Assembly (NCBI GenBank): GCA_913056525.1
Contig: CAJXLO010000011.1
Coordinates: 1 to 40,051 of the forward strand
Origin: an uncultured Psychroflexus sp.
GTDB lineage: Bacteria; Bacteroidota; Bacteroidia; Flavobacteriales; Flavobacteriaceae
Reading direction: 5' to 3'
Length of the DNA stretch: 40,051 nucleotides
This document shows positions 1 to 40,051 of this stretch, piece after piece. The first letter of the stretch is position 1. Each line of letters starts with the position of its first letter. A program made the translations under genes and the position numbers. The notes beneath the pieces are model-generated. The model was given only the letters and a program-made list of their open reading frames with translations, searched no databases and was not told where the DNA came from.

Positions 1-177
1 ACTGCGATGAAATGGATGATCCGTTTCGCGAGGAAAAGGAATGAGAAGACGATGTCAGCTAAGTTAGCGGCAGAGATACTTTCAGCTTATAAAGAGGAAG
101 GTGCGGCCGTAAAGAAAAAAGTGGACACTCATAGAATGGCTGAGGCAAATAAAGCATTTTCACATTTTAGATTTTAA
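1..177 (+). CDS. rpsG: 30S ribosomal protein S7, C-terminal part (5' end outside window)
   Basis: Only the last 58 codons are visible, in frame 1, ending at TAA. The residues ([20 protein letters not shown] early, then a Lys-rich stretch and [15 protein letters not shown] at the end) match the C-terminal helices of S7, which binds the 3' domain of 16S rRNA and starts assembly of the small-subunit head. It is followed 6 bp later by fusA, the usual str-operon order (rpsL-rpsG-fusA). The beginning of the gene lies before base 1, so its start and full length cannot be judged. Confidence 0.93.
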
Positions 178-183
178 TTAGAG

Positions 184-2304
184 ATGGCACAAAGAGATTT
201 AAAATTTACAAGGAACATAGGAATTGCAGCGCACATTGATGCGGGAAAGACAACCACGACAGAACGTATTCTGTATTATACAGGAATCAGTCATAAGATA
301 GGAGAAGTCCATGATGGAGCTGCTGTAATGGATTGGATGGACCAGGAACAGGAAAGAGGAATAACTATAACATCTGCAGCCACTCATTGTACATGGCCTT
401 ATCAGGGAAAAGATTACGTGGTTAATATTATTGATACGCCTGGACACGTGGATTTCACCGTTGAAGTAGAGCGTTCACTAAGAGTCCTGGACGGAGTTAT
501 TGCCTTGTTCAGTGCGGTTGATGGTGTAGAGCCGCAATCCGAGACTGTATGGCGTCAAGCGGATAAATATAGAGTCCCCAGATTAGGCTTTGTCAACAAG
601 ATGGACCGTCAAGGTTCTGATTTTTTCATGGTATGTAACCAGGTGAAAGAAATGCTAGGCGGTAATCCGGTCCCACTTCAAGTACCTATTGGAGATGAGG
701 CGGATTTTAAAGGCGTCGTTGACCTAATTTCTAAGAAAGCCGTTATCTGGAACGACGACGATTATGGAATGACCTATGAAGAAGTGGACATTCCTGAAGA
801 CCTGGTTGAACAGGTCAACACCTATAGAGCTCAACTCGTGGAAGCTGTAGCTGAATATGATGAAGAGTTGATGGAGAAGTTCTTTGAAGATGAGAATTCC
901 ATTACAGAAGATGAGATCATCAATGCACTGAGAGCCGCAACTATAGATATGTCCATTATCCCGATGATGTGTGGTTCTGCCTTCAAGAACAAAGGTGTAC
1001 AGGCACTATTGGACGCCGTTATGAGATATTTACCTTCACCGGTAGACGTGGATTCAATAGAAGGCCATAATCCGAATACTAATGATGTAGAGACCAGAAA
1101 ACCTGATGTAAAATCTCCATTCTCAGCACTTGCGTTCAAGATCGCTACTGATCCTTACGTAGGAAGATTAGCTTTCTTTAGAACATATTCAGGTCGACTC
1201 GAGGCTGGCTCTTATGTTTATAATAATCGTTCCGGGAAAAAGGAAAGAATTTCGAGGATGTACCAAATGCATTCCAATAAACAACAGCCTATTGATTTCA
1301 TAGAAGCTGGCGATATTGGTGCAGCCGTAGGTTTTAAGGATATTAAAACTGGTGATACTCTTACGGATATGGACCACCCTATCTTGTTAGAATCAATGAC
1401 TTTCCCTGATCCAGTAATCGGTGTGGCCGTTGAACCTAAGACGAAGGCAGATGTTGAAAAAATGGGGAATGCTCTTGCTAAATTAGCTGAAGAAGACCCT
1501 ACTTTCCAGGTGAAAACCGATGAAGCTTCAGGCCAAACGATCATATCCGGTATGGGTGAACTTCATATCGACATTATTATCGACCGAATGAAGAGGGAAT
1601 TTAAGGTTGAAGTAAATGTGGGAGAACCACAGGTTGAATACAAAGAGGCTATTAAGCAAACGAAACAACACCGTGAGGTCTACAAGAAACAAACTGGTGG
1701 TCGTGGTAAGTTTGCCGACATCGATTTTGAGATAGGACCAGTTGATGAAGACTTTGAAGAAGAAAAAGGCCTTCAATTCGTTGATCAAATAAAAGGAGGT
1801 AACATCCCTAAAGAGTTTATCCCATCAGTTCAAAAGGGTTTTGAAGATTCCATGCAAAATGGTCCTTTAGCTGGATTTGAAATAGATAGTATGAAGATCA
1901 CGTTGAAGGATGGATCCTATCACCCCGTTGACTCAGATCAATTATCATTTGAAGTTGCCGCTAACTTAGGGTTTAAGACCGCAGCTAAAGCAGCTGGAGC
2001 CGTTGTTCTTGAACCTATGATGAAAGTTGAGGTAGTCACACCTGAAGATAATATGGGCGATGTCGTAGGTGACCTGAATCGTAGAAGAGGTCAAGTGAAC
2101 GATATGTTCGATAGAAGTGGAGCCAAGATCGTCAAAGCGGTTGTTCCACTTTCAGAAATGTTCGGTTATGTAACCACTTTAAGGACATTATCATCTGGTA
2201 GAGCTACTTCAACAATGGAATTCTCTCATTATGAAGAAACACCACAGAACATATCTGAAGAGATCATCGCTAAAGCTAAAGGGTTGACCACTAATCAAGA
2301 ATAA
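184..2304 (+). CDS. fusA: Translation elongation factor G
   Basis: GTPase that moves tRNAs and mRNA through the ribosome and, with ribosome recycling factor, splits spent ribosomes. At 706 residues it is full length. All G motifs are present: AHIDAGKT near residues 16-23, RGITI (switch I), DTPGHVD near 84-90, NKMD near 138-141 and GSA in the CGSAFKN motif. Domain IV and V regions follow without interruption. The ATG lies 6 bp after rpsG and has no Shine-Dalgarno sequence. Downstream comes rpsJ rather than tuf, so the str and S10 operons are joined here without a tuf gene between them. Bacteroidota may carry more than one EF-G paralogue; the position next to rpsG marks this as the canonical one. 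Confidence 0.98.
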
Positions 2305-2309
2305 GCACT

Positions 2310-2615
2310 ATGAATCAGAAAATAAGAATCAAACTCAAATCCTACGACCATAATTTAGTAGATAAATCTGCTGAAAAAATCGTAAAGACCGTGAAAACGA
2401 CCGGTGCTGTAATAACTGGTCCTATACCTTTGCCAACTAAGAAAAGAGTATTTACTGTCTTACGTTCTCCTCACGTGAACAAAAAATCAAGGGAACAGTT
2501 CCAATTGGACTCTTTCAAAAGACTTTTGGACATCTATAGTTCATCATCCAAGACTATAGATGCCTTGATGAAACTTGAGCTACCGAGTGGCGTAGAAGTA
2601 GAAATTAAAGTATAA
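2310..2615 (+). CDS. rpsJ: 30S ribosomal protein S10
   Basis: S10 of the small-subunit head; in other bacteria it is also NusE, the partner of NusB and NusG in antitermination and in coupling transcription to translation. The 101 residues match the family length. The [12 protein letters not shown] motif of the long loop is at about 53-64. It starts 5 bp after fusA and opens the S10 part of the cluster. Nothing unusual is seen. Confidence 0.97.
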
Positions 2616-2633
2616 ACAATTAATTAAATCAAT

Positions 2634-3251
2634 ATGTCTGGGTTATTAGGAAAAAAAATAGGTATGACCAGCTTGTTCGATGACAATGGTAAAAATCTAC
2701 CCTGTACTGTCATTAAAGCTGGACCATGCTCAGTTACCCAAGTCAGAACCATTGAGGTTGACGGGTATGAAGCTCTTCAACTTGGTTTCGATGACAAATC
2801 AGACAAAAATACTAGCAAAGCGCTCAAGAAACATTTTGAGAAAGCAGGTACAAGTGTTAAAAGTCTAGTCAGCGAATTCAAGTTTGATAGTAATGAACTT
2901 AAGTTAGGTGATGAAGTTAAGGCGGACATCTTTGAAGAAGGTGATTTCGTTGATATTTCAGGAAATTCTAAAGGGAAAGGTTTTCAAGGTGTAGTTAAGC
3001 GACATGGCTTTAGTGGTGTAGGCGATAAAACTCACGGTCAGGGTGATCAGCTAAGAGCTGGTGGCTCCGTTGGTGGAGCGTCTGATCCATCCAGGGTCTT
3101 TAAAGGTACCAGAATGGCCGGCCAAACCGGAAATAAAAAGGTTACCGTTCAAAACCTGAAGGTATTGAAGGTCGATGCTGAAAACAATTTAATCGTAGTC
3201 AAAGGTTGTGTCCCTGGACATAAAAATGCTTATTTAAAGATTCAAAAGTAA
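2634..3251 (+). CDS. rplC: 50S ribosomal protein L3
   Basis: L3 reaches toward the peptidyl-transferase centre of the large subunit and is among the first proteins to assemble. The 205-residue sequence has the N-terminal [13 protein letters not shown] signature and the conserved loop [20 protein letters not shown] in the centre. Its TAA shares one base with the ATG of rplD (TAATG at 3249-3253), which suggests coupled translation of the two proteins. Confidence 0.97.
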
Positions 3252-3883
3252 TGGAAGCAAAAGTATTTGATAAAACAGGAAAAGAGACTGGGAAAAAGGT
3301 TCAACTCAGTGACGACATATTTGCTATCACTCCTAATGAACATGCCGTTTACCTTGATGTTAAGCAACATAGAGCTAACTTAAGGCAAGGAACTCATAAA
3401 TCTAAAGAACGAGCTGACATTAAAGGTAGCGGAAAAAAGATAAAGCGGCAGAAAGGAACAGGAACCGCAAGAGCCGGGAGTATTAAGTCTCCCATTTTCA
3501 GAGGTGGTGGTAGAGTATTTGGTCCTACGCCAAGAGATTACAGTTTTAAGGTCAATAAAAAGGTTAAGCGTTTGGCCAGGATATCTGCCCTTTCCCAAAA
3601 GCTCGCTAAAAATGAACTTCTCATAATAGAAGATTTTGCTTTTGATAATCCAAAGACTAAGACTTTTAAAAAAGTTATAGATTCTTTAAAATTAAATGAG
3701 AAAAAAACAATTTTCGCATTTGGGGAATCAAATAAAAACGTATATTTGTCATCTCGTAATTTAGAACACTATGATGTTGTAAATTACTCACAATTAAATA
3801 CTTATAGAATATTAGATAATAATGTTCTCGTGTTATCACTATCGGCTCTAGAAAAATTAGAGTCTAATTTAAAAGTTGATTAG
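3251..3883 (+). CDS. rplD: 50S ribosomal protein L4
   Basis: L4 lines the peptide exit tunnel. In E. coli it also represses the S10 operon; whether that happens here cannot be told from sequence. 210 residues, with the long basic tunnel loop (KIKRQKGTGTARAGS and FRGGGRVFGPTPRDY, roughly residues 60-100). The start overlaps the rplC stop by one base. The codons at about 3660-3860 are distinctly A+T-rich, as is common for the less constrained C-terminal domain. Confidence 0.97.
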   Translation: MEAKVFDKTGKETGKKVQLSDDIFAITPNEHAVYLDVKQHRANLRQGTHKSKERADIKGSGKKIKRQKGTGTARAGSIKSPIFRGGGRVFGPTPRDYSFKVNKKVKRLARISALSQKLAKNELLIIEDFAFDNPKTKTFKKVIDSLKLNEKKTIFAFGESNKNVYLSSRNLEHYDVVNYSQLNTYRILDNNVLVLSLSALEKLESNLKVD

Positions 3884-3888
3884 TCGTT

Positions 3889-4179
3889 ATGGAATATTCA
3901 ATTCAACCTATAATATCTGAAAAGGCAACTGACGATAGTGAGTTAAAGAACCGCTATTGGTTCAAAGTTGATAAAAGAGCAAGTAAGTACGATGTAAAAA
4001 GAATCATTGAGGATATCTATGAAGTGAATGTTTCTAAGGTGCGGACGATGAACATCAAACCAAAAAGCAAAAGTCGTTTCACCAAGACTGGAGTAATTTC
4101 CGGCGCTACATCAGCTTACAAAAAAGCAATAGTTGACCTAAAAGATGATGATACTATTGACATTTATAGTAACCTTTAA
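3889..4179 (+). CDS. rplW: 50S ribosomal protein L23
   Basis: L23 sits at the exit of the peptide tunnel and is the docking site for trigger factor and the signal recognition particle. The 96 residues begin with the family pattern IIPISEKAT-like (QPIISEKATDD) and include the VDKRASKYDVKRIIE segment. It lies 5 bp after rplD within the operon. Confidence 0.96.
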   Translation: MEYSIQPIISEKATDDSELKNRYWFKVDKRASKYDVKRIIEDIYEVNVSKVRTMNIKPKSKSRFTKTGVISGATSAYKKAIVDLKDDDTIDIYSNL

Positions 4180-4188
4180 TATAGAAGT

Positions 4189-5016
4189 ATGGCTGTAAAA
4201 AAATTAAAACCTACAACTCCTGGGCAACGTTTCAAAATAGCTAATGGTTTTGACGCGTTAACTACTGATAAGCCAGAAAAAAGCTTGTTAAAGAGTTACA
4301 AAAAGTCTGGAGGTAGAAATAATAATGGTAGGATGACTATGCGCTATAAGGGTGGTGGTCATAAAAAACGGTATAGACTGATCGATTTTAAAAGGTCAAA
4401 GAAAAATGTTGATGCTGAGGTTAAATCCGTAGAATACGATCCAAATCGTTCTGCTTTCATATCACTCATTGAGTATAAGGATGGAGAGAAAACCTACATT
4501 ATTGCTCCAACCGGCATTAAAGTAGGTCAAATGGTCAGAACTGCTGAGTCCTCGAATGAGGTGAGAGTAGGTGATTACCTAAGCTTAAGGTCTATACCCT
4601 ATGGTACGATAATATCCTGTATTGAACTTCATCCCGGTAAAGGCGCTAGTTTGGCCAGAAGTGCAGGTACATTCGCACAACTTATCGCGAAAGAAGGTAA
4701 ATATGTGACAGTTAAATTACCTTCTGGCGAAATTAGACAAATTTTAGGAAGTTGCTATGCAATGGTAGGTTCAGTTTCCAATAGTGACCATCAATTGGTA
4801 ATTTCTGGTAAAGCTGGTAGAAGTAGATGGTTAGGAAGAAGACCTAGAACACGTGCAGTAGTAATGAATCCAGTTGATCATCCAATGGGTGGTGGTGAAG
4901 GTAAAGCCTCTGGTGGTCATCCACGTTCAAGAAAAGGACTTTCTGCAAAAGGTCTAAAAACAAGAAGTAAAACCAAATCGAGCAATAAGCATATTATTGA
5001 GCGACGAAAAAAATAA
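4189..5016 (+). CDS. rplB: 50S ribosomal protein L2
   Basis: L2 is needed for subunit joining and peptidyl-transferase activity. At 275 residues it is full length. The diagnostic C-terminal motif [19 protein letters not shown], which carries the conserved histidine near residue 230, is intact, as is the N-terminal [18 protein letters not shown] motif. It lies 9 bp after rplW and 3 bp before rpsS. Confidence 0.98.
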
Positions 5017-5019
5017 ATT

Positions 5020-5295
5020 ATGCCTAGATCATTAAAAAAAGGACCTTATGTTCACTTTAAGTTGCAGAGAAAGATCGAGCAGGCTGAGAAATCTGGTAAA
5101 AAACAGGTTATAAAAACCTGGTCAAGATCTTCAATGATAACACCTGATTTTGTAGGTAAGACTTTTGGTGTTCACAATGGTAAACAATTCGTTCCCGTTT
5201 TTATTACTGAGAACATGGTAGGCCATAAACTCGGAGAATTTTCCCCTACAAGAACTTTTAGAGGTCATACTAGCGCTAAAAACAAAAAAGCATAA
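5020..5295 (+). CDS. rpsS: 30S ribosomal protein S19
   Basis: S19 forms a complex with S13 in the small-subunit head near the A-site tRNA. 91 residues, starting [11 protein letters not shown] and containing the conserved [17 protein letters not shown] block at about residues 66-82. The spacer to rplB is only 3 bp, and the ATG has no Shine-Dalgarno sequence. Confidence 0.97.
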
Positions 5296-5297
5296 CC

Positions 5298-5702
5298 ATG
5301 GGTGTTAAAAAAAGGAACAAAGCTGAGTCCATTAAAGAGAAAAAGCAATCATTAGCATTTGCCAGGCTTAATAATTGCCCTACTTCACCTAGAAAGATGC
5401 GACTCGTCGTAGATACTATTAGAGGTCAACGTGTGGAAACAGCACTTAATAAATTAAGATTTACCAATAGAGAATCCGCTAAGAGACTGGAAAAACTTTT
5501 GCTCTCAGCAATTGCAAATTGGCAATCAAAAAATGAAGATGCCGATGTTGAATCCGCTGATCTTTTTGTAAAGGAAATAAAAGTTGATAGTGCAGGTATG
5601 CTTAAGAGATTAAGACCTGCACCTCAAGGTAGAGCACACAGAATAAGAAAGCGATCTAATCACGTCACCTTGATTCTAGGTGAAAATTTCAATGAAAACT
5701 AA
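5298..5702 (+). CDS. rplV: 50S ribosomal protein L22
   Basis: L22 lines the narrow part of the exit tunnel and is a known site of macrolide resistance changes. At 134 residues it is longer than the 110-residue E. coli protein because of a Lys-rich N-terminal extension of about 20 residues. The core has [14 protein letters not shown] near residues 30-43 and the hairpin tip with [19 protein letters not shown] toward the end. The start at 5298 is the only ATG that joins closely to rpsS (2 bp). Confidence 0.96.
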
Positions 5703-5705
5703 ATT

Positions 5706-6416
5706 ATGGGTCAAAAGACAAATCCTATTGGAAATAGACTTGGTATCATTAAAGGATGGGACTCCAACTGGTACGGTGGAAGAAGACACGGCGAATACCT
5801 TAAGGAAGATGATAAGCTAAGAAAGTACCTACATGCTAGGCTGTCTAAGGCTAGTGTCTCAAAAATCGTTATTGAAAGAACACTTAAGTTGGTAACAATT
5901 ACCATAACTACTGCTCGTCCTGGTATTATCATTGGTAAGGGAGGCCAAGAGGTCGATAAATTAAAGGAAGAACTTAAGAAGCTAACCTCCAAGGACGTGC
6001 AGGTTAATATCTATGAGATAAAACGACCTGAACTAGATGCATTCCTTGTAGCTTCTAGTATTGCTAGACAAGTAGAGAACAGAATTTCATACAGGAGAGC
6101 TATTAAAATGGCCATTGCTGCGACCATGAGAATGAACGCTGAAGGAATCAAAATCCAAATTTCAGGAAGACTCAACGGAGCTGAAATGGCTAGAGTTGAA
6201 ACTTTTAAGGAAGGAAGGATACCATTATCCACCTACAGAGCGGATATTGATTTTGCCATCGCCGAGGCTCATACAACTTATGGCCGTTTAGGTGTAAAGG
6301 TATGGATAATGAAGGGCGAAGTGTATGGTAAAAGAGAGCTTTCACCTTTATTAGGTTTTTCTAAGAATGACAGCAAAGGGAAAGGTAAAAGAACCAACCC
6401 AAAACGTAATAAATAA
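5706..6416 (+). CDS. rpsC: 30S ribosomal protein S3
   Basis: S3 is part of the mRNA entry tunnel and helps unwind mRNA. 236 residues. The N-terminal start [14 protein letters not shown], the KH-domain loop GIIIGKGG at about residues 76-83, and the C-terminal domain with [10 protein letters not shown] and GVKVWI are all visible. It ends in a short basic tail ([13 protein letters not shown]). It sits 3 bp after rplV. Confidence 0.97.
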
Positions 6417-6427
6417 GTTAACTTATC

Positions 6428-6847
6428 ATGCTACAGCCTAAGAAAACAAAATATAGAAAACAGCAGAAAGGTAAGATGAAAGGTGTTTCCCAAAGAGGTC
6501 ACAGACTTTCTAATGGTACTTTTGGGATAAAATCCTTAGATACTAGTTTTGTAACGTCAAGGCAAATAGAAGCTGCACGTATCGCTGCTACTCGTTACAT
6601 GAAAAGAGATGGTTCATTGTGGATAAAGATATTTCCTGATAAGCCTATTACAAGTAAGCCTTTAGAAGTAAGAATGGGAAAAGGTAAAGGCGCGGTGGAG
6701 TATTATGCAGCTCCTGTTAAACCAGGAAGGATAATTATTGAAATTGGAGGGGTATCTAAGCGTGTCGCTAAAGAAGCCTTGCGATTAGCTTCACAAAAGC
6801 TGCCTGTTAAAACAAAGTTCATCGTTGCTAGAGATTATCAAGAATAA
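6428..6847 (+). CDS. rplP: 50S ribosomal protein L16
   Basis: L16 helps position the A-site tRNA on the large subunit. 139 residues, beginning [19 protein letters not shown], with the [11 protein letters not shown] and [12 protein letters not shown] motifs in the middle. It is followed 3 bp later by rpmC. No anomaly is seen. Confidence 0.97.
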
Positions 6848-6850
6848 GCT

Positions 6851-7042
6851 ATGAAAAAGACAGAGATAAAGAAAATGTCCCTATCCGAGCTCAATGAGGC
6901 GCTTGTCAATTCCAAAAAGAAATATAGGAATTTAAAGCTTACACACTCGGTAAGTCCACTGGAAAACCCTTCAGAGATAAAATTGGTTAGACGTTCTATT
7001 GCAAGGATCAAGACGGAGATCAAATTAAAATCTGTTCAGTAA
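6851..7042 (+). CDS. rpmC: 50S ribosomal protein L29
   Basis: A small helical protein (63 residues) near the tunnel exit, next to L23. The pattern of two long helices is visible: MSLSELNEAL first, then IKLVRRSIARIKTEI. The position between rplP and rpsQ is canonical and supports the call. Confidence 0.95.
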   Translation: MKKTEIKKMSLSELNEALVNSKKKYRNLKLTHSVSPLENPSEIKLVRRSIARIKTEIKLKSVQ

Positions 7043-7051
7043 TATTTGATT

Positions 7052-7309
7052 ATGGAAAAAAGAAATCTAAGAAAAGAGAGAATTGGTATAGTTTCCAGTG
7101 ATAAGATGCTCAAGTCAATTATCGTTAAAGAAACTAAAAAGACAAAGCATCCTAAATACGGGAAGTTCGTCCTTAAAACCAAAAAATATGTCGTTCACGA
7201 CGAAAAGGAAGAGTCCAAGCCTGGTGATAAAGTAAGAATAATGGAAACAAGACCATTAAGCAAGACCAAAAGATGGAGATTAGTAGATGTATTAGAAAGA
7301 GCTAAATAA
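7052..7309 (+). CDS. rpsQ: 30S ribosomal protein S17
   Basis: S17 is an early-assembling OB-fold protein of the small subunit. I chose the ATG at 7052, giving 85 residues that begin [12 protein letters not shown]. An in-frame TTG at 7046 would add only two residues, lies 3 bp after rpmC, and is a less likely start. Conserved parts are [19 protein letters not shown] near residues 12-30 and the final [12 protein letters not shown]. The next gene, rplN, follows after 1 bp. Confidence 0.95.
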
Positions 7310-7310
7310 A

Positions 7311-7679
7311 ATGGTACAACAAGAATCTATACTTAAGGTAGCCGATAACACCGGAGCAAAGCGTGTTCAAGTAATCAAGGTGCTTGGTGGAACAAGAAGA
7401 CGTTATGCTACTGTAGGTGATAAAGTGGTTGTTAGCGTTAAGGATGCGACACCAAATGGCAATATTAAAGCAGGAGAGATTTCCACTGGTGTAATTGTTC
7501 GAGCTAACAAGGAAGTTAGAAGACAGGACGGTTCTTACATCAGATTTGATGACAATGCTATTGTCCTTTTAGCTCAGACTGGAGAGATGAGAGGAACCAG
7601 AGTCTTTGGCCCAATAGCCAAAGAACTACGAGAGAATAAATTCATGAAAATTGTTTCCTTAGCCCCGGAAGTATTATAA
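7311..7679 (+). CDS. rplN: 50S ribosomal protein L14
   Basis: L14 forms an intersubunit bridge; in other bacteria it is also the target of the silencing factor RsfS. At 122 residues it is exactly typical. It begins [17 protein letters not shown] and contains the [15 protein letters not shown] and [15 protein letters not shown] motifs. First gene of the spc-type segment; no gap or promoter separates it from rpsQ (1 bp). Confidence 0.97.
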
Positions 7680-7688
7680 AACTAAACA

Positions 7689-8003
7689 ATGAAAAAATTC
7701 AAATTCAAAAAAGGTGATAAGGTTCAAGTTATTGCTGGTGTTGATAAAGGAAAAAATGGTGAGATACTTCAGGTATTAACGCATAAGAACCATGCCATCG
7801 TAGAAGGTGTAAATATCGTTCACAAACACGAAAAACCTTCAGCTAACAATCCACAAGGTGGTATAAAAGAAGTTGAAGCTTCAATCGATATTTCTAATCT
7901 TTCTCACATAGACAAAGATAGTAATCCTACAAGAGTAGGTTTCAGATTCAATAAAGAAGGCAAAAAAGAAAGGTTTGCTAAAAAATCAGGTGAAGTTATA
8001 TAG
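7689..8003 (+). CDS. rplX: 50S ribosomal protein L24
   Basis: L24 is an assembly-initiator protein for the large subunit. 104 residues with a KOW motif ([20 protein letters not shown], about residues 7-26), then [13 protein letters not shown]. It lies 9 bp after rplN and 2 bp before rplE. Confidence 0.96.
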
Positions 8004-8005
8004 TT

Positions 8006-8557
8006 ATGAATTACGTACCAAGACTTAAACAAGAATACAAGGATAAAATATTACCTGAATTAACTAAAGAGTTTAGTTACAAAAATACGATGGAAGTACC
8101 TAAGCTTAAAAAGATAGTTGTTAGCCGTGGTGTAGGAGAAGCTATATCTGACAAGAAGCTCTTAGATAAGGCAATAGATGAACTTACAATGATAACCGGA
8201 CAGAAGGCTGTGACTACGAAATCTAAAAAGGATGTTGCGTCTTTTAAGTTAAGAAAAGGCATGCCTGTTGGTGCGATGGTCACCTTGAGAGGGACAAAAA
8301 TGTATGAATTCCTTGACCGACTTATCACAATCGCGCTACCCAGGGTTAGAGATTTTAATGGTATAAGCAATAGTGGCTTTGATGGTAGAGGAAATTACAA
8401 CCTTGGAATTCAAGAACAAATCATATTTCCTGAAATTAACATAGATAAGGTTAATAGAATATCAGGTATGGACATCAGTTTCGTAACAACATCAAGTACG
8501 GACCAGGAGGCAAAATCACTTTTAACACATTTAGGTTTACCCTTTAAAAAGAATTAA
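8006..8557 (+). CDS. rplE: 50S ribosomal protein L5
   Basis: L5 binds 5S rRNA and contacts the P-site tRNA in the central protuberance. 183 residues. Recognised by [18 protein letters not shown] at the start, [16 protein letters not shown] in the middle, and the [18 protein letters not shown] block near residues 130-148. Its stop is 2 bp before rpsN. Confidence 0.97.
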
Positions 8558-8559
8558 TT

Positions 8560-8829
8560 ATGGCAAAGGAATCGATGAAAGCACGTGAGGTCAAGCGTGA
8601 AAGAACAGTTCAAAAATACGCGGAAAAGAGAAAGGCACTCAAGGCTGCCGGAGATTATGAAGGTTTACAAAAACTTCCTCGTGATGCTTCGCCTGTCAGA
8701 TTACATAACAGATGTAAATTAACAGGAAGGCCTAAAGGATATATGAGACACTTTGGCGTTTCAAGAGTAATGTTCAGGCAATTAGCAAACAATGGCCTTA
8801 TTCCTGGAATTAAAAAAGCAAGTTGGTAA
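8560..8829 (+). CDS. rpsN: 30S ribosomal protein S14 (zinc-free type)
   Basis: S14 of the small-subunit head. 89 residues. The signature is in the C-terminal half: [20 protein letters not shown], then SRVMFRQLA and the final IPGIKKASW. Only one Cys is present instead of the two CxxC pairs of the zinc-binding form, so this is the C-minus type, with an N-terminal helix ([15 protein letters not shown]). It lies between rplE and rpsH as usual. Confidence 0.96.
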
Positions 8830-8849
8830 AAATTAAGTAAGAAAGAATT

Positions 8850-9248
8850 ATGAACATAGATCCAGTTTCCGATTATTTAACTAGAGTGAGAAACGCCCTT
8901 AGTGCATCTCATCGTGTAGTAGAAATTCCTGCATCAAACTTAAAGAAAGAGATTACCAAGATTTTATTCGATCAAGGTTATATATTAAGTTACAAGTTCA
9001 TTGATGATGGTGTGCAAGGTCAAATAAAGATCGCTCTTAAATATGATAAGGCCACAAATGATTCTGTAATAAAGAAACTACAAAGGGTTAGTAGACCTGG
9101 GTTAAGGCGATATGTAGATCATAATAATATCCCAAGAGTACTTAACGGATTAGGTATTTCTATAGTATCTACTTCCCATGGTCTTATGACTGGTAAACAA
9201 GCTAAATCTAACAACGTAGGAGGTGAAGTCCTATGCTACGTTTATTAA
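8850..9248 (+). CDS. rpsH: 30S ribosomal protein S8
   Basis: S8 binds the central domain of 16S rRNA. In E. coli it represses the spc operon by binding the rplE mRNA; not testable here. 132 residues, with DPVSDYLTRVRNA at the start and the C-terminal signature LGISIVSTSHGLMTGKQAK. The 20-bp spacer before it is one of the longer ones in this part of the cluster. Confidence 0.97.
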   Translation: MNIDPVSDYLTRVRNALSASHRVVEIPASNLKKEITKILFDQGYILSYKFIDDGVQGQIKIALKYDKATNDSVIKKLQRVSRPGLRRYVDHNNIPRVLNGLGISIVSTSHGLMTGKQAKSNNVGGEVLCYVY

Positions 9249-9259
9249 TTTAAAATATT

Positions 9260-9802
9260 ATGTCAAGAATAGGATTAAGTCCGATAATCATTCCAGATGG
9301 TGTTCAAGTTAACATCAATGATAATAAGATTACTGTGAAAGGTAAGTTAGGTGAACTTACACAAGAAGTTCAGGGTATCGATATGGAGGTGAATGATAAT
9401 GAAATTGTTTTCAAAAGGCCTAATGATAAGAAGCTGGTCAAATCGAAACATGGCCTTTATAGAGCTCTTGTCAATAATATGGTACAGGGTGTGACTGAGG
9501 GCTTCACAGCAGAGCTAGAGCTAGTTGGTGTAGGTTACAGAGCATCAAATAAAGGACAACAATTAGATCTAGCTATAGGTTTCTCGCATAATGTTGTTAT
9601 TGATCTTGCTCCAGAGATATCAGTAGAAACTACTACTGAGAAAGGTAAAAACCCAACTATTAAATTAACCTCTTTTGATAAACAGCTTGTCAATCAGGTT
9701 GCTGCGAAAATCAGATCTTATAGAAAACCTGAACCTTACAAAGGAAAAGGAATAAGATATAAAGGTGAACATGTAAGAATCAAAGCAGGTAAATCAGCAT
9801 AA
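9260..9802 (+). CDS. rplF: 50S ribosomal protein L6
   Basis: L6 lies near the factor-binding site of the large subunit. 180 residues with two related domains. Visible markers are MSRIGLSPIIIPDGV at the start, VGVGYRASNKGQ in the second domain and the C-terminal RKPEPYKGKGIRYKGEHV. It lies 11 bp after rpsH. Confidence 0.97.
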   Translation: MSRIGLSPIIIPDGVQVNINDNKITVKGKLGELTQEVQGIDMEVNDNEIVFKRPNDKKLVKSKHGLYRALVNNMVQGVTEGFTAELELVGVGYRASNKGQQLDLAIGFSHNVVIDLAPEISVETTTEKGKNPTIKLTSFDKQLVNQVAAKIRSYRKPEPYKGKGIRYKGEHVRIKAGKSA

Positions 9803-9811
9803 TTAACTACT

Positions 9812-10174
9812 ATGGCCAGAACAACAAAACAAGAAAGAAGAAAGAAACTACATAACCGAATTAGAAAAAAAATTTTCGGAACCGCTGACAGACCCAGGTT
9901 ATCCGTTTACAGGAGCAATAAGGATGTTTATGCACAATTGATAGACGATGTTCATGGAGTGACCCTACTTTCTGCATCTTCAAGCCATTTGGACAAAACC
10001 GATGTTGAAAAAATGAATAAGTCTGACAAAGCAAGACTTGTAGGAAAAGTAATCGCTAACAAAGCCAAAGAGAAAAATATTTCTTCTGTTGTTTTTGATA
10101 GAAGCGGTTATCTTTATCATGGAAGAGTAAAATCATTAGCTGAAGGCGCCCGAGAAGGTGGACTAAAATTTTAA
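9812..10174 (+). CDS. rplR: 50S ribosomal protein L18
   Basis: L18 binds 5S rRNA together with L5 in the central protuberance. 120 residues. The basic N-terminus ([20 protein letters not shown]), [20 protein letters not shown] and the C-terminal [20 protein letters not shown] are family signatures. It is followed by rpsE after 3 bp. Confidence 0.97.
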
Positions 10175-10177
10175 TAT

Positions 10178-10702
10178 ATGTATCAAGATTATAAAAACGT
10201 TGAATTCGTTAAACCAAGTGGTTTAGAGCTAAACGATCGTTTAGTAGGTGTTCAGAGAGTGACCAAAGTAACAAAAGGTGGTAGAGCCTTTGGATTTTCT
10301 GCTATTGTTGTTGTTGGTGATGAAAATGGTGTCGTTGGACAGGGACTTGGCAAATCCAAGGAAGTAGCTGACGCTATTGCCAAAGCAGTTGAAGATGCTA
10401 AAAAAAATCTTGTGAGAATACCACTGATAAACAATTCCATACCTCATCAACAGGTTGGAAAATATTCCGGTGCTAAGGTCGTTTTAATACCAGCTTCACC
10501 TGGTACAGGTGTTATAGCTGGTGGTCCTGCCAGAATCGTTTTAGAATCAGTAGGTGTTCACGACGTACTCTCAAAAAACCAGGGTTCAACTAATCCTCAT
10601 AATGTTGTTAAGGCTACTTTTGATGCACTCTTAAGGTTAAGAAGTCCAGAAGTTGTGGCAAAGCAAAGAGGTATCAGCCTGGATAAAGTATTCAAAGGAT
10701 AA
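10178..10702 (+). CDS. rpsE: 30S ribosomal protein S5
   Basis: S5 is part of the mRNA entry site and affects decoding accuracy. 174 residues. The double-stranded RNA-binding-like N-terminal domain shows [20 protein letters not shown] at about residues 27-46, followed by [15 protein letters not shown]. The C-terminal domain contains [19 protein letters not shown]. It lies 3 bp after rplR. Confidence 0.97.
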
Positions 10703-10714
10703 GAATTATAAGAT

Positions 10715-10897
10715 ATGAACAAAATTAAAATAACACAGACCAAAAGTTCTATTAAGAAAGGGAAGAATCAAAAAGCTAATCTTGAGGCCTTGGGCTTAAA
10801 AAGAATAGGTCATAGTGTTGAACATACTGAAACACCTAACATTAAAGGTATGATAGGTAAAGTTGAACACTTAATTAAAGTAGAAGCTGTTAAATAA
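10715..10897 (+). CDS. rpmD: 50S ribosomal protein L30
   Basis: Small large-subunit protein of 60 residues. [20 protein letters not shown], then [20 protein letters not shown] matches the family pattern of strand, helix and strand. The canonical position between rpsE and rplO supports the call. Confidence 0.95.
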
Positions 10898-10904
10898 GAA
10901 CAAA

Positions 10905-11357
10905 ATGGATTTAAGCAATTTAAAACCCGCTAAAGGATCGGTCAAATCATCTAGAAGTAGATTAGGAAGAGGTGAAGGTACTGGACACGGTGGTACTGCA
11001 GGTAGAGGACATAAAGGGGCGAAGTCCAGATCCGGTTACTCAAAAAAGATAGGTTTTGAGGGTGGTCAGATGCCTTTACAACGCAGAGTGCCCAAATATG
11101 GTTTTAACAATTCCAATAAGATACGATACAATAATTTAAATTTGGATACGCTCCAAGATTTCGTAGAATCTGGTAAATTAAAAAACGACATTTCACTGGA
11201 TGATCTTATAAAAATTGGCATCATCTCTAAAAGAGATAAGGTAAAGGTTTTAGGTAGAGGTGAACTCAAAAGTAAAATAAATGTAGAAGCTCATCAGTTT
11301 TCAAAATCCGCTATAGACGCTATTGAAAATGTAGGGGGTAGCACTAAAATCGTTTAA
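10905..11357 (+). CDS. rplO: 50S ribosomal protein L15
   Basis: L15 is a late-assembling large-subunit protein. 150 residues. The Gly/Arg-rich N-terminal arm includes [20 protein letters not shown] (about residues 21-40) and [17 protein letters not shown]. The globular C-terminus ends in [12 protein letters not shown]. It is followed by secY after 8 bp. Confidence 0.97.
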
Positions 11358-11365
11358 ATTCGTCT

Positions 11366-12709
11366 ATGAAGTTTATAGAAACCATAAAGAACATTAACAA
11401 AATAGAAGAGCTCAGAAACCGAATTTTGGTTACGCTGGGTCTTCTGTTAGTATATAGATTTGGTGCTCAAGTTGTTTTACCAGGTGTGGACGCTACACAA
11501 TTAGCTAACCTTGCCACCCAAACTGATGGTGGTCTACTAGGTTTGCTGAATGCTTTCACGGGTGGCGCTTTTTCTAATGCTTCTATATTTGCGCTCGGTA
11601 TAATGCCTTATATATCAGCATCGATTGTCGTACAGTTAATGTCAATAGCTATACCTTATTTACAAAAATTAGATAAAGAAGGAGAAAGTGGTAGGAAGAA
11701 GAAAACCCAGATTACCAGATGGCTGACCATAGGAATTACTTTAGTACAAGGACCTGGTTATATATATAATCTTTTTAACACATTGCCAGATTCAGCGTTT
11801 ATGCTTCAAAGTTCTTTTTATTTTGTTGCTTCTTCAGTCATCATTTTAACTACTGGTTGCATATTTGCCATGTGGTTAGGTGAAAAAATCACAGATAGTG
11901 GTATTGGAAATGGTATCTCTCTACTCATAATGGTCGGTATCATTGCAAGATTACCTCAATCCTTTTGGCAGGAAATTTCATCAAGAGTAGGGTCAGACTC
12001 TTCGGGTGGAGTGATTCTAATACTTATAGAACTTGCAGTCTGGTTTTTACTTATCCTTGCCACCGTTTTATTAGTAAAAGCAGTCAGAAAAGTTCCTGTA
12101 CAATATGCTCGTAAATCATCTAGTGGAAAATACGAGCGAAGTGCGATGGCGGGTGCCAGACAGTTTATTCCGCTTAAACTGAATGCTTCGGGAGTTATGC
12201 CCATCATTTTTGCTCAGGCTATAATGTTCGTTCCAGCTGCTTTAGCGGGTTTATCAGACTCTGCTATGGCACAGGGTATAACCGCAGAGTTTCAAGACCT
12301 CTTTGGCTTTTGGTATAACCTCGTCTTTGGTATACTGGTTGTTATTTTCACTTTCTTTTATACGGCCATTAGTGTCCCTACCAGTAAAATGTCAGATGAT
12401 CTTAAGCGAAGTGGTGGATTTATTCCTGGAATTAGACCAGGTTCAGATACGGCAGAGTTCTTAGACCGTGTCATGTCTCAGATTACTTTGCCCGGTTCCG
12501 TTTTTCTGGCCATCCTTTCAGTTTTCCCTGCCATAATAGTTGGTTTACTGGACCTACAACAAGGTTGGGCATTATTCTTTGGAGGAACATCCCTGATCAT
12601 CATGGTTGGAGTGGCAATAGATACAGTAGATCAAATAAACGCTTATTTACTGAACAGACATTATGACGGACTTATGAAATCCGGCAAGAACAAAAAAGTA
12701 GTCGCATAA
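11366..12709 (+). CDS. secY: Preprotein translocase subunit SecY
   Basis: SecY is the channel of the Sec system in the inner membrane and exports the lipoproteins and signal-peptide proteins encoded later in this window. 447 residues with about ten hydrophobic segments. Family markers include [12 protein letters not shown] in the first periplasmic loop, [20 protein letters not shown] in helix 2, [15 protein letters not shown], and ADDL-like [17 protein letters not shown] in the cytosolic loop near residue 350. Lying between rplO and infA is the usual position. Confidence 0.97.
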
Positions 12710-12711
12710 TT

Positions 12712-12927
12712 ATGGCAAAGCAAAAATCAATTGAACAAGACGGAACGATAATCGAGGCTTTATCAAATGCTATGTTTCGTGTAGAATTGGAGAACGAGCA
12801 TGTAGTAACTGCTCACATATCCGGTAAGATGAGAATGCATTATATCAAATTATTACCTGGAGATAAAGTAAAACTTGAAATGAGTCCTTATGATTTGACT
12901 AAAGGACGCATAACCTATAGATACTAA
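12712..12927 (+). CDS. infA: Translation initiation factor IF-1
   Basis: IF-1 is an S1/OB-fold protein that blocks the ribosomal A site during initiation. 71 residues, nearly identical in layout to the family: [20 protein letters not shown], then [19 protein letters not shown] and a terminal KGRITYRY. It lies 2 bp after secY and is followed by rpmJ, the common spc-operon order. Confidence 0.96.
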
Positions 12928-12932
12928 TTTTT

Positions 12933-13049
12933 ATGAAAGTACGTGCATCAATTAAAAAGAGAAGTTCTGATTGTAAGATCGTCCGAAGAAAAGGACGCCT
13001 TTACGTCATAAACAAAAAGAACCCAAAATTCAAACAAAGACAAGGATAA
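12933..13049 (+). CDS. rpmJ: 50S ribosomal protein L36, zinc-free form
   Basis: A very short gene of 38 codons: [20 protein letters not shown] and then a tail ending [10 protein letters not shown]36 stabilises large-subunit rRNA. The classical zinc form has three Cys and one His. Here only Cys14 remains; the first Cys is replaced by Ser, the third by Lys or Asn in INKKN, and the His by Phe in NPKFKQ. It is therefore the C-minus form, which needs no zinc. It sits 5 bp after infA and 4 bp before rpsM. Confidence 0.95.
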
Positions 13050-13053
13050 AAAT

Positions 13054-13428
13054 ATGGCAAGAATAGCTGGTGTAGATCTACCAAAGAACAAGAGAGGTTT
13101 GGTCGCTCTTACTTACATTTTTGGTGTAGGTAATTCCACCTCTAAAGAAATCCTGGAAAAGGCAGGAGTAGATATCAATTTAAAAGTTTCGGAATGGAAA
13201 GATGATCAAATCGCTAACATACGAAATGTTATCGGTGATTATACCATTGAGGGGCAGTTGCGCTCTGAAAACTCCATGAACATTAAAAGATTAATGGACA
13301 TTGGTTGTTATAGAGGCGTAAGGCATCGTTCTAGTTTACCTTTAAGGGGTCAGAAGACCAAGAATAATTCAAGAACGAGAAAAGGTAGAAAGAAAACCGT
13401 TGCAAATAAAAAGAAAGCAACTCTATAA
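13054..13428 (+). CDS. rpsM: 30S ribosomal protein S13
   Basis: S13 bridges the small-subunit head to the large subunit and touches P-site tRNA. 124 residues. [20 protein letters not shown] at the start, then the helix-hairpin-helix region, and the basic C-terminal [20 protein letters not shown] are diagnostic. First gene of the alpha-type segment. Confidence 0.97.
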
Positions 13429-13437
13429 TTAGTTAGT

Positions 13438-13821
13438 ATGGCAAAATCATCACAAAAAAAGAACAAAGTCAAAGTTGAAGCTTTTGGTGAAGCTTATGTA
13501 AATGCTACGTTCAATAATGTCATTATATCACTTACCAATAAAAATGGTGAGGTCATATCTTGGTCATCAGCAGGAAAAATGGGCTTTAAAGGAAGCAAAA
13601 AAAATACTCCTTATGCCGCCCAACTAGCTGCTGAAGATGCCAGTAAGCGCGCCTTTGATATGGGTCTACGCAAGGTAAAGGTTTATGTAAAAGGTCCAGG
13701 AAACGGACGTGAATCAGGTATCAGGGCCATCCATAATAGTGGTGTTGAAGTAACTGAAATAATCGACGTAACACCAATACCTCATAATGGTTGTAGGCCA
13801 CCTAAACGTAGAAGAGTATAA
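13438..13821 (+). CDS. rpsK: 30S ribosomal protein S11
   Basis: S11 forms part of the platform near the E-site mRNA. 127 residues. Conserved motifs are [20 protein letters not shown], then [20 protein letters not shown] and the C-terminal [17 protein letters not shown]. It is followed by a 56-bp spacer before rpsD, the longest gap inside the whole ribosomal cluster. Confidence 0.97.
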
Positions 13822-13877
13822 AAAGATTATCGAAGGAAAGACCTTAATTCATAATCAATAATTTTAAAAATCATAAT

Positions 13878-14483
13878 ATGGCAAGATATACTGGTCCAAA
13901 AACAAAGATTGCAAGAAAGTTCGGTGAACCGATATTTGGAGACGACAAATCCTTTGAGAAAAAGAACTATCCACCTGGTCAGCACGGGAACAATAGAAGA
14001 AGAGGTAAAAAATCTGAGTATGCTACTCAACTAATGGAAAAACAAAAAGCTAAGCATACTTACGGAATCCTTGAGAAGCAATTTCGAAATATGTACGAAA
14101 AGGCTAATCGTTTACAAGGAATAACAGGTGAAGTCTTACTGCAAATGTGCGAATGTAGATTAGATAATGTTGTTTTCCGCTTAGGATTAGCTCCTACCAG
14201 AAGTGCGGCAAGACAACTTGTCTCCCATAAACATATCGTTGTTAACGGTAGTATCCTCAACGTTCCATCTTATCAGGTGAAGGAAAATGATATCATAGGG
14301 GTGCGTGAAAAGTCGAAATCTCTTCTCGTCATCACTGAATCATTACAAAATAAGAAAAACGTTTATGAATGGTTGTCATGGAATAGTGAAAAGAAAGAAG
14401 GAACGCTCGTAAATGTGCCTGAGAGAACGCAAATTCCGGAAAACATCAATGAACAATTCATCGTTGAACTTTACTCTAAATAA
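13878..14483 (+). CDS. rpsD: 30S ribosomal protein S4
   Basis: S4 starts assembly of the small-subunit body and, in E. coli, represses the alpha operon. 201 residues. It has [19 protein letters not shown] near residues 35-53 and the S4 RNA-binding domain with [20 protein letters not shown] and [10 protein letters not shown]. It lacks an N-terminal zinc-binding Cys cluster. The spacer in front of it contains only a weak inverted repeat (GATTAT and ATAATC separated by about 22 bp). Confidence 0.97.
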
Positions 14484-14503
14484 TTAAAGACACTTCAATC
14501 ACT

Positions 14504-15496
14504 ATGGCATTATTTAATTTTCAAAAGCCCGAAAAGGTTATCATGATCGAGTCCACCGATTTTGAGGGCACGTTCGAATTCAGACCCTTAGAACCGGGAT
14601 ATGGTCTAACTGTAGGAAACGCCCTAAGAAGAGTCTTATTATCTTCTTTAGAAGGCTTTGCGATCACATCAGTGCGTATTGAAGGCGTCGAGCATGAATT
14701 TTCAACCGTTCCCGGCATCGTAGAAGATGTGACTGAAATCATTCTTAACCTCAAACAGATACGTTTTAAAAGACAGATCGAGGATGTTGATAACGAAACG
14801 ATATCTGCATCAGTTTCCGGTACAGAACAACTTAAGGCTGGTGATCTTCAAAAGTTCATTTCCGGGTTTCAAATCTTGAATCCGGATCTCGTCATTTGTA
14901 ATCTAAATAAAAAGGTTGCGCTTAACATCGAATTAACGCTCGAAAAAGGAAGAGGTTATGTTCCAGCCGAGGATAATAAAGTTGATAAATCTCCTATTGG
15001 TACCATTTTCACAGACTCTGTGTTCACCCCGATAAAAAATGTAAAGTATAGCATTGAAAATTATCGTGTAGAACAAAAGACGGATTATGAAAAACTCGTG
15101 TTCGAGATACAAACCGATGGCTCCATCCACCCGAAAGAAGCGCTAAAAGAGTCGGCTAAGACCCTAATACATCACTTTATGTTGTTCTCTGACGAGCGTA
15201 TAACACTAGAGACCGAAGAGATGACAGAATCAGAGACCTACGATGAAGAATCTCTTCACATGAGACAGCTGTTGAAGACAAAGCTTATGGACCTTGACCT
15301 CTCGGTTAGGGCACTGAATTGTTTAAAGGCAGCAGAAGTAGATACTTTAGGCGACCTGGTATCTTACAATAAGAATGACTTGATGAAATTTAGGAACTTT
15401 GGCAAGAAATCCCTTACAGAACTAGAAGAACTAGTTGCTGATAAAGGACTTGACTTTGGGATGGACCTATCAAAGTACAAATTGGATAAAGACTGA
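14504..15496 (+). CDS. rpoA: RNA polymerase alpha subunit
   Basis: Alpha dimer starts RNA polymerase assembly, and its C-terminal domain contacts upstream DNA and activators. 330 residues. The N-terminal domain shows [20 protein letters not shown] (about residues 26-45) and [20 protein letters not shown]. The C-terminal domain, after an acidic linker, has [20 protein letters not shown] and [13 protein letters not shown], the helix-hairpin-helix DNA-binding part. It lies 20 bp after rpsD and 26 bp before rplQ. Confidence 0.98.
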
Positions 15497-15522
15497 TTCC
15501 AACTAGTTAAAAAAACAATCAA

Positions 15523-16041
15523 ATGAGACACGGAAAGAAATTTAATCATTTAGGGAGAAAGTCCGCACATAGGAATTCTATGTTAGCGAACATGAGTTGT
15601 TCCCTGATAGAACATAAGAGGATAAATACGACTGTTGCTAAGGCCAAGGCTCTAAGGCAGTTCATTGAGCCACTTTTGACAAAATCTAAATTGGACAACA
15701 CTCATAATAGAAGACTGGTGTTTTCTAAGATAAGGGATAAAAATGCTGTGAATGAGCTGTTCAGGGAAATTTCACCTAAAATATCTGACAGGCCTGGAGG
15801 ATATACTAGAATAATAAAACTAGGGAATAGGCTAGGGGACAATGCTGATATGGCTTTGATAGAACTCGTTGATTACAATGAGACCTATGATCTTTCCAAG
15901 GCAGGTAAGAAAAAATCCACAAGAAGAGGAAGAAGCAGAAGAGGCTCAAAGTCAAAACAAACACAGCAGACGAACCAGGAAAGGTCAAATCCCACAAAAA
16001 ACACAGATGAATCTGGGAACGAGGACACTAAAAATGAATAG
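15523..16041 (+). CDS. rplQ: 50S ribosomal protein L17 with long C-terminal tail
   Basis: L17 lies near the tunnel exit. The core (about residues 1-120) is normal: [20 protein letters not shown], then [13 protein letters not shown] and a [20 protein letters not shown] block. At 172 residues it exceeds the roughly 127 of E. coli. The extra C-terminus is first strongly basic ([17 protein letters not shown]), then Gln/Asn/Thr-rich, and ends acidic ([11 protein letters not shown]). Such tails are known in Bacteroidota L17, but their role is unknown to me. It is the last gene of the cluster, followed by a terminator. Confidence 0.96.
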
Positions 16042-16066
16042 TAAAAAAACATCATCAATTTTTATC

Positions 16067-16097
16067 AAAAAGGTATACTAATTAGTATGCCTTTTTT
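16067..16097 (+). terminator. Rho-independent terminator closing the ribosomal cluster
   Basis: The left arm AAAAAGGTATACTA pairs with the right arm TAGTATGCCTTTTT, with one G-U pair, and the right arm runs into a T tract. The top of the hairpin opens around the AT-rich centre. It lies 25 bp after the rplQ stop and 16 bp before carA. Because the arms begin and end in A and T runs, it could also act on the opposite strand, but no - strand gene ends here. Confidence 0.88.
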
Positions 16098-16112
16098 TTA
16101 TATTTACTCACT

Positions 16113-17210
16113 ATGAAATACCTACAAAAGAAAAATGCTTATGTATTGTTAGAAGACGGAAGTGTCTTCTACGGTAAGTCTATTGGTGACCTTTCCGGGA
16201 GATCATTTGGAGAGATTTGCTTCAATACTGGTATGACAGGTTATCAGGAAATATTTACGGATCCATCCTATTACGGACAGATAATGATAATGACCAATGC
16301 TCATATAGGAAACTACGGGGTCAATGATGATGAAAGCGAATCCACATCTCCTAAAATAGCCGGTTTGATCTGCAAGAACTTTTCTTATGATCCATCTAGA
16401 AAGGCATCAAATGGAAGTTTGAAAGAATATCTTGATGATAATAATGTATTTGGTATATCTGATGTTGATACCAGAGCACTTGTTACCTACATAAGAGAAA
16501 ATGGTGCTATGAACGCTATCATCGCTTCTTCAGATCATGACTTGGAAAAGTCAAAGGAAGCGCTAGCCGCAAAGCCTAGTATGACAGGTCTGGCCTTAGT
16601 AGAAGAAGTTTCCACCAGTTCCTATTATCAATACAACACTAAGTCCGATGCAAAAAAAATTGCTGTTCTTGACCTGGGCATTAAAAGTAATATTCTTGAG
16701 AAATTAGCGGAATTGGATGTAGAATTACACATTTTTCCTCATTCTGCTACCTACGAAGATATACTCGGTATTAAGCCTGATGCACTCTTTATTTCCAATG
16801 GTCCAGGAGATCCCGAACCACTTGAAGGGTCAATTGAGCTTACAAAAAGAGCGATAAATGATGACCTTCCTACCTTCGGTATTTGTTTAGGACATCAGAT
16901 AATCGCCTTAGCACATGATGTTCCTACGTTTAAGATGCATCATGGCCACAGAGGTATTAACCATCCCATCCTTAACCAACTGTCAGGGAAAGGAGAGATC
17001 ACTTCCCAAAATCACGGTTTCTCAGTGGATCTTGATGCGGCAAAAAACAACAACAACATTGAGGTCACACATACACATTTGAATGATAATAGCTTAGCAG
17101 GTTTAAGGATAAAAGGCAAGAAGTGTTTTTCTGTACAATATCATCCAGAGGCAAGTCCAGGACCACATGATGCTTATTATTTGTTCCAGCAATTTGCAGA
17201 AATGATATAA
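16113..17210 (+). CDS. carA: Carbamoyl-phosphate synthase small (glutaminase) subunit
   Basis: CarA releases ammonia from glutamine for the large subunit CarB, making carbamoyl phosphate for pyrimidines and arginine. 365 residues. The N-terminal domain has GRSFGEICFNTGMTGYQE. The class I amidotransferase domain has the nucleophile Cys258 in GICLGHQ, with His344 and Glu346 in QYHPEASPGP. No carB is in the window, so the two subunits are not encoded together here. The gene lies between two terminators, so it is probably transcribed alone. A weak promoter-like TATATTTA lies at 16099-16106, but it would leave a leader of only a few bases. Confidence 0.97.
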   Translation: MKYLQKKNAYVLLEDGSVFYGKSIGDLSGRSFGEICFNTGMTGYQEIFTDPSYYGQIMIMTNAHIGNYGVNDDESESTSPKIAGLICKNFSYDPSRKASNGSLKEYLDDNNVFGISDVDTRALVTYIRENGAMNAIIASSDHDLEKSKEALAAKPSMTGLALVEEVSTSSYYQYNTKSDAKKIAVLDLGIKSNILEKLAELDVELHIFPHSATYEDILGIKPDALFISNGPGDPEPLEGSIELTKRAINDDLPTFGICLGHQIIALAHDVPTFKMHHGHRGINHPILNQLSGKGEITSQNHGFSVDLDAAKNNNNIEVTHTHLNDNSLAGLRIKGKKCFSVQYHPEASPGPHDAYYLFQQFAEMI

Positions 17211-17242
17211 AAAAACTGCTATCGAACAAATAGCAGTTTTTT
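17211..17242. terminator. Bidirectional terminator between carA and the fasciclin gene
   Basis: AAAAACTGCTA (17211-17221) and TAGCAGTTTTT (17231-17241) form a perfect 11-bp stem with a 9-base loop. A and T tracts on both sides let it work for carA on + and for the convergent fasciclin gene on - (ending at 17264). Confidence 0.9.
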
Positions 17243-17263
17243 AGATATTTTGTTCAAAATATA

Positions 17264-17779
17264 TCAGGGCATAAGAACCTTATCAATTACATGGATAACG
17301 CCATTGGATGAATTCAAATTGGCGTTTTTTACCTTTGTTGTAGTTCCATTTTGACTATTTATTTCAACGTCGCCCTGATTTAGGCTGATCGTTAATTTGC
17401 CTCCATTCAAGGCCTTAAGCTTCATTTTACCATCATTACTTTTAACAAGCTTTACAATATCCTCAGCCATTATAACACCTTTCACGATGTGATTAGTCAG
17501 GATGGCCTTAAGTTCCTTTTTATTATCCGTTTCTAAGAGTTCCTTTAATGTACCTTCAGATATTTTGCTGAATGCCTCATCCGTCGGCGCGAAAACCGTA
17601 AAATCATCTTCTCCATTTAGTACCTCCTCAAGTCCAGCCGCTTTAATAGCTTTTACAAGTGTTTTGTGACTATCAGATAAATTTATATTCTCGGCTATAC
17701 TATTATCAGCCGATAATTCCTGAGCATAGGTACTGAATGATAAAATTAGACATAAGATAAACGTAATTCCTATTTTCAT
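17264..17779 (-). CDS. Secreted fasciclin (FAS1) domain protein
   Basis: 171 residues: a signal peptide (MKIGITFILCLILSFSTYAQ, cleavage probably after A19) and a single FAS1 domain from about residue 25 to the end. FAS1 markers are FTVFAPTDEAFSKI near residues 60-73, the central LTNHIVKGVI motif, and the C-terminal GVIHVIDKVLMP. FAS1 proteins are exported, often adhesive or matrix-associated; the partner here is unknown. It has no lipobox and no sorting domain, so it is probably a free periplasmic or secreted protein. It is divergent from eno and single in its operon. Confidence 0.9.
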   Translation of the reverse strand: MKIGITFILCLILSFSTYAQELSADNSIAENINLSDSHKTLVKAIKAAGLEEVLNGEDDFTVFAPTDEAFSKISEGTLKELLETDNKKELKAILTNHIVKGVIMAEDIVKLVKSNDGKMKLKALNGGKLTISLNQGDVEINSQNGTTTKVKNANLNSSNGVIHVIDKVLMP

Positions 17780-19283
<1,504 letters not shown>

Positions 19284-19304
19284 TAATATAAATTAAAGTA
19301 CATT

Positions 19305-20588
19305 ATGGATAAAGCATCGATTTCTTTTAATAACAAAACCTATGAGTTTCCCGTTGTCAGCGGAACAGAAAACGAATATGGTATAGATATATCAAGCCTT
19401 AGGAAAGATTCTGGTGGTTTGATAACATTTGATAGGGGATTTAAGAACACAGGATCCTGTAAAAGCTCCATCACTTTTTTGGATGGTGAGAACAGCATAC
19501 TTCGATATAGAGGCTATTCTATAGAAGATCTTGCAGATAAGGCATCGTTCCTGGAAGTTACTTATCTTTTGATATTTGGTGAGTTGCCTACAAAGGATCA
19601 ACTCGACAAGTTTCATGCGGATATCAAAGATGAGTCCCATGTAGATGAAGAAATGAAGAAGATCCTGGATGGTTTTCCTCGCTCAGCACATCCAATGGGA
19701 GTTGTTTCTTCACTTACGAGCGCATTGATCGCTTTTAATCCAAGCTCGGTCAATATCGAGTCAGATGAAGATATGTACAATGCGATAGTTAAATTGGTCG
19801 CTAAGTTTCCGGTGCTTTGCTCATGGGCGTTAAGGAAAAAGTTAGGAAGGCCGTTAGATTACGGGGACGATAACCTGGATTTTGTGGAAAACATCGTCAA
19901 AATGATGTTCAAAAAACCTAATCAGGAATATAAGATAAACCCTATCGTAGTTAATGCGCTTAACAAACTTCTGATCTTGCACGCTGATCATGAGCAAAAC
20001 TGCTCAACCTCAACCGTGAGGATCGTAGGTTCTTCCCATGCCGGATTATTCGCTTCTATATCAGCTGGTGTTTCAGCACTTTGGGGACCTTTACATGGTG
20101 GAGCAAATCAAGCTGTCATAGAAATGCTTGAAGGTATCAAGAAAGATGGTGGCGATACGAAAAAGTACCTTGAAAAAGCGAAAGATAAGGATGATCCGTT
20201 CCGATTAATGGGCTTTGGTCATCGCGTTTATAAGAACTATGACCCTAGAGCTAAGGTCATTAAAAGGTCTGCGGATGAAGTACTGAACGACCTAGGCGTA
20301 AAAGATGAAGTCCTGGATATAGCGAAAGGACTGGAGGAAGAGGCGCTAAAGGACGATTACTTTGTTCAAAGAAAACTTTATCCTAATGTTGATTTTTATT
20401 CCGGCATTATCTATAGAGCGTTAGGTATTCCTGTAGATATGTTCACGGTTATGTTCGCTTTAGGAAGACTTCCGGGTTGGATCGCACAATGGAGAGAGAT
20501 GAGACAAACCAAAGAGCCGATTGGAAGACCTAGGCAGATCTACACGGGTGAAAATCACAGAGAGTTCAAATCAATTAATAATAGATAA
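19305..20588 (+). CDS. gltA: Citrate synthase
   Basis: Condenses acetyl-CoA and oxaloacetate at the entry of the TCA cycle. 427 residues, the length of the hexameric NADH-sensitive type of Gram-negative bacteria, with the N-terminal beta domain present (FDRGFKNTGSCKSSITFLDG). Catalytic residues are visible: His in WGPLHGGANQAV, His in MGFGHRVYKNYDPRA, and Asp in YPNVDFYSGI. The start lies 21 bp after eno. The azurin-like gene follows after 23 bp with no terminator, so the three genes could be read together. Confidence 0.97.
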   Translation: MDKASISFNNKTYEFPVVSGTENEYGIDISSLRKDSGGLITFDRGFKNTGSCKSSITFLDGENSILRYRGYSIEDLADKASFLEVTYLLIFGELPTKDQLDKFHADIKDESHVDEEMKKILDGFPRSAHPMGVVSSLTSALIAFNPSSVNIESDEDMYNAIVKLVAKFPVLCSWALRKKLGRPLDYGDDNLDFVENIVKMMFKKPNQEYKINPIVVNALNKLLILHADHEQNCSTSTVRIVGSSHAGLFASISAGVSALWGPLHGGANQAVIEMLEGIKKDGGDTKKYLEKAKDKDDPFRLMGFGHRVYKNYDPRAKVIKRSADEVLNDLGVKDEVLDIAKGLEEEALKDDYFVQRKLYPNVDFYSGIIYRALGIPVDMFTVMFALGRLPGWIAQWREMRQTKEPIGRPRQIYTGENHREFKSINNR

Positions 20589-20611
20589 TCAATAATAATA
20601 AAATAAAGAAA

Positions 20612-21253
20612 ATGAATAAAATACTAAGAATGAGTTTAATGATGTTAACCCTCGGTCTATTTCTAATAAGCTGCGGGAATGGTAAAAAAGAAGAACAAAA
20701 AATGAAGGTCCAGTCATACGATAGACAAGAAGAGCCTTCTAAGGATGTAGCCCACCTACAGGATGATAAAGGTACTATGAACGAAGAAGATATGGACAAG
20801 GCGGAAGAAGCTTCAATGGAAAGCGATGCCGAGACCCCAAAAAATAAGAAAGGTGACAAAACATCCGCTGATCAGGAAGACGTTGTAGAACTTTATCTTA
20901 CGGGAAATGATAAAATGAAGTACAACAAAAAAGAACTAAAGGTAGAAGCTGGTTCTACCGTTAAACTTGTTTTTGAACACGTGGGAAAGATGAGCGTTCA
21001 GACGATGGGACACAATTTTGTACTTCTAAAAAAAGGAGTGGACAAAATGGCCTTTGGACAGGAAGCGTCCTCTTATGCATCGGATGGTTATATACCACCA
21101 AATACCGATAAAGTTATCGCTCATACAGAAATGATTGGCGGTGGTAAGAAGACTACGATTACATTTGAAGCACCTCCTAAGGGAACCTACGATTACATTT
21201 GTAGCTTTCCTGGACACGTTGCTCTAATGAATGGTAAGTTCATCGTAGAATAA
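20612..21253 (+). CDS. Azurin-like type 1 copper lipoprotein
   Basis: 213 residues. A lipoprotein signal ends LFLISC with lipidated Cys21. A charged, Lys/Glu/Asp-rich linker of about 65 residues follows, then a cupredoxin domain from about residue 90 to the end. All copper ligands of azurin are present at the right spacing: Gly133-His134 (MGHNF), Cys197, His202 and Met206 (CSFPGHVALMNG). Azurins carry electrons in the periplasm, for example to cytochrome oxidases or peroxidases. The lipid anchor and long linker suggest a tethered carrier that can swing between partners. It follows gltA by 23 bp and is closed by a terminator. The dihaem peroxidase at 31262-32314 is a conceivable partner, but that is only inference. 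Confidence 0.92.
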   Translation: MNKILRMSLMMLTLGLFLISCGNGKKEEQKMKVQSYDRQEEPSKDVAHLQDDKGTMNEEDMDKAEEASMESDAETPKNKKGDKTSADQEDVVELYLTGNDKMKYNKKELKVEAGSTVKLVFEHVGKMSVQTMGHNFVLLKKGVDKMAFGQEASSYASDGYIPPNTDKVIAHTEMIGGGKKTTITFEAPPKGTYDYICSFPGHVALMNGKFIVE

Positions 21254-21278
21254 TCCCGGGAAACAGTAATGATGAATC

Positions 21279-21309
21279 AAAAAAAGCTACCTCATTGGTA
21301 GCTTTTTTT
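21279..21309. terminator. Bidirectional terminator between azurin-like gene and S10 peptidase
   Basis: AAAAAAAGCTACC (21279-21291) and GGTAGCTTTTTTT (21297-21309) form a perfect 13-bp stem with a 5-base loop. A and T runs flank it on both strands. It can end the eno-gltA-azurin transcript on + and the convergent transcript on -. Confidence 0.92.
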
Positions 21310-21333
21310 AATATTAATCTCATTATCGGACCA

Positions 21334-22812
21334 CTAATATTTGGCCGGTGTCTTCGCCTTTTCTAAACATTGCAATATAAATGCTCGTAAGTCATCATTG
21401 GCTGACTTTAGGTCTTCTTTTCTCAAATACATCATATGTCCGCTTTTGTAGAATTCAAGCCGCATACGGTCTTTTAACTTGCCACTATGGTCCAGATGCC
21501 TCAATGTGTATTTTGCATTATAGTATGTTGTAGCACCATCGTAGTAACCAGACTGTACCAAGACATTTAGGTTTTTGTTCATGGCCATTGCCTGCCTCAA
21601 CATCTCACCAGTTTTATCGTTCTTACGCTTCCATGGTCTTACATCTCCAAATACTTTATATTTTAGATCCGTCTTCAATCCCAGATATTCCTGAAAATAA
21701 TAATTGGCCGCTGGAGTGAATGCATGCAGCCAGGATGTAAGTTCAGCATTATAATCAGGTCTAACACCCGATACCTTTTTGTCCATACCTTTATATCTGG
21801 AATCTAATCTTCCAATCGTAAATTCTTCTGACCTGAGAAGGTTCTTCCAGAAGTAATTATAGGGTACGTCCATATTATTGTTCAAGATCTCATCTATCGT
21901 TAGACCGCTAAATTTAGAATACTTTCTAGCTAGCTCGTTCTTTCTCTTATCGGAGAGGCTGGTGCCTAACAACAAACCTGGTATCAATTTGGTTTCTGTA
22001 AATGATTCCGATTTCTTCAGGACTTCTTTTAGTTCCAGGTCTTGCAATTCCTTGGACAATTTATTGTGATACCAGGCAGCAGCCGTGAAATAAGGTAATT
22101 TATTACCAGCTGATACAGGTCCATCCCTATTTATACCAAGATCAGTAGGTGAGACTAATATCACACCATTCAAATAAGCCCATTGCTGTTGTTGTAAGGC
22201 CAGGGCAAGTCCGGAAACACGTGTTGTCCCGTAGCTTTCACCTATAAGGAACTTTGGCGATAGCCAACGATCATTTCTGCTGATGAACATATTCAGCCAT
22301 TTGGCTAAGTAATCTATATCTGCCTGAACACCAAAGAACTTTTCCCTGTCTATTTTCCCGTCTTCACCCTTTATAGCCCTTGAATATCCTGTATTTACTG
22401 GATTAACATATAAAATGTCGGTTACATCCAGAACACTGTTCGGATTATCATTGATGCCATAAGGTTGAACGGGGAAACCCTCTTTGGTGATGTTGAGCAC
22501 TTTTGGTCCGGTATAGGCCAGATGCATCCACAAGGAACCTGAGCCAGGACCTCCATTGAACGAGATGAGTAAAGGTCTTTTCTCCAGGTCAGTATTTTCT
22601 TTCTTGTAATAAGTATAATGGATCGAAGCAATTGCTTTTTTATCTTCAAACAAAGCTTGTGTTCCTGTTCTAATCTTGAAATTGACATTTTGACCATTGA
22701 TGTTTGCGGAGATTTTTTTGTTTAAAGTCCTACCAGGCTCCAGGTCATTGAACTGTGCATTAGATAACACGAACACGAAACTAATCGTGATAAGCAGAAA
22801 ATATTTCATCAT
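21334..22812 (-). CDS. Exported S10-family serine carboxypeptidase-like protein
   Basis: 492 residues with a signal peptide (MMKYFLLITISFVFVLSNAQ). The alpha/beta-hydrolase fold of peptidase family S10 is recognised by FNGGPGSGSLWMHL (oxyanion region) and the nucleophile Ser193 in GESYGTTR. Asp425 (SGYYDGAT) and His459 (KSGHMMYL) complete the catalytic triad. S10 enzymes remove C-terminal amino acids from peptides at acid pH; the family is best known in eukaryotes, but secreted bacterial homologues occur. It probably acts in the periplasm or outside the cell. Two Met codons (22810-22812 and 22807-22809) are possible starts. Its own promoter lies just upstream and it is closed by the terminator at 21279-21309. 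Confidence 0.9.
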   Translation of the reverse strand: MMKYFLLITISFVFVLSNAQFNDLEPGRTLNKKISANINGQNVNFKIRTGTQALFEDKKAIASIHYTYYKKENTDLEKRPLLISFNGGPGSGSLWMHLAYTGPKVLNITKEGFPVQPYGINDNPNSVLDVTDILYVNPVNTGYSRAIKGEDGKIDREKFFGVQADIDYLAKWLNMFISRNDRWLSPKFLIGESYGTTRVSGLALALQQQQWAYLNGVILVSPTDLGINRDGPVSAGNKLPYFTAAAWYHNKLSKELQDLELKEVLKKSESFTETKLIPGLLLGTSLSDKRKNELARKYSKFSGLTIDEILNNNMDVPYNYFWKNLLRSEEFTIGRLDSRYKGMDKKVSGVRPDYNAELTSWLHAFTPAANYYFQEYLGLKTDLKYKVFGDVRPWKRKNDKTGEMLRQAMAMNKNLNVLVQSGYYDGATTYYNAKYTLRHLDHSGKLKDRMRLEFYKSGHMMYLRKEDLKSANDDLRAFILQCLEKAKTPAKY

Positions 22813-22815
22813 ATA

Positions 22816-22839
22816 ACTTTTGTATAAAAATACAAAAGT
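22816..22839. repeat. Perfect 10-bp inverted repeat in the S10 peptidase leader
   Basis: ACTTTTGTAT, four A, then ATACAAAAGT. The arms lie 3 to 26 bp before the S10 peptidase ATG. On the - strand the first arm includes the TTTG of the putative -7 box. It is either an operator or a 5' hairpin that would sit right in front of the start codon. Confidence 0.75.
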
Positions 22840-22840
22840 A
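22833..22840 (-). promoter_or_regulatory. Putative Bacteroidota -7 box for the S10 peptidase gene
   Basis: On the - strand the sequence reads TACTTTTG, a full match to TAnnTTTG, 20 bp upstream of the first ATG. No clear TTG occurs 17-23 bp further upstream, so the promoter may be weak or need an activator. It overlaps the inverted repeat at 22816-22839. Confidence 0.55.
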
Positions 22841-22862
22841 TATTCACAAATGACCAGGATCC

Positions 22863-23753
22863 TTAAAACTCATAGGTGAGTCCCGCACCAAGTACTTCTC
22901 TAATCTGGAAACCCTTAATCGCATTGTCGTCATAGATGGCCTGGAATGTGAAGTTCGTAGAGATATATTTGTTCACTTTCAGGTTCAGATTAAAAGTGTA
23001 ATCTACATCAATATTCTGTGGATCTTCAAGGTAGTTGCTGTAAAGGTTGAGGATATTCTCTACCGATATGTTCTTCATTAGATCGAATTCAGCGATTCCG
23101 TTTAAAGAAGCACCAAATTCTTCTCTTACCGTCTCACCCTGGTCTAAGCCAAAGAAATCACCATCCTGATAGCCTGGAGTTGTTGTGAACTTATCATTTG
23201 CCAGTATAAATCTACCAGACAACGGTGCGACATTCACTTTTAACTGGTCACTTTGCTTCCACTGAATACCTAAACCAAAGTTAGTATAGGCTGGTGATAA
23301 GAATTCCGTCTGAAGGGTTCTGGTCTCATTTCCGTTTTCATCTTCACCAAAAATATAACCTTTATCAAATTGAGTCCTAAAGTTCAGGTTACCCGTAAAA
23401 TACCAGTTGGAATCATTGATTGACCTTCCGATTATTGAATTGATTTCGAACCTGTCATTGGTCTTACGGGTAAATTCTTGATTATCATTTTTGGTGATTC
23501 CGTAGTCTATAAGGAATTTAGTATCCCATTCTACAAGTTCTTTCTTATAGTTTATATCATAATTGATAACAACATTCCCCGCGTAATTGGAGGTACCACC
23601 GCCTAACCATTCACTATTGAACGCAGTTTGACTAATAAGAAGTGAGAATTTTCCTTTGCTGGTCCAGTGGTCTATACTATCGTTTTTCTGTTTATCTTGA
23701 GCATTGCTAAGGCAGGTTATTGCGAGAAAGACCATTGTTAAAAACTTCTTCAT
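22863..23753 (-). CDS. DUF3078 outer-membrane-type protein
   Basis: 296 residues, with a signal peptide (MKKFLTMVFLAITCLSNAQ). The DUF3078 signature is near the mature N-terminus: WTSKGKFSLLISQTAFNSEW followed by GGGTSNYAGN. The rest is a series of alternating hydrophobic strands (FTGNLNFRTQF, YTNFGLGIQW, VNKYISTNFTFQAIYD) and ends in an aromatic-type LGAGLTYEF. That pattern fits a small outer-membrane beta-barrel. The function of the family is unknown. It lies downstream of the SUF operon on the same strand, but a promoter-like box and a palindrome precede it, so it may be transcribed separately. Confidence 0.85.
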   Translation of the reverse strand: MKKFLTMVFLAITCLSNAQDKQKNDSIDHWTSKGKFSLLISQTAFNSEWLGGGTSNYAGNVVINYDINYKKELVEWDTKFLIDYGITKNDNQEFTRKTNDRFEINSIIGRSINDSNWYFTGNLNFRTQFDKGYIFGEDENGNETRTLQTEFLSPAYTNFGLGIQWKQSDQLKVNVAPLSGRFILANDKFTTTPGYQDGDFFGLDQGETVREEFGASLNGIAEFDLMKNISVENILNLYSNYLEDPQNIDVDYTFNLNLKVNKYISTNFTFQAIYDDNAIKGFQIREVLGAGLTYEF

Positions 23754-23754
23754 A

Positions 23755-23772
23755 TTGCAAAAATTTTTGCAA
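23755..23772. repeat. Perfect 18-bp palindrome before the DUF3078 start codon
   Basis: TTGCAAAAATTTTTGCAA, perfectly self-complementary, ending 1 bp from the ATG (CAT at 23751-23753 on +). It overlaps the last bases of the -7 box on the - strand and would cover the transcription start, as an operator for a repressor would. Confidence 0.75.
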
Positions 23773-23777
23773 AACTA
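23770..23777 (-). promoter_or_regulatory. Putative Bacteroidota -7 box for the DUF3078 gene
   Basis: TAGTTTTG on the - strand, a full match to TAnnTTTG, 16 bp before the ATG. The upstream TTG element is not clear (the best is GTTTC about 19 bp upstream). The box and next six bases (TAGTTTTGCAAAAA) are identical to those before thiL at 35899-35912. Confidence 0.55.
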
Positions 23778-23799
23778 GAGAATTTTTTGAAACAGCCTT

Positions 23800-24315
23800 T
23801 TACTTCCTGGGTTTTTTATACAATGGTACTGAAGAGCACGCTTCACCGAACATCATACTTTTTACAACGGGCTGAAGTTTTTGAACTAATTGGATATAGG
23901 CATTTTGTGGAATCACTTTTTCACTGCATCCTTTTATAATGACTGGTTTGTCCTTATATTCATCTGCATCGATCTTATTAACAGCTTCCTGGAACAATAA
24001 CAATTCCAACTCCTGTAATTTTCCGTAGATTACTTTTGATGCGTGTTCTTTCAAATAGGTCGATACTAACATATAGGCCCATTCAGGAACAATAGCGTCA
24101 GTAGAGCAATACATTGCCACATTACAATCTTCATACTTATTCCAGTCATGTTCTTTTAGCGCAGACCTGAAGTCTTTTTCTTTAACGACAAACCCTTTGT
24201 ATAACCATTGACTTATATCAAGTGCAACACGTCTACCTTCAGGATAGTATTTTTCCAGGTCGATGGTTCGTATCTTACTTTTAGCAACACGGTTTACTAT
24301 AGGTTGTTCTTCCAT
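23800..24315 (-). CDS. DUF2480 family protein in the SUF operon
   Basis: 171 residues, no signal peptide or membrane segment, so cytosolic. The sequence pattern (IVNRVAKSKIRTIDLEKYYP, VALDISQWLYKGFVVKEKDF, YCSTDAIVPEWAYML) is that of DUF2480, a Bacteroidota family without known function. Three Cys occur (in EDCNVAMYCSTDA and KGCSEKV, plus EACSSV near the end), of possible interest for Fe-S chemistry. It is the last gene of the SUF operon, 2 bp after the sufT-like gene. Constant placement with suf genes suggests a role in Fe-S cluster assembly or repair, but this is inference. Confidence 0.85.
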   Translation of the reverse strand: MEEQPIVNRVAKSKIRTIDLEKYYPEGRRVALDISQWLYKGFVVKEKDFRSALKEHDWNKYEDCNVAMYCSTDAIVPEWAYMLVSTYLKEHASKVIYGKLQELELLLFQEAVNKIDADEYKDKPVIIKGCSEKVIPQNAYIQLVQKLQPVVKSMMFGEACSSVPLYKKPRK

Positions 24316-24317
24316 TC

Positions 24318-24644
24318 TTAGAGCATTCCTAATTCTAATTTAGCTTCTTCGCTCATGATATCCTTGTTCCAGGGCGGATCAAAGGTCATTTCTACCTCAC
24401 AATCGTTAACATCATCTATGGACTTTACCTTTTCTTGAACTTCTTGCGGTAATGATTCCGCTACTGGACAATTAGGCGATGTTAATGTCATTAGTATTTT
24501 AACTTCAAAGTTTTCGTTGACCAGTACATCATAGATCAATCCCAGCTCATAGATATCTACTGGTATTTCAGGGTCATAGATGGTCTTTAATACTCTTACT
24601 ATTTCGTCTCCTAGTTTCTCTGTATCTATATTTTCAGTGCTCAT
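24318..24644 (-). CDS. sufT: SufT-like (MIP18/DUF59 family) Fe-S cluster assembly protein
   Basis: 108 residues. The DUF59/MIP18 fold is shown by IYDPEIPVDIYELGLIYDV at about residues 22-40 and MTLTSPNCPVAESLP with the conserved Cys59. The eukaryotic relative CIA2/MIP18 and bacterial SufT take part in maturing Fe-S proteins. It lies 6 bp after sufE in the operon. The symbol rests on family and context; PaaD-like members share the fold, but they belong to phenylacetate operons, which are absent here. Confidence 0.88.
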   Translation of the reverse strand: MSTENIDTEKLGDEIVRVLKTIYDPEIPVDIYELGLIYDVLVNENFEVKILMTLTSPNCPVAESLPQEVQEKVKSIDDVNDCEVEMTFDPPWNKDIMSEEAKLELGML

Positions 24645-24650
24645 GATTTA

Positions 24651-25088
24651 TTAGTTTTGGGTTGACGCATCTTTGCTCATATAGGCTAAAGCGTAAGCTT
24701 TTAATTGTTTGATCATACTTACAAGCCCGTTCGCGCGTGTTGGGGACAAATGCTCTTTCAAGCCGATCTCATCAATGAAGTCCGTATCAGCTTTTACAAT
24801 ATCCTCGGGCTTTTGACCAGAGAACACGCGAATGAGAATTGCAACAATACCTTTGGTAATGATCGCATCGCTATCGGCTTTGAATACGACCTTGTCATCT
24901 TGATGATCGGCTTTTACCCAAACGCGACTTTGACATCCTTTGATGATATTATCTTCTGTTTTATACTTTTCATCTATTAAAGGCAACGATTTTCCCAGGT
25001 CGATCATATATTCATATCGTTGCATCCAGTCATCGAACATGGAAAATTCGTCTATTATCTCTTCTTTTCTTTCTTCTATGTTGCTCAC
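24651..25088 (-). CDS. sufE: SufE sulfur acceptor protein
   Basis: SufE takes persulfide sulfur from SufS and delivers it to SufB. 145 residues; the acceptor Cys52 is in NIIKGCQSRVWV, and the C-terminal half has the LSPTRANGLVSMIKQLKAYA motif. The start codon is GTG at 25086-25088 and it overlaps the TGA of the upstream META lipoprotein gene (GTGA), so translation is probably coupled. That the start is GTG is decided by this overlap and by the family N-terminus. Confidence 0.95.
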   Translation of the reverse strand: MSNIEERKEEIIDEFSMFDDWMQRYEYMIDLGKSLPLIDEKYKTEDNIIKGCQSRVWVKADHQDDKVVFKADSDAIITKGIVAILIRVFSGQKPEDIVKADTDFIDEIGLKEHLSPTRANGLVSMIKQLKAYALAYMSKDASTQN

Positions 25089-25513
25089 GATCTTTTATAC
25101 TTTTTAGCTTTTATAAGTAATTTATTATCAGCATCCTTTAAATACAGAAATTCATCAGATTGAGATATAAAGCTAACATTTCCCATTAGGCCCATGAAGC
25201 TTCGCTCAATTTCCATTTCATCTTCACAGTACATTTTCGTTGAGATTCCTCTGTTCATTTGCACTTGCTTGTCATTCATTTTGAACTCGAACCTATAATC
25301 ATTACAAGTCGCATTCCCACTAACTGCATTTTCATCTGCGTTAATATATATCGTGGGCTTTTTTTTATCTAATTCCTTACCTTTCATCGAGATGACCTCA
25401 TAATTTGCCGTATAAAGCTCATCGGATGATTGATTAGTGTTCTCCACGTCTGTGGTCTTACAACTTAAGATGCAAGAACAAAAGATAAACAACAGAATTC
25501 CTGATTTTTTCAT
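25085..25513 (-). CDS. META (HslJ-like) domain lipoprotein inside the SUF operon
   Basis: 142 residues. A lipobox gives lipidated Cys18 (CILSC). The META domain is seen from SGNATCNDYRFEF (about residue 65) through STKMYCEDEMEIERSF and a final strand LYLKDADNKLLIKAKKY. The two domain Cys could form a disulfide in the periplasm. HslJ of E. coli is an outer-membrane protein linked to novobiocin resistance, and META domains are found in many envelope proteins of unclear function. Here it lies 6 bp after sufS and shares GTGA with sufE. A periplasmic lipoprotein in the middle of a cytosolic pathway is odd (see findings). Confidence 0.85.
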   Translation of the reverse strand: MKKSGILLFIFCSCILSCKTTDVENTNQSSDELYTANYEVISMKGKELDKKKPTIYINADENAVSGNATCNDYRFEFKMNDKQVQMNRGISTKMYCEDEMEIERSFMGLMGNVSFISQSDEFLYLKDADNKLLIKAKKYKRS

Positions 25514-25519
25514 TCCTTA

Positions 25520-26770
25520 TTAATATAACATTTTAACTGCTCTTTCGAGTGCTTTGATCATAATGTCTATTTCCTCTTTCGTATTATAGAACGAGAAAGA
25601 TGCTCTTACGGTTCCAGGTATCTTGTAGAACTTCATGATAGGCTGTGCACAATGGTGTCCGGTTCTCAGAGCAATTCCCATTTTATCAACTAGCGTCCCG
25701 ATATCGTAAGAATGCAGCCCTTCAAAATTAAAGGAGATAACAGCTGTCTTACGATTTACTTCCGGACCATATAGGATGATCTTATCAAATTCCTTCAGTC
25801 TTTCAGTTGCATAGCTTACCAGTTCATCCTCATGTTCTTTAATATTATCAAAACCTATTTTATGCAGATAATCCACTGCTGCGCCAAACCCGATACCTCC
25901 GGCGATATTGGGCGTTCCAGCCTCGAACTTATGCGGCAGACCTGCATAAGTTGTCTTCTCAAAACTTACGTCGGAAATCATTTCGCCACCTCCTTGATAA
26001 GGCGGAAGCTCTTCCAGAAGATGTTCTTTACCATATAATATTCCAACGCCGGTAGGTCCACACATCTTGTGGGCGGAAACCGTGTAGAAGTCTACATCTA
26101 GTTCTTGAACATCAGCTTGTATGTGAGGAGCGGCCTGTGCGCCATCTATCAGGACCTTAGCACCTACATCATGTGCTTTTTGTATGATCGTTTTTATGGG
26201 GTTTATACTTCCCAGAGCGTTTGATACATGGTTTACGAAAACCATCCTGGTCTTATCAGAAAGTAGTCCATCCAGCTCTTCTAATTTGAGCATCCCATCT
26301 TGATGCATGGGTAAAACCTTAAGGTTTGCACCGGTCTTTTCACACATCATTTGCCATGGAACGATATTTGAGTGATGTTCTAGAGCAGAAACGATGACTT
26401 CATCTCCTTTTTTCAGGAACTGACCGTAGCCGGAGGCAACAATATTAATGGCATGGGTTGTTCCGGCGGTGAACAATATCTCATGGGATCGTTTCGCATT
26501 AAAGTGATTTTGTATTTTAATACGTGACTGTTCATAAGCGTCGGTCGCTGTTTGTGATAAAGTGTGAACACCACGATGGATATTCGCATTATATCTACTG
26601 TAATAGTCACTGATACAATTGATCACCTGTTGTGGTGTTTGTGACGTGGCCGCATTATCAAAGTAGACTAACGGATATCCGTTGATTTCTTCCTTCAATA
26701 TTGGAAAATCATCTCTGATCTTATCCACATCAAAAACATCTAAAGTAGTTTCTGTTTTCATTCTATTCAT
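25520..26770 (-). CDS. sufS: SufS cysteine desulfurase
   Basis: Pyridoxal-phosphate enzyme that takes sulfur from cysteine and hands it to SufE. 416 residues, class II (SufS/CsdA) type. The PLP lysine is Lys235 in TVSAHKMCGPTGVG, and the active-site Cys is near 374 in RTGHHCAQPIM. The N-terminal YFDNAATSQTPQ is typical. The start is at 26770 (MNRMK); the second Met 9 bp downstream is an alternative. It lies 24 bp after sufD. Confidence 0.97.
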   Translation of the reverse strand: MNRMKTETTLDVFDVDKIRDDFPILKEEINGYPLVYFDNAATSQTPQQVINCISDYYSRYNANIHRGVHTLSQTATDAYEQSRIKIQNHFNAKRSHEILFTAGTTHAINIVASGYGQFLKKGDEVIVSALEHHSNIVPWQMMCEKTGANLKVLPMHQDGMLKLEELDGLLSDKTRMVFVNHVSNALGSINPIKTIIQKAHDVGAKVLIDGAQAAPHIQADVQELDVDFYTVSAHKMCGPTGVGILYGKEHLLEELPPYQGGGEMISDVSFEKTTYAGLPHKFEAGTPNIAGGIGFGAAVDYLHKIGFDNIKEHEDELVSYATERLKEFDKIILYGPEVNRKTAVISFNFEGLHSYDIGTLVDKMGIALRTGHHCAQPIMKFYKIPGTVRASFSFYNTKEEIDIMIKALERAVKMLY

Positions 26771-26794
26771 TTCATCATCCGATTCATCATCTCT

Positions 26795-28123
26795 TTACAA
26801 TTCAAATCCCAGGCTTACACCTATTTTATTGGCGATCTGTTTAGTGATCCTGCGTTTGAGTTCTGGAATGTTCACACTGTTCAGAACATTATTGGCAAAA
26901 GCATACATCAACAATGCTCTAGCCTCTTTCTCTGGTATTCCTCTGGAGCGCATATAGAAAAGGGCTTCCTCATCTAGTTCTCCAATGGTACAACCGTGAC
27001 TACAAGCCACGTCATCTGCGAATATCTCAAGTTGAGGTTTTGAATTTATTGTGGCCTTATCATCTATGAGAATATTGTTATTGCTTTGAAAGGCGTTGGT
27101 CTTTTGAGCAATCTTATCAACAAGGACTCTTCCATTGAAAACCCCAGTGGAGCGATCGGCGAAGATCCCCTTATAATCTTGATGACTTTCACAGTTTGGT
27201 TGTGTATGATGTACTAAGGTATTGTGGTCAACGTGTTGTTTATCCTCAATGATGGTCACACCTTTCATTGACGAATTAATATACTCACCATCCTGAAAAT
27301 AATGAAGATTGTTTCGTGTGAGCTTTCCGCCAAAAGAGAAAGTGTAGATCTCACAATCACTACTTTCAGCTTGTTTGACGTATGTACTATCTATCAGCGA
27401 AGCTTTCTGCTTGTCGTTCTGTATCTTGTAGTGATCGAGCTTAGCATTTTTCTCTAAGAAGATCTCTGTAACAGAATTGGTCAAAACTTCATTTTCTGTG
27501 AGGCTTTGATGTCTTTCTATTACTTCCACTTCTGCGCCTTCTTCCACGATTATCAGATTTCTGGGCTGAAGCATTAACTTTTCATCGCTACCCGTGGAAA
27601 AGTTGAGTATCTGAACCGGTTTTTCAGCTGCTACTTCTTTTGGCACTCTTATGTAAGCACCTTCTTTAGAGAAAGCCGTGTTTAGAGCGTCCATGCTCTC
27701 CTTAGGTGTTATCTGGTTAAAGTACTTGTCCACCAGCGGCTTGTACTTTGGTCGGTTCAGGAAAGATGACATTAAACAAGCATCGAACTTATCATGTGTC
27801 GTGGTAGATAGGTGAGAGGAATAGACACCGTCTATGAAAACGATCTGATAAGAATCAATATCATGGATACAATATTTCTTGATATCATTGTACTCCAGGG
27901 ATTTCTCTTCCTTTGGGAATAGATTGAAATCGGAGTTTAATACAGGTCTTAATGATGTGTATTTCCATTCCTCCAATTTCTTAGTGGGAAATCCTTTTTC
28001 TTCAAATATCTTTATGGCATCATCTCTCATTTGATGATGATCATTCTCCAGGTCCATTTGTTCCTCAAATGCAAAGAAGGAGGAAATGAGCTTTTCTTTT
28101 AGATCTTGATCTGTTTGGGCCAT
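26795..28123 (-). CDS. sufD: SufD scaffold subunit
   Basis: SufD joins SufB and SufC in the SufBC2D complex on which Fe-S clusters are built, and is tied to iron delivery. 442 residues with the SufB/SufD core beta-helix. Visible markers include YFQDGEYINSSMKG, the DKIAQKTNAFQSNNNILIDD stretch and the C-terminal ADDVACSHGCTIGELDEEAL followed by FYMRSRGIPEKEARALL. It lies 3 bp after sufC and 24 bp before sufS. Confidence 0.96.
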   Translation of the reverse strand: MAQTDQDLKEKLISSFFAFEEQMDLENDHHQMRDDAIKIFEEKGFPTKKLEEWKYTSLRPVLNSDFNLFPKEEKSLEYNDIKKYCIHDIDSYQIVFIDGVYSSHLSTTTHDKFDACLMSSFLNRPKYKPLVDKYFNQITPKESMDALNTAFSKEGAYIRVPKEVAAEKPVQILNFSTGSDEKLMLQPRNLIIVEEGAEVEVIERHQSLTENEVLTNSVTEIFLEKNAKLDHYKIQNDKQKASLIDSTYVKQAESSDCEIYTFSFGGKLTRNNLHYFQDGEYINSSMKGVTIIEDKQHVDHNTLVHHTQPNCESHQDYKGIFADRSTGVFNGRVLVDKIAQKTNAFQSNNNILIDDKATINSKPQLEIFADDVACSHGCTIGELDEEALFYMRSRGIPEKEARALLMYAFANNVLNSVNIPELKRRITKQIANKIGVSLGFEL

Positions 28124-28126
28124 CGT

Positions 28127-28882
28127 CTATGCGTTTACCGTTTCTGTCTTTAACCAATCGTAACCTTCTCTTTCGAGCTTAAGTGCTAGGTCTTTATCAC
28201 CTGACTTGACGATCTTACCATCCAGGAGCACATGAACTACATCAGGAACTATATAGTCTAATAATCGTTGATAGTGCGTTATTACCAGGGTAGCATTATC
28301 CTCAGTTCTTAATTTGTTCACACCGTTCGCTACCGTTTTAAGCGCATCAATGTCCAGACCGGAATCGGTTTCATCCAGGATGGCCAACTTAGGTTCAAGC
28401 ATAGCCATTTGGAATATCTCGTTGCGTTTTTTCTCACCACCTGAGAAGTTCTCGTTCAGCGATCGGGATAAGAACTTCCTGTCTATACCTAATAACTTGG
28501 ATTTTTCCCGCATCGTCTTAAGCATATCACTAGCGCTCATTTCTTCAAGCCCTCGCGATTTCCTTATTTGATTGATAGACGTCTTGATAAAATTCGTTAC
28601 TGATACACCCGGAATGGATACTGGATATTGAAAGGAAAGGAAGATTCCTTTATGGGCACGTTCGTCCGGCGATAACTCTGAAATGTTCGCTTTATCAAAG
28701 ATGATATCACCTTCTTGTACTTCGTAATCCTCATTACCGGCTATAACAGAAGCCAATGTGCTCTTGCCTGAACCATTAGGTCCCATTATTGCATGAACTT
28801 CTCCGGGTTTGATCGATAGGTTTATTCCCTTTAATATTTCTTCGCCTTCTACAGTGGCATGTAAGTTCTTTATTTGTAACAT
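28127..28882 (-). CDS. sufC: SufC Fe-S assembly ATPase
   Basis: ABC-type ATPase of the SufBC2D scaffold complex; it is cytosolic and not a transporter subunit. 251 residues. Walker A is GPNGSGKST at residues 34-42, the ABC signature is [12 protein letters not shown], and Walker B is [16 protein letters not shown], in which the ETDSGLD form is characteristic of SufC. The switch His is in [13 protein letters not shown]. It lies 7 bp after the small lipoprotein gene and 3 bp before sufD. Confidence 0.97.
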
Positions 28883-28889
28883 CTATTTT

Positions 28890-29306
28890 TTAATTATTAG
28901 TTGAAATTTTGATCTTTTTATCTTCAATTTTCTTTTCAGGACCTTTGACATCGATGATCTCTTTCACTCTGATGATCTCTTCCCATTCATCTTCTTTATC
29001 GTTTTGGATGATCTCACCTCTTATACTAACGGGTATCATATCAAAAGCTTCATTTTGAAGTGCTTTGGACCTTTTGTTCAGTTCTTGACCCATAGAATCC
29101 AGGATTACACCGTATATCTTAGACCTGCTTTTTATAACGGCTGCTGTATCAACGGTAATGAACTCACCTCTAACTAATTTTGTACTTTCAGTTTTTTCTA
29201 ATCGGCTTTTGATTTCTTTTTGCCCTTCTTTGTCATTGTTTTTCTTATCCTGACCGCAGGACAAAAAGAAAAAGCTTATAAGTATGAAACAGATCGTATT
29301 TTTCAT
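28890..29306 (-). CDS. Small lipoprotein of unknown function between sufB and sufC
   Basis: 138 residues. A lipobox gives lipidated Cys17 (FFFLSC), followed by a Lys/Glu/Asp-rich linker. The remainder (about residues 44-125) has strands typical of a small beta protein: LVRGEFITVDTAAV, SKIYGVILDSMGQ, and VSIRGEIIQ then EEIIRVKEIIDV. This order faintly resembles the OB-fold domain of NlpE-type envelope lipoproteins, but I cannot confirm a family. It lies 9 bp after sufB and 7 bp before sufC, so it must be co-transcribed with them. It probably faces the periplasm, while the SUF machine is in the cytosol. Confidence 0.8.
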   Translation of the reverse strand: MKNTICFILISFFFLSCGQDKKNNDKEGQKEIKSRLEKTESTKLVRGEFITVDTAAVIKSRSKIYGVILDSMGQELNKRSKALQNEAFDMIPVSIRGEIIQNDKEDEWEEIIRVKEIIDVKGPEKKIEDKKIKISTNN

Positions 29307-29315
29307 TATGTTGAT

Positions 29316-30764
29316 TTATCCAACAGAACCTTCCAGTGATATTTCGAGTAGTTTCTGCGCTTCCACGGCAAATTCCATTGGGAGTTTGTTAAGTACTTCT
29401 TTACTAAAGCCGTTCACGATCAGCGCAATAGCCTTTTCCTCATCAATTCCTCGCTGATTACAATAAAAGATCTGGTCCTCACCAATCTTACTGGTCGTCG
29501 CTTCGTGCTCTATCTGTGCACTATTACTACTGGCTTCTATGTAAGGAAAAGTGTGAGCACCACATTTATTACCCATTAATAGGGAATCACATTGGGAAAA
29601 GTTACGGGCGTTCTTAGCTCTACTGTTCGCTTTTACCAAGCCACGGTAACTGTTCTGTGACCTTCCGGCCGATATTCCTTTAGAAATGATGGTACTTTTA
29701 GTGTCATTCCCTAAATGGATCATCTTCGTTCCGGTATCTGCTTGTTGATAATTATTGGTCAAGGCTATTGAGTAGAATTCCCCTATGGAATTATCGCCTT
29801 TAAGCACGCAGCTGGGATATTTCCAGGTTACGGCACTTCCGGTCTCTACCTGTGTCCAGGATATCTTAGCGTTCTTTTCACAAAGTCCGCGCTTAGTGAC
29901 AAAGTTGAAAACGCCACCTTTACCTTCCTTATCGCCTGGAAACCAATTCTGCACTGTGGAATATTTGATTTCTGCATTGTCAAGGGCTACAAGTTCTACT
30001 ACGGCGGCATGTAGTTGGTTTTCATCACGCATTGGCGCCGTACAACCTTCCAGATAACTGACATAGCTTGAATCTTCGGCTATGACCAGCGTTCTTTCAA
30101 ATTGACCTGTTCCACTCTCATTTATCCTAAAATAGGTAGATAGTTCCATCGGACATTTTACACCTTTGGGTATGTAACAGAAGGAACCATCACTAAAAAC
30201 AGCTGAGTTCAATGCAGCAAAGAAATTATCGTTCTTTGGGACCACGGAACCCATGTATTTTTTTACTAGCTCAGGATATTCCTGTATGGCTTCTGAAATG
30301 GAGCAAAAGATGATGCCTTTCTCGGCCAGGTTCTTCTTAAAGGTCGTAGCGACAGAAGTAGAATCCATCACTACGTCAACGGCCACACCAGCCAATTTCT
30401 TTTGTTCTTCCAGGGATATCCCTAATTTATTAAAAGTGTCTAACAGTTCTGGGTCTACTTCATCAATACTATCGTATTTGGGTTTACTACTATTTGGCGA
30501 AGAGTAATAGGAAATATTCTGATAGTCCGGTTTTTCATAGTTAACATTGGACCAGTCCGGTTCTTGCATCTTCTCCCAACCTCTATAGGCTTCTAACCGC
30601 CATTCCGTCATCCATTCAGGTTCGTTTTTCTTTTTGGATATCGCTCTTACGATATCCTCGTTCAAACCTTTGGGCAATTTATCGGATTCAATGTCCGTGT
30701 AAAACCCATATTCATATTCCTTATGTTCCAGTTCTTTTTCTAGTTCTTGTTCAGTATAAGCCAT
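29316..30764 (-). CDS. sufB: SufB scaffold subunit
   Basis: SufB is the core scaffold on which the nascent cluster forms, in complex with SufC and SufD. 482 residues, normal for the family. Visible markers are [55 protein letters not shown], and the C-terminal region with [20 protein letters not shown] and [19 protein letters not shown] 68-bp spacer separates it from sufA upstream; I see no terminator or full promoter match in the spacer. Confidence 0.97.
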
Positions 30765-30832
30765 AATTTTTAAATATTAATGATATCAACCTTTCTTTGT
30801 GATTAGAAAAAGATCGGTCAATAACTATAATT

Positions 30833-31162
30833 CTACAATGAAAAACTTTCTCCACATCCGCAGGTTCTTTCTGCGTTAGGATTGTTGAAAACAAACCCTT
30901 TACCGTTCAGACCGCCTGAAAATTCAAGGGTCGTACCTACTAGATAAAGGAAGCTCTGTTTGTTCACAGCGATCCTCACCCCATTATCTTCAAATATCTT
31001 ATCATTATCCTGTTCCTCCTGGTCAAAATTAAGTTCATAGGATAAACCGGAACAGCCACCGCTCTTCACGCCCACACGAACGAAATGCTCATCTAGATTA
31101 AAGCCTTCCTCGTCCATTAGCGTTCTTATTTTGTTCTTTGCGTGTTCACTAACTTTTATCAT
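30833..31162 (-). CDS. sufA: SufA/IscA-type Fe-S carrier protein
   Basis: A-type carrier that accepts clusters from the scaffold and passes them to target enzymes. I start at the ATG at 31160-31162 (109 residues, MIKVSEHAKNKI). The frame is open for 12 more codons, but those codons lack family similarity and come close to the putative promoter. The three cluster-binding cysteines are Cys37 (GGCSGLSYEL), Cys101 and Cys103 (TCGCGESF). First gene of the SUF operon. No Rrf2/IscR-type regulator gene is next to it. Confidence 0.94.
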   Translation of the reverse strand: MIKVSEHAKNKIRTLMDEEGFNLDEHFVRVGVKSGGCSGLSYELNFDQEEQDNDKIFEDNGVRIAVNKQSFLYLVGTTLEFSGGLNGKGFVFNNPNAERTCGCGESFSL

Positions 31163-31187
31163 TTTGAATAATTCTAAATAATAGTTA

Positions 31188-31195
31188 CAAATATA
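31188..31195 (-). promoter_or_regulatory. Putative -7 box of the SUF operon
   Basis: TATATTTG on the - strand, a full match to TAnnTTTG, 25 bp before the sufA ATG. The upstream TTG is about 32 bp away instead of 17-23, so this may be a regulated promoter. I see no clear palindromic IscR-like site. Confidence 0.5.
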
Positions 31196-31261
31196 CAATT
31201 AAGCTTAGGATTTCCCATATCACTTAACAATTTCTTCTCGTATGTACCACTATCCTGTGTT

Positions 31262-32314
31262 TTAAAATTCTGAGAAACGTTCATCTAATGTAAGGTCAAC
31301 ATCTGAAAGGGTTTTCAGGAAAGCGATGATCTTTTCTTTTTCTTCTTCTGTAAGGGGAATGCCAGGTACATTATTCTCATTATACATTTCCTGACTGATG
31401 TTGGGGGTTTCTTCTACTCCGGAATCATAAAAGTCGAGCACTTCTTCTAAGGTGTCGAACCTACCATCGTGCATGTAAGGTAAAGTGAACTCTATGTTTC
31501 GCAAGCTAGGCACTTGAAAAGTATAATCATCATCAGGGTTGCCAGTGACTCTTCCACGACCTTTATCATCATATTGCGGGTTTATCGGTAATCCATTGTT
31601 CATGTACTGTTGATTCGTAAATAGTTCACCGCTATGACATGAACTACATTTACTATCAAAAAGCGCTTTTCCGGCCTGTTCTTCAGCCGTAAACTCCGCT
31701 GTACCCTGATGGACCACGCGATCGTATTTGGTCTCCGCCGATACCATCATCACGAGGAACTGCGCCAGTGCATCAAATAAGTTCTTTGTATCGATCTGGC
31801 CATCCTCAAAGGCCGCATTGAACATTTCCTGATAGCTGGGATCATCTTTTAATTTCTCCAGTACATTCCCTATTTCTTCGTTCATCTCTACTTCTGTCGT
31901 GATGGGGATGATGAAATGTGCATCCAGATGGGCGGCCGCACCATCCCAGTTAAAGCTTTTTTTGTAGGCCAGATTGTGCAAAGGTTGTGCGTTCCTTGTA
32001 CCTAAAGCTCCACCTACACCATGGCTTACCCGATGTGTGTGATGGGTGAATGCAAATTCTTGCATGTGGCAAAAACCGCAAGAGATCACGCCGCTGGAAG
32101 AAAGCTTTCCATCATAAAATAATTTTTTCCCCAGCTCAAAGCCTTTTTCCGTGGGCGGATTTTCATTTATATCATAGGTCAACTCTGGGAAATAAGCCGG
32201 CTGAGGTACTTCAAGCTCTTTGTTCTCGTCCAGGTCTTCTACTACTGCATATTCATCTCCACTGCAAGAGATCAGGGTCATCAATATCGCTATGTAAGAC
32301 CAATACCTGAGCAT
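31262..32314 (-). CDS. MbnH/MauG-type dihaem cytochrome c peroxidase-like lipoprotein
   Basis: 350 residues, lipoprotein signal with Cys17 (LISCSGD). Two c-type haem motifs are present: CGFCH (Cys79, Cys82, His83) and CSSCH (Cys223, Cys226, His227). Other family markers are RVSHGVGGALGTRNAQPLHN and LPYMHDGRFDTLEEVLDFYD. The family includes bacterial cytochrome c peroxidases, MauG and MbnH. Its direct neighbour is MbnP-like and the two genes share one base (TAATG), which favours an MbnH-like role, that is, oxidation of a tryptophan in MbnP with peroxide, over simple peroxide removal. Last gene of its operon. Confidence 0.9.
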   Translation of the reverse strand: MLRYWSYIAILMTLISCSGDEYAVVEDLDENKELEVPQPAYFPELTYDINENPPTEKGFELGKKLFYDGKLSSSGVISCGFCHMQEFAFTHHTHRVSHGVGGALGTRNAQPLHNLAYKKSFNWDGAAAHLDAHFIIPITTEVEMNEEIGNVLEKLKDDPSYQEMFNAAFEDGQIDTKNLFDALAQFLVMMVSAETKYDRVVHQGTAEFTAEEQAGKALFDSKCSSCHSGELFTNQQYMNNGLPINPQYDDKGRGRVTGNPDDDYTFQVPSLRNIEFTLPYMHDGRFDTLEEVLDFYDSGVEETPNISQEMYNENNVPGIPLTEEEKEKIIAFLKTLSDVDLTLDERFSEF

Positions 32315-33087
32315 TATTCTGATGCTTGGACGATAGCGTCCACCTGAAATGAATTTTTCATGTTTTCTGCTATTTTGGGTGCGTTCACCGGATCGACCTG
32401 AATGTCATCCTTCTCGGCGATCTCAAAGGCATGTACCGCATTGAATATTTTTAATACGTCCATATCTAGACGGATGCTTTGTCCATCTTGATCAAGACGA
32501 AGTGTTTCTCCCAGATCAAGCTCAACTACCTTGTAATTGTCCAAATTTTCGCCGTGGCTTCCTACATGATAGAGGAATTTTTGTTCAACCTCAGCGATGC
32601 TGTTACCATATTCTCCTTCTAACTTAAGGAACTTGTAACCGGCAGACCATGACCAGAGCATGCCGTTCTCTTCCGCCGTAGGCACAAAGTTGTCTACACC
32701 GTTCAGCGGATAATTGGACTGGTCTATACCAAAGCCGAATCGTATTTTATCATAGTTATCCGCAGGTATATCTTCCAGATCGATACTTAAACTGGATGGA
32801 TCTTTCTCGTTGATCACAAAATAACTTTCCTCCACTGGATATTTGAAGGTGTCACCATTCGTTAATTGCAGCTCTATATTACTGATGATGTACTTTAATG
32901 TATCAATACGAAAGTGTTCACCAGCGTTCTTTTCGTAGATCTGACCGCTCAATTCCAGGTCCTCGCCACCTACGTGATGGTCAAAGGTCAAATTGAGCTC
33001 TGTTGTCAGTTCTTGCTGCACATCATCATCTGAACAGGACAGCAGCAAAAGTATCGGTAGTAAAAAAAATACTTCTTTGTTTCTCAT
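32314..33087 (-). CDS. MbnP-family copper-binding lipoprotein
   Basis: 257 residues, lipoprotein with Cys18 (LLLLSCSDD). Family features are a strand pattern starting LNLTFDHHVGGEDLEL, YIISNIELQLTNGDTFKYP, the DNYDKIRFGFGIDQ motif and a Trp pair in MLWSWSAGYKFLKLEGEYG (about residues 142-160). MbnP of methanotrophs binds copper through a site that includes a kynurenine made from Trp by MbnH. His and Trp residues suited to such a site are present, but I cannot say which are used. It lies 1 bp after the propeller lipoprotein and overlaps the mbnH-like gene by one base. Confidence 0.85.
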   Translation of the reverse strand: MRNKEVFFLLPILLLLSCSDDDVQQELTTELNLTFDHHVGGEDLELSGQIYEKNAGEHFRIDTLKYIISNIELQLTNGDTFKYPVEESYFVINEKDPSSLSIDLEDIPADNYDKIRFGFGIDQSNYPLNGVDNFVPTAEENGMLWSWSAGYKFLKLEGEYGNSIAEVEQKFLYHVGSHGENLDNYKVVELDLGETLRLDQDGQSIRLDMDVLKIFNAVHAFEIAEKDDIQVDPVNAPKIAENMKNSFQVDAIVQASE

Positions 33088-33088
33088 A

Positions 33089-34474
33089 TCAATCGATCTT
33101 ATAAATTATAGCATCTTTATCTCCCTTATTGTTAAATCCCATATCCTGACTTTCGGAACTGCCGATGCCGATCAGTTGAGCTTCATCACTATCTAATACA
33201 ACATCGTTTGCCAGGTCCAATTGGCTTCCGCCGAAGGATAAACTGTTGTTTACGTTTCCATCTTTATCGATAATAAGAAGCCACGCGTCATTTTGACCTG
33301 CATTTTCCCTTAGGTCGATATCATTGCTTTGCGAGTTACCGGCTATGACATAAGTAGAAGCATCTAATCGCTTGATAGCTCTCGCGGAATCAAAGTTAGA
33401 TCCGCCATAGGTCTTCTCCCAATCCAAGTTGCCCTGCGGCCCGAGATGAACCAACCAGGCGTCAGCGTTCCCTAATGGTTGGGATACATCACCATTAGCA
33501 CTTCTTGTATCACCGATGATAAAATAACCGGAGTTGTTGCTTTTGCATAGATCATAAGCAAATTCCACGCTACTGCCACCCAGGTTTTTCTGCCATTCCA
33601 GCTCGCCGTCAGGTTTGAGTTTTACCGCCCAAAAGTCGTAGCTACCATTGGGTTGTGTGATATCAAAATCATCGCTTTCAGAATGACCGCTCATCAGGAA
33701 ACCTCCGTCATCGGTTTGTATAACAGCGTAACTGCGATCGTTGTTGGAGCCTCCAAAATACCTGCGCCATTCCACATCTCCAGAAGCAGCTAATTTGATA
33801 CCCCAGAACTCACCAACGCCATGTTTAGGCATATCATAACGCTTACCAGACCTACCGGCAGTGTCGTTTCCCTGACCACCGCTTGCGGTAACATCCAGGA
33901 AGCCGCTCAGAAAATAACCACCGTCATCTGTGTTGGTAATGCCGAAGCCTCGATCGTTCCCGGAAAAACCGATGTTCTTTTCTTTAAGGATATCGCCATT
34001 TGCACTAAGTTCTATAAACCAGAAATCGTGAAAGCCTTCGTTTCCATTTACATCACCATCGTCACTTCTTGAAAATCCTATGGCTGCCAGTCTGCCATCC
34101 GCTGTTTCAACGATCTGCTGACCGCGGTCGTCATCGCTTCCACCCAATGTCCGTGACCATATCAATTCCAGATCATCATTAAACTTGACGACCCAAAAGT
34201 CTGCATCCGTTGTCATTTTATCCGTGATATCTCCGTCTGTACTTTTAGTAAAACCTATGGCCACGAAGTTCCCGTCATCTGTTCTTGTCATCGATAAAAG
34301 GTCGTCTTCATTACTTCCACCCAGGTTCTTTAGGGTATTTAGTTCACCGTTCAAGTTCTCCAGGTTAACAGGAGCATCATTATTGTCCGCTTCAGCATTA
34401 GCATTATCATCACTATCTGAACAGCTCAGGTTCAAAAGGATTATAAAAACCAGTAGATATGTTCTTTGTATCAT
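33089..34474 (-). CDS. Seven-repeat beta-propeller lipoprotein
   Basis: 461 residues; lipobox Cys18 (LLNLSCSDSD), then an acidic/Asn-rich linker. From about residue 50 seven repeats of roughly 55-60 residues follow, each beginning near GGSxxD, with a TxDGGFxxxGxSxSxDGD core and ending DFWxVKLxxDGxLxWxKxL. Seven such units fit a seven-bladed propeller. The third unit has an insert of about 12 residues (RSGKRYDMPKHG). Asp-rich turns may bind calcium. No enzyme signature is seen. The gene overlaps the upstream gene by 4 bp (ATGA) and precedes mbnP by 1 bp. The role is unknown; it may be a binding or docking protein on the outer membrane. Confidence 0.85.
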   Translation of the reverse strand: MIQRTYLLVFIILLNLSCSDSDDNANAEADNNDAPVNLENLNGELNTLKNLGGSNEDDLLSMTRTDDGNFVAIGFTKSTDGDITDKMTTDADFWVVKFNDDLELIWSRTLGGSDDDRGQQIVETADGRLAAIGFSRSDDGDVNGNEGFHDFWFIELSANGDILKEKNIGFSGNDRGFGITNTDDGGYFLSGFLDVTASGGQGNDTAGRSGKRYDMPKHGVGEFWGIKLAASGDVEWRRYFGGSNNDRSYAVIQTDDGGFLMSGHSESDDFDITQPNGSYDFWAVKLKPDGELEWQKNLGGSSVEFAYDLCKSNNSGYFIIGDTRSANGDVSQPLGNADAWLVHLGPQGNLDWEKTYGGSNFDSARAIKRLDASTYVIAGNSQSNDIDLRENAGQNDAWLLIIDKDGNVNNSLSFGGSQLDLANDVVLDSDEAQLIGIGSSESQDMGFNNKGDKDAIIYKID

Positions 34475-35898
34475 TGAACGATCAATTTATGTTTACTGTT
34501 CTCATTGATCTGCATGATATAAACACCTTTAGACAGATCACTGATGTTTAGGTTTACAAAATCATCCTCTAAATTATCGTATGATCGAACCAACCGCCCG
34601 TTCATTGCAAATATTTTAACATTCCTTAGCTGATGATCAGTGGTTTGTATCTTCACCTCTTTTGTCGCAGGATTAGGATAGACCTTAAGCTCTTCATGAT
34701 CAAGTTCTGCAATGCCCAGGCTATTTTCTTTAACTAAGTAGAATCCGGTGTTGATATCGCTGATGATGATATTGCCGCTATCAAAATAAGGATAAACGCT
34801 CCATGCGCCATCAAAACCCGCATCATTTGAAACCGGGAAAGTATCAAAACTACCGATCTCCGTGATGTTTTGATTGTCAATATCGCTGATGTCTATCACC
34901 CGTAAACCGGCGGTATAATTGGCCTGATAAAACCTATCATCTTTTACATATCCATTGTGGTCGATCGCATTTTTCATTCCGGTATAATTAAAATGTAAAC
35001 CAGGATTATCCAGATCGGTCATGTCGATAACGATTGTCTTTGCCTGAAAACCAAAATTGAGTTCGTCTAATTCATCACCTAATAAAAAGTACTTATGATC
35101 TTCTGTTAACCAGCCTTGATGGGTATAACCTACGTTAGTATAGCTAAAACTACTTATCAATTGCGGATTTGCCGGATCGCTTACATCTACTATTGCCACT
35201 TCATCTTCATTAGAACCTATAAAAATTTCACTTCCTTGATAATCAAAATCTGGACCGGAATAAGTAACAACTTGTGCATCGTGACTATACGAACTTCCGC
35301 TGTAACCGCCTAAACCTATTGGATTTAAAGGATCGGAAATATCTATAAAATGCGCTCCTCCTAAAAAAGTCTGCGTTCCAACTGCATAAGCTACTGGTTC
35401 ATTTGGATTGATCACTAAATTATGAGCATTGCCAAAACCATCATAATGCGCATCTTCCGTAAATGTCTGCGGTGTCGAACCAGGATTTCTTAACCTTGTA
35501 AGATCAAAAACTTGCATACCGTGTCCGGAAGCCTCGCTGACGATAAATGCATAGTTTTCAAAGACCTTAATATCTCTCCAGGAGCTCGATGTGGTATGAG
35601 AAGGTAGCTTTCCCAGATAAACAGGATTTGCCGGATCGCTTATATCGATAAAGGCCGTTCCGTTGTTCAACCCCATTAAAGCATATTCATCACCATTCTG
35701 AGGATCGGTCCAGCCCCAGCTGTCATTGCCTGCACTAGCGTTCAAAGTGTTAAGGTCGATATGCGCCATCAGGTCATAACCCTCACAATCATATACACCG
35801 GCCGAACCGTTCGTACATGGTGTTTGTCCGAAAACCACAAAAGGAATGATAATAAAAATGCCGAGGTTGATTTTCTTGATATGCTGATATTTAAACAT
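34471..35898 (-). CDS. Choice-of-anchor B protein with T9SS type A sorting domain
   Basis: 475 residues. A signal peptide ends near VVFGQ, then a choice-of-anchor B domain with repeats of the form NGTAFIDISDPANPVYLGKL and VAIVDVSDPANPQLISSF, alternating with SHDAQV- and HNGYVKDD-type His motifs. The repeat layout suggests a propeller. A C-terminal type IX secretion sorting domain covers about residues 405-475: KVYPNPATKEVKI, then GRLVRSYDN, SKGVYIMQI, and KLIVQ at the end. It should therefore cross the outer membrane and be surface-attached or released. First gene of the four-gene operon; it overlaps the next gene by 4 bp. The divergent thiL starts only 20 bp away. Confidence 0.9.
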   Translation of the reverse strand: MFKYQHIKKINLGIFIIIPFVVFGQTPCTNGSAGVYDCEGYDLMAHIDLNTLNASAGNDSWGWTDPQNGDEYALMGLNNGTAFIDISDPANPVYLGKLPSHTTSSSWRDIKVFENYAFIVSEASGHGMQVFDLTRLRNPGSTPQTFTEDAHYDGFGNAHNLVINPNEPVAYAVGTQTFLGGAHFIDISDPLNPIGLGGYSGSSYSHDAQVVTYSGPDFDYQGSEIFIGSNEDEVAIVDVSDPANPQLISSFSYTNVGYTHQGWLTEDHKYFLLGDELDELNFGFQAKTIVIDMTDLDNPGLHFNYTGMKNAIDHNGYVKDDRFYQANYTAGLRVIDISDIDNQNITEIGSFDTFPVSNDAGFDGAWSVYPYFDSGNIIISDINTGFYLVKENSLGIAELDHEELKVYPNPATKEVKIQTTDHQLRNVKIFAMNGRLVRSYDNLEDDFVNLNISDLSKGVYIMQINENSKHKLIVQ

Positions 35899-35906
35899 TA
35901 GTTTTG
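35876..35906 (+). promoter_or_regulatory. Putative promoter of thiL
   Basis: TTG at 35876-35878, 20 bp spacer, TAGTTTTG at 35899-35906: a full Bacteroidota promoter match. The TTG part lies inside the first codons of the divergent choice-of-anchor gene. The predicted transcript would begin around 35911-35915, so the leader before the thiL ATG is only a few bases long. Confidence 0.65.
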
Positions 35907-35918
35907 CAAAAAGTTTGA

Positions 35919-36965
35919 ATGGCTAAAGATACAAAAAACACCAAGACCCCAATTTCCGAACTCGGTGAATTCGGCCTGATCGATCACTTGACCAAAGAAT
36001 TTCGTATCGCCAGATCATCTACCGTAAAAGCTGTTGGCGACGATGCGGCGGTCTTGCATCCTAAGCAGCATCAGGTCATTACGACAGACATCTTGATAGA
36101 AGGTGTTCATTTTGACCTGGCTTACACGCCTCTTCAGCATTTGGGCTACAAATCGGTAGTGGTCAACTTATCTGATGTTCATGCGATGAACGCTGTTGCA
36201 AAACAGATCACCGTTTCCATTGCTTGTTCAAATCGATTTACCGTGGAAGCCCTGGAAGAGATATACAAAGGCATTCATAAAGCCTGTAAGGTCTATAACG
36301 TTGACCTGATAGGTGGAGACACTACTTCATCTACTCGAGGACTGGTGATCAGTGTTACGGCGATCGGTGAATCAGAAGAAGAAAACATTACCTACAGAAG
36401 TGGGGCAGAACCGAATGACCTTTTAGTTGTAAGCGGCGACCTGGGAGGAGCTTTTCTGGGCCTGAAGGTTCTGGAACGTGAAAATGAGGTTTTTAAGGTC
36501 AATCCGCGTTCGCAACCTGATCTGTCAGAATATACTTACCTTATCGAACGTCAACTCAAACCCGAAGCGCGAAAAGATGTTCAGGAACTGCTCAAAAAAT
36601 TGGAAGTATTACCTAAGGCGATGATCGATATTAGTGATGGACTATCCTCAGAATTAATGCACCTCTGTAAACAATCCAGGGTCGGAGCAAATCTTTTTGA
36701 AGAGAAACTACCCTTAGACCCGAAAGTGACCAGTACCTGCGAAGAGTTCGAGCTGGATAGTACGACCGTTGTCCTGAACGGTGGAGAGGATTATGAACTA
36801 TTGTTTGCTTTAGATCAAAAAGACTATGATAAGATAAAAGGGAATCCACATTTAACCGTAATCGGTCATTTCACGGAAGCAAATGAAGGAATACATTTAA
36901 TAACACGCGCTAACACGAAGATACCAATGAAAGCCCGTGGATGGCAAGCTATGGAAGAAGAGTAG
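35919..36965 (+). CDS. thiL: Thiamine-monophosphate kinase
   Basis: Phosphorylates thiamine monophosphate to the active cofactor thiamine diphosphate. 348 residues. Motifs of the ThiL/PurM-like fold: SELGEFGLIDHLT at the start, VGDDAAVL near residues 40-47, TTDILIEGVHFDL, the GGDTTSS loop and VLNGGEDYELLFAL near residue 290. The ATG at 35919 sits 12 bp after the putative -7 box. It ends 1 bp before the end of the convergent histidine kinase gene. No other thi gene is in the window. Confidence 0.95.
   Translation: MAKDTKNTKTPISELGEFGLIDHLTKEFRIARSSTVKAVGDDAAVLHPKQHQVITTDILIEGVHFDLAYTPLQHLGYKSVVVNLSDVHAMNAVAKQITVSIACSNRFTVEALEEIYKGIHKACKVYNVDLIGGDTTSSTRGLVISVTAIGESEEENITYRSGAEPNDLLVVSGDLGGAFLGLKVLERENEVFKVNPRSQPDLSEYTYLIERQLKPEARKDVQELLKKLEVLPKAMIDISDGLSSELMHLCKQSRVGANLFEEKLPLDPKVTSTCEEFELDSTTVVLNGGEDYELLFALDQKDYDKIKGNPHLTVIGHFTEANEGIHLITRANTKIPMKARGWQAMEEE
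35924..35952 (-). promoter_or_regulatory. Putative promoter of the choice-of-anchor B/MbnP/MbnH operon
   Basis: On the - strand: TTG (35950-35952), 18 bp spacer, TATCTTTA (35924-35931), which fits TAnnTTTG except for the last base. It lies inside the first codons of thiL. The predicted start is about 35915, which gives a leader of roughly 15 bases. Confidence 0.42.
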
Positions 36966-36966
36966 C

Positions 36967-38103
36967 TTATTTCTTGAACTTGATCATCATAGTCGTGCCT
37001 TTTCCCGGCGAACTTTTGTGAACCTGAATACTACCTTTATGATAATCTTTGATGATCCTTTTAGCTAAAGATAAGCCAAGTCCCCAACCGCGTTTTTTCT
37101 CTGTATAGCCAGGTTCGAATATCTTCTTATGTAGATCTTGGGCAATACCTTTCCCGGTATCTGTAATGAATACTTTAACGCACTTATGGTCATCGTTGAT
37201 CCCTACTTTCAGTTTTCCTTTACCGCTCATGGCATCCGTGGCGTTCTTGGTCAGATTTTCGATCGTCCAACTGTATAAGGTGGCGTTCAAAGGGATTAAT
37301 ATTTCTCGTTCGGGCATGTTCACTTCAAATTTGATAAGCGATGAACTTCGGTTCTTTAGATATTCCACAGCCTCTGTGGTGACCTTTACAACATCTGTTT
37401 TTTTAAGCTCGATACGGGAGCCTACTTTTGAGAATCGCTGGCTTATGGTTTGAAGTCTATCCACATCTTTTTTGATCTCTTCAACATAATCCTGGTTCAC
37501 ATCTTCTTCTGTCTTTAAAAGCTCAACCCAACCCATAAGTGAAGATAATGGTGTCCCTATCTGGTGAGCGGTTTCTTTTGCCATGCCGGCCCAGAGCTTG
37601 TTCTGCTCACTACTTTTGCTTGTACTGTAAAAATAATAGGCTAGCGCTGAAAAAAGTAGGATGATGACCAGAAGTATCAGAGGATACCACTTTATTTTCG
37701 TCAGTATAGAGGATTCTCCATAATAGATGTACTGATCTCTCCCTTCATCTACATTTACGCTAAGTTTATTACTTTCTGAACGGATATCTTCTAGATAGGA
37801 CCTCATCTTCTTGTTGTCGTTCCTTACGCCCTTAGGTAAGTTCTGTGCGTTCAAAATACTATCCTTATCGTTGGTGATGATAATAGGGATATTGTTGTTA
37901 TTTTTAATGATCTCGAGCTCTAATCCCATATCATTTTCAGATTTATTGAGGGATTGATAAGCTTCTGTGAAAATTTCCATTCGCTGTTGCTCGTCCTTCT
38001 TGATCAGGTCATAAAAAACAAGCCCGTTCCAAATGATAAGAAGGATGAGCAAGATCCCAGCGATGCTAAAAATGCTTTGTTTGTCCTTAAGAAGTTGGAT
38101 CAT
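36967..38103 (-). CDS. Orphan membrane sensor histidine kinase
   Basis: Two-component sensor. I start at the ATG at 38101-38103 (378 residues, MIQLLKDKQSIFSI); a Met two codons upstream (38109) is equally possible. The frame opens at 38184, but the putative promoter lies at 38137-38144, so that part is probably not translated. Layout: TM helix near residues 12-32, a periplasmic sensing part of about 90 residues, TM near 140-162 (LILLVIILLFSALAYYFY), the phospho-acceptor His180 in AKETAHQIGTPLSSL, then the ATP-binding domain with ENLTKNATDAM (N box), DTGKGIA (G1) and GWGLGLSLAKRI (G2). No response regulator is next to it, so the partner is unknown. It is convergent with thiL. Confidence 0.93.
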   Translation of the reverse strand: MIQLLKDKQSIFSIAGILLILLIIWNGLVFYDLIKKDEQQRMEIFTEAYQSLNKSENDMGLELEIIKNNNNIPIIITNDKDSILNAQNLPKGVRNDNKKMRSYLEDIRSESNKLSVNVDEGRDQYIYYGESSILTKIKWYPLILLVIILLFSALAYYFYSTSKSSEQNKLWAGMAKETAHQIGTPLSSLMGWVELLKTEEDVNQDYVEEIKKDVDRLQTISQRFSKVGSRIELKKTDVVKVTTEAVEYLKNRSSSLIKFEVNMPEREILIPLNATLYSWTIENLTKNATDAMSGKGKLKVGINDDHKCVKVFITDTGKGIAQDLHKKIFEPGYTEKKRGWGLGLSLAKRIIKDYHKGSIQVHKSSPGKGTTMMIKFKK

Positions 38104-38136
38104 ACTCATGCATAAGAGCTTAACATTATTATTGTT

Positions 38137-38144
38137 CAAAACTA
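38137..38144 (-). promoter_or_regulatory. Putative -7 box of the histidine kinase gene
   Basis: TAGTTTTG on the - strand, a full TAnnTTTG match and the same octamer as before thiL and the DUF3078 gene. No TTG is found at the expected distance. It lies 33 bp before the chosen ATG and is downstream of the earliest possible start at 38184, which argues for the shorter protein. Confidence 0.5.
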
Positions 38145-38184
38145 CATTTTTATTTTCTTTTGGGGATTTAAGATAGAACAGCAC

Positions 38185-38215
38185 TTGGCATGCCTGTCAA
38201 TTATATTTACTTTTG
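38185..38215 (+). promoter_or_regulatory. Putative promoter of the flavin reductase gene
   Basis: TTG at 38185-38187, 20 bp spacer, TACTTTTG at 38208-38215: a full Bacteroidota promoter match. The expected transcript start is around 38221, which places the ATG at 38234 just after it and excludes the upstream in-frame start at 38213. Confidence 0.68.
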
Positions 38216-38233
38216 TTGTTTAAATTTTTTGAG

Positions 38234-39100
38234 ATGAAAAGTTTTGTCCCGGATGCATTACCCACAAAAAAACTCCACGGTTTACTTTTAGGAGCTGTAG
38301 GACCAAGACCTATCGCATTTGCCAGTACAGTGGATGAAAAAGGCAATCCTAATTTATCTCCTTACAGTTTCTTCAATGTATTTAGCTCAAATCCTCCGGT
38401 GATGATTTTCTCACCTTCCAGAAGAGTTAGAAATAATACGACCAAGCATACGCTTGAAAACGCTAAAGCAACAGGTGAAGTTGTTGTTAATATTGTCAAC
38501 TATGCTATAGTTCAGCAAATGTCCTTAACGAGTACAGAATATGGCGACGGCGTCAACGAATTTGAGAAATCGGGTTTGACCATGCAGCCTTCAGAAGAGG
38601 TACAACCTTTTCGGGTAGCAGAATCGCCGGTACAATTCGAATGCAAGGTGATCAATATCCATGCGTTAGGTGATGAGGGCGGTGCAGGTAATCTGATATT
38701 CGGCGAAGTGGTCAAGGTTCATGTGAAAGATGACATCATCAATGATGATATGGTGATCGATCAACATAAGATCGATCAGGTAGCTAGAATGGGAGGGAAC
38801 TGGTACTCACGCGCTAAAGAGGGTTTGTTCGAAGTACCAAAACCACTTTCAACTTTAGGTATCGGTGTAGATGCTTTACCAGAAGATATCAGAAAAAGCA
38901 AGACATTGACAGGGAACGATCTGGGAAAACTGGGAAACCTGGACAAGTTCCCAGATGAACATCAACAAAATAATTATGCTAAGAAGAATCCCTATTTGAA
39001 AGGTTTAAAGCTAAATGACCTTCATCAGCTGGCTAAAAAATACTTAGACGCGGACAAACCTGAGGAAGCTGCATTGATATTAACACAAAACAACATATAA
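38234..39100 (+). CDS. Flavin reductase family protein
   Basis: 288 residues from the ATG at 38234 (MKSFVPDALPTKKLHGLLLG). The FMN-binding split-barrel fold is shown by GAVGPRPIAFASTVDEKGNP near residues 20-39, LSPYSFFNVFSSNPPVMIFS, TGEVVVNIVNYAI, and FGEVVKVHV with IDQVARMGGNWYSRAKEGLF in the C-terminal part. Such proteins bind FMN and use NAD(P)H to reduce flavins or act as part of an oxygenase. The substrate cannot be given. It is followed after 1 bp by the DUF3127 gene, so the two form an operon; the convergent riboflavin synthase gene lies downstream. Confidence 0.9.
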   Translation: MKSFVPDALPTKKLHGLLLGAVGPRPIAFASTVDEKGNPNLSPYSFFNVFSSNPPVMIFSPSRRVRNNTTKHTLENAKATGEVVVNIVNYAIVQQMSLTSTEYGDGVNEFEKSGLTMQPSEEVQPFRVAESPVQFECKVINIHALGDEGGAGNLIFGEVVKVHVKDDIINDDMVIDQHKIDQVARMGGNWYSRAKEGLFEVPKPLSTLGIGVDALPEDIRKSKTLTGNDLGKLGNLDKFPDEHQQNNYAKKNPYLKGLKLNDLHQLAKKYLDADKPEEAALILTQNNI

Positions 39101-39101
39101 A

Positions 39102-39479
39102 ATGGAAATAGAAGGAAAGATAAAAGTAATAGGCGACACAAAAGAATATGGAAAGAACGGTTTCCAAAAAAGAATGGTTGTCATAACTACGGAAGAGAAA
39201 TACCCACAAGACCTGTCAGTAGATTTCGTACAGGATAAAACTAATCTGGTAGATAATTTCCATGTAGGAGATAAAGTGAAGGTCGGTATAAATCTTCGGG
39301 GTCGCGAATGGGTAAGTCCACAGGGAGAAACCAAGTACTTTAATTCTATCAATGCCTGGCGGATCGAAAAATTAACTGATGATCCGGGTAACGATGACGT
39401 TCCACCTATTGATGAGAACATTGAACCTATCGATAAGTTCAATGAGGAGGATGATGAAAGTGGTGGTTTACCTTTTTAA
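39102..39479 (+). CDS. DUF3127 protein with SSB-like acidic C-terminus
   Basis: 125 residues, cytosolic. The DUF3127 domain covers residues 1-90 (EIEGKIKVIGDTKEYGKNGF, VVITTEEKYPQDLSVDFVQD, VKVGINLRGREW, FNSINAWRIEKL). The strand pattern fits an OB fold. The tail (about 91-125) is rich in Asp/Glu and ends DDESGGLPF, like the C-terminal tip of single-stranded DNA-binding proteins (DDDIPF in E. coli), with a final Pro-Phe. It starts 1 bp after the flavin reductase gene. Its stop shares bases with the stop of the convergent riboflavin synthase gene. Function unknown; a nucleic-acid role is inference. Confidence 0.87.
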   Translation: MEIEGKIKVIGDTKEYGKNGFQKRMVVITTEEKYPQDLSVDFVQDKTNLVDNFHVGDKVKVGINLRGREWVSPQGETKYFNSINAWRIEKLTDDPGNDDVPPIDENIEPIDKFNEEDDESGGLPF

Positions 39480-40051
39480 GCTTTCTTTTCCATAAGCTTT
39501 TGAACATACTTACCGATCACATCAAATTCTAAATTGACTGGATCTCCTTCTTTCATCTGCTTGAAATTAGTATGTTCATAGGTGTATGGAATAACGGCAA
39601 TACTGAACTGATCATCCTTGCTGTTGACAACTGTAAGACTAATACCGTTTACTGAAATAGAACCTTTTTCAATGGTTACAAACGGCGTATCCTTATCATA
39701 TTGAAAAGTGAATTCCCAACTGCCATCTTTAAGATCGATCTTTTTACAAATGGCAGTTTGATCGACATGACCTTGCACGAGATGACCATCTAAAAATTGA
39801 TTCATCGTTATGCTGCGTTCTAAATTGATCAGATCATCCACTTGAAGATCACCTAAATTTGATCTTTGCAATGTTTCATCAACCGCTGTAACCGTGTATT
39901 CGTCCTCTTTTATATCGACTACGGTCAAACAAACCCCATTATGTGCAATACTTTGATCGATCTTGAGTTCGTCCACAAAATCAGCTTTCATACTAATATG
40001 ATGATTGCTGCCTTCTTTTTCTATACGGGTAACTTTTCCCATAGATTCTAC
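39476..40051 (-). CDS. ribE: Riboflavin synthase alpha chain, 5' end outside window
   Basis: Makes riboflavin from two molecules of 6,7-dimethyl-8-ribityllumazine. 191 codons are visible before the stop, and the frame stays open to the window edge (VESMGKV at the edge). The family starts MFTGIxE, so only about five residues are missing. The internal Met at 40040-40042 is therefore not the true start. Two lumazine-binding repeats are seen: SIAHNGVCLTVVDIKEDEYT with QFLDGHLVQGHVDQ in the first and SISVNGISLTVVNSKDDQFS with PYTYEHTNF in the second. It overlaps the convergent DUF3127 gene by 4 bp. Confidence 0.95.
   Translation of the reverse strand, partial: VESMGKVTRIEKEGSNHHISMKADFVDELKIDQSIAHNGVCLTVVDIKEDEYTVTAVDETLQRSNLGDLQVDDLINLERSITMNQFLDGHLVQGHVDQTAICKKIDLKDGSWEFTFQYDKDTPFVTIEKGSISVNGISLTVVNSKDDQFSIAVIPYTYEHTNFKQMKEGDPVNLEFDVIGKYVQKLMEKKA

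Follow-up and report, generated by a model that had tools for sequence, protein, structure and literature searches.

A conserved MbnP-MbnH cassette with two propeller proteins in Flavobacteriaceae and its possible role in metal handling at the outer surface

What do an MbnP protein and its dihaem partner MbnH do in a genome that shows no methanobactin gene, and what are two propeller proteins doing beside them? The question is raised by four genes in a window of 40,051 nucleotides, which is the whole stretch of DNA that we analysed (contig CAJXLO010000011.1 of an uncultured Psychroflexus sp.). The first Trp of the WxW motif of MbnP is reportedly converted to kynurenine, which Manesis and colleagues are said to have found in 2021. 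To our knowledge, no protein is known that takes over or makes use of MbnP once it is modified. MbnP-MbnH pairs are found far beyond methanobactin producers (PMC3621798).

The first gene of the unit encodes a choice-of-anchor B protein (here B) and is followed by the genes of a propeller lipoprotein (here W), MbnP, and MbnH, all on the minus strand (Table 1). B and W overlap by 4 bp, W and MbnP are separated by a 1-bp gap, and MbnP and MbnH overlap by 1 bp. These junctions agree with the first-pass annotation, which had described four genes with 4-bp, 1-bp, and 1-bp junctions. The unit ends 99 bp upstream of sufA. The flanks of the cassette consist of a thiL-like gene and the SUF genes, without copper genes. 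Pfam was run on sufA and the small lipoprotein; the names of sufB, sufC, sufD, and sufS come from reading the sequence, with the order taken from relatives.

Table 1. Features of the cassette and its surroundings (window coordinates)
Feature	Position	Strand	Basis or remark
B, choice-of-anchor B (LVIVD-type propeller) with T9SS type A sorting domain, 475 aa, first gene	34471..35898	-	TIGR04312, Por_Secre_tail
W, seven-blade CylK-like propeller lipoprotein, 461 aa	33089..34474	-	AlphaFold, Foldseek, profile match
MbnP (PF20243) lipoprotein, type I, 257 aa	32314..33087	-	Pfam, alignment, fold match
MbnH (MauG/MbnH-like dihaem enzyme) lipoprotein, 350 aa	31262..32314	-	Pfam, NCBIfam, PDB relative
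W H149 codon	34028..34030	-	His in 41/41 pair-less W
W N173-D174-R175	33950..33958	-	173/175 are His in pair-less W
W H218	33821..33823	-	Invariant in 144/144 W compared
W D322-T-R324	33503..33511	-	Tied to adjacent MbnP-MbnH; codons checked
MbnP WxW motif W145-S146-W147	32647..32655	-	W145 is the predicted kynurenine precursor; aligned to 7L6G
MbnP H174, candidate copper ligand	32566..32568	-	Invariant His, 133/133
MbnH haem motif 1, CxxCH, residues 79-83	32066..32080	-	Motif found
MbnH W123, between haem motifs	31946..31948	-	103/103 cassettes
MbnH haem motif 2, CxxCH, residues 223-227	31634..31648	-	Motif found
MbnH Y296, at the Met place of bacterial cytochrome c peroxidases	31427..31429	-	Alignment
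TATATTTG, Bacteroidota-type -7 promoter box of sufA	31188..31195	-	Between MbnH and sufA
sufA, sufB, small lipoprotein gene, sufC, sufD, sufS; downstream neighbours	25520..31162	-	Conserved order
thiL-like gene, divergent upstream neighbour	35919..36965	+	AIRS domains; present in 45/47 cassette loci

MbnP matches PF20243 (E 2.8e-44, 151.7 bits against a cut-off of 27) and MbnH matches CCP_MauG PF03150 (E 2.8e-49). In Foldseek, the only solved matches of the window MbnP at E<=0.001 are the six chains of MbnP 7L6G (E 3.6e-8, TM about 0.5). These matches, the MbnP fold, and the two CxxCH motifs bear out the MbnP-like and dihaem MbnH-like identities that had been assigned at first reading. Both proteins fall below the equivalog cut-offs of NCBIfam: MbnP scores 39.5 against 140 bits for TIGR04052, and MbnH matches TIGR04039 with E 1.5e-67 and 228 bits, below the cut-off of 362.85. 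W145-S-W147 aligns with the WNW of 7L6G in an alignment that is itself weak (E 0.097), alongside the firm fold match; the Trp of MLWSWSAG, which had been picked out as a candidate for modification, is thus placed on the WxW of a solved MbnP. W145, W147, M143, H174, and H178 are invariant in the 41 type I MbnP of cassettes. A second type of MbnP has the invariants H152, H174, W221, and M231. The only Cys of the window MbnP is C18, and it lacks the four-Cys motif known from the depositors' chain name of 7L6G; 40/41 cassette type I MbnP have no Cys past residue 35. MbnP proteins of fewer than 200 residues were excluded from the residue comparison and those of fewer than 180 from the quick tree.

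B matches TIGR04312 (E 3.8e-170, 566 bits against a cut-off of 100) and its C-terminal tail matches Por_Secre_tail (E 4.3e-16), the type A signal of the T9SS. W, MbnP, and MbnH each have a hydrophobic start with Cys at position 17 or 18, as in lipoproteins. The earlier statement that all four proteins are exported holds at the level of sequence, given the hydrophobic starts and the T9SS tail of B. Among recognised lipoboxes, two consecutive acidic residues stand behind the lipid Cys in 80/92 MbnP, 85/117 W, and 34/72 MbnH, so that this signal is weak in MbnH. The four proteins are probably located on the outside of the bacterium, and the lipoproteins W, MbnP, and MbnH would face outward.

How widespread is the unit? 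The order B-W-MbnP-MbnH is found in 47 of 149 sampled genomes of Flavobacteriaceae, from several genera, and is therefore common and not peculiar to this genome, as a search proposed in the first-pass annotation had been meant to establish. Of the 78 MbnP loci read (from 79 matches in the 149 genomes), 47 show it, and so do 61 of the 80 named loci retrieved with W. One copy of B is present in 34/47 cassette loci and two to five copies in 13/47. The B-W locus also occurs without an adjacent MbnP-MbnH pair in 23 of the 71 family genomes with full-length W, which counts against a strict need for the pair. MbnP-MbnH is an optional module of a wider B-W locus. Conversely, 31 loci have MbnP-MbnH but neither B nor W in the stretch that was read, which in one locus is cut short by a contig end. 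The fixed place beside SUF, the pair-less B-W loci, and the two MbnP types are new here. A title-level literature search ('choice-of-anchor B', LVIVD, MbnP with Flavobacteri) gave no paper on the four-gene unit among the matches listed. Duplicate loci (L152, L205, L213, L175, and L182) were left out of the W, MbnP, and promoter counts, as were L145 (its contig stops behind W), L201 (no MbnP detected), L206 (W as two ORFs), and the partial L291 and L292. The near-identical rows L143/L144 and L214/L217 were kept.

No Pfam or NCBIfam family matches W. AlphaFold models it as a seven-blade propeller (pLDDT 85.2), in keeping with the seven-repeat propeller lipoprotein proposed earlier, and it is homologous to the propeller of CylK (7fh6), by fold (Foldseek TM 0.77) and by profile match (E 2e-32). 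The residues of W follow the presence of the pair. R324 is found in 103/103 W beside an MbnP-MbnH pair and in 0/41 without it; for D322 the counts are 100/103 and 0/41. Instead, W without the pair has H149, H173, and H175 together in 41/41 cases, a combination seen in 0/103 W with the pair. His at 173 and 175 is found in 0/103 W with the pair, while His at 149 also occurs in 17/103 of these, the window W included. At the thresholds used, the columns fixed differently between the two states are H149, H173, H175, and Y177 on one side and D322 and R324 on the other. Further W loci obey the residue-pair rule in 18/18 cases (L310 and L313 repeat L217 and L210 and were excluded from this count of new loci). 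One exception is a fragment of W in genome G079, which has R324 although no pair lies next to it; an MbnP-MbnH pair is present there on another contig. The occurrence of R324 and D322 with an adjacent pair indirectly supports a working link between W and MbnP-MbnH, although the two states separate only once on the tree.

How might such a unit work? MbnH would oxidise W145 of MbnP to kynurenine, which would form a surface Cu(I) site together with H174 and one more ligand, for which the invariant residues H178 and M143 are candidates. Kynurenine-dependent Cu(I) binding by MbnP is predicted and likely. The DA/BC-loop face of W, which carries D322 and R324, would bind the modified MbnP or hand over to it, and B would be a surface-displayed partner. 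By this mechanism the cassette would be a unit conserved in Flavobacteriaceae that handles a metal, most likely copper, at the outer surface, a reading to which we give an even chance. Counting against it are the Phe that some type II MbnP carry in place of the Trp, the absence of further Cys and the low TIGR04052 score of the window MbnP, and flanking genes that are not copper genes. In pair-less W, H149, H173, and H175, with H218, would be found on this face too, where they may bind metal directly. A bolder proposal, which we put forward tentatively, is that the surface propeller comes in two versions that can stand in for each other: one holds a metal cluster of three or four His, and the other lacks this cluster and works with a partner whose site arises by Trp oxidation. 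A metal site encoded in the gene and one made after translation would then have replaced each other at this fixed place beside the iron-sulphur cluster genes.

The strongest rival is that MbnP-MbnH is an ordinary copper pair beside unrelated propellers, the gene order being inherited synteny and the W differences lineage markers. On the W tree (the first of which took in L145, L201, and L206) the two residue states form a single split with one change; because the states split only once, the link between W residues and the pair counts as one evolutionary event, as synteny would have it. The best rooted W tree makes loss of the pair derived, but an AU test does not reject the alternative polarity (p 0.25). 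B is also common elsewhere in the phylum: 146/395 genomes match TIGR04312, 120 of them above the cut-off, and 10 of the matching genomes are in Flavobacteriaceae. The 17 B loci examined in genomes of other families (L249-L265) show no W, MbnP, or MbnH match in the 11 to 19.5 kb read of each, and B outside the family was therefore rejected as part of the cassette. The B tree (L255 was dropped by the program, and long B ORFs were trimmed to 480 residues) mixes groups more than the W tree, with 13 changes over four groups, and only three B columns, weak ones, follow the presence of the pair. Against synteny, the W columns fixed differently, a His trio plus a Tyr and an Asp/Arg pair, look unlike random drift, and the order is kept in nearly a third of the sampled genomes across different genera. 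The promoter counts also speak against it. TAnnTTTG, which we take to be the Bacteroidota -7 box, is not above expectation inside the unit: 2/144 before W (10.6 expected), 2/103 before MbnP (3.3), and 3/103 before MbnH (3.9). On balance, we consider inherited synteny rather unlikely.

The surface unit favoured here could instead act in concert with SUF on another metal or ligand (iron or haem, for example), with the oxidised residue serving that site. The presence of sufA downstream on the same strand in 47/47 cassette loci of the family sample would suit this, as would the different invariants of type II MbnP. However, SUF has its own promoter box, and therefore co-transcription with the cassette is not needed: 116/121 loci carry TAnnTTTG in the 100 nt before sufA, against 10.9 expected, which weakened our earlier candidate of co-transcription. 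The window MbnP, moreover, belongs to type I and has the canonical WxW, and the kynurenine metal sites known to us all bind copper. A metal other than copper thus appears improbable. Before the first B, the box is found within 100 nt in 36/139 loci (12.0 expected). The cassette's own promoter was not located because the exact box is absent from the 200 nt upstream of the window B and from the 100 nt before 103/139 first B genes. A strict two-box pattern occurs in 7/80 and 7/34 loci before sufA and in 2/143 before the first B. The cassette may lie next to SUF because metal stress regulates both, or the order may simply be inherited.

The best solved relative of MbnH is 6e1c, presumably itself an MbnH. 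Y296 aligns with Tyr in 6e1c and with Met in the peroxidase 4aao, and both CxxCH motifs are kept in 103/103 cassette MbnH. In MauG and MbnH, Tyr occupies the Met place of the peroxidases, with a ligand role as in MauG. That MbnH is a surface H2O2 peroxidase with MbnP as a structural partner is very improbable, since its place in the bacterial cytochrome c peroxidase superfamily is outweighed by the Tyr at the Met place in 103/103 cassettes, as in MauG and MbnH, and by its position next to MbnP in 78/78 loci.

The copper unit proposed here resembles the MbnP-MbnH of methanotrophs (Methylosinus trichosporium; 7L6G) in having an adjacent MbnP and dihaem MbnH, the WxW Trp, the MbnP fold, and export. 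It differs in its lipoprotein-like starts, the missing four-Cys motif, the two propellers beside SUF, and the scores below the NCBIfam equivalog cut-offs. Its genome, about 80% complete, also has no match to the MbnB family (PF05114; the control was positive in 2/14 genomes), which upholds the earlier remark that no methanobactin gene is present. In CorA/CorB, a kynurenine copper site goes with a co-transcribed dihaem partner, and both CorA-CorB and MopE-SACCP pair a surface kynurenine copper protein with a dihaem partner, as in our proposal (PMC3912023). No CorA or MopE structure turns up when the window MbnP is matched by sequence to the PDB, or among its fold matches at E<=0.001. We know of no propellers associated with CorA-CorB or MopE-SACCP. 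MauG is a dihaem enzyme of the same superfamily as MbnH with Tyr at the Met place. It makes tryptophan tryptophylquinone in methylamine dehydrogenase, whereas no partner of that type is seen at the cassette.

The CylK propeller is the closest solved relative of W in both fold and sequence. CylK chains have about 650-690 residues (633-686 in the fold and profile matches) and a further domain, whereas W, at 461 aa, consists of the propeller alone and has no room for a second domain. The G-H-T-F of CylK aligns to the repeat position held by D322 of W in another blade; it includes H391 if the numbering follows that chain. Flavobacteriaceae MbnP-MbnH pairs without B and W belong to the same families as those of the cassette and have the WxW, with its first Trp, in 30/30 compared. 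Their neighbours are different: a protein whose representative has a weak TonB-receptor plug match (7 loci) or a small-protein cluster whose representative has no Pfam match (27 loci).

An exchange of MbnP-MbnH lineages inside the cassette was considered from quick trees and set aside, as simpler trees passed AU tests run on subsets: a single clade is not rejected for type II W (p 0.212), for cassette MbnP (p 0.498), or for cassette MbnH (p 0.362). The locus offers B and W as two candidate partners of the pair, conserved with it in the cassette genomes. D322/R324 and H149/H173/H175 of W are residues to mutate, and genomes that have or lack the pair at this locus provide a natural comparison set. 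In 5/62 type II MbnP, Phe replaces the Trp, and these proteins provide a test of whether kynurenine is always required.

ORF reading confirmed the minus-strand set of four genes that the first-pass annotation proposed as an operon for exported proteins: the first and second genes overlap by 4 bp, 1 bp separates the second from the third, and the third and fourth overlap by 1 bp. In Pfam and NCBIfam profile searches, B is a choice-of-anchor B protein with a T9SS type A tail and W, a propeller lipoprotein, has no match. MbnP matches PF20243 (Pfam). MbnH is a dihaem CCP_MauG protein whose top NCBIfam match, MbnH TIGR04039, falls under the curated cut-off. The genome containing the window (1.97 Mb, 80% complete) has a single match each for MbnP, choice-of-anchor B and CCP_MauG. 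The MbnB family has no match in this 80% complete genome, which agrees with the annotated absence of a methanobactin gene.

Coordinates of the cassette genes and of a small SUF-associated gene in the window
Feature	Positions	Strand	Description
B	34471-35898	-	choice-of-anchor B protein, T9SS tail
W	33089-34474	-	seven-blade CylK-like propeller lipoprotein
MbnP	32314-33087	-	MbnP
MbnH	31262-32314	-	dihaem MbnH
Small gene	28890-29306		lipoprotein-like, between sufB and sufC

PF20243 was found at 79 places in 71/149 genomes sampled across Flavobacteriaceae. Gene order was compared at 78 of them, the window counted; the 79th is a fragment. The order B-W-MbnP-MbnH (the cassette) recurs at 47/78 loci, including L054, counted although a contig end cuts B. 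MbnP-MbnH (the pair) stands without W or B at the other 31, among which L077 is truncated at a contig end and has W on a separate contig. Gaps within the cassette have a median of about 10 bp or less, and the few large gaps or overlaps may partly reflect ORFs whose starts were placed too far upstream. Of the 47 cassettes, 34 carry one B and 13 carry two to five. Five tandem copies precede W at L042 and L150, and several loci (e.g. L037, L039) have a longer upstream copy of about 640 aa. A search with W as the query gave at least 512 confirmed relatives among at least 589 stretches, of which 80 named loci were retained. Among the matches listed, these belong to Flavobacteriaceae or to Bacteroidota with looser names (genera include Psychroflexus, Mesonia, Aquimarina, Kordia, Aequorivita, Dokdonia and Muricauda); the cassette is present at 61, and at 17 W stands without the pair; of the last two, one breaks off after W and in the other no MbnP was detected. 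In a larger sample of 397 genomes, PF20243 was found in 179 and W (E <= 1e-110) in 194.

The cassette lies beside the SUF genes. In the family sample sufA is downstream on the same strand at 47/47 cassette loci, at most 584 bp away, and a thiL-like gene is present at 45/47, mostly upstream and divergent. Only one (L077) of the 31 MbnP loci without the cassette has sufA after MbnH. At L097, sufA and the thiL-like gene are divergent and 235 bp apart with no B-W, and MbnP-MbnH lies about 5.4 kb beyond. B-W loci without an adjacent pair (pair-less) share this address, with these exceptions: at L188 the SUF genes are upstream instead of downstream, and at L272, L288 and L309 the stretch read gave no sufA match. 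The MbnH-to-sufA spacing is 1.2 to 6.8 kb at nine named loci (L144, L147, L154, L156, L159, L166, L168, L181, L199), and SUF was not seen in the stretch read at 14 named pair-bearing loci, some truncated by contig ends. The box TAnnTTTG stands no more than 100 nt from the start of sufA in 116/121 loci against 10.9 expected from shuffles, and from that of the first B in 36/139 against 12.0; upstream of W, MbnP or MbnH there is no excess over shuffles. The window has the box before sufA and not before B. From this distribution we read the four genes as one unit and SUF as a separate one; read-through from the cassette into SUF is possible. The small lipoprotein-like gene between sufB and sufC has 87 matching ORFs, recurs in many cassette loci and is unmatched at many pair-less loci; it has no Pfam match. 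A longer lipoprotein-like protein takes its place at L180, L186, L194 and L216.

W exists in two residue states. In its AlphaFold model (pLDDT 85.2) the strands make up seven blades, and the nearest solved protein is CylK (TM 0.77 in the fold search; profile E 2e-32). Among 144 W proteins, H149, H173 and H175 (window numbering throughout) are His in all 41 pair-less W; of the 103 with a pair, 17 have His at 149 and none has it at 173 or 175. All 103 W with a pair have R324 and 100 have D322; none of the 41 without has either. H218 is present in 144/144. Y177 (40/41 without a pair, 20/103 with) is the only other column fixed differently at the thresholds used. Ten W-like paralogues lack the three His and Arg at 324, two being gapped in at least one of the columns. 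H149 opens strand A of a blade in the model, 173-175 lie in a loop before strand C, and D322/R324 close a strand D, which places all of them on the predicted DA/BC-loop face. This is the usual binding face of propellers.

Twenty further W loci were picked among the matches listed by the presence and place of an MbnP match, their sequences unseen beforehand and their bit scores known; two repeat earlier genomes, leaving 18. The six with an adjacent pair have R324 and not all three His; in the 12 without, all three His are present and R324 is absent. D322 is less strict here (4/6, with Glu and Asn in the other two). The state of W tracks the adjacent pair and not any MbnP, since three of these 12 (G587, G626, G750), and likewise G075, carry MbnP elsewhere in the genome. 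The 17 named pair-less genomes gave no MbnP match in the family search that was positive in 71/149 genomes. One genome, G079, has a W fragment with R324 and Ser at 322 directly before sufA, and MbnP-MbnH on another contig. Taken strictly it breaks the adjacency rule; the case is weak, coming from a bin with 81% completeness and 4% contamination. Pair-less W form a single clade (SH-aLRT 99), so, within this sampling, the residue change and the gain or loss of the pair took place a single time, which gives one independent comparison. The best rooted tree places this clade inside the others, with the alternative not rejected by test, and tree tests do not decide an exchange of MbnP lineages in the cassette. 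Locus counts are therefore not event counts.

The AlphaFold model of the window MbnP (pLDDT 87.6) has one solved match at E <= 0.001 in the fold search, 7L6G, the MbnP of Methylosinus trichosporium. A profile alignment, weak on its own (E 0.097), places MLWSWSAGYKF on MAWNWQAGRRF and H174 on HVGS of 7L6G. Among 133 MbnP sequences compared, those of cassettes fall into two types. Type I (n=41, including the window) has invariant M143, W145, W147, H174 and H178. Type II (n=62) has extra residues after the WxW motif and invariant H152, H174, W221 and M231; position 39 is Trp in 56/62, and position 145 is Trp in 57/62 and Phe in the remaining five. These five (L043, L055, L073, L074, L075), with Phe for the putative kynurenine-precursor Trp, retain MbnH. 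All 103 cassette MbnH compared keep the two haem motifs together with W123 and Y296. Y296 aligns with a Tyr of the di-heme enzyme 6e1c, which we take to be an MbnH, and with a Met of the cytochrome c peroxidase 4aao; the residue at this place is presumably a haem ligand. Lipoboxes were recognised in 92/103 MbnP, 117/144 W and 72/103 MbnH, and two consecutive acidic residues follow the lipid Cys in 80/92, 85/117 and 34/72 of these. Judged by sequence, such stretches resemble the surface-export signals described for Flavobacteria, least so in MbnH.

The four genes most likely encode a surface copper unit. MbnH would generate the kynurenine site on MbnP, and W would act as its partner; where the pair is absent, W itself may bind metal. 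The kynurenine chemistry of MbnP was reportedly described by Manesis et al. 2021. The chemistry proposed here is carried over from MbnP, from CorA (PMC3912023) and from the MbnP/MbnH account in PMC3621798. The pair itself is already known, and PMC3621798 describes its conservation as reaching well outside the methanobactin producers that were analysed. No report of the conserved four-gene surface unit beside SUF, or of W occurring in two states, was found in the open-licence papers searched.

Pairs without B-W have other neighbours. At L070, L087, L090, L092, L095, L097 and L099, MbnP-MbnH is followed by related proteins; the L070 member (346 aa) contains the stretch CDLCGC and is without a Pfam match. 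A cluster of small proteins linked by BLAST lies upstream of the pair at 27 MbnP loci without B-W, its L107 representative having no Pfam match. The Y296 place in the 31 non-cassette MbnH is Phe in five and Leu in two. The loci with Phe or Leu there are L032, L035, L036 and L104-L107, where the haem ligand may differ; at these the pair adjoins one protein matching a TonB plug and one matching YtkA-like proteins, each weakly and under the cut-off.
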